Positions 1 through 64,000 of a DNA stretch of 64,000 nt are shown one piece after another (the first letter of the stretch is position 1; every line of letters starts with the position of its first letter). Under the pieces are notes generated by a model, which was not told the origin of the DNA, did not search any database, and saw only the letters and a list, made by a program, of their open reading frames with translations. The stretch comes from Siccirubricoccus phaeus (GTDB lineage: Bacteria; Pseudomonadota; Alphaproteobacteria; Acetobacterales; Acetobacteraceae): assembly GCF_008360935.1 (NCBI RefSeq), contig NZ_SRXO01000031.1, positions 1 to 64,000 of the forward strand, read 5' to 3'. The position numbers were made by a program, and so were the translations under genes.

Positions 1-519
1 CGCCCGCCGCGCGGCCGCGGCGGCCGTGGGCGGGACGCCGCGCGCGGCCGCGGCGGGCGCGACGCGCCGCGCGAGCGCGGTGGGCGGGAGCGGGACCGGG
101 ACCGCGGCCGGCCGGAGCGGGGCGAGCGCGACCGCGCCCGCCCGGAGCGCGGCGACCGGCCGGAACGGCCCGAGCGCGCGGACCATGGCGACCGCCCCGA
201 GCGGGGCGACACCCCCGCGCGCGCCGAGCGCCCGGAGCGCGGTGCCCGCGCCGACCGCCCGGACCGCGGCGACCGCCGCGAGCGCGACCGCGCCGCCGCC
301 GCCCCGCGCGAGGATATGGAGCGCGATGCCCGCCCGCCGCGCGAGCGCGACCGCCGGGAGGACCGGCGCGACGACCGCCGCCGCGACCGGGACCGCGACG
401 ATCTGGGCCCCAGCGTCCGCGGCTTCGGCGATGCGGTGCCGGCCTTCATGCTGATCCCGATCCCCCGCCCGAAGCGCGACGCCGCGCCGGAGCCGGAGGC
501 CGAAGCCGAGGCCGCCTGA
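1..519 (+). CDS. C-terminal tail of a probable DEAD-box RNA helicase (partial)
   Basis: The frame is open from the first base and ends at a TGA at 517-519, so only the last 172 codons are seen. The first ~145 residues are a low-complexity Arg/Asp/Glu/Gly/Pro stretch of RPERGDR-like units. The last ~30 residues (GFGDAVPAFMLIPIPRPK, then an acidic Ala/Glu end) are ordered-looking. Basic, disordered tails ending in a G-G/F-G-D-x-x-P-A-F motif are, from memory, typical of alphaproteobacterial DEAD/DEAH-box RNA helicases, where the tail binds RNA. No helicase motif lies in the window, so the family is inference. An RG-rich RNA-binding protein of another kind is possible. Confidence 0.5.
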   Translation, partial: RPPRGRGGRGRDAARGRGGRDAPRERGGRERDRDRGRPERGERDRARPERGDRPERPERADHGDRPERGDTPARAERPERGARADRPDRGDRRERDRAAAAPREDMERDARPPRERDRREDRRDDRRRDRDRDDLGPSVRGFGDAVPAFMLIPIPRPKRDAAPEPEAEAEAA

Positions 520-532
520 GGCCGCCGCCCTT

Positions 533-656
533 CCCCGCTTGCGGGGGAGGGTCGGGGTGGGGGCTGCGCCGCGGCGGGAGTCCGCCGGGCGCCGATCCCC
601 TGCCTCATCTTCCTGGAACCTCACCCCCACCCAGCCCTCCCCCGCCAGCGGGGGAG
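533..656. repeat. Palindromic repeat C, copy 1
   Basis: Two inverted arms, GCGGGGGAGGGTCGGGGTGG near 541-560 and CCCCCACCCAGCCCTCCCCC near 623-642, can fold back on each other. Each also contains its own small hairpin around the GCTTGC or GCCAGC loop. A related copy lies at 27040-27142. It sits between two co-directional genes and could act as a terminator for the upstream helicase gene. It has no T-tract. Confidence 0.6.
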
Positions 657-702
657 GGTTCATATTCATACTCCTACCCGTCCGTCAGCCGAGGAGATCG
701 CC

Positions 703-1896
703 ATGTCCGCCGCCAGCGCCGCGAAGCCGAGCTTCGTCTGGGAAGACCCGCTGCTGCTGGAGGAACAACTGACGGAAGATGAGCGGCTGATCCGCGATTC
801 CGCCCGCGAATTCTGCCAGGGCAAGCTCTTCCCCCGCGTTCAGGAGGCGTTCCGCAAGGAGCATTTCCACCGGGAGATCATGAACGAGTTCGGCGAGATG
901 GGCTTCCTCGGCGCAACGCTGGAGGGCTATGGCTGCGCCGGCGTGTCCTATGTCGCCTACGGGCTGATGGCGCGGGAGGTGGAGCGGGTGGACAGCGGCT
1001 ACCGCTCCGCCTTCTCCGTGCAGTCCAGCCTGGTCATGTACCCGATCTACGCCTTCGGCTCCGAGGCGCAGAAGGAGAAGTACCTGCCGAAGCTGCGCAG
1101 CGGCGAATGGGTCGGCTGCTTCGGCCTGACCGAGCCCGATGCCGGCTCCGACCCCAACTCCATGCGCACCCGCGCGAAGAAGGTGGCGGGCGGCTATCTC
1201 CTCTCCGGCTCCAAGACCTGGATCACCAACGCCCCCATCGCCGATGTCGCCGTGGTCTGGGCCAAGGATGATGAGGGCATCCTGCGCGGCTTCGTGCTGG
1301 AGCGCGGGATGAAGGGCCTCGCCTTCCCGAAGATCGAGGGCAAGTTCTCGCTGCGCGCCAGCGTCACCGGCATGATCATGATGGACGAGGTCTTCGTCCC
1401 GGAAGAGAACCGCCTGCCCGGGGTGAAATCGCTCGCCGGCCCCTTCTCCTGCCTCAACCGCGCCCGCTACGGCATCGCCTGGGGCTCGCTCGGCGCCGCC
1501 GAGGATTGCTGGCACCGCGCCCGCGACTACACGCTGAACCGGAAAATGTTCGGCCGGCCGCTCGCCAACACCCAGCTCATCCAGAAGAAGCTCGCCGACA
1601 TGCAGACCGAGATCACCCTCGGCCTGCACGCCGTGCTGCGCGTCGGCCGGCTGTTCGACGAGCACAAGGCCGCGCCGGAGATGATCTCCCTGGTCAAGCG
1701 CAACAATTGCGGCAAGGCGCTGGATATCGCCCGCATGGCGCGGGACATGCACGGCGGCAACGGCATCGTGGACGAGTACCACGTGATCCGCCACGTCATG
1801 AACCTGGAGACGGTGAACACCTACGAAGGCACGCATGACGTCCATGCGCTGATCCTCGGCCGGGCCATCACCGGCCTGAACGCCTTCGGGGGCTGA
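703..1896 (+). CDS. gcdH: Glutaryl-CoA dehydrogenase
   Basis: A 397-residue acyl-CoA dehydrogenase with an AGGAG ribosome site 7 nt before the ATG. It oxidises and decarboxylates glutaryl-CoA to crotonyl-CoA in lysine/tryptophan catabolism, passing electrons from FAD to ETF. Visible marks are the FAD/substrate segment [14 protein letters not shown] (~residues 145-158), the [10 protein letters not shown] strand (~175) and the C-terminal catalytic-base region [20 protein letters not shown], whose Glu is the general base of this subfamily. Length and the [20 protein letters not shown] segment fit GCDH rather than short-chain acyl-CoA dehydrogenases. No lysine-degradation partner is adjacent; the next gene is an unrelated membrane protein starting at or near this stop. 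Confidence 0.93.
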
Positions 1897-1949
1897 CCAT
1901 CGGCGGCTTCGGCGCCGAGGATGTCGCGGAGATCGAGCGGGCGATCCAA

Positions 1950-2324
1950 TTGGCCATCGCCCCCGCCTTCCTCCTCACCGGCATCTTCAGCCTGCTCAAC
2001 GTGCTGGCCGGGCGGCTCGGCCGGCTGATCGACCGGGAGAGGGCGATCCGCCAGGGCACCGCCAGGCCCCTGCCGGGGGAGGCGCGGCGCCTGGCCCAGC
2101 GCGCCTGGCGCATCCATCGGGCGATCGGCGGCTCGGTGCTGGCGGCGATTCTGCTGTGCGGCCTGATCGTCACCGCCTTTGCCGGCATCTTCCTTGGCCT
2201 GCGGGTCGCCTGGCTGCTGGCGGCGCTGCTGGTCGGCGCCATGCTGGCGATGATGGCGGCGCTGGCCCTGTTCCTCGGCGAGGTCCGGCTTGCCGCGCAG
2301 CATCTGCCCCTCGATGGCGAGTGA
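1950..2324 (+). CDS. DUF2721 family membrane protein
   Basis: A small inner-membrane protein of unknown function. It has an N-terminal hydrophobic segment (AIAPAFLLTGIFSLLNVLAG), a basic Arg-rich cytoplasmic stretch and two further hydrophobic segments near the C-terminus. The pattern A-x-x-P-x-F-L-L-T-G-I followed by L-N-V-L-x-G-R-L is that of DUF2721. The start is uncertain. TTG at 1950 is the first conventional start, but the frame is open back to a CTG at 1893, and the preceding residues (AEIERAIQ) also fit the family, so translation probably begins upstream by coupling to gcdH. It overlaps the next gene by 11 nt. Confidence 0.75.
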   Translation: MAIAPAFLLTGIFSLLNVLAGRLGRLIDRERAIRQGTARPLPGEARRLAQRAWRIHRAIGGSVLAAILLCGLIVTAFAGIFLGLRVAWLLAALLVGAMLAMMAALALFLGEVRLAAQHLPLDGE

Positions 2325-3600
2325 GGTGCTGGAGATCGCGGCCATGGGCGCCGCCGGGGATGGCATCGCCCGCCACGCCGGCGGCACCGTCTTCGTGCCC
2401 GGCGCGCTGCCGGGGGAAATCGTGCGGGCGGAAATCGCCGGCCAGCGCGCGAAGCCGGAAGCCTGGCTGCGCGAAAGCCCGGACCGCATCGCCCCGCTTT
2501 GCCGACACTTCGGAAGCTGCGGCGGCTGCACGCTGCAGCATTGGGCCGCCGCGCCCTATGCCGCGTGGAAACGGGAGAAGCTGGTGGCGGCGCTGGCAGC
2601 CGCCGGCTTCCGCGACGCGCCGGTGGCGGAGCTGGTCCGCGTGCCTGCCGCCAGCCGCCGCCGCGCGGATCTGGCGCTGCGCCGTGCCGCCGGCAGCATC
2701 ACGCTGGGGCTGCACGCCACCGGCCAGGGCGCGGTGGTGGACCTCGCCGAATGCCATGTGCTGGACCCCCGCCTGGTCGCGCTGTTCGAGCCGCTGCGCG
2801 CCCTGCTCCGCCGCCTGCCGGCGCTGAAGCGGGAGGGCTCGGCGGTGCTGAACCTGCTGGATACCGGCCCGGATCTGCTGCTGCGCACCGATGGCGTGCT
2901 GGACGCCGCCGGCCGCGCCCTGCTGGCCGGCTTCGCCCAGGCGCATGGCCTGCCCCGCATCGCCTGGGCCCAGGGGAGGGCCCAGGGGAGCGGCCAGGGG
3001 AACCGCCCGGCGGAGAATGCCGTGCAGCTCGGCCCCGTCGCACTGCGCTTCGGCAGCGCCAGCGTGGCGCCGCCGCCCGGCGCCTTCCTGCAGGCCAGCC
3101 CGGGGGGCGAGGCTGCCATCATCGCCGCCGTGCTGGCCGGGCTGCCGCCGAAGCTGCCGGCCAGGGCGCGCATCGTCGAGCTGCATGCCGGCCTCGGCAC
3201 GCTGAGCTTCGCCCTCGCCACCCGCGCCCGGGTGGAGGCCTATGAGGGGGCGGCCGAAGCCGTCGCCGCCCTTGCCGCCGCCGCCGGGGCATCCGGCGCC
3301 CGCATCCGCGCCACGCGGCGGGATCTGGACCGCCAGCCCCTGGCCCCGGCCGAGCTGCACGGTGTCGCGAGCCTGGTGCTGGACCCGCCCTATGCCGGCG
3401 CCGCGGCGCAGATGCCGCTGCTGGCCCGGGCCCGGCCGCCGCGCATCCTCTACGTCTCCTGCAACCCGGCGGCGCTGGCGCGGGACGCCAAGCCCCTGGC
3501 CCAGGCCGGCTACCGGGTGGTGGCGGCGACGCCGATCGACCAATTCCCCTGGTCGGCGCATCTGGAAGCGGTGGTGGCCTTCAGCCTCGGAACGACTTGA
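2314..3600 (+). CDS. TrmA/RlmD-family class I SAM-dependent RNA m5U methyltransferase
   Basis: A 428-residue RNA uridine-C5 methyltransferase of the RumA/TrmA type, acting on rRNA or tRNA. An N-terminal TRAM-like OB fold (GAAGDGIARH, VFVPGALPGEIV) is followed by a [4Fe-4S] cysteine set at about residues 63, 69 and 72 (CRHFGSCGGC), with a fourth near 147 (AECHV). The Rossmann domain carries ELHAGLGTLS, DPPYAG and the catalytic YVSCNPAALARD loop, where Cys is the nucleophile. I chose the ATG at 2314, which overlaps the end of the DUF2721 gene, over the one at 2290, because homologous sequence begins at ASEVLEIAAMG. Whether the target is 23S rRNA U1939, U747 or tRNA U54 cannot be told from sequence alone. 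Confidence 0.88.
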   Translation: MASEVLEIAAMGAAGDGIARHAGGTVFVPGALPGEIVRAEIAGQRAKPEAWLRESPDRIAPLCRHFGSCGGCTLQHWAAAPYAAWKREKLVAALAAAGFRDAPVAELVRVPAASRRRADLALRRAAGSITLGLHATGQGAVVDLAECHVLDPRLVALFEPLRALLRRLPALKREGSAVLNLLDTGPDLLLRTDGVLDAAGRALLAGFAQAHGLPRIAWAQGRAQGSGQGNRPAENAVQLGPVALRFGSASVAPPPGAFLQASPGGEAAIIAAVLAGLPPKLPARARIVELHAGLGTLSFALATRARVEAYEGAAEAVAALAAAAGASGARIRATRRDLDRQPLAPAELHGVASLVLDPPYAGAAAQMPLLARARPPRILYVSCNPAALARDAKPLAQAGYRVVAATPIDQFPWSAHLEAVVAFSLGTT

Positions 3601-3655
3601 TCCGCGGCGCTTCCACCCCATCCTACAGCCCGACCCGCTCCGGGGAGAGAAAGCC

Positions 3656-4636
3656 ATGTCGAGCATCGCCAGCCGCCGTCTGATCCTCGGGGGGGCCGCC
3701 GCGGCGCTGGCCGCCCCTGCCCTGCTGCCGGCCGCCCCCGCCGGCGCGCAAGCCGCCGCCGCCCCGGCCCAGGCGCCGGGCTTCTACCGCTTCAAGGTCG
3801 GCGGCTTCACCGTCACCATGGTGCATGACGGCTTCGCCACGCGGCCGGTGGAGAATTTCGTCCGCAACGCGTCCCTGGCGGAGGTGCAGGCCGTGCTGGC
3901 GGACAGCTTCCTGCCGACCGACAGCTACCGCATCCCCTTCACGATCACCTTCGTCGAGACGCCGAACGCCTTCGTCATCTTCGATACCGGCAATGGGGTG
4001 ACGCCGGCCGGCGCGACGGCCGGGCGGATGATCGAGAACATGCGTGCCGCCGGCATCGACCCTGCGCGCATCACCCATGTGGTCCAGAGCCATTTCCATG
4101 GCGACCACATCAACGGGCTGCTGACCGGCAGCGGCGCCCCCGCCTTCCCCAATGCGGAAATCGTGGTGCCCGCCACCGAATGGGCCTGGTGGACGGACAG
4201 CGGCAACGAGACCCGCAGCCCGGAAGGCCAGCGCGGGAACTTCGCCAATGCCGCCCGGCGCTTCGCCCCCTACCAGGGCAAGATCCGGCAGATCGCGGAC
4301 GGGGCGGAGGCGGTGCCGGGCATCCGCGCCATCGCCGCCTATGGCCATACGCCGGGACACACCATGTACCGGATTGCGGATGGCGCGGCGCAGGCGATCT
4401 TCGTGGCGGACATCACCAACCGGCCGGAGCTCGGCTTCCCGCGGCCGGATTTCCATATCGTCTTCGACTTCGACCCGGCGATGGCGGAGGCGAGCCGGCG
4501 GCGGGTGCTGGACATGGCGGCGACGGACCGTATCCGCATCACCGGCTACCATTTCCCGTTTCCGGCGAATGGCTATGTGGCGAAGCAGGGCAGCGGCTAC
4601 CGCTTCGTGCCCGCCGATTGGTCGAGCGCCGTCTGA
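3656..4636 (+). CDS. Tat-exported MBL-fold metallo-hydrolase
   Basis: A 326-residue metallo-beta-lactamase-fold hydrolase preceded by GGGGAGAGAAAGCC. The N-terminus (SRRLILGGAAAALAAP) is a twin-arginine signal peptide, with likely cleavage after APAGAQA, so the enzyme is periplasmic and probably folds with its metals before export. The metal-binding motif HFHGDH (about residue 145) and later AYGHTPGH and FVADI strands are intact. Among MBL proteins this is the AHL-lactonase/quorum-quenching-like periplasmic subgroup, but the substrate is not predictable. It is followed by repeat element B1 and the convergent pagL-like gene. Confidence 0.85.
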   Translation: MSSIASRRLILGGAAAALAAPALLPAAPAGAQAAAAPAQAPGFYRFKVGGFTVTMVHDGFATRPVENFVRNASLAEVQAVLADSFLPTDSYRIPFTITFVETPNAFVIFDTGNGVTPAGATAGRMIENMRAAGIDPARITHVVQSHFHGDHINGLLTGSGAPAFPNAEIVVPATEWAWWTDSGNETRSPEGQRGNFANAARRFAPYQGKIRQIADGAEAVPGIRAIAAYGHTPGHTMYRIADGAAQAIFVADITNRPELGFPRPDFHIVFDFDPAMAEASRRRVLDMAATDRIRITGYHFPFPANGYVAKQGSGYRFVPADWSSAV

Positions 4637-4821
4637 CTTGCGGGAGGGCTCTGCCCTCCCGCGAACTCCCACCCGCAAAGGGCCGAAGGGTCCTTTGCAT
4701 CCTTGAGTTTGGCGTCTCGACCGTCGCGCCTAAGACTCATGGTTTCCAAAGGCCCTTTCGGCCTTTGGCGGATCGGACGCACTGCGTCCGATGCCCGGGG
4801 GAGGCAGAGCCTCCCTCGGAG
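4637..4821. repeat. Dispersed palindromic repeat B, copy 1
   Basis: A mosaic of hairpins between two convergent stops. It contains GGGAGGGCTCTGCCCTCCC near 4642-4660, CAAAGGGCCGAAGGGTCCTTTG near 4676-4697, CCAAAGGCCCTTTCGGCCTTTGG near 4745-4767 and GATCGGACGCACTGCGTCCGATG near 4771-4794. The middle part (CTTGAGTTTGG ... CGACCGTCG ... GACTCATGGTTTCC) recurs at 18755-18918, and one hairpin recurs at 58381-58460. It probably serves as a bidirectional terminator. Confidence 0.75.
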
Positions 4822-5430
4822 TCACAGCCCGAAGCCGATCCGCAAGCCGAGGCTGTTCAGCCCTTCATTCGCCCGCGCGCTGCCGGCATTGCTCTCATGG
4901 TCGAGGAAGAGCGAGACCGACCAGCGCGGGTCGATCTGGTAGCCGATCTCGCCGCCGACGCGGAACAGCAGGTTCCCGCCCAGGCTCTTCCGGTCCGGCT
5001 CATTCGTCACATGCTTGCCGTTATTCAGCGAGCCGCCGAAGAAGAAGTCGAAGCGGATGCCGTCGCCGCGCCGGAACACGTCCCGCGCCAGCATCGTGGT
5101 CCAGGTCAGGCCGGCATAGCCGTAGCTGGTATAGCCCTCGGTATTTGCCGCGAAGCCGAGATGCACCCGCGGCTGGAACACCCAGCGATAGAGCGGCGGC
5201 ATGTCCGTGGTGAGCCGTGCCGGCACCGGGCTGGCGAAGAGCACCTCCCCCAGCACATTGGCGCCGCGCTCCTTGGCACCGATATCATGCCAGGCGCCGC
5301 CCAGCCGCACCTCGCTGAAGATCCCCGCCAGGCCCTCGCCCGCATGGATCCGCGGCAACCCTTCCTCCGCCCGGGCGGCCACCGGCGCCAGCGCCGCCGC
5401 CAGAACCACGCCCCAAACCCCACAGCGCAC
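4822..5430 (-). CDS. PagL-type lipid A 3-O-deacylase (acyloxyacyl hydrolase family)
   Basis: A 202-residue secreted beta-barrel protein starting at GTG 5430 with GGAGGGG 7-8 nt upstream. A signal peptide (VLAAALAPVAARA) precedes alternating amphipathic strands. The C-terminal half has the PagL catalytic signature: His and Ser in LFLDHESNAG and Glu in ARANEGLNSLGLRIG, ending in an outer-membrane-type Leu. PagL enzymes remove the 3-O-linked acyl chain of lipid A in the outer membrane. The protein is a little longer than Salmonella PagL. It is convergent with the MBL gene and lies downstream of the suf operon on the same strand, with an 80-bp gap, so its regulation is unclear. Confidence 0.82.
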   Translation of the reverse strand: MRCGVWGVVLAAALAPVAARAEEGLPRIHAGEGLAGIFSEVRLGGAWHDIGAKERGANVLGEVLFASPVPARLTTDMPPLYRWVFQPRVHLGFAANTEGYTSYGYAGLTWTTMLARDVFRRGDGIRFDFFFGGSLNNGKHVTNEPDRKSLGGNLLFRVGGEIGYQIDPRWSVSLFLDHESNAGSARANEGLNSLGLRIGFGL

Positions 5431-5510
5431 CGCGGCCCCTCCGAATTTCTCTCAGAGAGATTATTGGGGGCGGCGCGCGATTTCGCCAGGGGCTGGCGTG
5501 CGGCCCGGCC

Positions 5511-5879
5511 TCAGACGTGGAAGCTCTCGCCGCAGCCGCAGCGGCCCTTTTCGTTGGGGTTGGTGAAGGTGAAGCCGGCGGACATCGCCTTCACCTCATA
5601 ATCCATCACCGTACCGATGAGGAACAGGCTGGCCTTGCGGTCCACCAGCACCGTCACCCCCTTGTCGGTCACCTTCTCATCCGTTGGCTCGGCGGCCGCC
5701 ACCCAGGTGAGGTCGTAGGCCAGGCCGGAACAGCCCTTGGTCTTCACCCCGATGCGCAGCAGCTTGCCCGCTTCGCCCTGCGCGTAAAGGCCGCGCAGCC
5801 GCTCGGCGGCGGCCTCCGTCAGGGACATCAGCGGCGGCAGGGCGCGGCGGGCGCGGGGCGGGGCGGTGGTCGTGCTCAT
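5511..5879 (-). CDS. sufA: A-type Fe-S carrier (HesB/IscA family)
   Basis: A 122-residue A-type carrier protein that receives clusters from the SufBCD scaffold and passes them to apoproteins. The three cluster-binding cysteines are present: one in TKGCSGLAYDL and two in the C-terminal CGCGESFHV. The N-terminal ~25 residues are a disordered Thr/Pro/Arg-rich extension. I chose ATG 5879 over GTG 5888 because GAGG lies 8 nt before the ATG. It is the last gene of the suf operon, 10 nt after the sufT stop. Confidence 0.88.
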   Translation of the reverse strand: MSTTTAPPRARRALPPLMSLTEAAAERLRGLYAQGEAGKLLRIGVKTKGCSGLAYDLTWVAAAEPTDEKVTDKGVTVLVDRKASLFLIGTVMDYEVKAMSAGFTFTNPNEKGRCGCGESFHV

Positions 5880-5889
5880 CTCCGGCACC

Positions 5890-6270
5890 TCAATACATGT
5901 TCAGGGCGAGGCGGGCATCCTCGCTCATCCGCGTCTGGTCCCAGGGCGGGTCCCAGACCACCTCGACCTCGACATCGGTGACGCCGGGGACCAGGCGGAC
6001 GCTCTCCTCCACCTGCCCCGGCAGCTCCTGCGCCGAGGGGCAGGACGGTGTGGTGAGGGTCATCTCCACCTTCACCTTGCCGTCATCCGCGATCTCGACG
6101 GCGTAGATCAGGCCGAGCTCATAGATATCGACCGGGATCTCCGGGTCGAACACCGTCTTCAGGACGGCAATCACCGCCTCCTCGCTGACACGGGGCGTGG
6201 GCGGCGGGGTCTCGCCCTCCGGCGTCCAGGCGCCATGGGTCGGCGTGGCGGTGCTGGCCTCGTCACTCAC
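5890..6270 (-). CDS. sufT: SUF-associated MIP18/DUF59 protein SufT
   Basis: A 126-residue protein of the MIP18/PaaD-like DUF59 family, an auxiliary Fe-S maturation factor. The core segments are VFDPEIPVDIYELGLIY, the VKVEMTLTTPSCPSAQELP strand-helix that carries the conserved Cys, and VEVVWDPPWDQTRMSEDARL. The first ~30 residues are a Pro/Thr-rich extension. The GTG start at 6270 has a strong AAGGAGG about 7 nt upstream and overlaps the end of sufU by 8 nt, implying translational coupling. Confidence 0.88.
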   Translation of the reverse strand: MSDEASTATPTHGAWTPEGETPPPTPRVSEEAVIAVLKTVFDPEIPVDIYELGLIYAVEIADDGKVKVEMTLTTPSCPSAQELPGQVEESVRLVPGVTDVEVEVVWDPPWDQTRMSEDARLALNMY

Positions 6271-6727
6271 TGCTCGCCTCCTTCGCGCCGTCCAGGGCGG
6301 CGTTCAGCGTGTGCCAGGCCAGGGTGGCGCATTTCACGCGGGAGGGGAATTCATGCACGCCGGAGAGGGGCTGCAACCGCTCCATCTCCTCCTCCAGCGC
6401 CGCCTGGCAGTGCGGGCAGGTGCCGGTCATCGCCAGTTCCCGGAAGCTGTCGGAGAGGGCATGCGCCTCCGCCGCCGTCTTGCCCTTCACCGTCTCCGTC
6501 AGCAGGGAGGCGCTGGCGGTGGAGATGGCGCAGCCACGGCCCTGGAAGGCGGCGTCGGCGATGCGGCCATCCGGCGCCAGCTTGAGGAACAGCTCCAGCC
6601 GGTCGCCGCACATCGGGTTGTCGCCGCGGGCGCTGCGGTCGGCATCCTCCAGCCGGCGGAAATTCCGCGGCTTGCGGCCATGGTCCAGGATCACTTCCTG
6701 ATAAAGGTCGCGCAGATCGTCGAACAT
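6263..6727 (-). CDS. sufU: SufU/NifU-like Fe-S cluster assembly protein
   Basis: A 154-residue IscU-fold protein. The three conserved cysteines lie in NPMCGD, GRGCAIS and SRVKCATLAW, with the Asp after the first. SufU proteins of the Bacillus type bind zinc and act as the sulfur acceptor that activates SufS, so pairing with SufS next door is expected. A CPHC pair near the C-terminus (TGTCPHCQAAL) is an added feature of unknown role. The start is ATG 6727; a longer frame to 6766 is open but its residues do not fit the family. It lies between sufS and sufT on the minus strand. Confidence 0.87.
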   Translation of the reverse strand: MFDDLRDLYQEVILDHGRKPRNFRRLEDADRSARGDNPMCGDRLELFLKLAPDGRIADAAFQGRGCAISTASASLLTETVKGKTAAEAHALSDSFRELAMTGTCPHCQAALEEEMERLQPLSGVHEFPSRVKCATLAWHTLNAALDGAKEASSE

Positions 6728-6788
6728 CACTAGGTCTCCGACGGCCGATGCACGGCGCCGGGCCATGCGGCCTTCTGCCGATCGGACG

Positions 6789-8015
6789 TCATGCGAAGAA
6801 CTCCCGCGCCTTGGTCAGCGCCTCGGCCAGGTAATCCACCTCCGCCTCCGTGGTGTAGAGGCCGAAGCTGGCCCGGACCGTGCCGCCTTCCACCCCAAAT
6901 CGGGTGTGCAGCGGCTCCGCGCAATGCCGGCCGGCGCGCACCGCGATGCCGGCGCGGTCCAGCAATGTCGCCAGGTCATGGGCATGGGCGTAGTCGGTGG
7001 CCATGGCGAAGACGCCGCCGCGATCCTGCGCCCGGCCGAGCAGGGTGACGCCCTCGATATCCGTCAGCCGGCGCATGGCGCGGTCCACCAGGTGCCGCTC
7101 ATGCGCCTCGATCGCTTCCATGCCGATCGCCGTGACGTAGTCGATGGCGGCATGCAGCCCGACGGCTTCGACGATGGGCGGCGTCCCCGCCTCGAATTTC
7201 GCCGGCGGCGGGGCCCATTCGCTGCGCTCCAGCGTGACGGAGGAAATCATGTCGCCGCCGCCGAGGAAGGGCGGCATACGCTCCAGATGCTCCAGCTTCG
7301 CCGCCAGCACGCCGATGCCGGTGGGGCCGTAGAGCTTGTGGCCGGTGAAGACGTAGAAATCCGCATCCAGCGCCTGGAGGTCCACCCGCCGGTGCACCGC
7401 CGCCTGGCTGCCATCGAACAGCACCTTGGCGCCGGCCGCATGCGCCATGCGGGCGATGCGCTCCGCCGGCGCGACGGTGCCGAGCACGTTCGACATATGC
7501 GCGATGGCGACCAGCCCGACCTTGCCGTCTTCCAGCTTGGCGGCGAGGTCCTCGAGATCGATCTCGCCGCTGTCGGTCACCCGCACCACCCGCAGCTCGA
7601 CGCCCTTGTCTTCCTTCAGCAGGTGCCAGGGGACGATGTTGGCGTGGTGCTCCAGCTCGCTGAACAGCACCGCCTGGCCCGGACGCAGCATATGGCGGCC
7701 CCAGCTATGGGCGACGAGGTTGATCGCTTCCGTGCTGTTCTTGGCGAAGACGATGCCGCGCGGGTCGGGCGCGTTCAGGAAGCGGGCGGTGGCGAGGCGT
7801 GCCGCCTCATAGGCCTCGGTCGCCGCCTCGGAGAGGAAATAGGCGCCGCGATGGACGTTTGCGTAGCGTTCCTCCATGCAGCGGACCATGGCGTCGATGA
7901 CGGCGCGCGGCTTCTGGGCGCTGGCGCCGCTGTCCAGGAACACCAGGTCCTTGCCACGGATCTTCTGCGACAGGATGGGGAAGTCGCGCCTTACGCGCTC
8001 CACATCGAAGCTCAC
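6789..8015 (-). CDS. sufS: SufS cysteine desulfurase
   Basis: A 408-residue PLP-dependent class V aminotransferase-fold enzyme that takes sulfur from L-cysteine for Fe-S assembly. The PLP lysine is in FTGHKLYGPTG and the active-site cysteine is in RAGRHCAEPLH, the short-loop group II (SufS) context that needs an activator such as SufU. LDSGASAQKPRAVID at the N-terminus and ANVHRGAYFLSEAAT are typical. The start is GTG 8015, overlapping the sufD TGA by 4 nt; the frame upstream of it is sufD antiparallel noise. Confidence 0.93.
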   Translation of the reverse strand: MSFDVERVRRDFPILSQKIRGKDLVFLDSGASAQKPRAVIDAMVRCMEERYANVHRGAYFLSEAATEAYEAARLATARFLNAPDPRGIVFAKNSTEAINLVAHSWGRHMLRPGQAVLFSELEHHANIVPWHLLKEDKGVELRVVRVTDSGEIDLEDLAAKLEDGKVGLVAIAHMSNVLGTVAPAERIARMAHAAGAKVLFDGSQAAVHRRVDLQALDADFYVFTGHKLYGPTGIGVLAAKLEHLERMPPFLGGGDMISSVTLERSEWAPPPAKFEAGTPPIVEAVGLHAAIDYVTAIGMEAIEAHERHLVDRAMRRLTDIEGVTLLGRAQDRGGVFAMATDYAHAHDLATLLDRAGIAVRAGRHCAEPLHTRFGVEGGTVRASFGLYTTEAEVDYLAEALTKAREFFA

Positions 8016-9298
8016 GCCGCCTTCTCCCACCAGCCGGCCACTGCCGCCTGCAGCGCGTCCCGCGCCACCGGATCCTGCACGCCCTCCACCGCCTCGGTCA
8101 GGAAGGCCTCCACCAGCATCGCGCGCGCCTTCGCTTCGGGAATGCCGCGGGCGCGCAGGTAGAAGAGCTGGTCGGCATCGATCTCGCCCACCGTCGCGCC
8201 ATGGCTGCACTTCACGTCGTCGGCGTAGATTTCAAGCTGCGGCTTGCTGTCGATCTCGGCTTCCGGCGAGAGCAGCAGCGCCTGGTTCATCTGGTAGCCA
8301 TCGGTGCGCTGCGCCACCTGGTGGACATGGATCTTGCCCTGGAAGACGCCGCGGGACCGGCCGGACAGCACGGTCTTGTAGGTCTGCCGGCTGGCGCAAT
8401 CGGGCGCCGCATGGTCCAGCACCGTGGTGGTATCGGCATGCTGGCCGTCGCGGAGGAGCTGCGCGCCGTTCATGTGGCAGGCGGCCTTGGGGCCCTCCAG
8501 CACCACATGGATTTCGTTGCGCACCAGCTTGCCGCCGGCATTCAGGGTGAAATTGTCGTAGGTGGCGCCGGAAGCCACGCGGGCATAGGCGGTGCCGAGC
8601 TGGAAGGCAGCGAGGCCCTCCTGCTGCAGCCGCGCATGGGTCAGCGTCGCGCCCTCCGCCAGCTCGATCTCATAGACCGGGTTGTGCAGGTAGCGCGCCT
8701 TGGCCGGGCCGGTGGCGGTCTCGATCAAGGTCAGGCTGGCGCCCGCCTCCAGCCGGATCAGGTGGCGCGGGTGGAAGGCGGCCGGGCGCTCGCCGGCGGA
8801 GGCGAAGCTCAGCAGTTCCAGCACCCCGCCTGCCACGCCGGCCGGCACCGTCACCACGAGCCCATCCTCGAAGAGGGCGGTGTTCAGGGCGACCAGCGCC
8901 GCCTCCGCCGGCCGCGCCAGGGCGCCGAGGCGGGCTTCCAGCGCCGGCAGGGCGGCGGCGAGGCTGGCGGCGGCGAAGGGCGCTTCCTCCAGCGTCGAGA
9001 GATCCTCGCGGAAGCGGCCATCCTGGAAGACGGCGCGGTACGGGCCGCGCGGCGCCGGCAGCGCCGGGTCATCGTCGATCGCGCTCAGCGGCTCCTCGAA
9101 GCCGGCCTCCGCCACCAGCCGCAGATCGGTGTATTTCCAGGCCTCCGCCCGGCGAGTGGGGAAGCCCTGAATACGGAAGGCCTCGGCCGCCGCCTCGCGC
9201 AGGGCCCGCAGCCAGGGCAGGCGGGCGCCGGGCAGGCGCTGCCGCAACCCGTCGAAGCGGTGCAGGAAGCCTTCGACGCCGGCGGGAATCGCGCTCAT
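8012..9298 (-). CDS. sufD: Fe-S assembly scaffold subunit SufD
   Basis: A 428-residue SufBD-family subunit of the SufBC2D scaffold. The N-terminal helical part (FPTRRAEAWKYTDLR) is the usual SufD lead-in. The core is a right-handed beta-helix, and the C-terminal part (CSHGATVGEIDADQLFYLRARGIPEAKARAML) carries the conserved Cys-Ser-His segment. The ATG at 9298 overlaps the sufC stop by 4 nt, and the stop overlaps the GTG of sufS. Confidence 0.92.
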   Translation of the reverse strand: MSAIPAGVEGFLHRFDGLRQRLPGARLPWLRALREAAAEAFRIQGFPTRRAEAWKYTDLRLVAEAGFEEPLSAIDDDPALPAPRGPYRAVFQDGRFREDLSTLEEAPFAAASLAAALPALEARLGALARPAEAALVALNTALFEDGLVVTVPAGVAGGVLELLSFASAGERPAAFHPRHLIRLEAGASLTLIETATGPAKARYLHNPVYEIELAEGATLTHARLQQEGLAAFQLGTAYARVASGATYDNFTLNAGGKLVRNEIHVVLEGPKAACHMNGAQLLRDGQHADTTTVLDHAAPDCASRQTYKTVLSGRSRGVFQGKIHVHQVAQRTDGYQMNQALLLSPEAEIDSKPQLEIYADDVKCSHGATVGEIDADQLFYLRARGIPEAKARAMLVEAFLTEAVEGVQDPVARDALQAAVAGWWEKAA

Positions 9299-10038
9299 GC
9301 CGCCTTCACCGACGCATAGCCGCTGGCCTCGAGCTGCTTCGCCAGCTCCGGCCCGCCGGATTGCACGATGCGGCCGCCCATCAGCACATGCACCCGGTCC
9401 GGCACGATATAGTCCAGCAGCCGCTGGTAATGGGTGATGACCAGGGCGGAGAAATCCGGCGCCCGCAGCGCATTCACGCCATCGGCGACGATCTTCAGCG
9501 CATCGATGTCGAGGCCGCTATCGGTCTCGTCGAGGATCGCCAGCCGCGGGCGCAGCAGCGCCATCTGCAGCACCTCGTTGCGCTTCTTCTCGCCGCCGGA
9601 GAAGCCGACATTGACGCCGCGCTTCAGCATGTCCTCCGGCATGGAGAGCGCCTTCATCCGCTCCCGCGCCAGCTTGAGGAATTGCATGGCGTCCAGCTCC
9701 GCCTCGCCGCGGTGGCGGCGCAGCGCGTTCAGCGCGGTGCGCAGGAACAGGGCGTTGCCTACCCCCGGCAGCTCCACCGGGTACTGGAAGGCGAGGAAAA
9801 GGCCGGCGGCGGCCCGTTCCTCCGGCTCCAGCGCCAGCAGGTCGATGCCGTCGAAGGTGACGGAGCCGCCGGTGATCTCATAGCCCTCCCGCCCCGAGAG
9901 GACGTAGGAGAGGGTGGATTTGCCGGAGCCGTTCGGGCCCATGATGGCGTGGATCTCGCCGGCGGGCAGTTCCAGGTCGATCCCCTGCAGGATCGGCTTG
10001 CCCTCGACCTCGGCGGTCAGTCCTTCGATCTTCAGCAT
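9295..10038 (-). CDS. sufC: Fe-S assembly ATPase SufC
   Basis: A 247-residue ABC-type ATPase of the SufBCD complex. The Walker A motif is GPNGSGKST (~residues 34-42), the Q-loop is in FLAFQYPVELPGV, the ABC signature is VGFSGGEKKR, Walker B is LAILDETDSGLDIDAL and the switch His is in ALVITHYQRLLDY. The Asp-Glu-Thr after Walker B is typical of SufC. AAGGAAAGATAG precedes the ATG. The sufB stop lies 71 bp upstream, the largest gap in the operon. Confidence 0.95.
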   Translation of the reverse strand: MLKIEGLTAEVEGKPILQGIDLELPAGEIHAIMGPNGSGKSTLSYVLSGREGYEITGGSVTFDGIDLLALEPEERAAAGLFLAFQYPVELPGVGNALFLRTALNALRRHRGEAELDAMQFLKLARERMKALSMPEDMLKRGVNVGFSGGEKKRNEVLQMALLRPRLAILDETDSGLDIDALKIVADGVNALRAPDFSALVITHYQRLLDYIVPDRVHVLMGGRIVQSGGPELAKQLEASGYASVKAA

Positions 10039-10109
10039 CTATCTTTCCTTCGGAAGCGCGGCCGATTCAGACTTCCGCGCCATTCGGCGCTCCAGCCATC
10101 GGACGCGAC

Positions 10110-11609
<1,500 letters not shown>

Positions 11610-11616
11610 GCTGGTC

Positions 11617-12096
11617 CTATTCGGCAAGGAGAACGGCTTCGGGGGCGGCCGAGGGGCCGGCGGCAGGCAGGCGGCGGGGCAGCGGCCCCGCGAGATCGGC
11701 CAGGGTGATGCCGGAGAGCGCGTCGCGGATGGCCTGGTTCACCGGGTCCCAGCGGCCGCGGACGGGGCAGATGCCTTCCGCCTCGCAGCCGCCGCTGCCG
11801 CCATCGACGCAGGCGGTCAGCGCGATCGGGCCATCCACCGCGACGATGACCTCGGAGAGCGGCACCTCGCGCAGCGTCCGGGTCAGCCGGTAGCCGCCGC
11901 GGGCGCCGCGCAGCCCCTCCACCAGCCCGGCCTGGCCGAGCAGCTTCAGCACCTTGGCGACGGTCGGCTCGGCAACGCCGGTGGTGACGGCGAGGCCCGG
12001 GGCGGTCTGCACCTGGCCCTCCGGCCCGGCGCCGTCCCGCGCCAGCCCGGCCATGACGACCACGGCATAATCGGTGAGTTTCGACAGCCTCAGCAC
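11617..12096 (-). CDS. sufR: Rrf2-family SUF operon regulator (SufR/IscR-like)
   Basis: A 159-residue winged-helix Rrf2 protein starting [14 protein letters not shown]. The recognition region ([29 protein letters not shown]) is followed by three cysteines at about 96, 104 and 110 (ACVDGG...GGCEAEGIC), which would hold a [2Fe-2S] sensor cluster as in IscR. I chose the GTG at 12096. An ATG at 12132 exists, but it lies upstream of the likely -10 element, and the homologous N-terminus begins at 12096. As first gene of the suf operon it probably represses it when holo. Confidence 0.88.
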
Positions 12097-12119
12097 GGCC
12101 CTGCCCTTTTCATGCAGCC

Positions 12120-12148
12120 CAAATAGGACCAAACGGGTCCGCTTTGAA
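12120..12148 (-). promoter_or_regulatory. Candidate suf operon promoter with palindromic operator
   Basis: Read on the minus strand, TTCAAA (12143-12148) and TATTTG (12120-12125) are separated by exactly 17 bp. That spacer is almost wholly filled by the perfect inverted repeat GGACC-N5-GGTCC (12126-12140). An Rrf2 dimer bound here would block RNA polymerase. The half-site AATAGGACCA is repeated on the opposite strand just before sufB (about 11611-11620). Both promoter hexamers are only partial matches to the sigma-70 consensus. Confidence 0.5.
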
Positions 12149-12325
12149 GGGGGGAGCCATGCGGTTGTTGCCTGCCAGGGTCGCGGCTAGCCTCCGGCGC
12201 GGCCAGTGCCCTGCCCCTGAAGGTCCCTGGGCCGTGTCCAGGACCGGGAAGGGATCGGCAGCACTGCAAGGCGAAATTCCATGTCCCGGCCGCGCCTGCG
12301 AGGCTGGGACAGCAGAGGGACCGAC

Positions 12326-13216
12326 ATGCCGAGCATCACCACCGAGGATGGCGTCGAGCTGGCCTATGAGGAGGCGGGGAGCGGCATTCCGTTGCTCTTC
12401 GTCCATGAATTCGCCGGCGACATGCGGAGCTGGGAGCCGCAGCTGCGGTTCTTCGCCCGGCGCTACCGCTGCATCGCCTTCAACGCCCGGGGCTATCCGC
12501 CGAGCGGGGTGCCGCATGACCAGGCCGCCTATTCCCAGGATCGGGCAACCGACGACATCGCCGCGGTCATCAAGGCGCTGGGCCTGGCGCCGGCGCATGT
12601 GGTGGGGCTTTCCATGGGCGCCTTCGCCACGCTGCATCTCGGCCTGCGCTACCCGCATCTGGCCCGCAGCCTGACCGCCGCCGGGGTCGGCTACGGCGCG
12701 CAGCCGGGCAAGCGGGACCAGTTCCGCGGGGAGGTGAATGCCACGGCGGACAAGATCGCCGAGGAGGGGATGTGGAAGATGTCCCGGGTCTATGGCAGCG
12801 GCCCGACAAGGCTGGTCTTCGAGGAGAAGGACCCCCGGGGCTACGCCGAATTCCTCTCCCAGCTTTCGGAGCACGATACCGACGGCGCCGTGCTGACGAT
12901 GCGCGGGGTGCAGCGGGAACGGCCGAGCTTGTTCGAGCTGGAGGCCGAATTCCGCAAGCTGAAGCTGCCCACCTTCATCGTCTGTGGCGATGAGGACGAC
13001 CCGACGCTGGAGCCGGGCCTCTTCCTCAAGCGCACCATCTCGACCTCCTCGCTCCTCGTCATGCCGCGCTGCGGCCATACGATGAATATCGAGGATCCGG
13101 ACGCCTTCAACCGCGCCGTGCTGGACTTCATCACCTGGGTCGACGCCGGCCGCTGGTGGGAACGCAACCCGGCGACGCTCGCTGGCGGCATCATCGCCGG
13201 GACGGCGAAGGGCTGA
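12326..13216 (+). CDS. Alpha/beta-fold hydrolase
   Basis: A 296-residue single-domain alpha/beta hydrolase. The oxyanion region LLFVHEFAGD is followed by the nucleophile elbow GLSMGAFAT (Ser ~107), an acid in VCGDEDDPTLEPG and the catalytic His in MPRCGHTMNIEDP. The fold resembles 3-oxoadipate enol-lactonase and other C-C hydrolases, but the substrate is not identifiable. AGAGGGACCGAC precedes the ATG at 12326; an in-frame ATG at 12281 lacks family residues. It is divergent from the suf operon. Confidence 0.85.
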   Translation: MPSITTEDGVELAYEEAGSGIPLLFVHEFAGDMRSWEPQLRFFARRYRCIAFNARGYPPSGVPHDQAAYSQDRATDDIAAVIKALGLAPAHVVGLSMGAFATLHLGLRYPHLARSLTAAGVGYGAQPGKRDQFRGEVNATADKIAEEGMWKMSRVYGSGPTRLVFEEKDPRGYAEFLSQLSEHDTDGAVLTMRGVQRERPSLFELEAEFRKLKLPTFIVCGDEDDPTLEPGLFLKRTISTSSLLVMPRCGHTMNIEDPDAFNRAVLDFITWVDAGRWWERNPATLAGGIIAGTAKG

Positions 13217-13395
13217 TGGCGGGGGCGGCTCGGGGCCGCCTTCCCCTGCCCCGGCGGGCAGCTCGCGCCGCCATCCAGCCCCCCGGGGCGGCTCGCGCCG
13301 CCCTCCCGCAGGGCCGAAATCGGTGGCGGCTTCACGCCGCCCCCGGCCGGGGCTAAGAATCGTTAGCCACCTATGAGAGAGAGGGGACGCGCCAA

Positions 13396-14307
13396 ATGGG
13401 CATGCTGGATGGGAAGGTTGCCGTCGTCACGGGATCCGGCGGCGGCATCGGGCGGGAGATCGCCATCCACATGGCGCTCGCCGGCGCCAAGGTCATCATC
13501 AACGATATCGGCGCCTCCCTGAGCGGCGAGGGCCAGTCCGCCACCCCCGCCCAGCAGACCAAGGCCATCATCGAGCAGCGCGGCGGCCAGGCGGAGATCA
13601 ACACGGACAGCGTCTCCTCCTGGGAGAGCGCGGGCAAGATCGTGCAGTCGGCGCTGGATCATTTCGGCCGCATCGACATCGTCGTGAACAATGCCGGCAT
13701 TCTCCGGGATCAGATCTTCCACCGGATGACGCCGGAGGAGTGGGATGCCGTCATTGGCGTTCATCTCAACGGCTCCTTCTACGTCTCCCGCCATGCGGCG
13801 ACGCATTTCCGCAAGCAGGAGAGCGGCGCCTACGTCCACATCACCTCGACCTCCGGCCTGATCGGCAATTTCGGCCAGGCGAATTACTCGGCAGCGAAGC
13901 TCGGCATCGCGGCGCTGTCGAAATCCATCGCGCTGGACATGAAGCGGTACAATGTCCGCTCCAACTGCCTGGCGCCCTTCGCCTGGAGCCGCATGACCAG
14001 CTCCATCCCGGCCGAGACGCCGGAGCAGAAGGCGCGGGTCGAGAAGATCATGCGCATGGGGCCGGAGAAGAACGCCCCGCTCGCCGTCTTCCTCGCCTCC
14101 GACGCGGCGAAGGAGGTGAACGGCCAGATCTTCGGCCCGCGGATGAATGAGCTGTTCCTGTTCAGCCAGAACCGCCCGATCCGTGGCATCCACAGCAGCG
14201 AGGGCTGGACGCCGGAGGCGATCGCCGAACACGCGCTGCCGGCGCTGAAGAGCTTCTTCATCCCGCTGGAGCGGTCGGGCGAGGTCTTCTCCTGGGATCC
14301 GCTGTAA
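13396..14307 (+). CDS. Short-chain dehydrogenase/reductase (hydroxyacyl-CoA dehydrogenase-like)
   Basis: A 303-residue SDR. The cofactor motif is TGSGGGIG (residues 12-19), followed by NNAGIL, the catalytic Ser in HITSTSGLIG and Tyr/Lys in YSAAK. The longer than usual C-terminal part and the GIGREIAIHMALAGAKVIINDIG N-terminus are those of the SDRs related to the 3-hydroxyacyl-CoA dehydrogenase domain of peroxisomal multifunctional enzyme. AGAGAGGGG precedes the ATG. The next gene is an acyl-CoA synthetase, which supports an acyl-CoA substrate, but the two are separated by a hairpin. Confidence 0.85.
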   Translation: MGMLDGKVAVVTGSGGGIGREIAIHMALAGAKVIINDIGASLSGEGQSATPAQQTKAIIEQRGGQAEINTDSVSSWESAGKIVQSALDHFGRIDIVVNNAGILRDQIFHRMTPEEWDAVIGVHLNGSFYVSRHAATHFRKQESGAYVHITSTSGLIGNFGQANYSAAKLGIAALSKSIALDMKRYNVRSNCLAPFAWSRMTSSIPAETPEQKARVEKIMRMGPEKNAPLAVFLASDAAKEVNGQIFGPRMNELFLFSQNRPIRGIHSSEGWTPEAIAEHALPALKSFFIPLERSGEVFSWDPL

Positions 14308-14378
14308 ACTCCCCACGAAGCCGCTACGCGGCTCCGCGGGGGCCCCGGAGTCCCTCCGGGATCAACGCTTCGGCACAG

Positions 14379-14403
14379 CCTGTCGCGGCCAAGCCGCGAC
14401 AGG
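14379..14403. terminator. Strong hairpin, probable terminator
   Basis: A perfect 10-bp GC-rich stem (CCTGTCGCGG / CCGCGACAGG) with a 5-nt loop lies 70 bp after the SDR stop and 70 bp before the next ATG. It has no T-tract, so any termination would be by strong structure or Rho. Confidence 0.5.
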
Positions 14404-14471
14404 ACACCGGGCGGCGTCAGGTGGCCGGCTGCTGGCCAATGGCCTGACCTCGCCCGCTTGAGGCAAGATTC

Positions 14472-16535
14472 ATGAACCGACTCCACCAGGCCCTCTTCCA
14501 GCCCCGCCGCATCGCCCTTGTCGGCGCCTCCTCGGACCGCACAAGGCTGACGGCACGGGCGCAGCTCTACCTGCGCAAGCACGGCTTCGCCGGCGACATC
14601 CTGCCGGTGCATCCACGCGAGGCGGAGGTGCTGGGGGAGAAGGCCTACCCCTCCGTCACCGACATCCCGGGCGAGGTGGATTTCGCCTATATCCTGCTCG
14701 GCACCCAGCATGTCGAAGGCGTGGTGGATGCGGTCGCGGCCAAGGGCATCCCCGCCGCCTGCGTCCTGGCCGATGGCTTCGCGGAAGCCGGGCCGGAGGG
14801 CGCCGCGCTGCAATCCCGGCTGCTGGCCACCGCCCGCGCGGCGGGGCTGCGCATCCTCGGCCCCAATTCCATGGGCGTCATCAACCTGAACGACCGCATC
14901 GCCTGCTCGGTGAATGCGGCGCTGGAAGCGGAGTCGCTGCCGGCCGGGCGGATTGCGCTGGTCAGCCAGTCCGGCTCGATGATGGGCGCCATCATGTCGC
15001 GCGGCGCGGCGCGGGGCATCGGCTTCTCCCATCTGGTCGGCACCGGCAACGAGGCCGACCTGACCGCCGGCGAGGTGGCCAGGCTGCTGGTCGACGATCC
15101 GCAGGTGGATGCCATCCTGCTGTTCCTGGAAGCCATCCGCGCGCCGGAGCATTTCGCCGACCTCGCCCGCCGGGCGCATGCGGCGGGGAAGCCGGTCATC
15201 GCCTACAAGCTCGGCCGCTCCCCTTACGGGGCGGAGCTTGCCACCTCCCATACCGGCGCCCTCGCTGGCTCGGATGCCGCGGCGGAGGCGTTCTTCCGCG
15301 CCCATGGCATTGCCCGCGTCACCACGCTGGAGGGGCTGCTGGAGCTGCCGGCCCTGCTCATCGGCCGCACCCCGCCGGCGAAGCCGCACCGCGCCGTGGG
15401 CGTGATGACGACGACGGGCGGCGGCGGCGCCATGGCGGTGGATTGCCTCGGCGTCGCCGGCATCGAGGCCCGCGCGCCCGACGCGGCCGCTGGCGCCGCG
15501 CTGGATGCCGCCGGCTTCGCGCATCATGGCCGCCTGCTGGACGTGACCCTGGCCGGCACCAAGCCGGACCGGGTGGCGGCGGCGCTGAACGCCCTGCAAC
15601 AGGCGGGCGATACCGACCTGGCGCTTTCCGTCATCGGCTCCTCGGCCCAGTTCCGGCCGCAGGATTCGGTGGCCGGCATCCTCCGCGCCCGCGAAGCCGG
15701 CCATGCCAAGCCGCTCGCCGCCTTCCTGGTGCCGCAGGCGGAACAGTCCCTGCGGCTGCTGGCGGAGGCCGGCATCCCCGCCTTCCGCACCCCGGAATCC
15801 GCCGCCGACTGCATCCGCGCCTGGTGCGACTGGCGCGCCCCCCGCGCCGAGGCGCCGCCCCCCGCCACGCCGCACCCCCTGCCCGCCCGGCCGGACGAGG
15901 CGGAGGCCCGTCGTCTCTTCGCCGCCCTCGGCCTGGACTCCCCCTTCGCCGTGATGCCCAGCGCGGAGGCCGTGCCGGCGGGGATCACCTACCCGGTCGC
16001 GCTGAAAATCCTCTCCCCCGACCTCGCCCATAAGACGGAGGTGGGCGGCGTGAAGCTCGGCATCCCGGATGCCGCCACGCTGCGCGCCGAAGCCGCCGCC
16101 ATGCAGGCCCGCGTCGCCGAACGCGCGCCCCAAGCCACCCTCGCCGGCTTCCTCGTCCAGCCCATGGCCAAGGGTCTCGGCGAGGCCATCCTCGGCTTCC
16201 GCCGGGACCCGGAGGTGGGGCCGGTGGTGCTGCTCGGCACCGGCGGCGTGGCGGCGGAGCTGTTCCGCGACGTCACCCTTCGCCTTGCCCCCGTCACCGA
16301 GGACGAAGCCCGGGAGATGATCGCCGAGGTGAAGGGGCTGCAACTCCTGGCCGGCTGGCGCGGTTTGCCCCGTGGCGACCTCCCGGCCCTGGCGCGCGCC
16401 GTCGTTGCGGTGTCACGTCTGGCGGCGCGGGAGGATATCGCCGAGGCCGAGATCAACCCCTTGATGGTCCATGGCGAAGGCCAGGGTGTGACCGTGGCCG
16501 ATGCCTGGATCGTCCCCCGGGTCGTACGGAGATGA
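14472..16535 (+). CDS. NDP-forming acyl-CoA synthetase (fused alpha/beta subunits)
   Basis: A 687-residue acetate-CoA ligase (ADP-forming)-family protein. From the N-terminus it has a CoA-binding domain (RRIALVGASSD), a succinyl-CoA-ligase-like alpha part with VSQSGSMMG and the phospho-His loop TSHTGALAGSD, and a second CoA-ligase domain (GVMTTTGGGGAMAVD). From about residue 470 an ATP-grasp beta part follows (VALKILSPDLAHKTEVGGVKL, AEINPLMV). It interconverts an acyl-CoA plus NDP and the free acid plus NTP. The acid is unknown. The fused order is typical of proteobacterial forms. Confidence 0.88.
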   Translation: MNRLHQALFQPRRIALVGASSDRTRLTARAQLYLRKHGFAGDILPVHPREAEVLGEKAYPSVTDIPGEVDFAYILLGTQHVEGVVDAVAAKGIPAACVLADGFAEAGPEGAALQSRLLATARAAGLRILGPNSMGVINLNDRIACSVNAALEAESLPAGRIALVSQSGSMMGAIMSRGAARGIGFSHLVGTGNEADLTAGEVARLLVDDPQVDAILLFLEAIRAPEHFADLARRAHAAGKPVIAYKLGRSPYGAELATSHTGALAGSDAAAEAFFRAHGIARVTTLEGLLELPALLIGRTPPAKPHRAVGVMTTTGGGGAMAVDCLGVAGIEARAPDAAAGAALDAAGFAHHGRLLDVTLAGTKPDRVAAALNALQQAGDTDLALSVIGSSAQFRPQDSVAGILRAREAGHAKPLAAFLVPQAEQSLRLLAEAGIPAFRTPESAADCIRAWCDWRAPRAEAPPPATPHPLPARPDEAEARRLFAALGLDSPFAVMPSAEAVPAGITYPVALKILSPDLAHKTEVGGVKLGIPDAATLRAEAAAMQARVAERAPQATLAGFLVQPMAKGLGEAILGFRRDPEVGPVVLLGTGGVAAELFRDVTLRLAPVTEDEAREMIAEVKGLQLLAGWRGLPRGDLPALARAVVAVSRLAAREDIAEAEINPLMVHGEGQGVTVADAWIVPRVVRR

Positions 16536-16539
16536 CGCC

Positions 16540-16938
16540 ATGCCCTCCACCATCATTCCCTGCCTGCGCTACCGCGATGCATCGGCGGCGATCGACTGGC
16601 TGAAGCGCGCCTTCGGCTTCGCCGAGCATGTCGTCTACAAGGACGACCAAGGGGTCATCGTCCATGCCGAGCTGGTCTTCGGCGACGGCATGATGATGCT
16701 GGGGACGATGCGGGAGGACAGCTTCGCCGCGCTGCAGGGCGTGCCGGAAGGCCGGGTGACCCAGAGCCCCTACGTCACCGTGCCCGACCCCGATGCCCAC
16801 CATGACCGCGCCGTGGCGGCCGGGGCGGAGGTGGTGATGCCGCTGAAGACCGAGCCCCATGGCCGCGGCTATTCCTGCCGCGATCCGGAGGGGCATGTCT
16901 GGAATTTCGGCGATTACGACCCCTGGGCGGCTCGGTAG
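16540..16938 (+). CDS. VOC-family protein (glyoxalase/PhnB-like)
   Basis: A 132-residue single-unit vicinal-oxygen-chelate protein. The N-terminus PSTIIPCLRYRDASAAIDWLKRAFGF and the C-terminal RGYSCRDPEGHVWNFGDYDPW, with its Glu/His ligands, are those of small PhnB/glyoxalase-resistance proteins. The ATG lies 5 nt after the acyl-CoA synthetase stop, so the two are probably co-transcribed. The metal and substrate are unknown. Confidence 0.85.
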   Translation: MPSTIIPCLRYRDASAAIDWLKRAFGFAEHVVYKDDQGVIVHAELVFGDGMMMLGTMREDSFAALQGVPEGRVTQSPYVTVPDPDAHHDRAVAAGAEVVMPLKTEPHGRGYSCRDPEGHVWNFGDYDPWAAR

Positions 16939-17227
16939 CGCCCTGCCCGCTGCGTTCGCCGGATTTCCAACCGACGGGGCGGGCAGGCAGGCCGCTGAAG
17001 GCAAGGCCCCGTTCCGATACCGAAGCCCGGCGGAGTCGCCGGATGATCCGGAAGAGGCGGCCAGACAGAATGCCGGGGCGGCTTCGCTGCGCGCGGGCGG
17101 GGTAAAGCCGCTCCGGGCGGCCGTGCCGGCGCCGCGGCATGCGGCCGGACGAAAACCCGGCCGGGGCAGCATCCCCGCGCATACCCCGGGTGACGCCGTC
17201 CCGCTCCCCTGCCATCCTGCCCCGGCC

Positions 17228-18061
17228 ATGCCCGATCCCGACGCCCTGATCCGCGGCCGCTACGGCATCAAGCCGGAGGCCCCCCTGCCCTTCCCGCCAG
17301 CGGCCGAGATGCCGCCGGGGCTCGCCGCCATCCTCGACCGGCGCGTGACCCGCCGCTACGCGCCGGAGCCGGTGCCGGAAGCGCTGCTGCGCACCGTGCT
17401 GGCCGGCGCCCAATCCGCGCCAAGCAAGTCCGATCTGCAGCAGTATTCGATCATCCTGATCCGCAACTCGGAAAAAATCGCGCAGATCGCCGACTGGATC
17501 ACCGGCATGGACTGGATCAAGCAGGCCCCGGTCTTCCTGCTGTTCTGCGGCGATGTCCGGCGCGGCCGGCGCGTCGCGGCGCTGCATGGGCGGGAGCATG
17601 CCAACGACAATGTCGACACCTTCCTCAACGCCACGGCGGATGCGGCGCTCGCCCTCGGCTTCGCGGTGATGGCGGCGGAGGCGGCCGGCCTCGGCACCTG
17701 CCCCATCTCCTATGTGCGGAACCATGTGGAGAAGATCGGGCCGATGTGCGGCTTGCCGAAGGGGGTCTTCCCGGTGGCCGGGCTGACCCTCGGCTTCCCC
17801 GCCGGGCCGCGCAATTGGCTCTCGCCGCGGCTGCCCCAGGCGGTGGTGGTGCATGAGGAGCGGTATGACGAGAGCGGGCTGGAAGCCGCCCTGCCCGCCT
17901 ATGACGTCGCCCGGCCGCCGGCCAGGCCGCGCTATCCGGAAATCCTCGGCCCGAAGCCGGAGGGCTGCGGGTGGAGCGAGAATGCGGCGCGGCAGCTTTC
18001 CGTGCCGGAACGCTTCGGGCTGCGCACCTGGCTGAAGCTGCAGGGCCTCTCGCTTGACTGA
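17228..18061 (+). CDS. Nitroreductase-family FMN oxidoreductase
   Basis: A 277-residue NADPH-dependent flavin reductase-like nitroreductase. The FMN-phosphate motif RRVTRRYAPEPVPEALL (~40-56), SAPSKSDLQQY (~70-80), the central helix NATADAALALGFAVMAAEAAGLGTC and GLTLGFPAG are typical of the NfsA/Frp-type fold. The start is the ATG at 17228; the frame is open far upstream but without family sequence. The 289 bp before it (16939-17227) holds no gene, only GC-rich sequence beginning with a degenerate copy of the hairpin found at 53541. Its stop overlaps the TTG start of the Nudix gene. Confidence 0.85.
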   Translation: MPDPDALIRGRYGIKPEAPLPFPPAAEMPPGLAAILDRRVTRRYAPEPVPEALLRTVLAGAQSAPSKSDLQQYSIILIRNSEKIAQIADWITGMDWIKQAPVFLLFCGDVRRGRRVAALHGREHANDNVDTFLNATADAALALGFAVMAAEAAGLGTCPISYVRNHVEKIGPMCGLPKGVFPVAGLTLGFPAGPRNWLSPRLPQAVVVHEERYDESGLEAALPAYDVARPPARPRYPEILGPKPEGCGWSENAARQLSVPERFGLRTWLKLQGLSLD

Positions 18062-18827
18062 CGACGCCCCGCCGAAGCCAGAGGCCCCGACCGACGACAA
18101 TCCCGGCGGCGCGGCCGAGGCGCGGCCGGCCGCCAACCGCGCGGTGCATCCGCGGCATGCGGCCAGCCTGATCCTGTGGCGCCAGGGGGCGCGCGGGGTG
18201 GAGGTGCTGATGGGCATCCGCCATGCCCGGCACCGCTTCATGCCCAACGTCATGGTCTTTCCCGGCGGGCGGGTGGACCGGGCGGATTACCGGGCGAAGG
18301 CGCTGGACGAGCTGCCGGGCTTCACCCGCTTCTGCCTGGAACGGGCGGCGGCGCCCTCCCTGGCGCGGGCCGTGGGCATCGCGGCGGCGCGGGAGCTGCA
18401 TGAGGAGACCGGGCTGGTGCTGGGGCGGATGGAGGGGCAGGCGCTGCTGCCCTCGCTCGGCGTGATCGAGTATCTCTGCCGCGCGGTGACGCCGCCGAAC
18501 CGCTTCATGCGCTTCAACGCCCGCTTCCTCATCGCCCCGGCCGAGGCGGCGCATGGCGCCATCCGCGGCTCCGGCGAGCTGGAGGAGCTGCGCTTCTTCA
18601 CCATCGAGGAAACGCGGCACCACAAGGTGGCGACGATCACGGCGAAGGTGTTGTCGGAATTCGCCGCCTGGCTGGCGATGTCGCCGGCGGAGCGGGAGGC
18701 GCGGGAGCTGATCTGCTTCCGGGGGATGGATGGGAGGCTGCCGGAGGGGCCGGCTAGGTTGAGGAAGGGCTCTGCCCTTCCTCAAACTCCATCCCGCCAA
18801 GGGCCGAAAGGCCCTTGGAACCCTTGA
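18054..18827 (+). CDS. Nudix hydrolase with a repeat-derived C-terminal tail
   Basis: A 257-residue Nudix protein starting at TTG 18054, overlapping the nitroreductase stop by 8 nt. The Nudix helix AARELHEETGLVL (~120-132) has the R-E-x-x-E-E core, preceded by VFPGGRVDRADY. The wide gap between the GG and the helix resembles the eukaryotic NUDT7/NUDT19 CoA-diphosphatase type. The last ~24 residues (from RLRKGSALPQTPSRQG) are encoded by dispersed repeat B, not by family sequence, so the original stop was probably lost or displaced by the element. The nucleotide substrate is unknown. Confidence 0.82.
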   Translation: MTDDAPPKPEAPTDDNPGGAAEARPAANRAVHPRHAASLILWRQGARGVEVLMGIRHARHRFMPNVMVFPGGRVDRADYRAKALDELPGFTRFCLERAAAPSLARAVGIAAARELHEETGLVLGRMEGQALLPSLGVIEYLCRAVTPPNRFMRFNARFLIAPAEAAHGAIRGSGELEELRFFTIEETRHHKVATITAKVLSEFAAWLAMSPAEREARELICFRGMDGRLPEGPARLRKGSALPQTPSRQGPKGPWNP

Positions 18828-18918
18828 GTTTGGACCCGACGGTCGAGGCGCAAAACTCACGGTTTCCAAAGGCCCTTCGGCCTTTGGCGGGGAGAGCTTG
18901 AGAGGGGCAGAGCCCCTC
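18755..18918. repeat. Dispersed palindromic repeat B, copy 2
   Basis: Successive hairpins lie between convergent genes: GGAAGGGCTCTGCCCTTCC (about 18765-18783), CAAGGGCCGAAAGGCCCTTG (about 18798-18817), CCAAAGGCCCTTCGGCCTTTGG (about 18866-18887) and GAGAGGGGCAGAGCCCCTCTC (about 18900-18920). The order and spacing match 4637-4821, including the CTTGAGTTTGG and CGACGGTCG segments. The 5' half is translated as the Nudix tail. Confidence 0.75.
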
Positions 18919-19794
18919 TCAAACCGCGGCGAAGCTCTCCCCCTCCGTCCGCCTGACCGCCCCTTCCTGCTCCAGCTTGATCAGGTGGCTCAGCAGGCTG
19001 CGCCCCGCCGGCCGCACCAGCCGCGGGTCCAGCGGCCCGTACACCGGCCCCACCAGCGCCTCCGCCGTCGCCTCGCCAGCCTTTTGCAGCGCCGCCAGCA
19101 CCCTCGCCTCCCGCTCCTCTCGATGCGCGTGCAGCGCCTTCAGGAAGGGCTTCGGCTCGGTGATCGCCGGCCCATGCCCCGGCAGCAGCAGCGCGTCGTC
19201 GCGCGCCATCACCCGTTCCAGGCTGCGCATGTAATCCGCCATGTCGCCATCCGGCGGGCTGACCACGCTGGTGGACCAGCTCATCACATGGTCCGCGCTG
19301 AACAGCACCCCGTTGCCATCCATGGCGAAGCAAAGATGGTTGGCGCAATGCCCCGGCGTGTGCAGCGCCTCCAGCCGCCACCCCTCCCCCTCGATCGTCC
19401 CGCCATCCGGCACTAGGTGGTCCGGGTGGAAGCCGTGGTCGCCGCCCTCGCCCCCCGCCTCCGGCGGCGTCGCATGCGGGCCGAAGCCCCAGGTGGCCGC
19501 GCCGGTCGCCGCCACCAGCGCCTTCGCCCCCGGCGAGTGGTCCCGATGCGTATGGCTGATGATGACATGGGTGACGGTCTCGCCCTTCACCGCCTCCAGC
19601 AGCGCCGCCAGATGCGCCGCATCCTCCGGCCCCGGATCCAGCACCGCCACCTTGCCGCGCCCGATGATGTAGCTGTTGGTGCCGCGGAAGGTGAAGGCGG
19701 AGGGGTTGTTGCACACCACCCGCCGCACGCCGGGCGCCGCCTCCTCCACCGCGCCATGCGCCAGGGGATCGTTCCGGTAGAAGGGTATGCTCAT
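18919..19794 (-). CDS. MBL-fold hydrolase, LACTB2-like
   Basis: A 291-residue metallo-beta-lactamase with a C-terminal winged-helix extension. Metal ligands are in ISHTHRDHSPGA (~80-91), HTPGHCANHLCF (~165), FSADHVM and LLPGHGPAI. This is the LACTB2/glyoxalase-II-like group, some members of which are RNA endonucleases, but the substrate here is unknown. It is the last gene of a minus-strand run (DMT, DMT, small ORF, this). Its ATG overlaps the TGA of the 45-codon ORF. Confidence 0.87.
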   Translation of the reverse strand: MSIPFYRNDPLAHGAVEEAAPGVRRVVCNNPSAFTFRGTNSYIIGRGKVAVLDPGPEDAAHLAALLEAVKGETVTHVIISHTHRDHSPGAKALVAATGAATWGFGPHATPPEAGGEGGDHGFHPDHLVPDGGTIEGEGWRLEALHTPGHCANHLCFAMDGNGVLFSADHVMSWSTSVVSPPDGDMADYMRSLERVMARDDALLLPGHGPAITEPKPFLKALHAHREEREARVLAALQKAGEATAEALVGPVYGPLDPRLVRPAGRSLLSHLIKLEQEGAVRRTEGESFAAV

Positions 19795-19928
19795 TCCACT
19801 GCCCCCAAATGCCGGGCACGCGCATCCGCGCCCCTGGCTTTCGCCGCGCCGGCGGCGATGCGCATCCGCGCACCCGGCCCGCGCCGGCGCGAGGGCCGCA
19901 GCACGGTCTCCCCATGGCTCATCCTCAT
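19791..19928 (-). CDS. Small Arg-rich ORF (45 aa), coupled at both ends
   Basis: The ATG at 19928 overlaps the DMT stop (ATGA) and the TGA at 19791 overlaps the ATG of the MBL gene, so this ORF exactly fills the gap. The product begins MRMSHGETVLRPSRR and is very basic, with many Arg and Ala and no hydrophobic segment. GGAGGAAGCC lies just upstream. A second in-frame ATG lies at 19922. There is no family match that I recognise. It may be a real microprotein, a coupling leader, or an accident of a GC-rich gap. Confidence 0.4.
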   Translation of the reverse strand: MRMSHGETVLRPSRRRGPGARMRIAAGAAKARGADARARHLGAVE

Positions 19929-20827
19929 CCGGCTTCCTCCCCCTGCTTCTCGCGCCGCCGCACCATTTCCCGGTGCAGGATGTAGAGCCCCGCCGCCACG
20001 ATCAACAGGGAGCCGCCGAGCATCGCCAGATCCGGCACATCCGCGAACACCACCCAGCCGAGCAGGATCGACCAGATCAGCCCGGAATAGGAATAGGGCG
20101 CCACGGCGGAGACCTGGGCGCTGGCATAGGCCTCCGTCAGCAGCCATTGCGCACAGCCGCCGATGAGGCCGACCAGCACCAGCAGCCCCAGCTCCTCCCA
20201 ACTCGGCGTCACCCAGAAGAAGGGCAGCCCGACCAGGGCGAAACCGCTCATCAGCAGCGACTGCCAGAGGGTGATGGTGGTGGAGGTTTCCGTGGAGGAA
20301 AGCTGCCGCACCAGCAGCGTCGTCAGCGCGGAGAACATGCCGCCCGCCACCGCCACCCCGATGCCAAGCGCCGCGCCGCCGGCGAAGCCATCCCCCCGCC
20401 CGGCCGCGATGACCAGCACGCCGAGGAAGCCCACCACCACCGCGGACCAGCGATGGATCCGCACCACCTCGCCGAGGAAGGGGATGGCGAGGATGGTGAC
20501 GAACATGGGCTGGGTGTAGTTCAGCGCCGTCTGCTCGGCGATCGGCAGCAAGGCGAGGGAGAAGAAGCCGCAGGCCTGCGCCGCGGTGCCGCTCGCCGCC
20601 CGCAGCGCATGGCCGCCGACGCGCTTCGTGCGCAAGGTCGCCAGCCCGGCGCCGCGCATGGCGATCAGCATCACCACCGGCAGGGCGAAGGCGCTGCGGA
20701 AGAACATCAGCTCCACCAGCGGGATGACGTCCGAGAGATGCTTCACCACCGCGGACATGCAGGTGAAGAGCGCATGCGCGGCGAGCATGCAGAGCGCGCC
20801 GCGGCGGATATCGTGCCGGAAGGCCAT
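19925..20827 (-). CDS. DMT-family (EamA) transporter
   Basis: A 300-residue inner-membrane protein with about ten hydrophobic segments in two EamA repeats (N-half ALCMLAAHALFTCMSAVVKHL, C-half GMFSALTTLLVRQL onward). It ends in a short basic tail. ATG 20827 overlaps the stop of the upstream DMT gene; the frame further upstream is coding noise. Its substrate cannot be predicted. It and the next gene upstream are paralogous and probably arose by tandem duplication. Confidence 0.87.
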   Translation of the reverse strand: MAFRHDIRRGALCMLAAHALFTCMSAVVKHLSDVIPLVELMFFRSAFALPVVMLIAMRGAGLATLRTKRVGGHALRAASGTAAQACGFFSLALLPIAEQTALNYTQPMFVTILAIPFLGEVVRIHRWSAVVVGFLGVLVIAAGRGDGFAGGAALGIGVAVAGGMFSALTTLLVRQLSSTETSTTITLWQSLLMSGFALVGLPFFWVTPSWEELGLLVLVGLIGGCAQWLLTEAYASAQVSAVAPYSYSGLIWSILLGWVVFADVPDLAMLGGSLLIVAAGLYILHREMVRRREKQGEEAG

Positions 20828-22116
20828 CAGCGCCCCGGCGCGGCGCGGCCGGCCGCCTGCGGCCCGGGGGCACGATCCGCCCTTGCTCCGGCGTCCGCCG
20901 CCGCCGGTGTGCCGGCAGGTGTTTCCCCCGCCGGCTGCGGCGCGCACTGCTCCGCGGCCTGGTCCGGCATGGGCGCTGCCGCGGCCTGAGCCCGGGTGCC
21001 CGCAGGCGCAGCCTGACTCGGCACGCGCTCCGCCGCGCCCTGCCGCCCCGCCCGCTCCTTCGCGCCGCCCTGCCCCGCGCGTTCCTCCGTCTCTCGTCTC
21101 GCCGCGTGCTCCTCCGCACCCCGGCTCCCCGCGCGCTCCTCAGCCTCTTGTTTTTCGGCCCCTTGTTTCCCCGCGCGCTCTTCGGCGCGACGCACCCTCT
21201 CCCGGTGCACATTGTAGAGGCCGGCGCCGATCACCACCGCCGCGCCGCCCAGCGTGGTCCAGGCCGGCACCTCGCCCCACAGCAGGTAGCCCAGCCCGAT
21301 GCCCCAGAGCAGCGGCGTGTATTCGAAGGGCGCGATGGCGGAGATCGGCGCCAGGGCGAAGCCGCGGGCGAACAGCATCTGCGCCACGGCATTGCAGAAG
21401 CCGAACAGCAGCAGCGCCGCCACCGCGGCGAGGCTCGGCAGCAAAGGCGGCGGGCCGGCGGCGGGCCAGAAGGCCTCGAAGGGCAGGAAGGCGAGCCCCG
21501 CCGGCACATGCGTCAGCAGCAGCCAGAAGGCGATGGTGTGCGGCCCGTCCGTCTGGGTCAGCACGCGGGTCCAGATGCGGGTCAGCGCCATGGCCACCGT
21601 CGCCACCAGCAGCATGGCGGATTCCCAGCGCCACAGCTCGCCCCCCGGCTGCAGCATGAAGAGCACGCCGCAGAAGCCGATGACGGTGCTGGTCCAGCGC
21701 CGCCACCCCACCTTCTCGCCGAGCAGCGGAATGGCCATCAGCGTCATGATCAGCGGCGAGGCGGCGGCGACCGCGTAGCTGTCCGCCAGCGAGACGCCGA
21801 GCACCCAGGCCGAGTACCAGGTGATGGAAATGGCGCAATGCAGCAGGCTGCGGATCGCCAGCAGCCGCCTGTTCACCGGCATCAGCCCGCGGCCGCGCGC
21901 CAGGGCGAAGACCAGCAGTGCGCCGATCGCCCCGCGCCAGGCCAGCGCGGCGGCCGGCCCCACCTCCGGCAGCACCCATTTCACCGCCGCATCGGCGGCG
22001 GAGATGACGCCATAGCCCAGCGCCACCTGCGCCAGGCCCCGGACCGCCTCCTCCCCCGTCGGCGCCGCGCTGTAGGCGGGCTGCGCCGTTCTTGCCTCGC
22101 CCGGCCTGATGCGCAT
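20827..22116 (-). CDS. DMT-family (EamA) transporter with long low-complexity C-terminal extension
   Basis: A 429-residue protein. Residues ~25-300 are a normal ten-helix EamA transporter (VALGYGVISAADAAVKWVLP through AAVVIGAGLYNVHRERVRR). Residues ~311-429 are a charged, Ala-rich tail with imperfect repeats of the type AEERAGxxGAEE, then Pro/Ala-rich sequence to the stop, which overlaps the ATG of the next transporter. Usual family length is ~290-310, so the tail is an addition, probably cytoplasmic and disordered. The start at ATG 22116 is supported by homology. Confidence 0.85.
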   Translation of the reverse strand: MRIRPGEARTAQPAYSAAPTGEEAVRGLAQVALGYGVISAADAAVKWVLPEVGPAAALAWRGAIGALLVFALARGRGLMPVNRRLLAIRSLLHCAISITWYSAWVLGVSLADSYAVAAASPLIMTLMAIPLLGEKVGWRRWTSTVIGFCGVLFMLQPGGELWRWESAMLLVATVAMALTRIWTRVLTQTDGPHTIAFWLLLTHVPAGLAFLPFEAFWPAAGPPPLLPSLAAVAALLLFGFCNAVAQMLFARGFALAPISAIAPFEYTPLLWGIGLGYLLWGEVPAWTTLGGAAVVIGAGLYNVHRERVRRAEERAGKQGAEKQEAEERAGSRGAEEHAARRETEERAGQGGAKERAGRQGAAERVPSQAAPAGTRAQAAAAPMPDQAAEQCAPQPAGETPAGTPAAADAGARADRAPGPQAAGRAAPGR

Positions 22117-22144
22117 CAGCGGCGCCCGCCGGGGAATTGGTCGT

Positions 22145-23854
22145 TCATCGGTCCTCGCGTCGGAACAGCAGATAGTTGTCCAGCTCCGCCACCGGACGGT
22201 AGCGCTGCCGGGTCGCGGCAAACAGCGGATGGCGGTCGAAATACGCCAGCAGGTCGAATTCCCGGCCGCCGCAGGGCGGGATGCCGCTCCGGCGGCTGAC
22301 CAGCAGGGCGGCGGGCGGGGCGGCGGCGAATTCCTCGGCCACCTGGCGGAGGAAGGCGGCCTCGGCGGGCGGCATCGCCGCAGGGGCGGGGCAGCCGGCA
22401 TGGGTGGCCTGCAGCAGCCAGGTGTTCATCATCGGCAGGGTGGAATGGGCGCCGGCATAGAGCAGCGCCGGATAGACCGGGAAGATATCCGGCGAGAGCA
22501 CCAGCACGCGCTGGCCGGGGATTTCCCGCTGCAGCAGCGCGGCGAGGCGGCCGGCGCGGGACCAGCCCCAGGTGATCTCCCGCCAGGGGGCCTCGGCGCC
22601 GATGGCGTTGTGCAGCAGCAGGGCGAAGGCGGCGATGGCGGCCAGGCGCGGGGCGGCACGCTGCGGGGCGGGCAGGGCGCGGTCCAGCCAGCGCGCCGCC
22701 AGCAGCACGGCGAGCAGCCCGGCGAGGAGGCGGACCGGCAAGGCGTGGTAGGTCCAGCCGCGGCCCTGCACCAGGGCGGCGAGGGCGGCGGCAAGGCCGG
22801 CCAGGGCGAGAATCTTGGGCAGACCAGGGGCTCTGCCCTTGGACCCCGCCGGGGCCAGGACCTGGCCCCGGACCCCGGTCCGGGTTTCAGACCCGACGGT
22901 GGAACCTGCAAACTCACACCGGGGTCCGGGGGGGGGGTGGACCACCCCCGGCGGGGGTTCGGGGGCAGCGCCCCCGACCTGCGGCCACAGCGCCACCACG
23001 GCCAGGGGCAGCAGCAGGATCAGCGCCGTCCCCAGCCTTTCCGTCAGCAGCACCTGCCACCAGGCGAGGTCGCCACCCGCCAGGTACCAGTCCTGCACCA
23101 GCGGCAGCACCACCCGCCCGTAATCCGGGAAGGCCAGCAGGATCAGCAGCAGGTAGAGCACCCAGAACGCCGCCATCGCCCAGGGCAGCGGATCCCGCAG
23201 CGGGTCGCGCAGCGTCCGGCGGCGCAGCAGCACCGCCGCCTCCACCAGCGCCGGCACCACCAGGAAATGCGGCTTCAGCGCGAAGCCCGCCGCCGCCAGC
23301 AGCGTCGCGCCCCAGGCCAGGCCCTGCTCGCTCGGCACCCCCTGCATCCGCCGCGCCGCCAGCAGCAGATAGGGCAGCGCTGCCACCAGCATCAGGTGCT
23401 CGCGCTGGGCGAAATCATAGCCGGCGGCCAGGCAGAGCAGCGGCAGCGCCGCCCCCAGCACCGCCCGCTCCACCGGCGCCGCGGCCGCCTCGGGCGCCAG
23501 GCGCAGCGCCAGCCGGCAGGACAGGGCGCAAAGCCCCAGCACCAGCGCCTGCAGCGCCAGCGCCGGCGGCAGCCCCGTCCAGCCCGCCAGCGCCAGCGGC
23601 AGCCTGGCCAGCAGGAAGATCAGCGGCGGGTTGACGTCGACGAGCTGCCGGTAGAGCGCCTCCCCCGCCTGCCAGCGCTGGGCGAATTCCAGGATGGCCC
23701 CGACGTCATGGTTCAGCGGCGGCGCCAGCAGCGTCGCCAGGCAGAGCAGCACCGGCAGCCGCGCCAGCCAGCGCCAGGGCCCGGCCCCCGCCGGGGGCGG
23801 GACCGCCGCCGAGACGGCATGGCTCGGCGGCGGAAGGGTTTCGCTGGGCGGCAT
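22145..23854 (-). CDS. GT39/ArnT-like membrane glycosyltransferase interrupted in frame by repeat A
   Basis: A 569-residue polytopic protein. An early Asp (NHDVGAI, ~50) and DVNPPLIFLLARLPLAL (~73-89) resemble polyprenyl-phosphate-sugar-dependent GT-C enzymes. About ten hydrophobic segments follow, then a soluble C-terminal part. Residues ~293-347 are not membrane-protein sequence. They are the translation of dispersed repeat A (PPPGPRCEFAGSTVGSETRT) and join two hydrophobic segments without a frameshift. AAGGAG precedes the ATG. It is divergent from the methyltransferase at 23950. Acceptor and sugar are unknown; the neighbours suggest undecaprenyl-linked sugar transfer. Confidence 0.78.
   Translation of the reverse strand: MPPSETLPPPSHAVSAAVPPPAGAGPWRWLARLPVLLCLATLLAPPLNHDVGAILEFAQRWQAGEALYRQLVDVNPPLIFLLARLPLALAGWTGLPPALALQALVLGLCALSCRLALRLAPEAAAAPVERAVLGAALPLLCLAAGYDFAQREHLMLVAALPYLLLAARRMQGVPSEQGLAWGATLLAAAGFALKPHFLVVPALVEAAVLLRRRTLRDPLRDPLPWAMAAFWVLYLLLILLAFPDYGRVVLPLVQDWYLAGGDLAWWQVLLTERLGTALILLLPLAVVALWPQVGGAAPEPPPGVVHPPPGPRCEFAGSTVGSETRTGVRGQVLAPAGSKGRAPGLPKILALAGLAAALAALVQGRGWTYHALPVRLLAGLLAVLLAARWLDRALPAPQRAAPRLAAIAAFALLLHNAIGAEAPWREITWGWSRAGRLAALLQREIPGQRVLVLSPDIFPVYPALLYAGAHSTLPMMNTWLLQATHAGCPAPAAMPPAEAAFLRQVAEEFAAAPPAALLVSRRSGIPPCGGREFDLLAYFDRHPLFAATRQRYRPVAELDNYLLFRREDR
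22814..22980. repeat. Dispersed palindromic repeat A, copy 1 (intragenic)
   Basis: It contains the near-palindrome CCGGGGCCAGG-A-CCTGGCCCCGG (22849-22871), the conserved core GTTTCAGACCCGACGGTGGA, a GGGGTCCGGGG motif and a CCACCCCCGGCGGGGG hairpin. Copies lie at 26107-26233, 29738-29894 (opposite orientation) and 54894-55076. This copy is inside the GT39-like gene and keeps its reading frame. Confidence 0.85.
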
Positions 23855-23949
23855 GGCGGCGGCTCCTTCCCCCGCCCGGGCCCTGCTTGCAACCCGATTG
23901 CGGCCGATAAGCGGCCCGCTTCGCCTTGTTTCCGCCGGCCGCGGCAGGC

Positions 23950-24759
23950 ATGAACCGCGGCGTGGAACCCGCGGAATATCAATTGATGGACGCGGCCGAG
24001 GACGGGATGTGGTGGTACCGCAGCCTGCACGGCCAGGTCCTCGATGCGCTGGCAGCGCTCGGCCCGCCGGAGGGGGTGCTGCTGGATGCCGGCTGCGGCA
24101 CCGGCGGCTTCCTCGCCCGGCTGGCCGCCGCGCGGCCGGGGCAGCGCGCCATGGGGCTGGAATATTTCCCCGCCGCCGCCGCCCGCGCCGCGGCCAAATC
24201 CGGCGCGGCGGTCGCCGCCGGCTCGGTCAACGCCCTGCCCTTTGCCGCCGGCAGCTTCCGCACCCTGGTGAGCCTCGACGTGCTCTGCCATGCCGCGGTG
24301 GACCCCGCCGCCGCCCTGGCGGAATTCCGCCGCGTCCTGGCCCCGGGCGGCCGCCTGGTGCTGAACCTGCCGGCCTTCGAATGGCTGCATTCGGCGCATG
24401 ATTTGCGGGTGCACAATGCCCGCCGCTATACCGCTGCCGGCGCCCGGACGATGCTGGCAGCTTCCGGCTTCACCGGCATTCGCCAGCATTACTGGAACAC
24501 GCTGCTGCTGCCGCTGATGGTGCTGCAGCGGAAGGTGCTGGCCCGGGCGCCCGACCATGGCTCCGATGTCGCCCCCTTTCCGCCATGGCTGGACCGTAGC
24601 CTGCTGGCCGTGGCAGGGCTGGAACGCCGGCTGCAACGGCTAGACCTGCGCTTTCCGGCCGGCGGCTCCGTCCTGCTGACCGCCATGGCCGGGCCGGCCC
24701 CGGCCGCCCACCCTGCCCTGCCTGCCCGCGAAGCTGCCGCAACCGCACCCGCACCCTGA
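23950..24759 (+). CDS. Class I SAM-dependent methyltransferase
   Basis: A 269-residue small-molecule methyltransferase. The SAM motif I is VLLDAGCGTGGFLARL (~40-55), the acidic loop is GLEYFP and motif post-I to II are SLDVLCHAAV and LAPGGRLVLNLPAFEWL. The C-terminal ~80 residues include a hydrophobic segment (YWNTLLLPLMVLQRK). The ATG at 23950 is preferred over an in-frame TTG at 23926. It lies 7-19 nt before the GT2 gene and divergently from the GT39-like gene, so it probably modifies the sugar or lipid made here. Confidence 0.85.
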   Translation: MNRGVEPAEYQLMDAAEDGMWWYRSLHGQVLDALAALGPPEGVLLDAGCGTGGFLARLAAARPGQRAMGLEYFPAAAARAAAKSGAAVAAGSVNALPFAAGSFRTLVSLDVLCHAAVDPAAALAEFRRVLAPGGRLVLNLPAFEWLHSAHDLRVHNARRYTAAGARTMLAASGFTGIRQHYWNTLLLPLMVLQRKVLARAPDHGSDVAPFPPWLDRSLLAVAGLERRLQRLDLRFPAGGSVLLTAMAGPAPAAHPALPAREAAATAPAP

Positions 24760-24778
24760 GGACCCCGTGAGGACCGAG

Positions 24779-25774
24779 ATGCCCCCCCTGACTGCCGACC
24801 ACCCCGTCGGGCTTTCCATCGTCGTGCCGGTCTATCGCGGCGCCGCCACGGTGGGGAAGCTGGTCGCCGCCCTCTCCGCCCTCCGCCCCGCCGGCGGCCT
24901 CGAGATCGTGCTGGTGAACGATGGCAGCCCGGACAATTCCGGCGATGTCTGCCGGGAACTGGCGGCGGCGGCGACCGTCCCGCTGACCTATCTGGAGCAC
25001 GCCCGCAATTTCGGCGAGCACAACGCGGTCATGACCGGGCTGCGGCACGCGCGCGGCGCCTATGTCATCACCATGGATGACGACCTCCAGAACCCGCCGG
25101 AGGAGGTCGTCAAGCTGTACGACCATGCGCGGCTGGGCGGCTGGGACGTGGTCTATACCCGCTATGCCGAGAAGAAGCATGAGGGCTGGCGCAATATCGG
25201 CAGCCGCTTCGCCAACCGGGTGGCGGACCAGTTGCTGGACAAGCCGAAGGGGCTCTACCTCTCCTCCTTCCGCTGCATGAGCGCGCTGGTGGTGCAGAAC
25301 ATCACCAAGTATCGCGGCCCCTACCCCTATGTGGACGGGCTGATCATGCAGGTGACGCAGCGCATCGACAGCATCGAGGTGCTGCACCTGGCGCGCATGG
25401 AGGGCCGCAGCAATTACACGCTGAAGCGGCTGGTGCTGCTGTGGCTGAACCTGGCGACGAATTTCTCCGTCCTGCCGCTGCGGCTGGCGATCATCGCCGG
25501 AATCGCCATGGGCATCCTCGGCGTGATCGGCGCGCTGATCGTGGTGATGGAGGCGCTGACCAGCGGCACGCCTTCCGGCTGGGCCTCGCTGATGACCACG
25601 ACGCTGCTGCTCACCGGGGTACAATTCCTCATCCTCGGCGTGCTGGGCGAGTATGTGGGGCGGGCCTTCCTTTCGGCGAACGGCAAGCCGCAGGGGGTGG
25701 TGCGCGAGGTGATCCTGGCGCGCGACACGGCGGCGGCGGAGCCGGCGCGGCAGCGGGAGGATGCGCTGCGGTGA
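24779..25774 (+). CDS. GtrB/ArnC-like polyprenyl-phosphate glycosyltransferase (GT2)
   Basis: A 331-residue GT-A fold transferase that links a nucleotide-activated sugar to a polyprenyl phosphate on the inner membrane. Visible features are LSIVVPVYRGAATV, EIVLVNDGSPDNS, the metal-binding and product motif VITMDDDLQNPPEE (~97-110), and two C-terminal transmembrane helices (LAIIAGIAMGILGVIGALIV; LLLTGVQFLILGVLGEYVGRA). GTG 24767 is an alternative start with TGAGGA upstream; ATG 24779 has GAGGACCGAG. The last codons overlap the EmrE-like gene by 4 nt. Confidence 0.88.
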   Translation: MPPLTADHPVGLSIVVPVYRGAATVGKLVAALSALRPAGGLEIVLVNDGSPDNSGDVCRELAAAATVPLTYLEHARNFGEHNAVMTGLRHARGAYVITMDDDLQNPPEEVVKLYDHARLGGWDVVYTRYAEKKHEGWRNIGSRFANRVADQLLDKPKGLYLSSFRCMSALVVQNITKYRGPYPYVDGLIMQVTQRIDSIEVLHLARMEGRSNYTLKRLVLLWLNLATNFSVLPLRLAIIAGIAMGILGVIGALIVVMEALTSGTPSGWASLMTTTLLLTGVQFLILGVLGEYVGRAFLSANGKPQGVVREVILARDTAAAEPARQREDALR

Positions 25775-26106
25775 CGCTCTACTGGCTGTCGCTGGCCGCG
25801 GCGATCTGCACCTCGCTGGGCGGACAGGTGCTGCTGAAGGCGGGGGCGATCGGGGATGGCGGGTTCCTCGCCCAGCTCTTCCGGCCGACGACCATCATCG
25901 GCCTGGCGGCCTATGGGGGGGCGGCGCTGCTCTACATTATTGCGCTGCGGAAGATCCCGATGAGCATCGCCCTGCCCTGCACCGCGGCCAGCTATGTGGC
26001 GGTGGCGCTGATCGGGCATTTCATGTTCGGGGAGGCGCTGGGGGCGCAGAAGCTGGCGGCGATCGGGCTGATCTGTGGCGGGGTGTTGTTGCTGGCGACG
26101 GCGTAG
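25771..26106 (+). CDS. EmrE/ArnE-like small membrane protein, candidate lipid-sugar flippase subunit
   Basis: A 111-residue protein with four hydrophobic segments, starting at a GTG that overlaps the GT2 stop (GTGA). Its sequence (SLGGQVLLKAGAI, TAASYVAVALIGHFMFGEAL, LICGGVLLLATA) matches the SMR/EamA half-type proteins ArnE and ArnF, which flip undecaprenyl-phosphate-sugar across the inner membrane. Coupling to a GtrB/ArnC-like enzyme supports that role. A drug-efflux SMR protein is the alternative. Confidence 0.8.
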   Translation: MTLYWLSLAAAICTSLGGQVLLKAGAIGDGGFLAQLFRPTTIIGLAAYGGAALLYIIALRKIPMSIALPCTAASYVAVALIGHFMFGEALGAQKLAAIGLICGGVLLLATA

Positions 26107-26233
26107 GTGCGAGTTTCAGACCCGACATTTGAACCTGCCGACTCACACCGGGGTCCGGGGGGTGGTCCACCCCCCGGCGGGAGTGCAGAGGGCAGCGCCC
26201 TCTGCCGGGGGTTTGGGGGCGGCGCCCCCATCA
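26107..26233. repeat. Dispersed palindromic repeat A, copy 2
   Basis: It lies between convergent stops. The core GTTTCAGACCCGACATTTGA and GGGGTCCGGGG are followed by hairpins GGGGGTGGTCCACCCCCC-like and GAGGGCAGCGCCCTC and an end hairpin GGGGGCGGCGCCCCC. It reads as a bidirectional terminator. Confidence 0.8.
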
Positions 26234-27010
26234 TCACCCCCCGAACCGCGGCGCCCGCCGCCCCAGGAACGCCGCCACCCCTTCCGCGAAATCCGCCGTC
26301 CGCGCACAGGCGAGGAACGCCTCCCGCTCCGCCGCCAGCTGCCCGTGCAGATCCCGCCCCGGCGCCGAGCGCAGCAGCGCCTTCACCTGGCCCTGCGCCT
26401 CCGCCGGCCCGGCGGCGAGCTGGCGGGCCAGCGTCGCCGTCTCCGCCGCCAGCTCCGCCCCCGGCACCACCCGGTTCACCAGCCCGAGCGCCAGCGCCTC
26501 CGCCGCCGTCAGGCTCTCCCCCAGCAGGGCGATGCCCATGGCCCGCCGCCGGCCGAGCAGCCGGGAGAGCGCATAGGTCCCGCCGCAATCCGGCACCGTG
26601 CCAAGCCGCCCATAGGCCAGGGTGAAGCGCGCCTCCTCCGCCGCGATGCAGAGATCGGCGCCGAGGGCGAGGCTCATCCCCGCCCCCGCCGCCGCGCCCT
26701 GCACGCTGGCCAGCACCGGCACGGGCAGGGCGGTCAGCGCCTCCACCGCCTCATGCATCGGGTCGAGGATGGCGGTGATGCGGGCCTCCTTCCCCGCCCC
26801 CTGGAAGGCGGTGACATCGCCGCCGGCCATGAAGGCGCGGCCTTCCCCGGCCAGCACCACGCAGCGCAGGGCGGGGTCCGCGGCGAGGCCGGCGACGGCG
26901 TCGCGCAGCGCCTCGGCCAGGGCCTGGTCGATGGCGTTCAGCCGCTCCGGCCGGTTGAAGCGCAGCCAGGTGATGCCGCCGGCGGCGGTGACGAGGAGGG
27001 GGGCGGTCAT
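26234..27010 (-). CDS. Enoyl-CoA hydratase/isomerase family protein (PaaG-like)
   Basis: A 258-residue crotonase-fold protein. The CoA-binding oxyanion segments are AFMAGGDVTAFQ (~60-71) and QGAAAGAGMSLALGADLCIA (~104-123). At the hydratase glutamate position the sequence reads GTVPDCGGTYALSRLLG, with Asp, as in PaaG-type isomerases and 2-(1,2-epoxy)-related enzymes rather than classical hydratases. The pathway cannot be fixed, since no phenylacetate or beta-oxidation genes are adjacent. Confidence 0.85.
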   Translation of the reverse strand: MTAPLLVTAAGGITWLRFNRPERLNAIDQALAEALRDAVAGLAADPALRCVVLAGEGRAFMAGGDVTAFQGAGKEARITAILDPMHEAVEALTALPVPVLASVQGAAAGAGMSLALGADLCIAAEEARFTLAYGRLGTVPDCGGTYALSRLLGRRRAMGIALLGESLTAAEALALGLVNRVVPGAELAAETATLARQLAAGPAEAQGQVKALLRSAPGRDLHGQLAAEREAFLACARTADFAEGVAAFLGRRAPRFGG

Positions 27011-27039
27011 GCGCGTCTCCCGAGAGAAGTGGGCGCTCC

Positions 27040-27142
27040 CTCCCCCGCCTTGCGGGGGAGGGTTGGGGTGGGGGTGTGGGTGGGCTCCCGATGCCTCGCA
27101 GGCACCCCCACCCCTGCCCTCCCCGCAAAGCGGGAGGGAAAA
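27040..27142. repeat. Palindromic repeat C, copy 2
   Basis: CCTCCCCCGCCTTGCGGGGGAGG (27041-27063) is followed by GGGGTGGGGGTG and, ~40 bp on, by the inverse arm CACCCCCACCCC and CCCTCCCCGCAAAGCGGGAGGG. It has the same architecture as 533-656. It lies between two minus-strand genes, downstream of the molybdoenzyme gene. Confidence 0.65.
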
Positions 27143-27145
27143 AGG

Positions 27146-29449
27146 CTATTCCGCCGCCACCTGATCGGGCGGCGAGAAGGCGCGGATGGGCGGCAGATTG
27201 CCGGTGAAGCGGCTGACCTGCACGGTGGTGATCTGCCCGGTGCAGCCCTGCGCCAGGCGGGAGGTCCCGGCATCCCGCGTCAGCACATTCGGGTTGCCGT
27301 GGACGCAGAGCGCCTTGTCGTCCGCCGGGTCCTCCGGGTCGTACCAGGCGCCGGTCGGCAATTGCACCACGCCCTGGCGGACCGCCTCCGTCACCTCGGC
27401 GGTGGCGAGGCAGGCGCCGCGGCCATTCTCCAGCCGCACCACGTCGCCCTCCGCGATGCCGCGCGGGGCGGCATCCAGCGGGTGGATGCGCATCACCTCC
27501 CGCCCCCGGCGCTTCTTCTCCGCGCTGTGGCCGCCGAAATCGAATTGGCTGTGCAGGCGGGTGGCGGGCTGGTTGGCGATGAGGTGCAGCGGCGCCTCGC
27601 CGCCCGGCACCTCCTGCGGCGGCAGCCAGGCGGGGTGGCCGGGGCAGTCCGCGTAGCCGAAGCCGGCGATGGTCTCGCAGAAAATCTCGATCTTCCCCGA
27701 GCGGGTGGGCAGGGCGGCGCCCTCCGGCTCCTCGCGGAAGGCCCGCAGGATGCCGCCATCATCCTCCGCCTGGGGCAGGGTGATCTCGCCCGCCTCCCAG
27801 AAGCTCTCGAAATCCGGCGCCGGCAGGCCCTTGGCTGCCAGATCCGCCTGGGTCTTGCCGTAGAGATGGCGCAGCCAGTCCCGGGCGCTGCGGCCCTCGG
27901 TGAACTCCGCCTCCTTGCCCAGCCGCGCCGCCAGGGCGGTGAAGATGGTGTAGTCGTCCCGCGCCTCGCCATAGGGTTCGGCCAGCTTGTGCATGGCGAC
28001 CATCAGCGGGTCGGTCTGGCTGCTGCCGATATCCTCCCGCTCCAGCGTCATGGTCACCGGCAGGACGATATCGGCGTGGCGCGCCGTGGCGGTCCAGCCG
28101 ATCTCATGCACCACCAGCGTCTCCACCTGGCGGAAGGCGCGGCGCAGCCGGTTGAGATCCTGGTGGTGATGGAAGGGGTTGCCGCCGGCCCAATAGACCA
28201 GCTTCGGCGCGGGGTAGCGGCGGCGCTCGCCATTGTACTCGTATTCGCCGCCCGGGTTCAGCAGCATGTCGGCGATGCGGGCGACCGGGATGAACTCGCC
28301 GCAGCGATTCCGCCCCTGCGGCAGCGCCGCCGGGGAGACGGCGTTCTGCCGCCGGCCGGTATGCGCCAGGGCGCCGAGCGCATAGGCATAGCCGCCGCCC
28401 GGCAGGCCGATCTGTCCCAGCATCGCCGCCAGGACGAGGCCCATCCACACCGGCTGCTCGCCATGCTCGGCGCGCTGCAGGGAATGGGCGACGGTGACGA
28501 GGCTGCGCTTGCCGGCCAGCCGCCGCGCCAGGGCGGCGATGGTCCCGGCCGGGATGCCGGTGATCGGCGCGGCCCAGGCAGCATCCTTCACGACGCCGTC
28601 CGTGCGGCCCAGCAGATAGGCTTCGAATCTCTCCCACCCCACCGTGTAGCGGTCGAGGAAGGCGCGATCATGCAGCCCCTCACTCGCCAGGGTATGGGCC
28701 AGGGCCAGCATCAGCGCCGTATCGGTGTTGGGGATGATGGAGAGCCATTCGGCCCTCGCCTCCTCCGGCAGATCGTCCCGCAGCGGGCCGACCAGGATGA
28801 ATTCGCAGCCGCGCCCCGCCGCCGCCTGCATCGCGCCGCGCTCGACATGGCGGGAGATGCCGCCGCCCGCCACCATGCTGTTCTTCAGCGCCATGCCGCC
28901 GAAGGCCAGCACGATCTCGGAATGCGCCGCCACCGCCTCCCAGCTCACATTGCGGCGGCTGACATCCTCCGTCGGGCCGACGATATGCGGCAGCACCACG
29001 TTGGAGGCGCCGGCGGAATAGGAATTCACGCTGCGCACATAGCCACCCAGGGTGAAATTCAGGAAGCGGTGCACCTGGCTCTGCGCATGGTGGAACCGCC
29101 CGGCCGAGGACCAGCCGTAAGAGCCGCCGAAGATCCCGGCCGGGCCATGGGCGTCGCTCACCCGCTTCAGCTCGGCGGCCAGCAGGTCCAGGGCACGGTC
29201 CCAGGAGACCGGCACGTATTCGTCGCGGCCGCGGCGGTCATCGGCACCCGGGCCGTTTTCCAGCCAGCCCCGGCGGATCATCGGCCGGGCGATCCGCGCC
29301 TCATGCCGCAGTGCCTTGGGGAAATTCTGCAGGATGCGGTTGGGGTCCGGGTCGCCCGGATGCGGCCGCACCACCAGCTCCCCCTCCTGCCAGGCGGCGG
29401 AAAAGACGCCCCAATGGGCGCTGTGGGGGCGAAAGCCGGTTTCGGCCAT
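27146..29449 (-). CDS. BisC/TorA-type molybdopterin oxidoreductase
   Basis: A 767-residue bis-MGD enzyme of the DMSO-reductase family. It lacks an N-terminal [4Fe-4S] Cys motif and any signal peptide, so it resembles cytoplasmic biotin-sulfoxide reductase BisC. The molybdenum serine ligand is probably in GGSYGWSSAGRFHHAQSQ (~110-127). Cofactor-binding segments include LVYWAGGNPFHHHQDLNRL, TATARHADIVLPVTMTLER and the C-terminal TGAWYDPEDP and GNPNVLTRDAGTSRLAQG. It probably reduces biotin or methionine sulfoxides or another S/N-oxide. I chose ATG 29449 because it is the homologous start; an ORF extension to 29512 is not. Confidence 0.88.
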   Translation of the reverse strand: MAETGFRPHSAHWGVFSAAWQEGELVVRPHPGDPDPNRILQNFPKALRHEARIARPMIRRGWLENGPGADDRRGRDEYVPVSWDRALDLLAAELKRVSDAHGPAGIFGGSYGWSSAGRFHHAQSQVHRFLNFTLGGYVRSVNSYSAGASNVVLPHIVGPTEDVSRRNVSWEAVAAHSEIVLAFGGMALKNSMVAGGGISRHVERGAMQAAAGRGCEFILVGPLRDDLPEEARAEWLSIIPNTDTALMLALAHTLASEGLHDRAFLDRYTVGWERFEAYLLGRTDGVVKDAAWAAPITGIPAGTIAALARRLAGKRSLVTVAHSLQRAEHGEQPVWMGLVLAAMLGQIGLPGGGYAYALGALAHTGRRQNAVSPAALPQGRNRCGEFIPVARIADMLLNPGGEYEYNGERRRYPAPKLVYWAGGNPFHHHQDLNRLRRAFRQVETLVVHEIGWTATARHADIVLPVTMTLEREDIGSSQTDPLMVAMHKLAEPYGEARDDYTIFTALAARLGKEAEFTEGRSARDWLRHLYGKTQADLAAKGLPAPDFESFWEAGEITLPQAEDDGGILRAFREEPEGAALPTRSGKIEIFCETIAGFGYADCPGHPAWLPPQEVPGGEAPLHLIANQPATRLHSQFDFGGHSAEKKRRGREVMRIHPLDAAPRGIAEGDVVRLENGRGACLATAEVTEAVRQGVVQLPTGAWYDPEDPADDKALCVHGNPNVLTRDAGTSRLAQGCTGQITTVQVSRFTGNLPPIRAFSPPDQVAAE

Positions 29450-29737
29450 GCTGGGCTCCTCGGGCTGGTGCCCTGCCCCGCCCGGCGCAGGCAGGGAGGG
29501 TCGGCGGGCCACTGACGATACGGGCTGCTGTCACGGTTCCGGAGACCGCCGGGCTTCGGCACCATGGCAGCATCCCGCAGCCTGCCCAAGCCGGGGTGGT
29601 CCTGGCAAGCTGCCCCGGTCATCTCTGGTGCCCTGCCCGCGGCATTCGCTGATGGCCTGCGGCGGCGGCGGCGCGGGCTGTTCCGGCGGGACTATCCGGG
29701 CGCCACGCTACGGGAGGGGCCGGGGAACCTTCTTCCC
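29450..29737. other. Gene-free upstream region of the molybdoenzyme gene
   Basis: I see no gene. The stretch TGCCCTGCCCGCGGCATTCGCTGATGG (about 29630-29656) resembles the arm of the hairpin at 53541-53582 but is degenerate. The promoter of the minus-strand molybdoenzyme gene should lie in the first ~150 bp, but no convincing -35/-10 pair is visible. Confidence 0.4.
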
Positions 29738-29894
29738 GGCGTGGATGGGGGCTCCGCCCCCATGCCCCGGCCAGGGGCTCTGCCCCTGGACCCCGCCGGG
29801 GCCAGGACCTGGCCCCGGACCCCGGTCCGAATCTGCAGGTTCAACCGTCGGGTCTGAAACTCGGACCGGGGGGGCAGCGCCCGGTGCCGGGGGG
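29738..29894. repeat. Dispersed palindromic repeat A, copy 3 (inverted)
   Basis: Hairpins GGGGGCTCCGCCCCC (29746-29760), CAGGGGCTCTGCCCCTG (29772-29788) and CCGGGGCCAGG-A-CCTGGCCCCGG lead to the core in reverse orientation (TTCAACCGTCGGGTCTGAAAC, about 29838-29858). It ends at the stop codon of the acyltransferase gene, so it lies immediately 3' of it. Confidence 0.8.
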
Positions 29895-30848
29895 TCATGC
29901 GGGCGAAGCTCCCATCGCCGCCGCCGGGCTCCCTTCCCGCGCCGCCGCCGCCAGCAGCGCCAGGGCGCAGGAGGCCAGATGCGTCGCCAGGCTGTCCGCC
30001 CGGCTGGTCAGGATCACCGGCACCCTTGCCCCCAGCACGATCCCCGCCGCCTCCGCCCCCGCCAGGAAGGAGAGGCTCTTCGCCAGCATGTTCCCCGCCT
30101 CGAGGTCCGGTACGATCAGCACATTCGCCCGCCCCGCCACCGGCGAGACGATGCGCTTCGTCGCCGCCGCCTCCGGGCTGATGGCATTGTCCAGCGCCAG
30201 GGGCCCGTCGATCAGCGCCCCGGCGATCTGGCCGCGATCGGCCATCTTGCACAGCGCCGCGGCTTCCAGCGTGCCGGGGATTTTCGGGTTCACGCTTTCG
30301 GTGCAGGAGAGGATGGCCACCCGCACCTCCGGGAAGCGCAGCGCCCGGGCCAGGTCGATGGCGTTCTGCACGATGTCCACCTTCTCCGCCAGGTCGGGCA
30401 GGATGTTGATGGCGCCGTCGCTGATGATGAGCGGCTCCGCCCGGCCCGGCACCTCCATGACATAGCAATGGCTGATGCGGCGGCCGGTGCGCAGCCCGCC
30501 CTCCTTCGCCACCACCGGCGCCATCACCTCATCGGTATGCAGGCTGCCCTTCATCAGCGCCGCCGCCTCCCCCCGCCGCACCGCGGCGACGGCGGCCTCG
30601 GCGGCGGCGTGGCTGTGCGGCACATCGACGCAGGGGATGGCGCCGAGCTCCAGCCCCGCCCCGGCGGCGATGGCGCGCAGCTTCGCCAGGGGGGCGAAGA
30701 TGGTGGGGCGGATCAGGCCGCGCCGCGCCGCCTCGACGGTGCTTTCCAGCGAGACGGGGTCGCAGGGATGCGCCACGGCGGTCGGCACGGGCGGAAGCCC
30801 GCGGCAGGCCTCCAGCAGGTCGGGATGGGGCGTGGGGGCGGCGCACAT
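29895..30848 (-). CDS. Phosphate acetyl/butyryltransferase family protein
   Basis: A 317-residue PTA/PTB-fold protein. Conserved segments are MKGSLHTDEVMAPV (~99-112), ISHCYVMEVPG, SDGAINILPDL, ALIDGPLALDNAISPEAA and NVLIVPDLEAGNMLAKSL, the last two lining the CoA/phosphate site. It would interconvert an acyl-CoA and an acyl phosphate. This single-domain form lacks the N-terminal enoyl-hydratase half found in some paralogs. No acetate or butyrate kinase gene is adjacent. Pta and Ptb are not distinguishable here. Confidence 0.83.
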   Translation of the reverse strand: MCAAPTPHPDLLEACRGLPPVPTAVAHPCDPVSLESTVEAARRGLIRPTIFAPLAKLRAIAAGAGLELGAIPCVDVPHSHAAAEAAVAAVRRGEAAALMKGSLHTDEVMAPVVAKEGGLRTGRRISHCYVMEVPGRAEPLIISDGAINILPDLAEKVDIVQNAIDLARALRFPEVRVAILSCTESVNPKIPGTLEAAALCKMADRGQIAGALIDGPLALDNAISPEAAATKRIVSPVAGRANVLIVPDLEAGNMLAKSLSFLAGAEAAGIVLGARVPVILTSRADSLATHLASCALALLAAAAREGSPAAAMGASPA

Positions 30849-31251
30849 GCGGCGCTGCTTGCCCGAGGGCGCCGCGGCCGGTCAAGCGAGGAGTCCGGGC
30901 GGGGCGGCATCTCCACGGCGCCATGGCAGGCGATGCCGGGCTCCCGCCCGGTCCGGCGCTGGCGCGGCGGTGGTGCGGCCCTCCTTATGCGGAAGCGCAT
31001 GCGGCGCAGGTTGAGGAAAGGCGAAGGCGCGATCCGGCTGGCCCGTCCCGCGCCCCCGATGCGCCGCCATGCAGCCGGCGGGGTTCACGAAGCGAGGGCA
31101 AAGCCGCCGCGCATTAACCGGAAAACAAACAAGGCAGGGTAAGCCGGTCTGGCGACGGGCCGGCAAAATCGCCAAGCCTTCCAGGCTGCCCCGCCCGGCA
31201 AGACAGCTCCGGGTCCGTGAAATCGGTAAACCCCGAACCGTGGAACAGGCG
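30849..31251. other. Gene-free leader of the giant octapeptide gene
   Basis: No gene is visible. A relatively AT-rich patch at about 31110-31145 (GCATTAACCGGAAAACAAAC) is the best promoter candidate for the giant gene. There is no clear sigma-70 pair and no CtrA-type TTAA-N7-TTAA site. Confidence 0.35.
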
Positions 31252-34200
31252 ATGCCGGCCATTTCGCTGCTGACGACGACCCAGATCGCCGCGCTGACGA
31301 CGACCTCGATCGCGGCCCTGACGACGTCGCAGATCGCCGCCATGGCGACGACCCAGATCGCGGCCCTGACGACGACGCAGGTGGGGGCGCTGGCCTCGAC
31401 GCAATTGGCGGCGATGACCGCCGCCGAGGTCGCGGCGATCGAGACGACGGACCTCGTGGTGCTCGGCACCTCGCAGCTTCGCGGCCTCACCTCGGCGCAG
31501 GTGGCGGCGCTGAGCACGACGCAGGTGGAGAGCCTCACCACCACCCAGCTCGCGGGGCTGACGACCTCGCAGCTCCGGGGGCTGGAGACGGCGGATCTGG
31601 CGGCGCTGACCACCACCCAGATCGGGGCGCTGAGCACCGCCCAGCTCGGGGCGCTGAGCTCGGCCCAGACGGCGGCGCTGGAGACCACCGATCTGGCGGC
31701 GCTGACCACCACCCAGCTCGCCGGCCTCGGCTCGGTGCAGGTGAGGGCGCTGGGCACGGCGCAGATCCAGGCGCTGACGACGACGCAGGTGGCGGCGCTG
31801 ACGACGACGCAGTTGCGGGCCCTGACCTCCACCCAGGCAGCGGCGCTCACCACCACGCAGGTCGGGGCACTCGGCACCGCCCAGATCGCCGGGCTTGGCA
31901 CCACCCAGATCCGCGGGCTGGAAACCACCGATCTGGCGGCGCTCACCACCACCCAGATCGGCGCGCTGACCTCCACTCAATTGAATGCGCTCACCTCCAC
32001 CCAGGCGGGGGCGATCGAGACCACCGACCTGGCGGTGCTGACCACCAGCCAATTGGCAGGCATCGGCTCCACCCAGCTCGTCGGGCTTTCCACCACCCAG
32101 ATCGGCGCGCTGACCACCACCCAGCTCGCGGGCCTCGCCTCGACCCAGATGGCGGGGCTCACCACCACCCAGGTGGCGGTGCTGACCACCACCCAGATCG
32201 AGGCGCTGGGCAGCACCCAGCTCCGGGGGATGACCTCCTCCCAGACCGCGGCGCTGACCACGACGCAGATCGGGGCGCTTTCCACCACCCAGATCGCCGG
32301 CCTGACCACCACCCAGATCAAGGGGCTGGAGAGCACCGACCTGGTGGCGCTGACCACCACCCAGATCGGGGCGCTGACCACCACGCAATTGGCGGCGCTG
32401 TCCTCCACCCAGGCGGCGGCGATGGAGACCACCGATCTGGCGGTGCTGACCACCACCCAGCTTGCCGGCTTCGGCTCGTCGCAGATGCGGGCGCTGGGCA
32501 CGGCGCAGCTTCAGGCGCTGACGACGACACAGGTGGAGGCGCTGACCTCGACGCAATTGCGCGCCCTGACCTCCACCCAGGCGGCGGCGCTCACCACCAC
32601 GCAGGTCGGGGCGCTGGGGACGGCGCAGATCGCCGGGCTTGGCACCACCCAGATCCGGGGGCTGGAAACCACCGATCTGGCGGCGCTCACCACCACCCAG
32701 ATCGGCGCGCTGACCTCCACTCAATTGAATGCGCTCACCTCCACCCAGGCGGGGGCGATCGAGACCACCGACCTGGCGGTGCTGACCACCAGCCAATTGG
32801 CGGGCATCGGCTCCACCCAGCTCGTCGGGCTTTCCACCACCCAGATCGGCGCGCTGACCACCACCCAGCTTGCCGGGCTGGCCTCCACCCAGATGGCGGG
32901 GCTGACCACCACCCAGGTGGCGGTGCTGACCACCACCCAGATCGAGGCGCTGGGCAGCACCCAGCTCCGGGGGATGACCTCCTCCCAGACCGCTTCGCTG
33001 ACCACCACGCAGATCGGGGCGCTCAGCACCACCCAGATCGCGGGGCTCGGCACCACCCAGATCAAGGGGCTGGAGACCACCGACCTGGTGGCGCTGACCA
33101 CCACCCAGTTCGGCGCGTTGACCACCACGCAATTGGCGGCGCTGTCCTCCTCCCAGACGGCGGCGATGGAGACCACCGATCTGGCGGTGCTCACCACCAC
33201 CCAGCTCGCCGGCTTCGGCTCGTCGCAGATGCGGGCGCTGGGCACGACGCAGCTTCAGGCGCTGACCACGACGCAGGTGGAGGCGCTGACCTCGACACAA
33301 TTGCGCGCCTTGACCTCCACCCAGGCGGCGGCGCTGACCACCACCCAGATCGGCGCGCTCGGCACCGCCCAGATCGTGGGCCTTGCCACCACCCAGATCC
33401 GCGGGCTGGAGAGCACCGACCTGGCGGCGCTGACGACCACGCAGTTCGGCGCCCTCACCTCCACCCAGCTCAACGCCCTCACCTCCACCCAGGCCGGGGC
33501 GATCGAGACCACCGATCTGGCGGTGCTGGCCACCTCCCAGCTCGCCGGCTTCAGCAGTGCGCAGCTCGTGGGACTTTCCACCACGCAGATCGGGGCGCTG
33601 ACCACCACCCAGCTCGCGGGGCTCGCCTCGACCCAGTTGGCGGGGCTCACCACCACCCAGGTGGCGGCGCTGACCACCACCCAGATCGAGGCGCTGGGCA
33701 CGGCGCAGCTTCGCGGTCTCACCTCCGCTCAGACGGCAGCGCTGACGACGACGCAGATCGGGGCGCTGAGCACCACCCAGATCGCCGGGCTGGGCACCAC
33801 CCAGATCAAGGGGCTGGAAACCACCGACCTGGTGGCGCTGACCACCACGCAGATCGGCGCGCTGACCACCACCCAGCTCGGCGCCCTCACCTCCATCCAG
33901 GCAGCGGCGCTGGAGACCACCGATCTGGCGGCGCTGACCACCACCCAGCTTGCCGGCCTCGGCTCGGTGCAGGTGAGGGCGCTGGGCACGACGCAGCTTC
34001 AGGCGCTGACGACGACCCAGATGGAGGCTTTGACCTCCACCCAGCTTCGGGCGCTGACCTCCACGCAGACGGCCGCGCTGAGCACCACGCAGATCGGGGC
34101 GCTGGGGACGGCGCAGATCGCCGGTCTCGGCACCACCCAGATCCGCGGGCTGGAGAGCACCGACCTGGCGGCGCTGACGACCACGCAGATCGGGGCGCTG

Positions 34201-37200
34201 ACCTCCAGCCAGCTCGGGGCGCTGACCTCCACCCAGGCGGGGGCGATCGAGACCACCGATCTGGCGGTACTCACCACCTCCCAGCTCGCGGGTATCGGCT
34301 CCACCCAGCTCGTCGGGCTTTCCACCACCCAGATCGGCGCGCTGACCACCACCCAGCTCGCGGGGCTCGCCTCCACCCAGATGGCAGGGCTCACCACCAC
34401 CCAAATGGCGGTGCTGACCACCACCCAGATCGAGGCGCTGGGCACGGCGCAGCTTCGGGGGATGACCTCCTCTCAGACCGCGGCGCTGACCACCACCCAG
34501 ATCGGGGCGCTGAGCACCACCCAGATCGCCGGCCTGGGTACCACCCAGATCCGCGGGCTGGAGACCACCGACCTGGTGGCGCTCACCACCACCCAGATCG
34601 GCGCGCTGACCACCACCCAGCTCGGCGCCCTCACCTCCACCCAGGCGGCGGCGGTGGAAACCACAGACCTGGCGGCGCTCACCACGACCCAGCTCGCCGG
34701 CCTCGGCTCCACCCAGATGGCGGCGCTGACCACCACCCAGCTTCAGGCCCTGACCACGACACAGGTGGCGGCGCTGACCACCACCCAGATGCGCGCGCTG
34801 ACCACCACCCAGATGGCCGGGCTGACCACCACCCAGCTCGGGGCGCTGGGGACGGCGCAGATCGCCGGCCTCGGCACCACGCAGATCCGGGGGCTGGAAA
34901 CCACTGATCTGGCCGCGCTGACGACCACGCAGGTCGGCGCACTCACCTCCAGCCAACTTGGCGCGCTGACTTCCACCCAGGCGGGGGCGATCGAGACCAC
35001 CGATCTGGCGGTGCTCACCACCTCCCAACTCGCGGGTATCGGCTCCACCCAGATCATCGGGCTTTCCACCACCCAGATCGGGGCGCTGACCACCACCCAG
35101 CTTGCCGGGCTGGCCTCCACCCAGATGGCGGGGCTGACCACCACCCAGGTGGCGGTGCTGACCACCACCCAGATCGAGGCGCTGGGCAGCACCCAGCTCC
35201 GGGGGATGACCTCCTCTCAGACCGCTTCGCTGACCACCACCCAGATCGGGGCGCTCAGCACCACCCAGATCGCGGGGCTCGGCACCACCCAGATCAAGGG
35301 GCTGGAGACCACCGACCTGGTGGCGCTGACCACCACCCAGTTCGGCGCGTTGACCACCACCCAGCTCGGCGCCCTCACCTCCACCCAGGCGGCGGCGGTG
35401 GAGACCACCGATCTGGCGGCGCTCAGCACCACCCAGCTTGCTGGCTTCGGCTCCACCCAGATGGCGGCGCTGAGCACCACCCAGCTTCAGGCCCTGACCA
35501 CCACCCAGATCGGCGGGCTGGGAACGGCGCAGCTCCGGGCCTTGACCTCCACCCAGGCGGCGGCGCTGACCACCACCCAGATCGGGACCCTCTCCACCAG
35601 CCAGATCGCCGGCCTTGCCACCACCCAGATCCGCGGGCTGGAGAGCACCGACCTGGCGGCGCTGACGACCACGCAGATCGGCGCGCTGACCTCCACCCAG
35701 CTGGCGGGGCTGACCTCCACCCAGGCCGGCGCCATCGAGACCACCGATCTCGCAGTGCTCAGCACCAGCCAGCTCGCCGGCTTCGGCACCACCCAGCTCA
35801 TCGGGCTTTCCACCACCCAGATCGGCGCGCTGACCACCACCCAGCTCGCCGGCATCGGCTCGGCGCAGGTGGCGGGGCTCACCACCACCCAGGTGGCCGC
35901 GCTGACCACCACCCAGATCGAGGCGCTGGGCACGGCGCAGCTTCGCGGCCTCACCTCCTCCCAGACGGCAGCGCTGACCACCACCCAGATCGGCGCTCTC
36001 TCCACCACCCAGATCGCCGGCCTTGGCACCACCCAGATCCGCGGGCTGGAAACCACCGACCTGGTGGCGCTCACCACCACCCAGATCGGCGCCCTGACCA
36101 CCACCCAGCTCGGCGCCCTCACCTCCACCCAGGCGGCGGCGCTGGAAACCACCGATCTGGCGGCGCTGACCACCACCCAGCTCGCCGGCTTCGGCACCAC
36201 CCAGATGGCGGCGCTGACCACCACCCAGCTTCAGGCCCTGACCACCACCCAGATCGGCGGGCTGGGAACGGCGCAGCTCCGGGCCTTGACCTCCACCCAG
36301 GCGGCGGCGCTGACCACCACCCAGATCGGGACGCTCTCCACCAGCCAGATTGCGGGGCTCGGCACCACTCAGATCCGCGGCCTGGAAACCACCGACCTTG
36401 CCGCGCTGACGACGACGCAGATCGGCGCGCTGACCTCCACCCAGCTCGCGGCGCTGACCTCGACCCAGGCGGGGGCGATCGAGACCACCGATCTCGCAGT
36501 GCTCAGCACCAGCCAGCTCGCCGGCCTCGGCACCACCCAGCTCATCGGGCTTTCCACCACCCAGATCGGGGCGCTGACCACCACCCAGCTCGCCGGCATC
36601 AGCTCGGCGCAGGTGGCGGAGCTGACCACCACCCAGGTGGCGGTGCTGACCACCACCCAGGTCGAGGCGCTGGGCACCGCCCAGCTTCGCGGCCTCACCT
36701 CCTCGCAGACCGCGGCGCTGACCACCACCCAGATCGGGGCGCTGAGCACCACCCAGATCGCCGGGCTGGGCACCACTCAGATCCGCGGGCTGGAAACGAC
36801 GGATCTGGCGGCGCTGACCACCACCCAGATCGGGGCCCTCACCTCCACCCAGCTCGGCGCCCTCACCTCCACCCAGGCGGGGGCGATCGAGACCACCGAT
36901 CTGGCGGTGCTCACCACCACCCAGCTTGCCGGCCTCGGCTCCAACCAGGTGGCGGCGCTGACCACCACCCAGCTCCAGGCGCTGACGACGACGCAGGTGG
37001 GAGCCCTCTCCACCACCCAGCTCCGGGCGCTCACCTCCACCCAGGCGGCGGCGCTCACCACCACCCAGGTGGGGGCGCTGACCACCAGCCAGATCGCCGG
37101 CCTCGCCACCACCCAGATCCGCGGGCTGGAAACGACGGACCTTGCCGCGCTGACCACCACCCAGATCGGCGCACTCACCTCCAGCCAGCTCGCGGGGCTG

Positions 37201-39588
37201 ACCTCCACCCAGGCCGGCGCCATCGAGACCACCGATCTCGCAGTGCTCAGCACCAGCCAGCTCGCCGGCTTCGGCACCACCCAGCTCATCGGGCTTTCCA
37301 CCACCCAGATCGGCGCGCTGACCACCACCCAGCTCGCCGGCATCGGCTCGGCGCAGGTGGCGGGGCTCACCACCACCCAGGTGGCCGCGCTGACCACCAC
37401 CCAGGTCGAGGCGCTGGGCACGGCGCAGCTTCGCGGCCTCACCTCCTCCCAGACGGCAGCGCTGACCACCACGCAAATCGGGGCACTCTCCACCACCCAG
37501 ATCGCCGGCCTCGGCACCACCCAGATCATCGGCCTCGAGACCACCGACCTGGTGGCGCTGACCACCACCCAGATCGGTGCCCTGACCTCCACCCAGCTCG
37601 GCGCACTGCTCGACGCCCAGGTGGCGGCGCTGGAGACCACCGATCTCGCGGCACTCACCACCACCCAACTCGCCGGCCTCGGCTCCAACCAGGTGGATGC
37701 CCTCACCACCGCCCAGCTCCAGGCGCTGACCACCACCCAGGTGGCGGCGCTAGGCACCACGCAGCTCCGGGCGCTGACGTCCACTCAGGCGGCGGCGCTG
37801 ACCACGACCCAGATCGGGGCGCTCTCCACCAGCCAGGTTGCGGGGCTCGGCACCACCCAGATCCGTGGGCTGGAGACCACCGACCTCGCCGCGCTCACCA
37901 CCACCCAGATCGGCGCGCTGACCTCCACCCAACTCGGCGCGCTGACCTCCACCCAGGCCGGCGCCATCGAGACCACCGATCTCGCGGTGCTTTCCACCAC
38001 CCAGCTCGCCGGCTTCGGCTCCACCCAGCTCGCCGGGCTCTCCACCACCCAGATCAATGCGCTGACCACCACACAGCTCGCCGGCCTCGGCACCGCCCAG
38101 ATGGCCGGCCTCACCACCGCCCAGGTGGCCGCACTGACCACCACCCAGGTCGAGGCGCTGGGCACGGCGCAGCTTCGCGGCCTCACCTCCTCCCAGACCG
38201 CGGCGCTGACCACGACGCAGATCGGGGCACTCTCCACCACCCAGATCGCCGGGCTCGGCACCACCCAGATCATCGGCCTCGAGACCACCGATCTGGCGGC
38301 GCTCACCACCACCCAGATCGGCGCTCTGACCACCACCCAGCTCGGTGCGCTGCTCGATGCCCAGGTAGCGGCGATGGAGACCACCGATCTCGCGGCACTC
38401 ACCACCACCCAGCTTGCCGGCCTCGGCACCGGCCAGATGGATGCGCTCACCACCGCCCAGCTCCAGGCGCTGACCACCACTCAGGTCGGGGCGCTCTCCA
38501 CCACCCAGCTCCGGGCGCTGACCTCCGCCCAGGCGGCGGCGCTCACCACCACCCAGATCGGGACGCTCGGCACCAGCCAGATCGCCGGCCTCGCTACCAC
38601 CCAGATCCGCGGGTTCGAGACCACGGACCTGGTGGCGCTGAGCACCACCCAGATCGGCGCCCTGACCTCCACCCAGCTCAACGCCCTCACCTCCACCCAG
38701 GCGGGCTCGCTGGAGACGACCGATCTCGCGGTGCTCAGCACCACCCAGCTCGCGGGCTTCGGCTCCACCCAGCTCGGCGGGCTTTCCACCACCCAGATCA
38801 ACGCGCTGACCACCACCCAGCTCGCCGGGCTCAGCACCGCGCAGGTCTCGGGCCTCGCCACCACCCAGGTGGCGGTGCTCACCACCACCCAGCTCGACGC
38901 CCTGACCACCACCCAGCTCCGCGGCCTCACCGCCGCCCAGGTGGCGGCGCTGACCACCACCCAGATCGGGGCGCTCTCCACCACCCAGGTCGCCGGCCTC
39001 GGCACCACCCAGATCGTCGGCCTCGAAACCACCGACCTGGCGGCGCTTTCCACCACCCAGATCGGCGCCTTGACCTCTACCCAGCTCGGCGTGCTGCTGG
39101 ACACCCAGGTGGCGGCGCTGGAGACGACCGACCTCGCCACCCTCGCCACCACCCAGATCGCGGGCTTCGGCACCGGCCAGGTGGCGGCGCTCACCACGGC
39201 GCAGCTCCAGGCGCTGACCACCACCCAGGTGCAGGGCCTCAGCACCACCCAGCTCCAGGGCCTCACCGCCGCCCAGGTGGCGGCGATGGAGACCGCGGAT
39301 CTGACAGCGCTGGCCACCACCCAGTTCGCCTCGCTCACCACGGCGCAGATCGCGGCGCTGACGACCACCCAGGTGGTGGCGCTGACCACGACGGAGATCG
39401 TCGCCCTCACCACCACCCAGATGGCGGGGCTGACCACCACCCAGATCGCCGCCTTCACCACCACGCAAATCGGGGCGCTGGAGACCACCGATATCGCCGC
39501 CCTGAGCGACACCCAGGTCGGCGGCTTCACCTCTACCCAGACCGGCGTCATGTCGGATCCGCAGATCAACGCCATGTTCGCCGTCTGA
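31252..39588 (+). CDS. Giant octapeptide-repeat protein (~2,778 aa)
   Basis: After a 3-5 residue start, the whole product is an array of ~345 octapeptides of consensus (A/G)L-T-T-T-Q-(I/L/V)-(A/G). Variants with ETTDL replace TTTQI at fixed places. A higher-order unit of 744 bp (31 octads) repeats with exact spacing: the octad before LQ starts at 31747, 32491, 33235, 33979, 34723, 35467, 36211, 36955, 37699, 38443 and 39187. Within a unit ETTDL octads are 4, 13, 4 and 10 octads apart. There is no Cys, Trp, Tyr, Lys-rich or globular part except rare residues, no signal peptide and no recognisable secretion or anchoring domain; the C-terminus is INAMFAV. ATG 31252 or GTG 31240 could be the start. 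The regular Leu/Ile spacing suggests a solenoid, perhaps exported by type I secretion, but function is unknown. Similar LTTxQI arrays occur in other alphaproteobacterial proteins (from memory). Confidence 0.85.
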   Translation: MPAISLLTTTQIAALTTTSIAALTTSQIAAMATTQIAALTTTQVGALASTQLAAMTAAEVAAIETTDLVVLGTSQLRGLTSAQVAALSTTQVESLTTTQLAGLTTSQLRGLETADLAALTTTQIGALSTAQLGALSSAQTAALETTDLAALTTTQLAGLGSVQVRALGTAQIQALTTTQVAALTTTQLRALTSTQAAALTTTQVGALGTAQIAGLGTTQIRGLETTDLAALTTTQIGALTSTQLNALTSTQAGAIETTDLAVLTTSQLAGIGSTQLVGLSTTQIGALTTTQLAGLASTQMAGLTTTQVAVLTTTQIEALGSTQLRGMTSSQTAALTTTQIGALSTTQIAGLTTTQIKGLESTDLVALTTTQIGALTTTQLAALSSTQAAAMETTDLAVLTTTQLAGFGSSQMRALGTAQLQALTTTQVEALTSTQLRALTSTQAAALTTTQVGALGTAQIAGLGTTQIRGLETTDLAALTTTQIGALTSTQLNALTSTQAGAIETTDLAVLTTSQLAGIGSTQLVGLSTTQIGALTTTQLAGLASTQMAGLTTTQVAVLTTTQIEALGSTQLRGMTSSQTASLTTTQIGALSTTQIAGLGTTQIKGLETTDLVALTTTQFGALTTTQLAALSSSQTAAMETTDLAVLTTTQLAGFGSSQMRALGTTQLQALTTTQVEALTSTQLRALTSTQAAALTTTQIGALGTAQIVGLATTQIRGLESTDLAALTTTQFGALTSTQLNALTSTQAGAIETTDLAVLATSQLAGFSSAQLVGLSTTQIGALTTTQLAGLASTQLAGLTTTQVAALTTTQIEALGTAQLRGLTSAQTAALTTTQIGALSTTQIAGLGTTQIKGLETTDLVALTTTQIGALTTTQLGALTSIQAAALETTDLAALTTTQLAGLGSVQVRALGTTQLQALTTTQMEALTSTQLRALTSTQTAALSTTQIGALGTAQIAGLGTTQIRGLESTDLAALTTTQIGALTSSQLGALTSTQAGAIETTDLAVLTTSQLAGIGSTQLVGLSTTQIGALTTTQLAGLASTQMAGLTTTQMAVLTTTQIEALGTAQLRGMTSSQTAALTTTQIGALSTTQIAGLGTTQIRGLETTDLVALTTTQIGALTTTQLGALTSTQAAAVETTDLAALTTTQLAGLGSTQMAALTTTQLQALTTTQVAALTTTQMRALTTTQMAGLTTTQLGALGTAQIAGLGTTQIRGLETTDLAALTTTQVGALTSSQLGALTSTQAGAIETTDLAVLTTSQLAGIGSTQIIGLSTTQIGALTTTQLAGLASTQMAGLTTTQVAVLTTTQIEALGSTQLRGMTSSQTASLTTTQIGALSTTQIAGLGTTQIKGLETTDLVALTTTQFGALTTTQLGALTSTQAAAVETTDLAALSTTQLAGFGSTQMAALSTTQLQALTTTQIGGLGTAQLRALTSTQAAALTTTQIGTLSTSQIAGLATTQIRGLESTDLAALTTTQIGALTSTQLAGLTSTQAGAIETTDLAVLSTSQLAGFGTTQLIGLSTTQIGALTTTQLAGIGSAQVAGLTTTQVAALTTTQIEALGTAQLRGLTSSQTAALTTTQIGALSTTQIAGLGTTQIRGLETTDLVALTTTQIGALTTTQLGALTSTQAAALETTDLAALTTTQLAGFGTTQMAALTTTQLQALTTTQIGGLGTAQLRALTSTQAAALTTTQIGTLSTSQIAGLGTTQIRGLETTDLAALTTTQIGALTSTQLAALTSTQAGAIETTDLAVLSTSQLAGLGTTQLIGLSTTQIGALTTTQLAGISSAQVAELTTTQVAVLTTTQVEALGTAQLRGLTSSQTAALTTTQIGALSTTQIAGLGTTQIRGLETTDLAALTTTQIGALTSTQLGALTSTQAGAIETTDLAVLTTTQLAGLGSNQVAALTTTQLQALTTTQVGALSTTQLRALTSTQAAALTTTQVGALTTSQIAGLATTQIRGLETTDLAALTTTQIGALTSSQLAGLTSTQAGAIETTDLAVLSTSQLAGFGTTQLIGLSTTQIGALTTTQLAGIGSAQVAGLTTTQVAALTTTQVEALGTAQLRGLTSSQTAALTTTQIGALSTTQIAGLGTTQIIGLETTDLVALTTTQIGALTSTQLGALLDAQVAALETTDLAALTTTQLAGLGSNQVDALTTAQLQALTTTQVAALGTTQLRALTSTQAAALTTTQIGALSTSQVAGLGTTQIRGLETTDLAALTTTQIGALTSTQLGALTSTQAGAIETTDLAVLSTTQLAGFGSTQLAGLSTTQINALTTTQLAGLGTAQMAGLTTAQVAALTTTQVEALGTAQLRGLTSSQTAALTTTQIGALSTTQIAGLGTTQIIGLETTDLAALTTTQIGALTTTQLGALLDAQVAAMETTDLAALTTTQLAGLGTGQMDALTTAQLQALTTTQVGALSTTQLRALTSAQAAALTTTQIGTLGTSQIAGLATTQIRGFETTDLVALSTTQIGALTSTQLNALTSTQAGSLETTDLAVLSTTQLAGFGSTQLGGLSTTQINALTTTQLAGLSTAQVSGLATTQVAVLTTTQLDALTTTQLRGLTAAQVAALTTTQIGALSTTQVAGLGTTQIVGLETTDLAALSTTQIGALTSTQLGVLLDTQVAALETTDLATLATTQIAGFGTGQVAALTTAQLQALTTTQVQGLSTTQLQGLTAAQVAAMETADLTALATTQFASLTTAQIAALTTTQVVALTTTEIVALTTTQMAGLTTTQIAAFTTTQIGALETTDIAALSDTQVGGFTSTQTGVMSDPQINAMFAV
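31579..39330 (+). repeat. Tandem repeat: 24-bp unit in a 744-bp higher-order period
   Basis: The basic unit is 24 bp (GCGCTGACCACCACCCAGAT-type). Eleven anchor positions spaced exactly 744 bp, from 31747 to 39187, show a second-order unit of 31 basic units present about ten times with no net insertion or deletion. Neighbouring units are near-identical over long stretches, for example 31921-32000 versus 32665-32744. The first ~320 bp of the gene is outside this phase. Confidence 0.9.
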
Positions 39589-39908
39589 GGAGCCCGTCCT
39601 GGGGGCTTGCCGGCGGGCTGGCCGGCCGGTTGAGCCGGCGGACGCGCCGGGGACCGGGGGCGAAGTCCCGCAGGCGCCAATACCCCCGGCAGGGGCTCTC
39701 CCCTGCGCCCTCGCCGGGAGAAGAGTTTCCCCCCCGATCCCGCCTCCAATCGCCGGCTCCGGAACGCAGGCCGGGGTCCGGGAAGGGCCCCTCCCCGGCG
39801 AGGGTGGCGGCGCTGCCGCCAATGGGCGGCGCGCCCTACCGGGGTTTGGGGCACCGCCCGATTCTTCCCCTCCCGCCCCGGCCCGGCTTCCGGCATGGTC
39901 GGCGCCGC
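39589..39908. repeat. Gene-free region with a variant of palindromic repeat A
   Basis: Just after the giant gene are hairpins GCTTGCCGGCGGGCTGGCCGG-like, CAGGGGCTCTCCCCTG (about 39692-39707), GGCCGGGGTCCGGGAAGGGCC and a terminal GGGCGGCGCGCCC. The motif GGGGTCCGGG and the overall series of hairpins match family A, but the GTTTCAGACCCGACG core is not recognisable. It probably terminates the giant gene. I see no gene. Confidence 0.5.
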
Positions 39909-40691
39909 ATGTCCGTCCCCGGCGCTTCCGATGACTGGTCCGTCCTGCTGGCGCGGCGCGATGCGCCAGGGCCGTTGCCGCCCGGGCCGCTCGCCGCGCT
40001 GTTCGGCCCGGTGCTGGCGCCGCCGGAGGCGCCCGATGGCTGCCGGGTCGTCGGCCGCCTGGCCCAGACGCTGGATGGCCGCATCGCCACCGTCTCCGGT
40101 TCCTCGCAATGGATCGGCGGGCGCGGCGACCTGCTGCACACCCACCGGCTGCGGGCCCTGTGCCATGCGGTGCTGGTCGGGGCCGGGACGGTGCGGCAGG
40201 ATGATCCGCGGCTGACCACCAGGCTTTGCCCCGGGCCGCACCCGCTGCGCGTCATCCTGGACACCAATCGCCGCCTCTCGCCCGATTACGGCGTGTTCCG
40301 GGAGGGGCCGCCGACCCTGCTGCTGGCCGCCGAGGACGCCCCCGGCCCCGATCGTTGCGGCCGGGCGGAGGTGCTGCGCCTGCCGCGCGGGAAGCAGGGC
40401 GGGCTTGCCATCCCCGCCATCCTGGCGGCGCTGGCGGCGCGCGGGCTGACGCGGCTCTTCGTCGAGGGCGGGGGCGTCACCGTCTCCCGCTTCCTCGCCG
40501 CGGGCTGCCTGGACCGACTGCATGTGACGGTGGCGCCGGTGCTGCTCGGCTCCGGCATTCCCGCCTTCACCCTGCCGGAGGCAGCGCGCATCGCCGATGG
40601 GCTGCGCTTCGCCTGGGAGGTGCATAAGCTGGAGGAGGATGTGCTGTTCGACATTCCGCTGCACCGCGCCCGGCCCGAAATCTGCCGGTGA
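39909..40691 (+). CDS. RibD C-terminal/dihydrofolate-reductase-fold reductase
   Basis: A 260-residue protein of the RibD_C family. The DHFR-like fold is marked by GRLAQTLDGRIATVSGSSQWIGG, HAVLVGAGTVRQDDPRLTTR (~90-109) and FVEGGGVTVSRFL. It lacks the deaminase half of RibD, so it is a stand-alone NADPH-dependent reductase acting on a pyrimidine or pterin-like compound. The start is ATG 39909; its stop overlaps the GTG of the next gene by 4 nt. First gene of a five-gene operon with PTPS-like, glycosyltransferase and methyltransferase genes, which suggests it reduces a pterin precursor. Confidence 0.85.
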   Translation: MSVPGASDDWSVLLARRDAPGPLPPGPLAALFGPVLAPPEAPDGCRVVGRLAQTLDGRIATVSGSSQWIGGRGDLLHTHRLRALCHAVLVGAGTVRQDDPRLTTRLCPGPHPLRVILDTNRRLSPDYGVFREGPPTLLLAAEDAPGPDRCGRAEVLRLPRGKQGGLAIPAILAALAARGLTRLFVEGGGVTVSRFLAAGCLDRLHVTVAPVLLGSGIPAFTLPEAARIADGLRFAWEVHKLEEDVLFDIPLHRARPEICR

Positions 40692-41659
40692 GCGGCACCG
40701 CCACCGCCCTGTGGTACACCGCCCCCGGCCGGGCCGAATTGCGCGAGGAGGCGCTGCCGCCCTGCGCGCCGGGCCAGGCGCTGGTGCGGAGCCTGACCAG
40801 CGGGATTTCCCGCGGGACGGAAAGGCTGGTCGGTGCCGGCCGCGTGCCACGCAGCCAATGGGCGGCGATGCGCGCCCCGCTGATGGCGGGCGATTTCCCC
40901 TTTCCGGTGAAGTACGGCTATGCGGTGGTCGGGCGGGTGGAGGCCGGGCCGCCCGAATTGCTCGGCCGCCGCATCTTCTGCCTGCATCCGCACCAGGACC
41001 TGTTCCTGGCGCCGGCCGCGATGTGCATCAAGGTGCCCGATGCGGTGCCGGACCATCGCGCCGTGCTGGCGGCCAATATGGAAACCGCGCTGAACCTGAT
41101 CTGGGATGCCCGGCCGCTGCCGGGGGAGCGGACCCTCGTCATCGGCGCCGGCGTGGTGGGGCTGCTGGCCGCCGCGCTGCTGGCCCGCATCCCGGGCCTC
41201 GCGCTCATCGTCACCGATATCGACCCCGGCCGCACGGCGCTGGCCGAGGCGCTCGGGGCCCGCTTCCTGCCGCCGGAGGAGGTGCCGGGCGAGCAGGAAC
41301 TCATCCTCCACGCCAGCGCCAGCGAGGCGGGGCTCCGCCTCGCCCTCGACCGCGCCGGCTTCGAGGCGCGCATCCTGGAAGCGAGCTGGCATGGCGACCG
41401 CGCCGTGACGCTGCCGCTGGGCGAGGCCTTCCATGCGAAGCGGCTTGCGCTGCTCTCCTCGCAGGTCGGCGCCGTCTCCCCTGCCCTGCGCGGCCGGCGG
41501 AGCCATGCGGAGCGGCTGGCGCTGGCCCTTGCCCTGCTCGACGATGCCCGCCTCGATGCGCTACTCGCCCCGCCCACGCGCTTCGCCGCGCTGCCGGCGG
41601 CGCTGCCGGCGCTGCTGGATGGGGGCGGCGCCCCCTGCCCGCTTGTCACCTACATATAA
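40688..41659 (+). CDS. Zinc-less MDR-family dehydrogenase (BchC-like)
   Basis: A 323-residue medium-chain dehydrogenase/reductase. The N-terminal GroES-like part holds LTSGISRGTERLVGAG and KYGYAVVGRVEAG; the Rossmann motif is VIGAGVVGLLAAALL (~153-167). The usual structural-zinc cysteine cluster is absent, and the C-terminal catalytic-domain lobe is short. This is the compact group that includes BchC and the dehydrogenases found next to PTPS-like genes. It starts at GTG 40688, overlapping the RibD_C stop, so the genes are translationally coupled. Confidence 0.82.
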   Translation: MSGTATALWYTAPGRAELREEALPPCAPGQALVRSLTSGISRGTERLVGAGRVPRSQWAAMRAPLMAGDFPFPVKYGYAVVGRVEAGPPELLGRRIFCLHPHQDLFLAPAAMCIKVPDAVPDHRAVLAANMETALNLIWDARPLPGERTLVIGAGVVGLLAAALLARIPGLALIVTDIDPGRTALAEALGARFLPPEEVPGEQELILHASASEAGLRLALDRAGFEARILEASWHGDRAVTLPLGEAFHAKRLALLSSQVGAVSPALRGRRSHAERLALALALLDDARLDALLAPPTRFAALPAALPALLDGGGAPCPLVTYI

Positions 41660-41675
41660 TACAGAGTGCGTCCGC

Positions 41676-42077
41676 ATGTTCAGCCTGACCGTCTGCGACC
41701 ACATCATGATCGCCCACAGCTTCCGCGGCGCCGAATTCGGCCCGGCGCAAAGGCTGCACGGCGCCACCTTCGCGGTGGAGGCGGAATTCCGCGCGCCGCA
41801 ACTCGATGCGCTGCATCTGCTGGTGGATATCGGCCTGGCGAAGCAGGAGCTGCGCCGGGCGCTGGACACGCTGGACTACCGCAATCTGGACGGCGAGCCG
41901 CAATTCGCCGGCCTCAACACCACGACGGAATATCTCTGCCAGCATATCCACGGGCTGCTGGCCGCGGCGCTGAAGGCAGGGCGGCTGGGGGCGCAGAGCG
42001 GCAACGTCACCGCGCTGAAAGTGCTGCTGCGGGAGAGCCCGAATGCCTGGGCGGCCTATGAGGGGCCGATCGCATGA
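41676..42077 (+). CDS. PTPS/QueD-family protein with substituted catalytic residues
   Basis: A 133-residue T-fold protein of the 6-pyruvoyl-tetrahydropterin synthase family. IAHSF keeps the first zinc His and QRLHGATF the second, but the third zinc His of the HGH motif is Ala. The catalytic Cys that usually lies four residues before that His is also Ala, and the DHHYLN motif is DYRNLD. The pterin-anchoring Glu is kept (VLLRESP), as is NTTTEYL. It should therefore bind a pterin but not run the QueD or PTPS reaction in the usual way. ATG 41676 follows ACAGAG; the stop overlaps the glycosyltransferase ATG. Confidence 0.82.
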   Translation: MFSLTVCDHIMIAHSFRGAEFGPAQRLHGATFAVEAEFRAPQLDALHLLVDIGLAKQELRRALDTLDYRNLDGEPQFAGLNTTTEYLCQHIHGLLAAALKAGRLGAQSGNVTALKVLLRESPNAWAAYEGPIA

Positions 42078-43120
42078 GCCTCGCCCTGCTGGTGCCGGGG
42101 CCCTTCGACATGGTTTCCGGCGGCTACATCTATGACCGCCGCATGGTGCAGGGGCTGACGGCGCTGGGGCAGGAGGTGCGGGTGGTGGAACTCGCCGGCC
42201 GCCACCCGCTGCCGGACGAAGCCGCCACCGCGGCGGCCAGGGCGGCGCTGGACAACCTGCCGGAGGGGACGCGCCTGCTCATCGACGGGCTCGGCCTGCC
42301 CGGTTTCGCGCCCTTCGCCGCAGAGCTGGAAGCCCGCCGCGCCATGGCGCTGATCCACCACCCGACGGCGCTGGAGCATGGCGCGCCAGAGACCGATCGC
42401 GCGGCGCTGCGGGAGATGGAGGCGGCGCTCTTCCCCCGCCTCGCCCGGCTGATCGCCACCTCCCCCCTCACCGCCCAGCGCCTGGCCGCGGATTTCGGCG
42501 TGGACAAGGCACGGATCGGGGTGGTGGAGCCGGGGACCGATCCGGCGCCGCGCGCCAGGGGCTCGGGCGGGCCGGGGGTGGCGATCCTCTCGGTCGGGGC
42601 GCTGACGCCGCGCAAAGGGCATGACCTGCTGCTGCAGGCGCTCGCCCGGCTGCCGGATCTGGAGTGGCGCCTCACCGTCGTCGGCGCGGTGCGGGACAAG
42701 GTGCATGCGCACGGCTTGCGTGCCCTGGCGGAGGAGCTGGGCATCGCCCAGCGCGTGACCTTCGCCGGGGAGGTGGATGGGGTGGCGCTGGAGGCGCTCT
42801 ATGCCGGCGCCGATCTCTTCGCCCTGGCGACGTACTGGGAAGGCTACGGCATGGCGGCGGCCGAGGCCCTGGCGCGCGGCCTGCCCGTCGCCGTCACCGC
42901 CGGCGGCGCCATTGCCGAGATCGTGCCGGTGGAGGCCGGGGTGGTCTGCCCGCCGGGAGATCTGGTCTCGCTCACCAAGGCGCTGCGGCGCTGCCTGTTC
43001 GACCATGCGCTGCGCGCCGAGATGGCGGAGGCCGCCTGGCAGGCGGGCCAGCGCCTGCCGCGCTGGACCGACCGCGCCGAGGCCCTGCTGGTGGAACTGC
43101 GCCAGGCGGCCCAGGCATGA
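42074..43120 (+). CDS. GT4-family glycosyltransferase
   Basis: A 348-residue GT-B retaining transferase. Segments are PGPFDMVSGGYIYDRRMV at the N-terminus, VGALTPRKGHDLLLQAL (~176-192), AGADLFALATYWEGYGMAAAEALARGLPV (~243-271) with the EX7E motif and VTAGGAIAEIV. No membrane segment is seen, so the acceptor is probably soluble. Coupled by ATGA overlaps to the PTPS-like gene before and the methyltransferase after, which implies glycosylation of the metabolite made by this operon. Confidence 0.88.
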   Translation: MSLALLVPGPFDMVSGGYIYDRRMVQGLTALGQEVRVVELAGRHPLPDEAATAAARAALDNLPEGTRLLIDGLGLPGFAPFAAELEARRAMALIHHPTALEHGAPETDRAALREMEAALFPRLARLIATSPLTAQRLAADFGVDKARIGVVEPGTDPAPRARGSGGPGVAILSVGALTPRKGHDLLLQALARLPDLEWRLTVVGAVRDKVHAHGLRALAEELGIAQRVTFAGEVDGVALEALYAGADLFALATYWEGYGMAAAEALARGLPVAVTAGGAIAEIVPVEAGVVCPPGDLVSLTKALRRCLFDHALRAEMAEAAWQAGQRLPRWTDRAEALLVELRQAAQA

Positions 43121-44007
43121 GCGAGGGCTTCGAGCCGGGCTGGCTGGAGCTGCGGGAGCCGCATGACGCGCTGGCACGGTCCGAGGCGGTGGCGGCGCAT
43201 CTGCTGGCCCTGCTGCCGGCGCGGCCGCGGCTGCTGGATCTCGGCGCCGGCACCGGCAGCCTGTTCCGCTGGCTGGCGCCGCGCATCGGCCGCGCCCAGG
43301 CCTGGACGCTGGTGGACCGGGACAAGGCGATGCTGGAGGCGGCCTTCGAGACCATCGCCGACCGGGCGGAGCAGGTGGGGCTGAAGATCACCTTCCCCAA
43401 CCGCAAGACGCTGCTGGTGCATGCCCCGGGGGGCGCCTGGCGGGTGGAGGCGCTGGCCGCCGACCTGGCGGAGGCGCCGCTTGTGCTGCCCCTGGCCAGC
43501 CATGACGCGGTGGTGAGCTCGGCGCTGTGCGACCTGGTCTCCGCCGCCTGGGTGGAGCGGATGGCGGCGGCGTTGCGCCTGCCCTTCTATGCCTCGCTCT
43601 GCGTCGATGGGCGGGAGGTGTTCTCGCCGCCGCACCCGGCCGATGCGCTGGTGCTTTCCGCCTTCCGCCGCGACCAGGGGCGGGAGAAGGGGTTCGGCGG
43701 GCCGGCGCTCGGCGCCCGGGCGCCGGCGGCGATCGCGGCGGCGTTCGGGGCGCGTGGCTTCACCCTGCATCGCGGCGCCAGCGACTGGCAGGTGCGGGCG
43801 CGCGGGCCACAGCCGATGGACATCCCGCCGCATCCCTTCCTGACGGAGCTGGTACTGGGCCATGCCCTGGCGGCGCGGCGGCAGGAGAGGCGCGGCGCGG
43901 CGGCGATCGGCGACTGGACGGATGTGCGGCTGAACCAGATTGCCATGCGGCTTCTGTCGCTGCGGATCGGCCACCGGGACCTGCTGGCGGTGCCGCCGGG
44001 GCGCTGA
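43117..44007 (+). CDS. Class I SAM-dependent methyltransferase of the pterin-like operon
   Basis: A 296-residue methyltransferase. Motif I is PRLLDLGAGTGSLFRWLAP (~38-56), followed by TLVDRDKAMLEAAF and SHDAVVSSALCDLVSAAWV. The C-terminal half (FYASLCVDGREVFSPPHPAD onward) is a domain I recognise only from genes in the same arrangement. The ATG at 43117 overlaps the glycosyltransferase stop. It is the last gene of the operon; a GC-rich 140-bp gap follows. Confidence 0.83.
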   Translation: MSEGFEPGWLELREPHDALARSEAVAAHLLALLPARPRLLDLGAGTGSLFRWLAPRIGRAQAWTLVDRDKAMLEAAFETIADRAEQVGLKITFPNRKTLLVHAPGGAWRVEALAADLAEAPLVLPLASHDAVVSSALCDLVSAAWVERMAAALRLPFYASLCVDGREVFSPPHPADALVLSAFRRDQGREKGFGGPALGARAPAAIAAAFGARGFTLHRGASDWQVRARGPQPMDIPPHPFLTELVLGHALAARRQERRGAAAIGDWTDVRLNQIAMRLLSLRIGHRDLLAVPPGR

Positions 44008-44147
44008 GGTGGGGCGCCGAGGTGGGGCGGGCGGGCTGGTTACGTCCGCGCCCGGCCGCGAGGGCGGCCTTTTTCGCTCCCATCCGGCATGGCAGGCCCG
44101 CAGCACCCACCCTGGCGCCGCCCCCGCAGCCGTGTAGGCTCGCCCCC

Positions 44148-44555
44148 ATGCCAGATGGCGAGGAGACAGCAGCCCCACCCCTCCGCCGCCCGCAGCGCCT
44201 GGCGCTGCTCGGGCTGGGCTATCTGTGCCTGGTGCTGGCCGCCATCGGCGCGGTGCTGCCGGTGATGCCCACCACCATCTTCCTCATCATCGCCGCCTGG
44301 GCCTTCGGCCGCGCCTCCCCCACCCTGCAGGCCAGGCTGCTGAACCACCCCCGCTTCGGCCCGCCGCTGCGCGCCTGGCGAGCCCATGGCGTCATCAGCC
44401 GCCGCGGCAAGCGCGCCGCGCTCTCCGTCATGACGGTGAGCTGGGTGGCGATGACGCTCATCTTCCGCCACTGGACCGCCTCCGCCATCGCCGGCGCCTG
44501 CCTGCTGGCGGTGGGCGGCTTCCTCGTCACCCGGCCCTCCGAGCCGCCGCCCTGA
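44148..44555 (+). CDS. YbaN/DUF454 family inner-membrane protein
   Basis: A 135-residue protein with two hydrophobic segments before and two after a basic centre. LGLGYLCLVLAAIGAVLPVMPTTIFLIIAAWAFGRASP is the DUF454 signature, followed by HPRFGPPLRAWRAHGVISRRGK. Function is unknown; E. coli YbaN has been tied only loosely to cell-division or heme genes. It ends 13 nt before the cupin gene. Confidence 0.88.
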   Translation: MPDGEETAAPPLRRPQRLALLGLGYLCLVLAAIGAVLPVMPTTIFLIIAAWAFGRASPTLQARLLNHPRFGPPLRAWRAHGVISRRGKRAALSVMTVSWVAMTLIFRHWTASAIAGACLLAVGGFLVTRPSEPPP

Positions 44556-44568
44556 AGGAGAGTCCGCA

Positions 44569-45045
44569 ATGGCCGAATACCCCATCGCCCTGACCGCGCT
44601 GGAGGTGCCGCCCCGTGCCCAGGCCAGTTCCTACCCGCCGGACCTCGCCGCGAAGATCGGCGGGCGGGAGAAGCGGGTGCTGGGCGACCGCTTCGGCCTG
44701 CGGAATTTCGGCGTGAACCTCACCCGCCTGCCGCCCGGCGCCGCCTCCGCGCTGCGCCACGCGCATGGCGCGCAGGATGAGTTCGTCTACGTCCTGCAGG
44801 GCCATCCCGTGCTGCTGACCGATGCGGGGGAGACGCCGCTGGCGCCCGGCATGTGCGCCGGCTTCCGCGCCGGCACCGGCGATGCGCACCGGCTGGAGAA
44901 CCGCAACGCCGAGGATGTGCTCTATCTCGAAATCGGCGACCGCTCTCCCGGCGACAGCGTGGTCTATCCGGATGACGACCTGGCGGCGATGCTCGGTCCC
45001 GACGGCAAGTGGCGCTACAGCCGGAAGGACGGCACGCCGCTCTGA
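44569..45045 (+). CDS. Cupin-domain protein
   Basis: A 158-residue single-cupin protein. The first motif (RLPPGAASALRHAHGAQDEFVYVLQG) carries two His and a Glu for a metal, and the second is AGTGDAHRLENRNAEDVLYLEIGDR. The tail YPDDDLAAMLGPDGKWRYSRKDG is common in the group of small cupins annotated as possible sugar or hydroxy-acid-binding proteins. GAAGGAGAGTCCGCA precedes the ATG. It precedes otnK by 115 bp, but a functional link is not proven. Confidence 0.85.
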   Translation: MAEYPIALTALEVPPRAQASSYPPDLAAKIGGREKRVLGDRFGLRNFGVNLTRLPPGAASALRHAHGAQDEFVYVLQGHPVLLTDAGETPLAPGMCAGFRAGTGDAHRLENRNAEDVLYLEIGDRSPGDSVVYPDDDLAAMLGPDGKWRYSRKDGTPL

Positions 45046-45160
45046 AAGCGCGGCCCGCTTTGCCTCCGGCCTTCCCCGCGCGCCGGCGAAGGCCATAGCA
45101 TCGCCCGAAACGCCGGGGCATATCCGTGCCGTCCGGCCCCAATTTGCGGAAGAACCTCCC

Positions 45161-46528
45161 ATGCCCCTGCTCGGCTGCATCGCCGATGACTTCACCGGCG
45201 CCACCGACCTGGCGAACACCCTGGTCAAGGGCGGCATGTCCGCCGTGCAGGTCATCGGCGTCCCCGGCGGCGAGCTGCCGGAGGCGGATGCCGTCATCAT
45301 CGCCCTCAAATCCCGCACCGCCCCGGTGCGGGAGGCGGTGGCGGAAAGCCTCGCCGCCTGCGAGGCGCTGCTGACGGCCGGCGCGCAGCAGATCTTCTTC
45401 AAATACTGCTCCACCTTCGACAGCACGGAGACCGGCAATATCGGCCCGGTGGCGGATGCGCTGGTGAAGCGCCTCGGCTGCGGCTTCGCCCTGGCCAACC
45501 CCGCCTTCCCGACCAATGGCCGCACCGTCTATCAGGGCCATCTCTTCGTCGGCCAGGTGCTGCTGAACGAGAGCGGCATGGAGAACCACCCGCTGACGCC
45601 GATGCGCGACGCCAATTTGGTCCGCGTGCTGGGGCGGCAGACGGATGGCGCCGTCGGCCTCATCCCCTTCGCCACGGTGGCGCAGGGCGCCGCCGCCATC
45701 CGGAAGGCGATGACGGTGCTGAAGGAAAGCGGCCGCCGCTACGCCATCATCGATGCCGTCACGGATGCGCATCTGCTGGCGATCGGCGAGGCGGCGGCGG
45801 AGCATGCGCTGATCACCGGCGGTTCCGGCGTCGCCATGGGGCTGCCGGCGAATTTCCGCGCCAAGGGGTTGCTGCCGGCGCGCGGCGCGGCGGCCAGCGC
45901 CCTGCCGCCCATGCGCGGCGCCGCGGCGGTGCTCGCCGGCTCCTGCTCCCGTGCCACCCTCGGGCAGATCGGCTTCGCGCGCGACCATGCGCCGACGCTG
46001 GAGCTCGACGTGCTGGCGACGCCGGATGCCTCGGCGCTGGCGGCGCAGGCCTTCGCCTGGGCCGAGGGCAAGCTCGGCGACCGGCCGGTGGTGATTGCCG
46101 CCAGCGCGGTGCCGGAACGCGTGGCGGCGCTGCAGGCGCGGCTGGGGCGGGACGCCGCCGGCGCGCTGGTGGAACATGCCCTCTCCACCATCGCCGAAGG
46201 GCTGGTGGCGCGCGGCGTGACGCGGCTGGTGGTGGCGGGCGGCGAGACCTCGGGCGCCGTGGTCTCCCGCCTCGGCGTCACCGCGCTGCGCATCGGCCCG
46301 GAGATCGACCCCGGCGTGCCCTGGACCTATGCCGAGCCGGTCGGGCTGCACCTGGCGCTGAAGAGCGGCAATTTCGGCGCCCGCGATTTCTTCCTGAAGG
46401 CCTTCGCCCCGTCCGATGACCGGAGCGCCGGAGGGCGCGAAGGTCTGAATCGGCCGGGAGAAGGTTCCGATGACCGGAGCGCCGGCGGGCGCGGAGGTCT
46501 GAATCGGCCGGGAGGAGTGCCGGCATGA
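45161..46528 (+). CDS. otnK: 3-oxo-tetronate kinase OtnK
   Basis: A 455-residue four-carbon acid sugar kinase (DUF1537/nucleotide-binding family) that phosphorylates 3-oxo-tetronate to the 4-phosphate. The N-terminal substrate domain (GCIADDFTGATDLANTLVKGG) and the C-terminal nucleotide domain (VVAGGETSGAVVSRLGV, IGPEIDPGVPW, LKSGNFGARDFF) are intact. The last ~36 residues after AFAP are two copies of an 18-residue segment (SDDRSAGGREGLNRPGEG type) encoded by a 54-bp tandem duplication. These are not family sequence. The stop overlaps the otnC ATG. Confidence 0.9.
   Translation: MPLLGCIADDFTGATDLANTLVKGGMSAVQVIGVPGGELPEADAVIIALKSRTAPVREAVAESLAACEALLTAGAQQIFFKYCSTFDSTETGNIGPVADALVKRLGCGFALANPAFPTNGRTVYQGHLFVGQVLLNESGMENHPLTPMRDANLVRVLGRQTDGAVGLIPFATVAQGAAAIRKAMTVLKESGRRYAIIDAVTDAHLLAIGEAAAEHALITGGSGVAMGLPANFRAKGLLPARGAAASALPPMRGAAAVLAGSCSRATLGQIGFARDHAPTLELDVLATPDASALAAQAFAWAEGKLGDRPVVIAASAVPERVAALQARLGRDAAGALVEHALSTIAEGLVARGVTRLVVAGGETSGAVVSRLGVTALRIGPEIDPGVPWTYAEPVGLHLALKSGNFGARDFFLKAFAPSDDRSAGGREGLNRPGEGSDDRSAGGRGGLNRPGGVPA
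46412..46518 (+). repeat. 54-bp tandem duplication at the 3' end of otnK
   Basis: TCCGATGACCGGAGCGCCGG begins two consecutive copies at 46412 and 46466, with three substitutions over the first ~50 bp of each. It is in frame and adds 18 residues per copy to OtnK. Confidence 0.9.
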
Positions 46529-47160
46529 GCGCGGAGGCAAGGCTGCGCGAGGCGATTGCCGCGCATGGGCGCTCGCTCTTCGAGCGCGGCTATTCCGTCG
46601 GCTCGGCCGGCAACATCAGCGCGCGGCTGGAGGACGGGTTCCTCATCACCCCGACCAATTCCTGCCTCGGAAGGCTGGACCCGGCGCGGATCAGCAAGCT
46701 GGATGCCGAGTACCGGCATGTCGCCGGCGACAAGCCCTCCAAGGAGGTGTTCATGCACCGCGCCATGCTGGCGACGCGGCCGGAGGCGGGCGCGGTGGTG
46801 CATCTGCACTCCACCCATGCCACCGCCATCGCCTGCCTGGCCGCGCCGGGGGAAGCAGCGCCGATCCCGCCGCTGACGCCCTATTTCGTCATGCGCATCG
46901 GCCGCGCCCTGCCGGTGGTGCCCTATTACCGCCCCGGCGACGCGGCGATGGAGCCTGCCATCGCCGTGGCTTCGCGCGCGGCGCGCGCGGTGCTGCTGGC
47001 CAATCACGGACCCGTGGTCAGCGGGAAGAGCCTGGACGACGCGGTCTATGCGGCGGAGGAGCTGGAGGAGGCGGCGCGGCTGGCGCTGCTGCTGCACGGC
47101 CGGCCCGCGCGCGAACTCAGCCCCGCGCAGGTGGAGGATCTGCTGACCACCTTCGGCTGA
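46525..47160 (+). CDS. otnC: 3-oxo-tetronate 4-phosphate decarboxylase OtnC (class II aldolase fold)
   Basis: A 211-residue class II aldolase/adducin-fold enzyme. Its zinc ligands are in VVHLHSTHATAIA (~93-105) and the downstream LANHGPVV, with the catalytic Glu in KPSKEVFMHRAML (~73-85). SVGSAGNISARLEDGFLITPTNSCLG is the substrate loop. Paired with OtnK, it would release CO2 and give dihydroxyacetone phosphate. The OtnI isomerase and LtnD dehydrogenase of the usual pathway are not in the window. Confidence 0.9.
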   Translation: MSAEARLREAIAAHGRSLFERGYSVGSAGNISARLEDGFLITPTNSCLGRLDPARISKLDAEYRHVAGDKPSKEVFMHRAMLATRPEAGAVVHLHSTHATAIACLAAPGEAAPIPPLTPYFVMRIGRALPVVPYYRPGDAAMEPAIAVASRAARAVLLANHGPVVSGKSLDDAVYAAEELEEAARLALLLHGRPARELSPAQVEDLLTTFG

Positions 47161-47182
47161 CCACACGAAAAGGGGAGGAGAC

Positions 47183-47785
47183 ATGGACCAGGCGTTGCTG
47201 GACCGGATCGCGATCCGGACGCTGGTGGAGAATTGGGCGGTGTGGCGGGATGCCGGCGACTGGGACCGCTTCGCCACCTGCTGGCATGAGGATGGCGTGA
47301 TGATGGCCACCTGGTGCCAGGCGCCCTGGCGGGAATTCATCGCCGCCAGCCGCGCCGAGTGGGAGAAGGGCGTCTCCATCCTGCATTTCCTCGGCGGCCA
47401 CAGCGCCGACCTCGCCGGCCACCGTGCCATCGCCCAGACCAAGATGACGATCAGCCAGCGCGCTTTGGTGGAGGGGGTGGAGGTGGACGCCGTCTGCACC
47501 GGCCGCTTCTACGACTTCCTGGAGAAGCGAGAGGGCCGGTGGGGCGTGGTGCTGCGCCAGCCGATCTACGAGAAGGACCGGATGGACCCGGTGGACCCTT
47601 CGGCGCGGCTGGCGCTGGACGCGGCGCTGCTGGCGCGCTTCCCCGCCGGCTACCGCCACCTGGCCTATCTGCAGACCCGGATCGGCTACGCGGTGAAGAC
47701 CGACATGCCTGGGCTGCAGGGGCCCGAGGTGGAAGCGCTGTATGCGCGCGGCGCGCGCTGGCTGGCAGGCGGCGTGCCGAACTGA
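47183..47785 (+). CDS. NTF2-like (SnoaL-type) protein
   Basis: A 200-residue protein. The N-terminal half is an NTF2-like cone (LDRIAIRTLVENWAVWRDAGDWDRFATCWHEDGVMMATW), as in SnoaL and scytalone-dehydratase-like proteins. The C-terminal ~70 residues (DPSARLALDAALLARFPAGYRHLAYLQTRIGY) are an extension. AAAAGGGGAGGAGAC precedes the ATG. It follows otnC by 22 bp and may be a catalytic or binding partner of the same pathway. Confidence 0.8.
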   Translation: MDQALLDRIAIRTLVENWAVWRDAGDWDRFATCWHEDGVMMATWCQAPWREFIAASRAEWEKGVSILHFLGGHSADLAGHRAIAQTKMTISQRALVEGVEVDAVCTGRFYDFLEKREGRWGVVLRQPIYEKDRMDPVDPSARLALDAALLARFPAGYRHLAYLQTRIGYAVKTDMPGLQGPEVEALYARGARWLAGGVPN

Positions 47786-47853
47786 ACCCCGGGTCGCGAA
47801 AAGGGCGCCACCCCTTGCGGAATGGCGCCCTCTCGCCGGGATCAGCAGCGAGG

Positions 47854-48432
47854 TCAGGTGGTCGGGGTCTCGCTCTCGGCCGGCGCGGATGCCGGGGCCT
47901 CAGCGGCAGCGGCCGCGGCGGCCTTCTTCGCGGCGCGGGTGGCGGCGGCCTTCTTCGCCGCTTCCGAGCGCGAGGGGTTGGTCGCCTTCGCCGCGGCGGC
48001 CTTCTTCGGCGCCGCTGACTTCGCCGTCAGCTTCTTCGGCGCGGCCTTCTTCGGCGCGGCCACCTTGCGGGCGGCCGGCTTCCTGGCGGTGGTGGCCTTC
48101 TTCGCCGCCGGCTTGCGGGCGGTGGCGGCCTTCTTCGGCGCGGCCTTCCGCGCCGCCGGCTTGCGGGCCGTGGTCGCCTTCTTCGGGGCGGCCTTCCGCG
48201 CCGCCGGCTTGCGGGCCGTGGTGGCCTTCTTCGCCGCCGGCTTGCGCGCCGCCGGCTTCTTCGCGGCGGCGGCCTTCTTCGGCGCCGCCTTCTTCGCGGC
48301 GGGCTTGCGCGTCGCCGGCTTCTTCGCGGCGACGCGGCTGCGCGCGGTCGCCGGCTTCTTCGCGGTGCGGCGGGTGGTGGACACGGCCATCGCCTGGGCG
48401 CGGGCCGCCGGCGTCTCGGGGGTATCGGTCAC
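47854..48432 (-). CDS. Histone-H1-like Lys/Ala/Pro-rich DNA-binding protein
   Basis: A 192-residue extremely basic protein of AAKKPAARK-type repeats (AAPKKATTARKPAARK occurs twice), with an Ala-rich end (AAKKAAAAAAAEAPASAPA). Such proteins resemble the C-terminal domain of eukaryotic H1 and bacterial AlgP/Hc1 and compact DNA. The start is GTG 48432 with AAGGAG 9 nt upstream. The frame is open to an ATG at 48822, but those residues are not basic and do not fit. A single-copy gene with its own long leader. Confidence 0.85.
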   Translation of the reverse strand: MTDTPETPAARAQAMAVSTTRRTAKKPATARSRVAAKKPATRKPAAKKAAPKKAAAAKKPAARKPAAKKATTARKPAARKAAPKKATTARKPAARKAAPKKAATARKPAAKKATTARKPAARKVAAPKKAAPKKLTAKSAAPKKAAAAKATNPSRSEAAKKAAATRAAKKAAAAAAAEAPASAPAESETPTT

Positions 48433-49227
48433 AGTCAGGATCTCCTTCAGCGTTCCGGTGTTGGTCGGGCCGCGCCAGGCGCCGGCTTCCGCGGGAAGCC
48501 GGCCGGCCAGGCCCGGGTGACAGCGGGGGCGGTCGTGCGGAGCGGGCAGCGTGCGGATCCCGTGGCGCGCCTTGCCGTCTCGGTCGCCGTCCTGAAGCCG
48601 CGTGCAGGCCGCGCCCCCGGAGCGATGCGCGCGGCCTGCGGCGGCGCCATCCCTGCGGTCTCGCCCGTACCGCGATGCGCGAAAGGCGCGCCCCGCAGCC
48701 TTGCGGGATGTGCGGCGCCAGAGCCTGCCGTCATCCCATCCTGTCCGCGGTCCATGGACCGTCCTTCCCTGCTGCGGCACGCCGTTGACGTAGAGCGATG
48801 CGACAGGCAGTGAGTTCCTCATGTCGAATCGCGTGCATCGTCGTGCGCGCGAATCACGCTATCTGCACACGCCTCCTTCGTGTCAACAGAAACTGCGTGC
48901 GTACGCGCGCATTTTTCGCGTGCGCCGTCGCAGGTGATCGCGCAGCGCGCCTCGCCTTGCGCCGCATGCCGGAGGAAGCGCATCGCCGCGCACCGCATCC
49001 GCCGCCGCAGCGGAGATGCGCAGGGCGGAGACGATAACGGCCGCCGGGATCGCCGGCGGCCGTGTCTGCACTCTGCGGGAGGGCCCTGCGTTGCCGCAGG
49101 AGGCGCGGCGTGGCCGCCCCGCCGCCCGTTGCCCTGAAGTGGCTTTGCCGCTTCAGGCTGTGCGGAGCCCCGGCAGCATGGCTTCCCGGGGGCCCCGCGA
49201 AGCCAGACCAGCGGCTTCGCGGGGAGC
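48433..49227. other. Gene-free region between the histone-like gene and repeat D
   Basis: The first ~420 bp is the probable leader of the histone-like gene, the next ~60 bp its promoter. The remainder (about 48900-49227) is GC-rich with short inverted repeats such as GGCCCTGCGTTGCCGCAGG-like sequence near 49082-49100. I see no gene, tRNA or ncRNA. Confidence 0.4.
48857..48885 (-). promoter_or_regulatory. Candidate promoter for the histone-like gene
   Basis: On the minus strand a perfect TTGACA (48880-48885) is followed after 17 bp by GATAGC (48857-48862), a partial -10. If used, the transcript has a ~420-nt 5' leader before GTG 48432. This patch is the most AT-rich in the gap. Confidence 0.4.
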
Positions 49228-49333
49228 TAGAGCAGATCGCCGGAGGGCGGCATCGCCCGGAGGCGTGAAGCTGCTCTACAATCCATAAGCTAGAGCGGTT
49301 TCGCGCTGCACAGTCAGCGTGAAACCGCTCTAG
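49228..49333. repeat. Dispersed paired-hairpin repeat D, copy 1
   Basis: A 106-bp element of two hairpins: TAGAGCAGATC...(T)CTGCTCTA and TAGAGCGGTTTC...GAAACCGCTCTAG. Only two substitutions separate it from the copy at 53368-53473. Its end forms the TAG stop of the citrate-synthase-like gene (49330-49332). Confidence 0.85.
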
Positions 49334-50469
49334 CGCGCCGCCATCGGCGGCACCGGGCGCTGCTCCACCCCGGTGTACCAGGAGAGCGGGCGGATCAGCC
49401 GGTTGTCCGCGCCCTGCTCCAGCACATGCGCCGACCAGCCGGTGATGCGGGAGGCGACGAAGAGCGGGGTGAAGAGCGGGATCTCGAACCCCATCAGGTG
49501 GTAGGCGGGGCCCGCCGGGAAATCGAGGTTGGGGTGGATCTTCTTTTTCTCCAGCATCTCGGCGGCGAGGATCCGGCTGATCTCCATCCAGGTCCGGTCC
49601 TGCACCACCTCCGCCATCTTCTCGGCGTATTTGGTCATCGTCGGGACGCGGCTGTCGCCGGATTTGTACACCCGGTGGCCGAAGCCCATGACCAGCGCCT
49701 TGTGGTCGAACCTGCCGTGCAGCCAGTCCTTCGCCTTCTGGGGATCGCCGATCTCCTTCAGCATGTGCATCACCGCCTCATTGGCGCCGCCATGCAGCGG
49801 GCCCTTCAGGGCGGCGATGCCGGCGGTGATGGCACCATGCATGTCCGCCTGGGTGGAGGTGACCAGCCGGGCGGTATAGGTGGAGGCGTTGAAGGTGTGC
49901 TCCGCGTACAGAATCATGGAGACGTCGAAGGCCTTCAGCACCTCCTTCTCCGGCACCCGCCCCTGGACCAGGTGGAAGACGTTCTCGGCGAAGCTGTGCT
50001 TCGGGTCCGGCGCCACGGGCGCCAGCCCCTTGGAGGCGCGGTAGGCGGCGCCGATCGCGGTCGGGATCTTGGCGAACAGGCGCTTCGCCTTCCGCCGCTG
50101 CGCCGCGTCGGAGATGTCGCCGGTCTCCGGGTCCTCCAGCCCCATGAAGGAGACGGCGGTGCGGATGGTGTCCATCGGGTGGGCGTCGGCGGGGAATTCC
50201 TTGATCACCCGGTGCAGGGCCGGGCTGATCTCCCGCTCCGCCGCCGTCTCCGCCTTGAAGGCCTCGAGCTGCTGCGCATTGGGCAGCTCGCCCTCCCAGA
50301 GCAGGTAGGCGACCTCCTCGAAGGAACAGTTCTCCGCCAGGTCCTGCACGGCATAGCCGCGATAGGTGAGGCTGTTGGTCTCCGGCATCACCTTGGAGAT
50401 GCTGGAGACATCGGCATAGACGCCGACCAGGCCCTTGTAGATGGTCGGCTGTTCGGTGGATTCGCTCAT
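49330..50469 (-). CDS. prpC: 2-methylcitrate synthase/citrate synthase
   Basis: A 379-residue single-chain citrate-synthase-family protein. Active-site His residues are in ALKGPLHGGANEAVMHML (~220-237) and VMGFGHRVYKSGD (~258-270) and the Asp in HPNLDFPAGPAYHLMG. Length and the NLDF segment match the small hexamer-lacking PrpC type rather than type II citrate synthase. It condenses propionyl-CoA (or acetyl-CoA) with oxaloacetate. It lies downstream of a prpD-like gene with a 248-bp gap containing GC-rich hairpins. Start ATG 50469. Confidence 0.88.
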   Translation of the reverse strand: MSESTEQPTIYKGLVGVYADVSSISKVMPETNSLTYRGYAVQDLAENCSFEEVAYLLWEGELPNAQQLEAFKAETAAEREISPALHRVIKEFPADAHPMDTIRTAVSFMGLEDPETGDISDAAQRRKAKRLFAKIPTAIGAAYRASKGLAPVAPDPKHSFAENVFHLVQGRVPEKEVLKAFDVSMILYAEHTFNASTYTARLVTSTQADMHGAITAGIAALKGPLHGGANEAVMHMLKEIGDPQKAKDWLHGRFDHKALVMGFGHRVYKSGDSRVPTMTKYAEKMAEVVQDRTWMEISRILAAEMLEKKKIHPNLDFPAGPAYHLMGFEIPLFTPLFVASRITGWSAHVLEQGADNRLIRPLSWYTGVEQRPVPPMAAR

Positions 50470-50717
50470 GCGTTCGCTCCTCTGGGTCGTTGGGCGATGC
50501 GGCGCCGCCATCCCGCCTGGCCCCGATCAGGTACTTTACGGGGCGCCCTCGGGGATGTGGTCGTTCCCCGGGTTTCGCACAGCCTCCCGCGGCGGGGCCG
50601 CGAGGGGCGAAGGCGGCGTCAGTTGGGACTGGATTGCTCTTCTTGGGCCGGGGATGCCGGGCTCCCGCGGCCGGTGGGCGCCCCGCCGCGGGTGGCGGGG
50701 CGCCAGGGCGGTAGCGC

Positions 50718-52256
50718 TCAGAAGATGCCGGGCTTGCCTTCCAGCAGCTCGCCCCGCGGCAGGGCGACGGTCAGCTCGGTCAGCTCCCCGGCCTTCAGCC
50801 GCGGCAGGTCCTGCACCACCTCGAGGAAGCGATTCGCCTCCCGCGTCGAGACGATGCCCTCCGTCAGGATCCGGAACTTGTTGATGTAGTCGTCGCGGCC
50901 GAAGGGCTTCGCCCCATTCGGGTGGGCATTCGCCACGCCCAGCTCATCGACCAGCCGGGTGCCGTCCTTGAACAGGATTTCGACGCGGCCGCCGAAGGAA
51001 AGCTCGTTCGGGTCGCGCGAGTGGTATTTGCGCGTCCATTCCGGATCCTCGGTGGTCTCGATCTTGTGCCAGAGGGCGACCGTGTCCGGCCGCGCCGCCC
51101 GCTTCGGCGCGTAGCTGTCCACATGGTGCCAGCGCCCGTCCTGCAGGGCGACGGCGAAGATGTACATGATGGAATGGTCGAGCGTCTCGCGGCTCGCCTT
51201 CGGGTCCATCTTCTGCGGGTCGTTGGCGCCGGTGCCGATCACGTAATGCGTGTGGTGGCTGGTATGGATGGTGATCTTCTCGATCGCCTCGAAATCGGTG
51301 ATCCGCTCCCGCATCCGGAAGGCCAGGTCGATCAGCGCCTGGGACTGGTACTCGGCGGAGTGCTCCTTGGTGTAGCTGTCGAGGATGGCGCGCTTCGCCT
51401 CGCCCGGCGCCGGCAGCGGCACCTCGTAATAGACCGGCTCGTAGGCGGCGGCGCGGCCCTTCTGGTCGGCGATGGTGCGGCCGGAGAGCACCCAGCCGAT
51501 GACGCTGTCCTCGCCTTCGTAGATCGGGCTCGGCGCCCCCTCGCCGCGCATGGCGCGGTCGGCGGCCTCGACCGCCAGCTTGCCGGCATGCGCCGGGGCA
51601 TAAGCCTTCCAGGAGGAGATCTCGCCCTTCCGGCTCTGGCGGAAGCTGATGGAGACGTGCAGCGCCTGCTGCACCGCCTGGTAGATCACCTCCTGCTTCA
51701 GCCCGAGCAGGGTGCCGATGCCGGCCGCCGCCGAGGGGCAGAGATGGGCGATGTGATCCACCTTGTGCTCATGCAGGCAGATGGCGCGGACCAGGTCGAT
51801 CTGGATCTCGTAGCCGGTGGCGAGGCCGCGGATCAGGTCCCGCCCGCTCTTCTCCATGGTCTGCGCCACGGCGAGGATGGGGGGGATGTTGTCGCCGGGA
51901 TGGGAATAGTCGGCGGCGAGGAAGGTGTCGTGCATGTCCAGCTCGCGCACCGCGGTGCCGTTCGCCCAGGCCGCCCATTCCGGGGAGAAGGTCTTGCCGC
52001 CCGGCAGGCCGAAGATGGTGGCGCCGCCCTTCCGGGGATGGCCGAGCGCCATGGCGCGGGCGGAGACGACGGGGCGGCGGTTGATGGCGGCGATGGCGAC
52101 GGAGGCGTTGTCGATGATCCGGTTGATGATCATCTCCTGCACGTCCTTTTCCACCGCCACCTTGTCGGCGGCGACGCCGGCGATCTTCCAGGCGAGCTGG
52201 TCCTCCCGCTTCAGCAGGGCCTTGGACGGGTAAAGCTTGACGGGATGGAGCTGCAT
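50718..52256 (-). CDS. prpD: MmgE/PrpD-family dehydratase, probable 2-methylcitrate dehydratase
   Basis: A 512-residue MmgE/PrpD protein. Typical segments are [76 protein letters not shown] and the C-terminal [19 protein letters not shown]. It would dehydrate 2-methylcitrate to 2-methyl-cis-aconitate. Its location before a PrpC-type synthase supports the assignment, but no prpB or acnD is in the window. It is transcribed away from the LysR gene at 52471. Confidence 0.85.
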
Positions 52257-52470
52257 GAACCGGCGTTCTCCCCTGTTGGAAACCGTGGGCTGCACTTCTC
52301 CCCCGCCTTGGCGCATTCGTCCATTCCGATTGAGCGCCGGCTTTGATCGTTTTTTCGGATCGCCGTCATCGCCGGAGCGGAATGCCGCGCCCGGGGGAGG
52401 ATGACGGGACGGGCGGGCAGGTTCGGCGCTAGGCTGCGGCCGGACTCGGCCGGGCAGGGAGGCGCCGCAC

Positions 52471-53370
52471 ATGGATTTCCGCATCCTCCGCCGCATGGGG
52501 CATTTCCTCGCGGTGGCGGAGGAAGGGCATTTCGGCCGCGCCGCCGCCCGGCTCGGCCTCTCCCAGCCGCCGCTGACGGCGCAGATCCAGGCGCTGGAGG
52601 CCGAGCTCGGCGTCCGCCTGCTGGAACGCACCCGCAAGGGCGCCCGGCCGACGCGGGAGGGCGAGGCGCTGCTGCCCATCCTCCGCCGCCTGGCCGAGGA
52701 TGCGAAGCAGGTGGAGGCGCTGGCCCGGGAGCTGCGCGCCGGGCGGCACGCGCCGATGGTGCTGGCCTGCGTCACCTCCGCGCTGTTCGACTATCTGCCG
52801 CCCCTGGTCCGCGCGCTGCGCGCGGCGCAGCCGGATTCGGCGATCACGGTGCAGGAGATGGACACGGCGGATGCGGTGGAGGCGCTGCGCCGCGGCGAGG
52901 TGGATTTCGCCCTGGCGCGGCTGGACCGCGACCGGCCGCCGCTCAGCGTGCTGCCGCTGGGCCAGGATGCGCTGGTGGCGGCGCTGCCGGAGGACCATGC
53001 GCTGGCGGCCGGCGAGGCGCCGCTGCCGCTGGCCGCGCTGGCGCAGGAGGCGCTGGTGCTGCTGCCGCGCTCCATCAGCCCGGCCTATTTCGACCGCCAG
53101 GTGAGCGCCTGCCGCGAGGCGGGGTTCGAGCCGGTGGCGATGCGCGAGGTGGGCTCCGCCATGGCGCAGCTTGCCTTCGTCGCGGCGGGGCTGGGCGTGG
53201 CGCTGGTGAGCTCCGGCATGGCGCGGCTGCGGCCGCAGGGCGTGGCGTTCCGGACGCTGGCGGGGCCGGTGGGTTCGGTCGGCGTGGCGCTGGTGTGGCA
53301 TGCGGAGCGGGCGAGCGATGCGGCGCAGGCGGCGCTCGGCGTGGCGCGGCGGGTGTTCAGCGTCACCTAG
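52471..53370 (+). CDS. LysR-family transcriptional regulator
   Basis: A 299-residue LTTR. The N-terminal winged helix is [43 protein letters not shown], and the substrate domain follows from ~90 ([22 protein letters not shown]). Divergent from prpD across a 214-bp gap, so it probably controls the 2-methylcitrate genes, where PrpR-type or GntR regulators are more usual. An AT-rich patch near 52340-52365 in the gap is a possible binding region. Its TAG stop is the first three bases of repeat D copy 2. Confidence 0.9.
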
Positions 53371-53473
53371 AGCAGATCGCCGGAGGGCGGCATCGCCCGG
53401 AGGCGTGAATCTGCTCTACAAGCCATAAGCTAGAGCGGTTTCGCGCTGCACAGTCAGCGTGAAACCGCTCTAG
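53368..53473. repeat. Dispersed paired-hairpin repeat D, copy 2
   Basis: The same two hairpins as 49228-49333: TAGAGCAGATCGCC... to TCTGCTCTA (53368-53418) and TAGAGCGGTTTCGCG... to GAAACCGCTCTAG (53431-53473). The only differences are T for G and G for T in the joining part. It begins with the LysR stop codon. Confidence 0.85.
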
Positions 53474-53942
53474 CGTCCCGATTCCGCAGTCCTGCGGACT
53501 TCGTTGTCGGGCCACCAGCTTTTGTTTTCAGTGGCCTGCTTGCCCGCTGCGTTCGCTGGAAATCCAGCGAACGCAGCGGGCAGGACACCAGAGCGCGATC
53601 GCTTTCGGTGGAATCGTCGGAGCGCTACCCTGTGGGTGAGATGGCGGGCATCACGGTCTCCGGTGCCGGACCGGGTGTTAAGGCCCGGTCATGCCAGAGG
53701 CCCGATTAAGGAAGGGCTGCAGGAATGCCGCTTTCCTGGGACGCCCTGATTGGCAGCCCGGCGCGTCCTGCTACTCTCCGCCGGACCTGGCCCGCCGCGC
53801 GGCGCGGCCCTCGCCGGAGTCCCGCCCTGCCCGCCCGCCTTCCGCCGCGCGGTCCCCGGCGCCGGGGAGGGTGCCGCGCCGGGGCCGGGTGGCGCCGGCC
53901 GGCCACCCCCGGCACCTCCATTCCTGCTTCGGAGTTCGACCC
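53474..53942. other. Gene-free region before the D-carbamoylase-like gene
   Basis: It holds the very strong hairpin at 53541-53582 and ordinary GC-rich sequence. GTGTTAAGGCCCGGTCATGCC (about 53669-53689) is a possible promoter patch. I see no gene. Confidence 0.4.
53541..53582. repeat. Near-perfect 20-bp-stem hairpin
   Basis: TGCCCGCTGCGTTCGCTGGA, a 2-nt AA loop and the exact reverse complement form a stem of 20 bp. A degenerate form begins at 16943 (CTGCCCGCTGCGTTCGCCGG) and a weaker one near 29630. It has no T-tract. It is probably a repeat element rather than a simple terminator. Confidence 0.7.
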
Positions 53943-54893
53943 ATGACCCGCCTCCTCCGCCTCGCCGGCGCCCAGCTCGGCCCCATCCAGCGCGCGGACA
54001 GCCGCGCCCATACGATGGAGCGGCTGATCGCCCTGCTGGAAGGCGCGGCGAAGCAGGGGGCGGAGCTGGTGGTCTTCCCCGAGCTGGCCTTCACCACCTT
54101 CTTCCCGCGCTGGTGGATCGCCGAGGATGACCCCGAGCTGCTCGGCTATTTCGAGCGGGAGCTGCCGGGGCCGCAGACCAGGCCGCTCTTCGACAAGGCC
54201 AAGGCCCTCGGGGTCGGCTTCTATATCGGCTATGCCGAGCTGACGCCGGAAGGCAAACGCTTCAACAGCGCCGTCACGGTGGGGCCGGATGGCCGCATCC
54301 TCGGCAAGTATCGCAAGATCCACCTGCCGGGCTCCCGGGAATTCCGGCCGCAGCAGCAATACCAGCAGCTCGAGAAGCGCTACTTCGAATATGGCGATCT
54401 CGGCTTCCCCGCCTTCTACGGGCCGAAGAGCTGGAATTCGCCGATCCTCGGCATGCTGGTCTGCAATGACCGGCGCTGGCCGGAAGGCTGGCGGGTGCTG
54501 GGGCTGCAGGGGGCGGAGCTGGTGATGGTGGGCTACAATTCCGCCGCCTACGACCCCAATGGCGGCGACAGCGAGAACCTGGAGATCCGCACCTTCCACT
54601 CCACGCTGGTGGCGCAGGCCAATGCCTATATGAATGCCTGCTGGGCGGTGGCGGTGGCCAAGGCCGGCGTCGAGGACGGGGCGGGGCTCATCGGCGGCTC
54701 CTGCATCGTCGATCCCAACGGCAAGCTGGTGACGCAGGCGAAGACGCTGGGGGATGAGCTGATCCTCGCCGATGTGGATTTCGACGCCTGCCGCCAGGGG
54801 AAGGAGAAGATCTTCAACTTCGCCGCCCATCGCCGGCCGCAATGGTACAAGCCGATCGTGGAGCGGGTGGGGGCGGTGGAACCGCCGGTCTGA
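53943..54893 (+). CDS. Carbon-nitrogen hydrolase, N-carbamoyl-D-amino-acid amidohydrolase-like (paralog 1)
   Basis: A 316-residue nitrilase-superfamily amidohydrolase. The catalytic triad is Glu in VVFPELAFTTFFPRWW (~46), Lys in KYRKIHLPGS (~125) and Cys in LVCNDRRWPEGW (~170). The FFPRW motif and the LEKRYFEYGDLGFP segment are those of Agrobacterium D-carbamoylase (hydantoin pathway), which hydrolyses N-carbamoyl-D-amino acids. A second member with the same motifs lies at 60336. No hydantoinase gene is in the window. It converges on the DUF983 gene, with repeat A copy 4 between them. Confidence 0.85.
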   Translation: MTRLLRLAGAQLGPIQRADSRAHTMERLIALLEGAAKQGAELVVFPELAFTTFFPRWWIAEDDPELLGYFERELPGPQTRPLFDKAKALGVGFYIGYAELTPEGKRFNSAVTVGPDGRILGKYRKIHLPGSREFRPQQQYQQLEKRYFEYGDLGFPAFYGPKSWNSPILGMLVCNDRRWPEGWRVLGLQGAELVMVGYNSAAYDPNGGDSENLEIRTFHSTLVAQANAYMNACWAVAVAKAGVEDGAGLIGGSCIVDPNGKLVTQAKTLGDELILADVDFDACRQGKEKIFNFAAHRRPQWYKPIVERVGAVEPPV

Positions 54894-55076
54894 GGGTGTG
54901 GCCGGGGCTTCGCCCCCCTGCACCATGGGCTCTGGCCCTCGCCGGTGGTTGCCGGCAGGGCGTGAGTTTGCGGATCAACCTGCCGACTCTGACCGGGGTC
55001 CGGGGCCAGGTCCTGGCCCCGGCGGGCGTGCAGAGGGCAGCGCCCTCTGTCGGGGGCCGGGGGGGCGGAGCCCCCC
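54894..55076. repeat. Dispersed palindromic repeat A, copy 4
   Basis: It lies between convergent stops. GGGGTCCGGGGCCAGG and CCTGGCCCCGGCGGG form the main palindrome (about 54996-55024), with GAGGGCAGCGCCCTC (55033-55047) and a terminal GGGGGGGCGGAGCCCCCC. The core here is GAGTTTGCGGATCAACCTGC, a diverged form. Confidence 0.75.
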
Positions 55077-55451
55077 TCAGCGACCCGCGACCGAGTTCCG
55101 GGTAACCCCGTTGGCCCAGGCGAAGCCGATCACCGCCCCCTTCATGAAGGGCAGCAGCCCCACCGTCATTGCCGCGACCAGCGGCAGCCAGATGGCGAAT
55201 TGCACCCACATCTCCGGCTCGAACGCCCGGTCCGCCCAGAACATGAAGGGCAGGATGACGTGCCCGACCAGCACCAGGGTCAGGTAGGGCGGCGCGTCGT
55301 CCGAGGGGTAGATGGAATTGTCCTGGCCGCAGACCTCGCAGCGGCTGCGCGGGGTAAGGAAGGCGCTGAACAGCTTGCCCTCCCCACAATTCGGGCAATG
55401 CCGGGAGAGGCCCCGCTTCACGCCCAGCCAGACCTTGGATTCTCCGCTCAT
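55077..55451 (-). CDS. DUF983 family membrane protein
   Basis: A 124-residue protein with an N-terminal zinc ribbon (HCPNCGEGKLF and RCEVCGQDN, two CxxC pairs) followed by two hydrophobic segments (YLTLVLVGHVILPFMFWADR; FAIWLPLVAAMTVGLLPFMKG). This is the DUF983 pattern, commonly found near cytochrome oxidase or ctaG-like genes in alphaproteobacteria. None is near here, so function is unknown. The TGA stop lies at the edge of repeat A. It is divergent from the MocR gene. Confidence 0.87.
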   Translation of the reverse strand: MSGESKVWLGVKRGLSRHCPNCGEGKLFSAFLTPRSRCEVCGQDNSIYPSDDAPPYLTLVLVGHVILPFMFWADRAFEPEMWVQFAIWLPLVAAMTVGLLPFMKGAVIGFAWANGVTRNSVAGR

Positions 55452-55468
55452 GGCCCGTCTCCGCTTGC

Positions 55469-55529
55469 CATACAATCCCAGGCGCTCTACATACAATCGC
55501 CTATCCTGCTTAGGATTATATGGATTGTA
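55469..55529. promoter_or_regulatory. Candidate MocR operator with direct and inverted TACAATC sites
   Basis: CATACAATC occurs at 55469-55477 and 55490-55498, 21 bp apart (two helical turns), and the inverse GATTGTA at 55523-55529. The region is AT-rich between the divergent DUF983 and MocR genes. MocR regulators bind spaced direct repeats, so these are likely autoregulatory sites. Confidence 0.55.
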
Positions 55530-55544
55530 GGTTTCGAGCGCAAG

Positions 55545-56930
55545 ATGCCTGTATGGATTCCTCGCCTCGCCGCCGGTGCCGGCCCCATCTACCTCGGCAT
55601 CGCCGAGGCCATCGCCGCCGCCATCGCCGCCGGCGAGCTGCGGCCCGGCGACCGCCTGCCCACCCACCGCGCCCTCGCCGGGGCGCTCGGCGTCGACCTC
55701 ACCACCATCACCCGCGCCTATGCGGAGGCACGGCGGCGCGGGCTGGTGGAGGCCGTGGTCGGCCGCGGCACCTTCATCCGCGCCGGGGCGCCGGCGCCTG
55801 CCCTCTCGGCGGGGGGGAAGGTCGATCTCGGCATGAACCTGCCGCCCTTGCCGCCGACGCTGCCCGGGCTGCTGCAGCAGGGGCTTGCCCGGCTGCTGGC
55901 GGCGGGCGATCCGGCTGCCCTGCTCACCTACCGCCGCGGCGCCGGCGCCGCGGCGGAGCGGGCGGCCGGCGCCGCCTGGCTCGCCCCCTGCCTGCCGGGG
56001 CTGGCGGCGGAGCGCGTGCTGCTCTCGCCCGGCGCCCAGCCGGCCCTGCTGGCGGTGCTGGGGCTGCTGGCCGGGCCGGGGGAGCTGGTGCTGACGGAGC
56101 AGCTCACCTATCCCGGGCTGCGCGCCGCCGCCGCCCAGCTTCGCCTCCGCCTGCACGGCCTGCCGGGCGATGCGGCGGGGCTGCTGCCGGAAGCGCTGGA
56201 GGAGGCCTGCCGGACGCTGCGGCCCCGGGCGCTCTATTGCATCCCGACCATGCAGAACCCCATGGCGGTCACCATGCCGCTGGAGCGGCGCCAGGCCATT
56301 GCGGCGATCGCCCGCCGGCACGGGCTGCCGATCCTGGAGGATGACGCCTACGGCCTGCTGCCCGCCCACCCCCTGCCCGCCCTGGCCAGCCTGGCGCCGG
56401 AGCTGACCTGGCACGTGGCGACCCTGGCAAAACTGCTCTCCCCGGCGCTGCGCCTGGCCTATGTGGCGGTACCGGACCAGGCGGCAGCCGGGCGGCTGGC
56501 CGCGGCGCTGCGGGCCAATGTGCTGATGCCCTCCCCGCTGCTCACCGGCGTGGTGACCGGCTGGGTGGAGGACGGCACCGCCGCCGCGCTGCGCGACGCC
56601 ATCCGCGCCGAGGCGGCCGCCCGCCAGGCCCTGGCGCGGGGGATCCTGCCCGCCCCGCTGGTGACGGCGCCACCGGAGGGGCTGCATCTCTGGCTACGCC
56701 TGCCGGCGCCCTGGGGGCGGCGGGATTTCATGGCAAGGCTGCGGGAGGAACGCGGCCTCGCCGTGGTGCCGAGCGATGCCTTCGCGCCCGATCCGGCGGT
56801 GCCGCCGCCCGATGCGGTGCGGCTTTCCCTCGGCGCCGCACCCTCGCAGGAGGCGCTGGGGGAGGCGCTGCGGGCGGTGGCGGAAATGCTGGCGGCGGCC
56901 GTGCCGGCGGCGGAGCTCGACGTGGTGTGA
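55545..56930 (+). CDS. MocR/PdxR-type GntR regulator with aminotransferase domain
   Basis: A 461-residue fusion. Residues ~10-75 are a GntR winged helix (YLGIAEAIAAAIAAGELRPGDRLPTHRALAGALGVD). The remainder is a class I aminotransferase-like domain with the PLP lysine in VATLAKLLSPALRLAYV. The PLP-binding Asp/Tyr region is ILEDDAYGLLP. MocR proteins sense PLP or an amino acid aldimine and control vitamin B6, GABA or taurine genes. A direct target is not evident here, as flanking genes are DUF983 and a Bug protein. Start at ATG 55545. Confidence 0.88.
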   Translation: MPVWIPRLAAGAGPIYLGIAEAIAAAIAAGELRPGDRLPTHRALAGALGVDLTTITRAYAEARRRGLVEAVVGRGTFIRAGAPAPALSAGGKVDLGMNLPPLPPTLPGLLQQGLARLLAAGDPAALLTYRRGAGAAAERAAGAAWLAPCLPGLAAERVLLSPGAQPALLAVLGLLAGPGELVLTEQLTYPGLRAAAAQLRLRLHGLPGDAAGLLPEALEEACRTLRPRALYCIPTMQNPMAVTMPLERRQAIAAIARRHGLPILEDDAYGLLPAHPLPALASLAPELTWHVATLAKLLSPALRLAYVAVPDQAAAGRLAAALRANVLMPSPLLTGVVTGWVEDGTAAALRDAIRAEAAARQALARGILPAPLVTAPPEGLHLWLRLPAPWGRRDFMARLREERGLAVVPSDAFAPDPAVPPPDAVRLSLGAAPSQEALGEALRAVAEMLAAAVPAAELDVV

Positions 56931-56945
56931 GCGTCGCGGCCGGCG

Positions 56946-57938
56946 CTACTCCACCTTGATGTCGGCCTTGCGGATCACCGGCTCCCACCGTGCCTCATCC
57001 TCCAGGATGATGCGGGAGACGGTGGGGCCGTCGGCCCAGGCGGCCTCGATGCCGCGGGCGGCGAGCGCCGCCTTGCCCTCCGGCGTATCCACCGCCTGGC
57101 GCAGCGCGGCGGCGAGCTTCGCCATGATCGGCGCCGGGACGCCGGCGGGCAGCAGCACCGCGCCCCAATTGTCCACCGCATAGCCGGGCAGGCCGGCGGC
57201 CTCCGCCACGGTTGGCAGGCCGGGCATCAGCGGGCTGTCCCGGCCGGCGAGGTTGCCCAGCGCCCGCAGCCGCCCGCCCTTGATCAGCTCATCCACCGCC
57301 GAGAGCGGCGCCGAGACCAGCTCCACCTCGCCGCTGACGGCCGCCGTCACCGCCGGGCCGGTGCCGCGGTAATGCACATGGGTCAGGCGGCCGCCGGACA
57401 TGCTGTCCATCAGCTCGGCGCTGACATGGGTGATGGTGCCGAGGCCGGGCGTGCCGTGGTTCAGCAACCCGGGCTGGCGGCGGGTGATCTCCACCACCTC
57501 CCGCAGGTTCGCCGCCCGCAGCTTCGGCCCGCCGGCGATCAGCGTCGGCGCCAGGGCGACGCGGCCGAGCGGCGTGAGGTCCCGCTTCAGGTCGAAGGGC
57601 ATGGACCGGAAGACGTACTGGTTCACCACGATGGTGTTGAACACGGTGACCAGGGTGTAGCCGTCCGGCGCCGCCTTGGCGGCGGCATCGGTGCCGATAT
57701 TGCCGCCGGCGCCGGCGCGGTTCTCCGGCACCACCGGGTGGCCCAGCGCCTCGCTCATCCGCTGCGCCAGGAGGCGGCCGAGAATGTCGCTGCCGCCGCC
57801 CGGGGGGAAGGGGATGATCATGCGCAGCGGGCGGTTGGGGAATTCGCCTTGCGCCACGGCGGGCGCGGCGAGGGTGGCGCCGGTGGCGGCGAGCAGGGTG
57901 CGGCGGGTGAGGCGGGGGCGCGGGGCGGTGGGGATCAT
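56946..57938 (-). CDS. Bug-family (TTT) solute-binding protein
   Basis: A 330-residue tripartite-tricarboxylate-transporter-type receptor with a twin-arginine-like signal peptide (LTRRTLLAATGATLAAPAVAQG). The Bug landmarks are FPNRPLRMIIPFPPGGGSD (~35-53), NRAGAGGNIGTDAAAKAAPDGYTL (~76-99) and the GLPTVAEAAGLPGY segment. The TctA/TctB membrane subunits are absent from the window, as is common for orphan Bug genes. Ligand unknown. It is convergent with the MocR gene across only 15 bp. Confidence 0.88.
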   Translation of the reverse strand: MIPTAPRPRLTRRTLLAATGATLAAPAVAQGEFPNRPLRMIIPFPPGGGSDILGRLLAQRMSEALGHPVVPENRAGAGGNIGTDAAAKAAPDGYTLVTVFNTIVVNQYVFRSMPFDLKRDLTPLGRVALAPTLIAGGPKLRAANLREVVEITRRQPGLLNHGTPGLGTITHVSAELMDSMSGGRLTHVHYRGTGPAVTAAVSGEVELVSAPLSAVDELIKGGRLRALGNLAGRDSPLMPGLPTVAEAAGLPGYAVDNWGAVLLPAGVPAPIMAKLAAALRQAVDTPEGKAALAARGIEAAWADGPTVSRIILEDEARWEPVIRKADIKVE

Positions 57939-58610
57939 GGCGCGCTTCTCATCGCGTAGGGGCGGCGGGTGGGCAAGGGGGCTGGCTCGCAGGTGCGGGA
58001 TCAGGGTGTGCAAGCGGACGGGACGAGAGGCGCGAGGCGGCTCGGGTGATCGGCGGCATCGGCGCGGATCTTGCCACGAAGTCGAATACACTGGCGTCGA
58101 ATACACTGGCGAAGGAGCGCGGGACGGCAGGCGCATGTATTTTTGGGGCCTGGGCTTGGCACTCTTGCGCTCGACCTGAGGCCTGCATGTTCGAACTCTG
58201 TGAGGTGTGCGGCAGAGCCGGCGGGATCCGACGCTGCTGCGCCAGCGATTGCGGGTCCGGACGCTGGAGGACGCGGATATCCGGTCCATTCCAGGCCGCG
58301 ACCGCTACGCCCGCCACTGGCGGGACCGGTACAGGGAGCTGAAGCCGTATGTCGCCGACCTCGGCAGTGAGGATCTGACCCGAGGTTTCCAAAGGCCCTT
58401 CGGCCTTCGGTGGGAGGGGCTCGGGGAGGGCAAGGCCCTCCCCGACACCGCGGCGCCAAGGCAGGTTCCCGCCCCGCCGCCATGCTCCGGAGCCACCCCT
58501 GACGGGAGACCGCCACGGCGCCCCTCGCCAGCGGCGATTGGCGCAGGCGCCCACGCAGCCTAGAGTTCCCGCCCCCCCTCGCCCCATCCTCGCCCCGCCG
58601 GGAAGACCGC
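57939..58610. other. Region with tandem 15-mer, gene-remnant-like segment and repeat B copy 3
   Basis: GTCGAATACACTGGC is present twice in tandem (58081-58095, 58096-58110). The plus frame from about 58207 reads DPTLLRQRLRVRTLEDADIR and on to RDRYRELKPYV, which looks like a protein fragment, but I cannot name it and it lacks an intact start. It runs into a partial repeat B. The first ~140 bp is the promoter side of the Bug gene. No complete gene is visible. Confidence 0.4.
58381..58460. repeat. Dispersed palindromic repeat B, partial copy 3
   Basis: GGTTTCCAAAGGCCCTTCGG with the reverse arm GCCTTCGG, then GGGGAGGGCAAGGCCCTCCCC (about 58434-58454), correspond to the last two hairpins of copies 1 and 2. 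The 5' hairpins are missing. Confidence 0.65.
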
Positions 58611-59867
58611 ATGCAGATCCTCACGACGCTCCGGGAACTCGACGACAAGATCGCGGAGTGCAACCGCGCCGAGGCCATCTCGGACGACGCCATGCGGGCC
58701 GTCTTCGGCACCTTCTGCATGGCGCCGCCGCGGGACCTGCCGGCCGATCCCTTCACCGAGGACTACCGCCAGGCGCAGCTTGCCCTCTATCGCGGCATTG
58801 CCGAGCGGCCCTACGAGACCAGCAACGAGGTCACCAGCTTCAACATCGAGGCCGCGCTGCGCCGCCCCTTCCCCTTCTCCACCCGAAGCGGGGTGACGAC
58901 GGGGGAGTATTTCATGGCCATCGGCGCCCTGCTGCGTGCCATGGCGCTGCCGCCGGGCGCGCGGGTGATCGAATTCGGCCCCGGCTGGGGCCATACGACG
59001 CTGATGCTGGCGAAGCTCGGCCACCGGGTGACGGCGGTGGATATCGAGCCCCGCTTCTGCGAGCTGATCCGCCGCCGCGCGGCGCAGGAAGGGCTGGAGA
59101 TCGAGGTCGTCAACGACGACTTCACCTGGGTGGAACGCGCCCCCCACCGCTTCGACGCGGCGCTGTTCTTCGAATGCTTCCATCATTGCGCCGACCATCT
59201 GCGCCTGCTGCGGGCGCTGCGGGCCGCGCTGGCGCCGGAGGCACGCATCTTCTTCGCCGGGGAGCCGATCACGCCCGATTTCCCCATGCCCTGGGGGCTG
59301 CGGCTGGACGGCAATTCGCTCTGGGCCATCCGCAAGAATGGCTGGCTGGAGCTGGGCTTCCGCGAGGACTATTTCCGCCAGGCGCTGCAGCAGGCCGGCT
59401 GGTTCGGCTTCAAGCTGCCCTGCCGCGACCCGGGCTGGATGACGCTCTGGGAAGCGCGGCCGCCGGGCCAGCCGGTGTTCCGCGCCACCGGCGCCGATCC
59501 GCGCATCAACACCCAGATCGGCCGGCGCGTCGGCGACACCATCGAGATCGCCGGCAGCGAGGTCGGCACCGGCCTGTACGGGCCTTACGTCACCCTGCCG
59601 CCCGGGCATTACACGGCGCGCATCCATTTCGCGCGGGAGCCCTACCTGTACGGCCAGGCGCGCATGGATGTGGCGGCGGGGATCGGCAGCCAGATCCTCG
59701 CCCATTGCAGCATCGACGCCAGGGCGCTGGATGCCGCCGGCGGGCCGGTGGTGCTGCCTTTCGGCTCCGACCAGGAGATGCCCCAGGTGGAGGTCCGGCT
59801 GTTCTGCGAGGGGAAATTCCGCGCGGTGATCGAGGCCGTCGAGATAACGCCGGAAATCTTCCTCTAG
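58611..59867 (+). CDS. SAM methyltransferase with C-terminal beta-rich domain
   Basis: A 418-residue protein. The N-terminal ~95 residues are helical (LRELDDKIAECNRAEAISDDAMRAVF). The methyltransferase has motif I VIEFGPGWGHTTLMLAKLGH (~118-137), AVDIEPRFCELI and FFECFHHCADHLRLLRAL. From ~320 a beta-sandwich-like domain begins (GLYGPYVTLPPGHYTARIHF), a motif I associate with glycan-modifying proteins, ending with CEGKFRAVIEAVEI. The combination suggests methylation of a saccharide. It stands alone, so its pathway is unknown. Confidence 0.82.
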   Translation: MQILTTLRELDDKIAECNRAEAISDDAMRAVFGTFCMAPPRDLPADPFTEDYRQAQLALYRGIAERPYETSNEVTSFNIEAALRRPFPFSTRSGVTTGEYFMAIGALLRAMALPPGARVIEFGPGWGHTTLMLAKLGHRVTAVDIEPRFCELIRRRAAQEGLEIEVVNDDFTWVERAPHRFDAALFFECFHHCADHLRLLRALRAALAPEARIFFAGEPITPDFPMPWGLRLDGNSLWAIRKNGWLELGFREDYFRQALQQAGWFGFKLPCRDPGWMTLWEARPPGQPVFRATGADPRINTQIGRRVGDTIEIAGSEVGTGLYGPYVTLPPGHYTARIHFAREPYLYGQARMDVAAGIGSQILAHCSIDARALDAAGGPVVLPFGSDQEMPQVEVRLFCEGKFRAVIEAVEITPEIFL

Positions 59868-60335
59868 AGCAATACGGGCTCACGCTCGTGTCGCCCGGCA
59901 TGATGCCGGGCCGGAAGAGGTTCACCGTGATGTTGCACCCGCCGGGATTGCAGACGACGCCCCGGGCATGGCCGGCGGCCGCCGCCCTGGTTCCCGCATA
60001 GTCGGCGACGCCGGGGAACGGGACGCGGCTGCCCGGCAGGGAGCCGACGAAGATGATCCGGCCGCCATCCGGCAGCCCCGGCGCTGCCGCCCGCGTGGTC
60101 GCCACCGCGCCCGGGACGTTGATCTGCCACCGGCGATCGAGATTGACCGTGCCGAAATCGGGATCGTCCACCGGCCCGCCCTGCACGGCGATCGCCGCAT
60201 TGTTGCCCAGGATGTCGAGCCTGCCGAAATGCGCCAGCACCTTGTCAACCCCACCGGGCCGGCGCCGCCCGGCCCCGCTTGCCCTCGCCCCCGCCGGATG
60301 CGAGCACTGCCGCCGCCACCATCGGAGTGCCCCGC
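59868..60335 (-). pseudogene. SDR-family gene remnant, truncated at both ends
   Basis: In the minus frame from about 60250 to 59880 the product reads VDKVLAHFGRLDILGNNAAI, then GVADYAGTRAAAAGHARG and ITVNLFRPGIMPGDT, which are SDR segments (NNAG, YxxxK, VNxxxPG). The YxxxK Lys is Arg, the N-terminal TGxxxGIG Rossmann motif is missing upstream of ~60250, where sequence turns to GC-rich filler, and the C-terminus is missing at the neighbouring gene end. No functional enzyme is possible. The last ~85 bp before 60336 is promoter-side sequence of the next gene. Confidence 0.65.
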
Positions 60336-61298
60336 ATGTCCCGCCGCCTCGTCCTCGCCGCTGCCCAGCTCGGCCCCATCCAGAAGGCGGAAGGCCGCGA
60401 GGTGGCGGTGGGCCGCATGGTCCGCCTCATGGAAACCGCGCATCGGCGTGGCGCCGAGGTGGTGGTCTTTCCCGAACTCGCCCTGACCACCTTCTTCCCT
60501 CGCTGGTACGAGGAAGACCTGGCGAAGGCGGATCATTGGTACGAGACCGCCCTCCCCTCCAACACCACCGCCCCGCTCTTCGAGGCCGCACGCAAATACG
60601 GCATCGGCTTCCATCTCGGCTATGCCGAGAAGACGCCGGAGGGCCGCCGCTTCAACACCGCGGTCTATGTCCACCCTTCGGGCGAGATCGCGCTGAAATA
60701 CCGCAAGGTGCACCTCCCCGGGCACCGGGAGTTCGATCCGCAGCGCCGCGTGCAGCATCTGGAGAAGCGCTATTTCGAGGTGGGCGATCTCGGCTTCCTG
60801 GTGGTGCGCGCGCCCATCGGCGCCAATCAGGTCAATATCGGCATGCTGATCTGCAATGACCGCCGCTGGCCGGAAGCCTGGCGCGTGCTCGGGCTGCAGC
60901 AGGTGGAGCTGGTCATGCTCGGCTACAACACGCCCAGCCTGAACATGGAGAATCGGGGCTTCGAGGCGCATCATTTGCGCGTCTTCCACAGCCATCTCTC
61001 CATCCAGGCGGGCTGCTACCAGAATGCCTGCTTCGCCGCCGGCGTCGCCAAGGCGGGGGTGGAGGACGGGCATGAGCTGTTCGGCCATTCCATCATCGTC
61101 AACCCGCAGGGCGAGATCATGGCCCAGGCGACCTCCTGGGGGGATGAGCTGATCGTCGCCGACTGCGATCTCGGCATGTGCGAGCTGGGGCGGAAGACGA
61201 TCTTCGACTTCGCCCGTCACCGCCGGCCGGAAGCCTATGGCCGCATCACCGCCCAGACGGGCAGCGAGGCCCCGCCCGTCTGGACCCCGCGGGGCTGA
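60336..61298 (+). CDS. Carbon-nitrogen hydrolase, N-carbamoyl-D-amino-acid amidohydrolase-like (paralog 2)
   Basis: A 320-residue nitrilase-superfamily amidohydrolase closely resembling the one at 53943. The triad is Glu in VVFPELALTTFFPRWY, Lys in KYRKVHLPGHREFD and Cys in LICNDRRWPEAWRVLGLQ. GYNTPSLNMENRGFEAHHLR differs from paralog 1 and is closer to the Agrobacterium enzyme. The duplication suggests two carbamoyl or ureido substrates. ATG 60336 follows GGAG; a longer frame to 60279 exists. Confidence 0.87.
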   Translation: MSRRLVLAAAQLGPIQKAEGREVAVGRMVRLMETAHRRGAEVVVFPELALTTFFPRWYEEDLAKADHWYETALPSNTTAPLFEAARKYGIGFHLGYAEKTPEGRRFNTAVYVHPSGEIALKYRKVHLPGHREFDPQRRVQHLEKRYFEVGDLGFLVVRAPIGANQVNIGMLICNDRRWPEAWRVLGLQQVELVMLGYNTPSLNMENRGFEAHHLRVFHSHLSIQAGCYQNACFAAGVAKAGVEDGHELFGHSIIVNPQGEIMAQATSWGDELIVADCDLGMCELGRKTIFDFARHRRPEAYGRITAQTGSEAPPVWTPRG

Positions 61299-61775
61299 AG
61301 GCCGGGGCGGCGGGCCCAGCCGGGGGCGGCATGCCCTGCCCTTCGCCCCGGCGCCGCCCCCGGCCCCCTTCGCCCCGGCGCGGAGATCCGCGATGATCCG
61401 GTCGATGAAAGCGGATGGAGTAGCTGCCCCCCCTCGCCCCGGGCTGCCCGGCCCCGTGCCGCGACGGTGGCGGCAAGTTCGGCGGTCTTCCCCGCCACGG
61501 TTTGTGTCATAGTGCATCCGGAAGCGTGGCCGGGGAGGCGACAGGGCTGCCGCGCGGCCGGGCTGACGCCCGGGCGGCGGCAGGGCAGACCCCGACCCGG
61601 GCCGAAAGGGGTGGGGAGAACGGGCATGGCAGGGCAAGGCTTCAGCCGCTGTCCGGCGGCCTGGGGCAAGGCCGCCGGGGCCGGGCATGCGGCAGCGGCA
61701 GCGCCAGGGCCCTTCCGTCCGGCGGCGGAAGAAGCGCCGCGCCACGGGCTCCCCGGTCCGGGTGAGGGTGACAGC
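61299..61775. other. Gene-free region before the TRAP-type binding protein
   Basis: GC-rich sequence with no credible ORF. GTTTGTGTCATAGTGCATCC (about 61500-61519) is the only AT-richer patch and may be promoter of the following gene. I see no structural RNA. Confidence 0.35.
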
Positions 61776-62870
61776 ATGCCGCGCCAAGCCGCCATGCCCC
61801 CCGCCGCCAGGCACCACCTGTCCTGGCGCCCGCTCCTCCTCCTGCTCGCCTGCCTGTTCGGCACCCCGGCCGCGGGGGCGGAAGGGGAGGCGGAGCCGAT
61901 CACCGTGAAGGTCCTCGGCGGCCTGGCCGGCGTCAGCCAGTATGTCAGCTTCGAGGCCCCCTTCTGGACCTCCAAGGTGCCGGAGATCACCGGCGGGCGC
62001 ATCCGCGGCGAGATCGCCCCCTTCGACCGCAGCGGGGTACGCGGGCAGGAAACCCTGCAATTGCTCCGCCTCGGCGTGGTGCCCTTCGCTACCGCCCTGC
62101 TCGGCCTCTCCGCGGCCGACGAGCCGGAGCTGAACGCCATCGACCTGCCGGTGATGAGCCCGGACCAGGCGACGCTGCGGGAGACGGTCGCGCTCTACGA
62201 ACCGCGCATCAAGATGCTGCTGCGCAACCGCTACAATGTGGAATTGCTCGCCATCTACACCTACCCGGCGCAGGTCATGTTCTGCCAGCGGGCCTTCAGC
62301 GGCCTCGGCGACCTGGCCGGGCGGCGCATCCGCGTCTCCTCCGTCGCCCAGGCGGAGCTGGTGACCGGCCTTGGCGGCATTCCCATCCTGCTGCCCTTCG
62401 CCGAGATCGTCAGCGCCATGCGCGCCGGCATCGCCGAATGCGCCATCACCGGCACCCTCTCCGGCAACACCATCGGGCTGCATGAGATTACCACCCATGT
62501 CTCCCGGGTCGCGATCACCTGGGGCATCTCCCTCTTCGCCGCCAACCAGACCGCCTGGGCACGCATCTCGCCGGAGCTGCAGGCGAAGCTGCAGGCCGGG
62601 CTGCGCGAGCTGCAGGAGGAGATCTGGCAGGCGGCGGCGCGGGAGACGGAGGACGGCCTGCTCTGCAACGCCGGCGGCGAGGCCTGCCGCGGCGGCCGCC
62701 GCGGCCGCATGACCGTCGTGGAGGACAGCGCGGCCGACCGTGCGCTGCGCGCCCAATTGCTGCGCGACACGGTGCTGCCCATGTGGATCCAGCGCTGCGG
62801 CCCGGATTGCGCGGAGGCCTGGAACCGCTACATCGCCCCGGTGCGCGGCCTGCGCGCCGCGACGCACTGA
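61776..62870 (+). CDS. TRAP-transporter DctP-family solute-binding protein
   Basis: A 364-residue periplasmic binding protein. A signal peptide (WRPLLLLLACLFGTPAAGAEG) precedes the mature fold. The family landmarks are ARG-type residues in LAGRRIRVSSVAQAELVTGLGGIPILLPFAEIVSAMRAGIAECAITG (~185-230). It ends with an unusual Cys-containing C-terminal part (CNAGGEACRGGRRGR; QRCGPDCAEAW), whose four Cys could form disulfides. No DctQ or DctM genes follow. Instead a sensor gene begins 2 nt after the stop. ATG 61776 has GAGGGTG upstream; ATG 61794 is possible. Confidence 0.85.
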   Translation: MPRQAAMPPAARHHLSWRPLLLLLACLFGTPAAGAEGEAEPITVKVLGGLAGVSQYVSFEAPFWTSKVPEITGGRIRGEIAPFDRSGVRGQETLQLLRLGVVPFATALLGLSAADEPELNAIDLPVMSPDQATLRETVALYEPRIKMLLRNRYNVELLAIYTYPAQVMFCQRAFSGLGDLAGRRIRVSSVAQAELVTGLGGIPILLPFAEIVSAMRAGIAECAITGTLSGNTIGLHEITTHVSRVAITWGISLFAANQTAWARISPELQAKLQAGLRELQEEIWQAAARETEDGLLCNAGGEACRGGRRGRMTVVEDSAADRALRAQLLRDTVLPMWIQRCGPDCAEAWNRYIAPVRGLRAATH

Positions 62871-62872
62871 AC

Positions 62873-64000
62873 ATGCAGGCCCGCCGCCTCCGCCAGGCCA
62901 TCGCCGCCGCCACGGCGCTGATGCTGGCCGGGCTCGGCCTCGGCACCGCCCTATTGCTCGGCCGGATGCATGCGACGGCGGAGGAGAATGCGCGGCAGAC
63001 GGTGCAGCGCATCGCCCGGGTGGCGGAAAGCACCGTGAACCGCCAATTCCTCGCCGTGGACGGCATGCTGGCGGGGCTGCCCGCCATCCTTCGCCAGATG
63101 CGCAGCGATCCGGCGATGGACCAGGCTGCCGCAGCCCGTGTGCTGCGGGAGCTGAATTTCCAGAACTTCAATTTCCGCGACCTGGTGCTGGTGCGCCCGG
63201 ACGGCCGCCCCTGGGCCTCCGCCCTGCCCGCCTCCCGCAACCGCGAATTGCCCATCGAGCCGGAGCATCTGGCGGAGGCGCTGCAGCTCGGCGCCGCCGT
63301 CATCAGCGGGCCGGCACGCAACCCGCTGACGGGGGAATGGGCGCTGTTCCTGCTGCGCGCCGTCACGCTGTCCGAACTCGGACCGCTGATCGCCGTCGCC
63401 GAGGTGCCGCTGACCCTGGTCACCACCCTGCTCGGCCCGGTCGGCGAAGTGCCTGGAATCGTCATCAGCCTGGAGCGGGAGGACGGCACCATGCTGCTCC
63501 GCCTGCCGCATGACGAGCTGCTGATGGGCCGCCGGCTGGCCGAGACCGGTACTGGCCTGCCCTATGATGGCAGCGTGCTGGTGATGCATGGCGTAGCGCC
63601 GGGCCAGGGCAGCTTCGCCGCCGGCCGCCTCACCCTCTACAAGAACGTCCATATCTCGGTCAGCTACGCGCTGGAGGATGCCTTCGCCACCTTCAACCTG
63701 GACCGCCGGCGGGTGCTCGGCGCCGCCGCCGGCACGGCGGCCATGCTGCTGCTGCTGGCCCTGGCGCTGACCCTGGCGCTGCGGCAGCGGGAGAAGGTGG
63801 AGGCGGAGCGGGCCCAGGCGCGCGCCGTGCTGGAAAGCGCCATCGAGACCATGCCGGACGGCTTCGTCATGTACGATGCGACAGACCGGCTGGTGATCTG
63901 CAACCAGCGCTTCCGCGACCTCTACGCCATCAGCGCGCCCTTCATCCTGCCCGGCGCGCATTTCGAGGACATCATGCGGGAGGGGGCGCGGCGCGGCCAG
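62873..64000 (+). CDS. Cache-PAS sensor protein (5' part, probably a histidine kinase)
   Basis: 376 codons are visible to the window edge. A first TM helix (ALMLAGLGLGTALLLG, ~15-31) is followed by a periplasmic Cache-like sensing region (~35-275), a second TM helix (GAAAGTAAMLLLLALALTLAL, ~282-302) and a coiled linker (EAERAQARAVLESAIETMPD). A PAS domain begins DGFVMYDATDRLVICNQRFRDLY (~325-347). This layout is common in hybrid histidine kinases and diguanylate cyclases; the output domain lies beyond the window. The ATG is 2 nt after the DctP-type stop, so the two are co-translated and the binding protein may present ligand to this sensor. Confidence 0.83.
   Translation, partial: MQARRLRQAIAAATALMLAGLGLGTALLLGRMHATAEENARQTVQRIARVAESTVNRQFLAVDGMLAGLPAILRQMRSDPAMDQAAAARVLRELNFQNFNFRDLVLVRPDGRPWASALPASRNRELPIEPEHLAEALQLGAAVISGPARNPLTGEWALFLLRAVTLSELGPLIAVAEVPLTLVTTLLGPVGEVPGIVISLEREDGTMLLRLPHDELLMGRRLAETGTGLPYDGSVLVMHGVAPGQGSFAAGRLTLYKNVHISVSYALEDAFATFNLDRRRVLGAAAGTAAMLLLLALALTLALRQREKVEAERAQARAVLESAIETMPDGFVMYDATDRLVICNQRFRDLYAISAPFILPGAHFEDIMREGARRGQ

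Follow-up and report, generated by a model that had tools for sequence, protein, structure and literature searches.

The giant gene at positions 31252 to 39588 (forward strand) of the 64,000-nucleotide stretch of Siccirubricoccus phaeus DNA analysed here, the whole of which we call the window, probably encodes a secreted, O-glycosylated rod wound as a helical screw of about 101 turns, in which the 744 bp period of the octapeptide array corresponds to nine turns kept by selection; we give this joint reading a probability of roughly 0.6. Each octad (T-T-Q-[LIV]-x-[AG]-L-x) is predicted to contribute a helix of 4-6 residues and a tight turn to a rod-like alpha-helical screw. Judging from the repeat patterns, one turn would take about 3.42-3.45 octads (27.4 residues), so that 7 octads would make up 2 turns, 17 octads 5 turns, 24 octads 7, 31 octads 9 and 48 octads 14. 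The pattern of faces would recur with each turn, and only duplications or deletions close to whole turns would keep the faces aligned; since faces stay in line only with whole-turn changes, the period of 744 bp would equal nine turns.

An array of octads with a 744 bp super-period

According to the octad listing and the translation of the draft assembly, the gene consists of 347 complete octads followed by AV and a stop codon, in a single register and without interruption, in line with the roughly 345 octapeptides counted in an earlier, sequence-only reading of this DNA. The usual residues at the eight positions are T/S, T/A/S, Q/D, L/I/V, A/G/R, A/G, L and T/G/S/E, positions 4 and 7 being hydrophobic and conserved, and threonine makes up 26% of the low-complexity protein (717 of 2778 residues). 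No domain other than the PF20080 repeat was found in the 2778-residue product. GC content by codon position is 0.61/0.59/0.94, and such a composition (0.94 at the third position against 0.59 at the second) fits coding on the forward strand.

The ATG at 31252 (MPAISLL...) is a likelier start than the listed one at 31069, because homologues begin there. They start at MPAISLL or MxxIssL and the sequence upstream of that point is unlike, so that the extension of the open frame (31069..31251, forward strand) is probably not translated. MPAISLL is common to the window gene, to a homologue from the same genus (G001) and to one from another genus (G030). Homologues begin directly with octads, and no N-terminal signal peptide was seen in them by eye.

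Between 31588 and 39027 (forward strand) the octads are organized into ten units of 31 octads (744 bp), as is seen from the spacing of D-octads, autocorrelation, comparison of units and spectra. Each unit contains a nested near-duplication of 14 and 17 octads (DNA identity 0.711 and 0.715 at those shifts) and may be read as nine screw turns. When all shifts from 1 to 3999 bp are considered, DNA self-identity is 0.859 at 744 bp and does not exceed 0.715 at any shift that is not a multiple of 744, while TRF reports a single 24 bp array of 344 copies (31269-39525), so that the self-comparison and tandem-repeat search proposed in the sequence-only reading agree with what it had described. Its eleven anchors, at exact 744 bp steps (31747, 32491 and so on to 39187), are all present, each with a sequence of the form AL[GTS]T[AT]Q[LI]Q, and its 4-13-4-10 spacing is another phase of the pattern observed, in which octads carrying D at position 3 follow one another at exact intervals of 4-10-4-13, ten times over and with zero errors. 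The exact period holds for the ten units but not for the first 14 octads (31252..31587, forward strand, from the octad listing) nor for the last 20 or so, where a C-terminal tail (39028..39588, forward strand) shows a decaying pattern. Roseomonas-like homologues have C-termini similar to the final octads of the gene (39508-39588, DTQVGGFT STQTGVMS DPQINAMF AV).

One may consider that the repeat length, or the period itself, was made by the assembler, since the genome is a draft of 54 contigs and the array of the same-genus homologue G001 is cut at contig ends. Against this, the 8.3 kb frame is intact and has a GC3 of 0.94, the units can be told apart at many synonymous sites, and the same period of 31 octads, i.e. 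nine turns of 3.444, is found in separate records, the other-genus arrays G030 and L046. On this evidence we set aside an assembly artefact as highly improbable.

Divergence and homogenisation of the units

In the nine pairs of adjacent units dS ranges from 0.17 to 0.39 and dN/dS from 0.15 to 0.29, with 15-30% of synonymous sites differing, and four more distant pairs reach a dS of 0.47 and a dN/dS of 0.33. Exact tracts of 143 bp (at a shift of 744) and 213 bp (at a shift of 1488) are shared between units, so copying or homogenisation is also ongoing, and they point to homogenisation that is patchy. The units are thus no fresh copies; they are under constraint at the protein level and are partially homogenised.

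An alternative explanation is that a 31-octad block was copied neutrally by unequal crossing-over, and that the period is the trace of this process, with no structural rule behind it. The exact tracts are what such copying would leave, and nested 14+17 and 31 repeats are the expected residue of stepwise block duplication, whereas the dS and dN/dS values of both adjacent and distant pairs speak against it, and it leaves unexplained why 45 of 46 groups of arrays have periods near multiples of 3.42 and why single-octad gaps are lacking (see below). We consider neutral amplification unlikely and set it aside. Of the two origins that the sequence-only reading had left open, recent amplification of a segment does not fit the dS between neighbours, and selection for a periodic structure is favoured, because of these dS and dN/dS values, the recurrence of the 31-octad period in another genus and the fact that one rule spans arrays of differing periods.

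Members of the family

The array belongs to the Pfam family ALTTAQ_rpt (PF20080), which it matches with 2003.7 bits (cut-off 26.4) in 103 stretches. In its own genome (6.55 Mb, 54 contigs) there are 91 matches to PF20080, every one of them in this gene. Among 60 genomes (its own and 59 relatives) the family is present in 12, all of which are among the 36 genomes of the same taxonomic family, and a profile search found it in none of the 24 other genomes of the class. The homologue search that had been suggested earlier yielded many relatives: a pattern scan gave at least 75 loci, which come from one query (the N-terminal part of the window array) and from the best 80 of 279 matches, and are therefore biased to similar arrays. 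Roseomonas and Neoroseomonas are among the closest among the matches listed, which also include Rhizobium, Azospirillum, Aquabacterium, Duganella and Pseudomonas, as well as metagenome-assembled genomes labelled Solidesulfovibrio, Geobacter and Methylomirabilis; the octad filter yielded no array from the Methylomirabilis record, nor from locus L091. In a separate set of 14 well-known control genomes, ALTTAQ repeats were observed only in Caulobacter vibrioides, which also has GT41 (Pfam Glyco_transf_41), while Synechococcus elongatus has GT41 and no ALTTAQ; a relative may thus be present in a laboratory model organism.

Roseomonas-like homologues share a C-terminus. A different, LDLNGDG-type C-terminal domain occurs in 16 array frames, mostly betaproteobacterial (carriers include L059, L063, L065, L070, L073, L074, L075, L077, L079, L083, L087, L089, L107, L115 and L119); it has no Pfam name, and only weak EF-hand matches were obtained, in two of the four scanned.

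Our literature searches found no paper on the ALTTAQ repeat, the string PF20080 occurring in seven listed papers with unrelated titles, and no description of a super-period in such arrays. The earlier statement that no described protein has this architecture therefore stands for the super-period but not for the octad, which is that of ALTTAQ_rpt and resembles that of a solved protein, HeliScrew4 (see below). The PF20080 model itself describes a 38-residue sequence family, to which the super-period, the number of octads per turn and the links to an exporter and to GT41 are added here.

A period of about 3.42 octads

Spectra were calculated from one-hot residues along the octad number, after cutting the arrays into octads, with shuffles of octad order as the control. 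In the window array the largest peak lies at 3.44-3.45 octads, with a power of 21 against 9 for the next peak and less than 3 in shuffles. The top peaks of the first nine arrays all fall between 3.38 and 3.47, although in the short G035a and G035b they do not reach the 99% level of the shuffles. The test against the 98th percentile of 60 shuffles covered 82 of 92 arrays (10 whose longest run was shorter than 40 octads were omitted); 81 exceeded it, and in 60 the top peak was at 3.3-3.55. The remaining 21 significant arrays have their top peak outside this band, at 2.0 (eight arrays), 2.42-2.44 (five), 8.5-8.7 (six), 5.2 and 5.7 (one each). Peaks at 2.0 are a true two-octad alternation, whereas those at 2.42-2.44 and 8.5-8.7 are aliased second and third harmonics of about 3.4. 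When only the band 3.3-3.55 is considered, 69 of the 71 arrays with at least 100 octads are significant (p < 0.01), with a median of 3.424 octads (about 27.4 residues) and a range of 3.374-3.467. Both exceptions, L108 (p 0.02) and L113 (p 0.49, no band peak), are from Magnetococcia. These two arrays (L108:8282 and L113:2; Magnetococcales, Magnetaquicoccus) show a very strong 16-residue alternation (power 42-43) and a 3.4-octad signal that is weak or missing, and perhaps form a different screw with two kinds of octad.

With G at position 6 as the reference, the phase is about 198 degrees for D/E at position 3 (R 0.72) and about 355 degrees for R/K at position 5 (R 0.69), each in the 49 arrays with enough signal, while phase agreement is weaker for other residue classes (R down to 0.08); all these figures come from arrays that share ancestry. 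Phases thus tend to recur from array to array, as faces of one common cross-section should make them do. Much of the spectral power is held by the polar and charged classes (R/K at 5, D/E at 3), to which positions 4 and 6 add a contribution.

This distribution of power bears on another explanation, in which the 3.42-octad rule holds but stems from the binding of a periodic partner, such as a surface lattice or a polymer, rather than from the protein's own turn. Sequence periodicity alone does not distinguish the two, and the large share of R/K at 5 and D/E at 3 speaks for a partner. Yet positions 4 and 6 are periodic too, both structural models described below consist of stacked short helices, and the period is near-constant over many genera, all of which would need to share the partner. 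We regard this explanation as rather unlikely, and an intrinsic turn of the screw as the preferred one.

Super-periods and the lengths of related arrays

If the period reflects a turn, higher-order repeats should be close to whole numbers of turns. In the 67 arrays of at least 120 octads, in each of which the super-period was tested, pooled self-similarity is high at shifts of 7, 10, 14, 17, 24, 27, 31, 34, 41, 44, 48 and 51 octads and low between them, and it is correlated with the distance from a whole turn (Spearman -0.89). In 66 of the 67 the best super-period departs from a whole number of turns by no more than 0.15 turn. When the arrays are sorted by hand into 46 groups according to their record titles, and each group is represented by its longest array, 45 groups fit within 0.15 turn, against 29% by chance, a figure that overstates independence given shared ancestry. 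Group super-periods are 24 octads (13 groups), 17 (12), 48 (9), 10 (3), 27, 31 and 34 (2 each), and 7 and 41 (1 each), where 34 may be twice 17 and 48 twice 24; the sole exception is a Pseudomonas array, with a super-period of 5 octads. This array (L085:1211, from Pseudomonas fluvialis) encodes more than 5000 residues and has its best self-match at the 5-octad shift, and in another Pseudomonas (L107) shifts of 17 and 5 octads are about equal. Obviously, the spectrum of an array with period P has peaks only at P/k, and a fit of "9.00 turns" is thus circular to some degree; what this leaves free is the values of P that occur and the choice of dominant harmonic, and a P without a harmonic near 3.42 is hardly seen.

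Length differences between related arrays were examined by octad-level alignment with free ends of the 34 most similar pairs. No internal gap was present in 15 pairs, aligned over 181-329 octads at 59-94% identity, and in 10 of these the lengths of the two arrays differ by no more than 2 octads. In the remaining pairs there are 26 gaps (of 55, 14, 7, 17, 96, 3, 45, 79, 41, 68 and 110 octads). If a turn is taken as 3.43 octads, 25 of them depart from whole turns by at most 0.15 turn, and no gap is of a single octad; their independence is limited, as many pairs share members and all eight gaps of 55 involve L052 or L056. With a laxer gap penalty 43 of 45 gaps are in phase, the two others being of 68 and 4 octads, and again none is of a single octad. 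Under simple slippage, single-octad changes would be expected. Since periodic sequences tend to be aligned with their gaps in phase, the pairs of equal length and the differences in total length (181 against 277 and 329 against 346 octads) are stronger evidence than the gaps.

Predicted fold

AlphaFold models of 496 residues were obtained for a fragment of the window array (35 aligned fragments, pLDDT 95.3, pTM 0.79) and of a Rhizobium array (26 aligned fragments, pLDDT 95.2, pTM 0.78). In both, DSSP assigns one helix of 4-6 residues (7 once) to each of the 62 octads, so that the structure prediction called for by the sequence-only reading gives, for the window fragment, a helix in every octad. 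One short helix per octad is thus predicted, as in an alpha-helical screw of the HeliScrew type. In the helix-length series of the two models the p-values are 0.009 and 0.026 within the band but 0.34 and 0.38 over all periods, and the top period in the Rhizobium model is 2.13; in the models, helix length is therefore only suggestive of a period of about 3.4 octads.

HeliScrew4 (PDB 9zem) is the best sequence match among solved structures, both with a profile of the arrays (E 1.8e-24) and with a single fragment (E 2.4e-13; it scores 53 bits there and the chain ranked next 24). In the profile search it reaches 88.9 bits and the next best, among LRR and other chains, 46.9, which suggests that these other chains are picked up by composition and that HeliScrew4 stands apart. 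A 2025 preprint (PMC12822642), to which 9zem, going by its name, apparently belongs, reports the tightly wound alpha-helical screw as new, derived from random repeats and confirmed by crystallography. HeliScrew4 has the same octad logic as the natural arrays (e.g. TPEQIAAL), but it has 120 residues and is by inference designed, whereas natural arrays are giant and have super-periods.

By E-value mesothelin is the top Foldseek match for both models. It is described as a right-handed solenoid of short helices (PMC10035497), but with 24 helices in nine layers rather than octads, and its TM-score by query length (0.13-0.25) and rmsd (about 8-13 Å) indicate no global match. An ARM/HEAT or mesothelin fold was rejected, the best TM-scores by query length being 0.25 and 0.33 among the 50 best hits listed per search. 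A search of viral structures gave partial matches only (best E 2.6e-6, TM-score by query length 0.16). In the viral library a few proteins of uncultured Caudovirales match parts of the octad model, e.g. A0A6J7X2V1 (135 columns, 32% identity, E 4.1e-5), and phages may carry short octad screws.

The hallmark of leucine-rich repeats is the strand-forming LxxLxL motif. LRR_EndoS matches the array with 89.6 bits (cut-off 27.9), yet neither model contains strands, and we take this match as compositional; the same appears to be the case for the other Pfam side matches on the array (Phage_TAC_7, DUF4351, Fibrinogen_BP) and for NCBIfam matches on the arrays of two relatives. With 26% threonine, low complexity and GT41 linked to the arrays of relatives, one might also think of a mucin-like or disordered stalk, extended and lacking a fixed fold. 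The 496-residue models from two lineages, both with a pLDDT of 95, the conserved hydrophobic residues at positions 4 and 7 and gaps that keep phase all argue against such a stalk, which we set aside as quite improbable in favour of the screw.

Gene neighbourhood

Of the 43 loci that have at least 2.5 kb on both sides, 31 have GT41 no farther than 3.5 kb from the array, and 12, the window included, have none so close. Downstream of the array it was observed in 29 of 60 cases, 28 of them on the array's own strand, and upstream in 10 of 63. One scan covered 25 downstream genes, picked by size and strand from a list of 101 neighbours, whereas the count of 31 in 43 is unpicked. At the level of genomes, GT41 occurs in all 12 genomes with ALTTAQ and in 19 of the 48 without, and strong GT41 matches (E < about 1e-28, a threshold set after seeing the table) in 11 of 12 against 4 of 48. 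The nearest solved relatives of two of the neighbouring GT41 proteins are O-GlcNAc transferases.

HlyB-like genes more than 60% identical to that of G030 are present near 15 arrays, G030's own among them, in the 85 sources searched, and 14 of these loci have HlyD as well. Eight Roseomonas-like loci (L048-L052, L054-L056) show the order HlyB-like, HlyD, array, GT41, and both HlyD genes scanned from such loci pass TIGR01843, while the HlyB-like gene of G030 has TIGR01846 as its best model, below the cut-off (617 against 726 bits). In G030 itself two GT41 genes precede the array and HlyB-HlyD follow it. The genome of the window has similar components on three different contigs: the array on contig 25, a methyltransferase with two GT41 genes on contig 1 (sharing 60% and 68% identity with their G030 counterparts, in the same order) and HlyB-HlyD on contig 51 (79% and 61% identical to those of G030). 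On contig 1 (L146:7248-12217) the methyltransferase is followed by the two GT41 genes, in the order seen before the G030 array.

Within the window, a domain scan of the neighbours (phosphate acetyl/butyryl transferase, molybdopterin oxidoreductase, enoyl-CoA hydratase, RibD_C, PTPS, glycosyltransferases, citrate synthase and others) gave no functional link to the array. Two other repeats were observed there: nested short tandem repeats of 15-129 bp at 47822-48520 (repeats at 47881-48365), which on the minus strand appear to encode an Ala/Lys/Pro-rich, histone H1-like tail, and, towards the end of the gene at 44822-46528, a 54 bp tandem duplication (46412-46514; 1.9 copies, 95% match).

Giant repeat adhesins secreted by type I systems are built of beta domains. 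The array proteins resemble them in being huge, in having no N-terminal signal that can be seen by eye and in that HlyB/HlyD-type genes adjoin the arrays of some relatives, but differ in being made of all-helical octads, and Pfam found no RTX repeats in the window protein.

Proposed mechanism and implications

We propose that selection removes length changes that break the phase, and that variants would spread among units by gene conversion or unequal exchange. The protein is probably exported through a type I (HlyB/HlyD) exporter, as the gene order in relatives suggests, and GT41 enzymes would probably O-glycosylate exposed residues among its many Thr/Ser, giving a sugar-coated surface or extracellular rod. 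If each turn rises by about 0.9-1 nm, a typical helix packing distance, a rod of about 101 turns would be roughly 90-100 nm (~0.1 micrometre) long and might serve as a surface rod or adhesin.

An odd period of 744 bp thus leads to a quantitative rule, in which the number of octads per turn sets the higher-order repeat lengths that are allowed, namely near-multiples of 3.42 such as 7, 10, 17, 24, 31 and 48 octads. If this is true, the pitch of a superhelix can be read from genome sequence alone. To our knowledge the substrates of bacterial GT41 enzymes are mostly unknown, and the array proteins are candidates for a dedicated substrate with hundreds of Thr/Ser. For a fold that was reported as new, our observations suggest a widespread natural family, and we would give even odds to the broader proposition that nature has long used the helical screw, for giant secreted sugar-coated rods in many Proteobacteria, and that its pitch sets which duplications survive.
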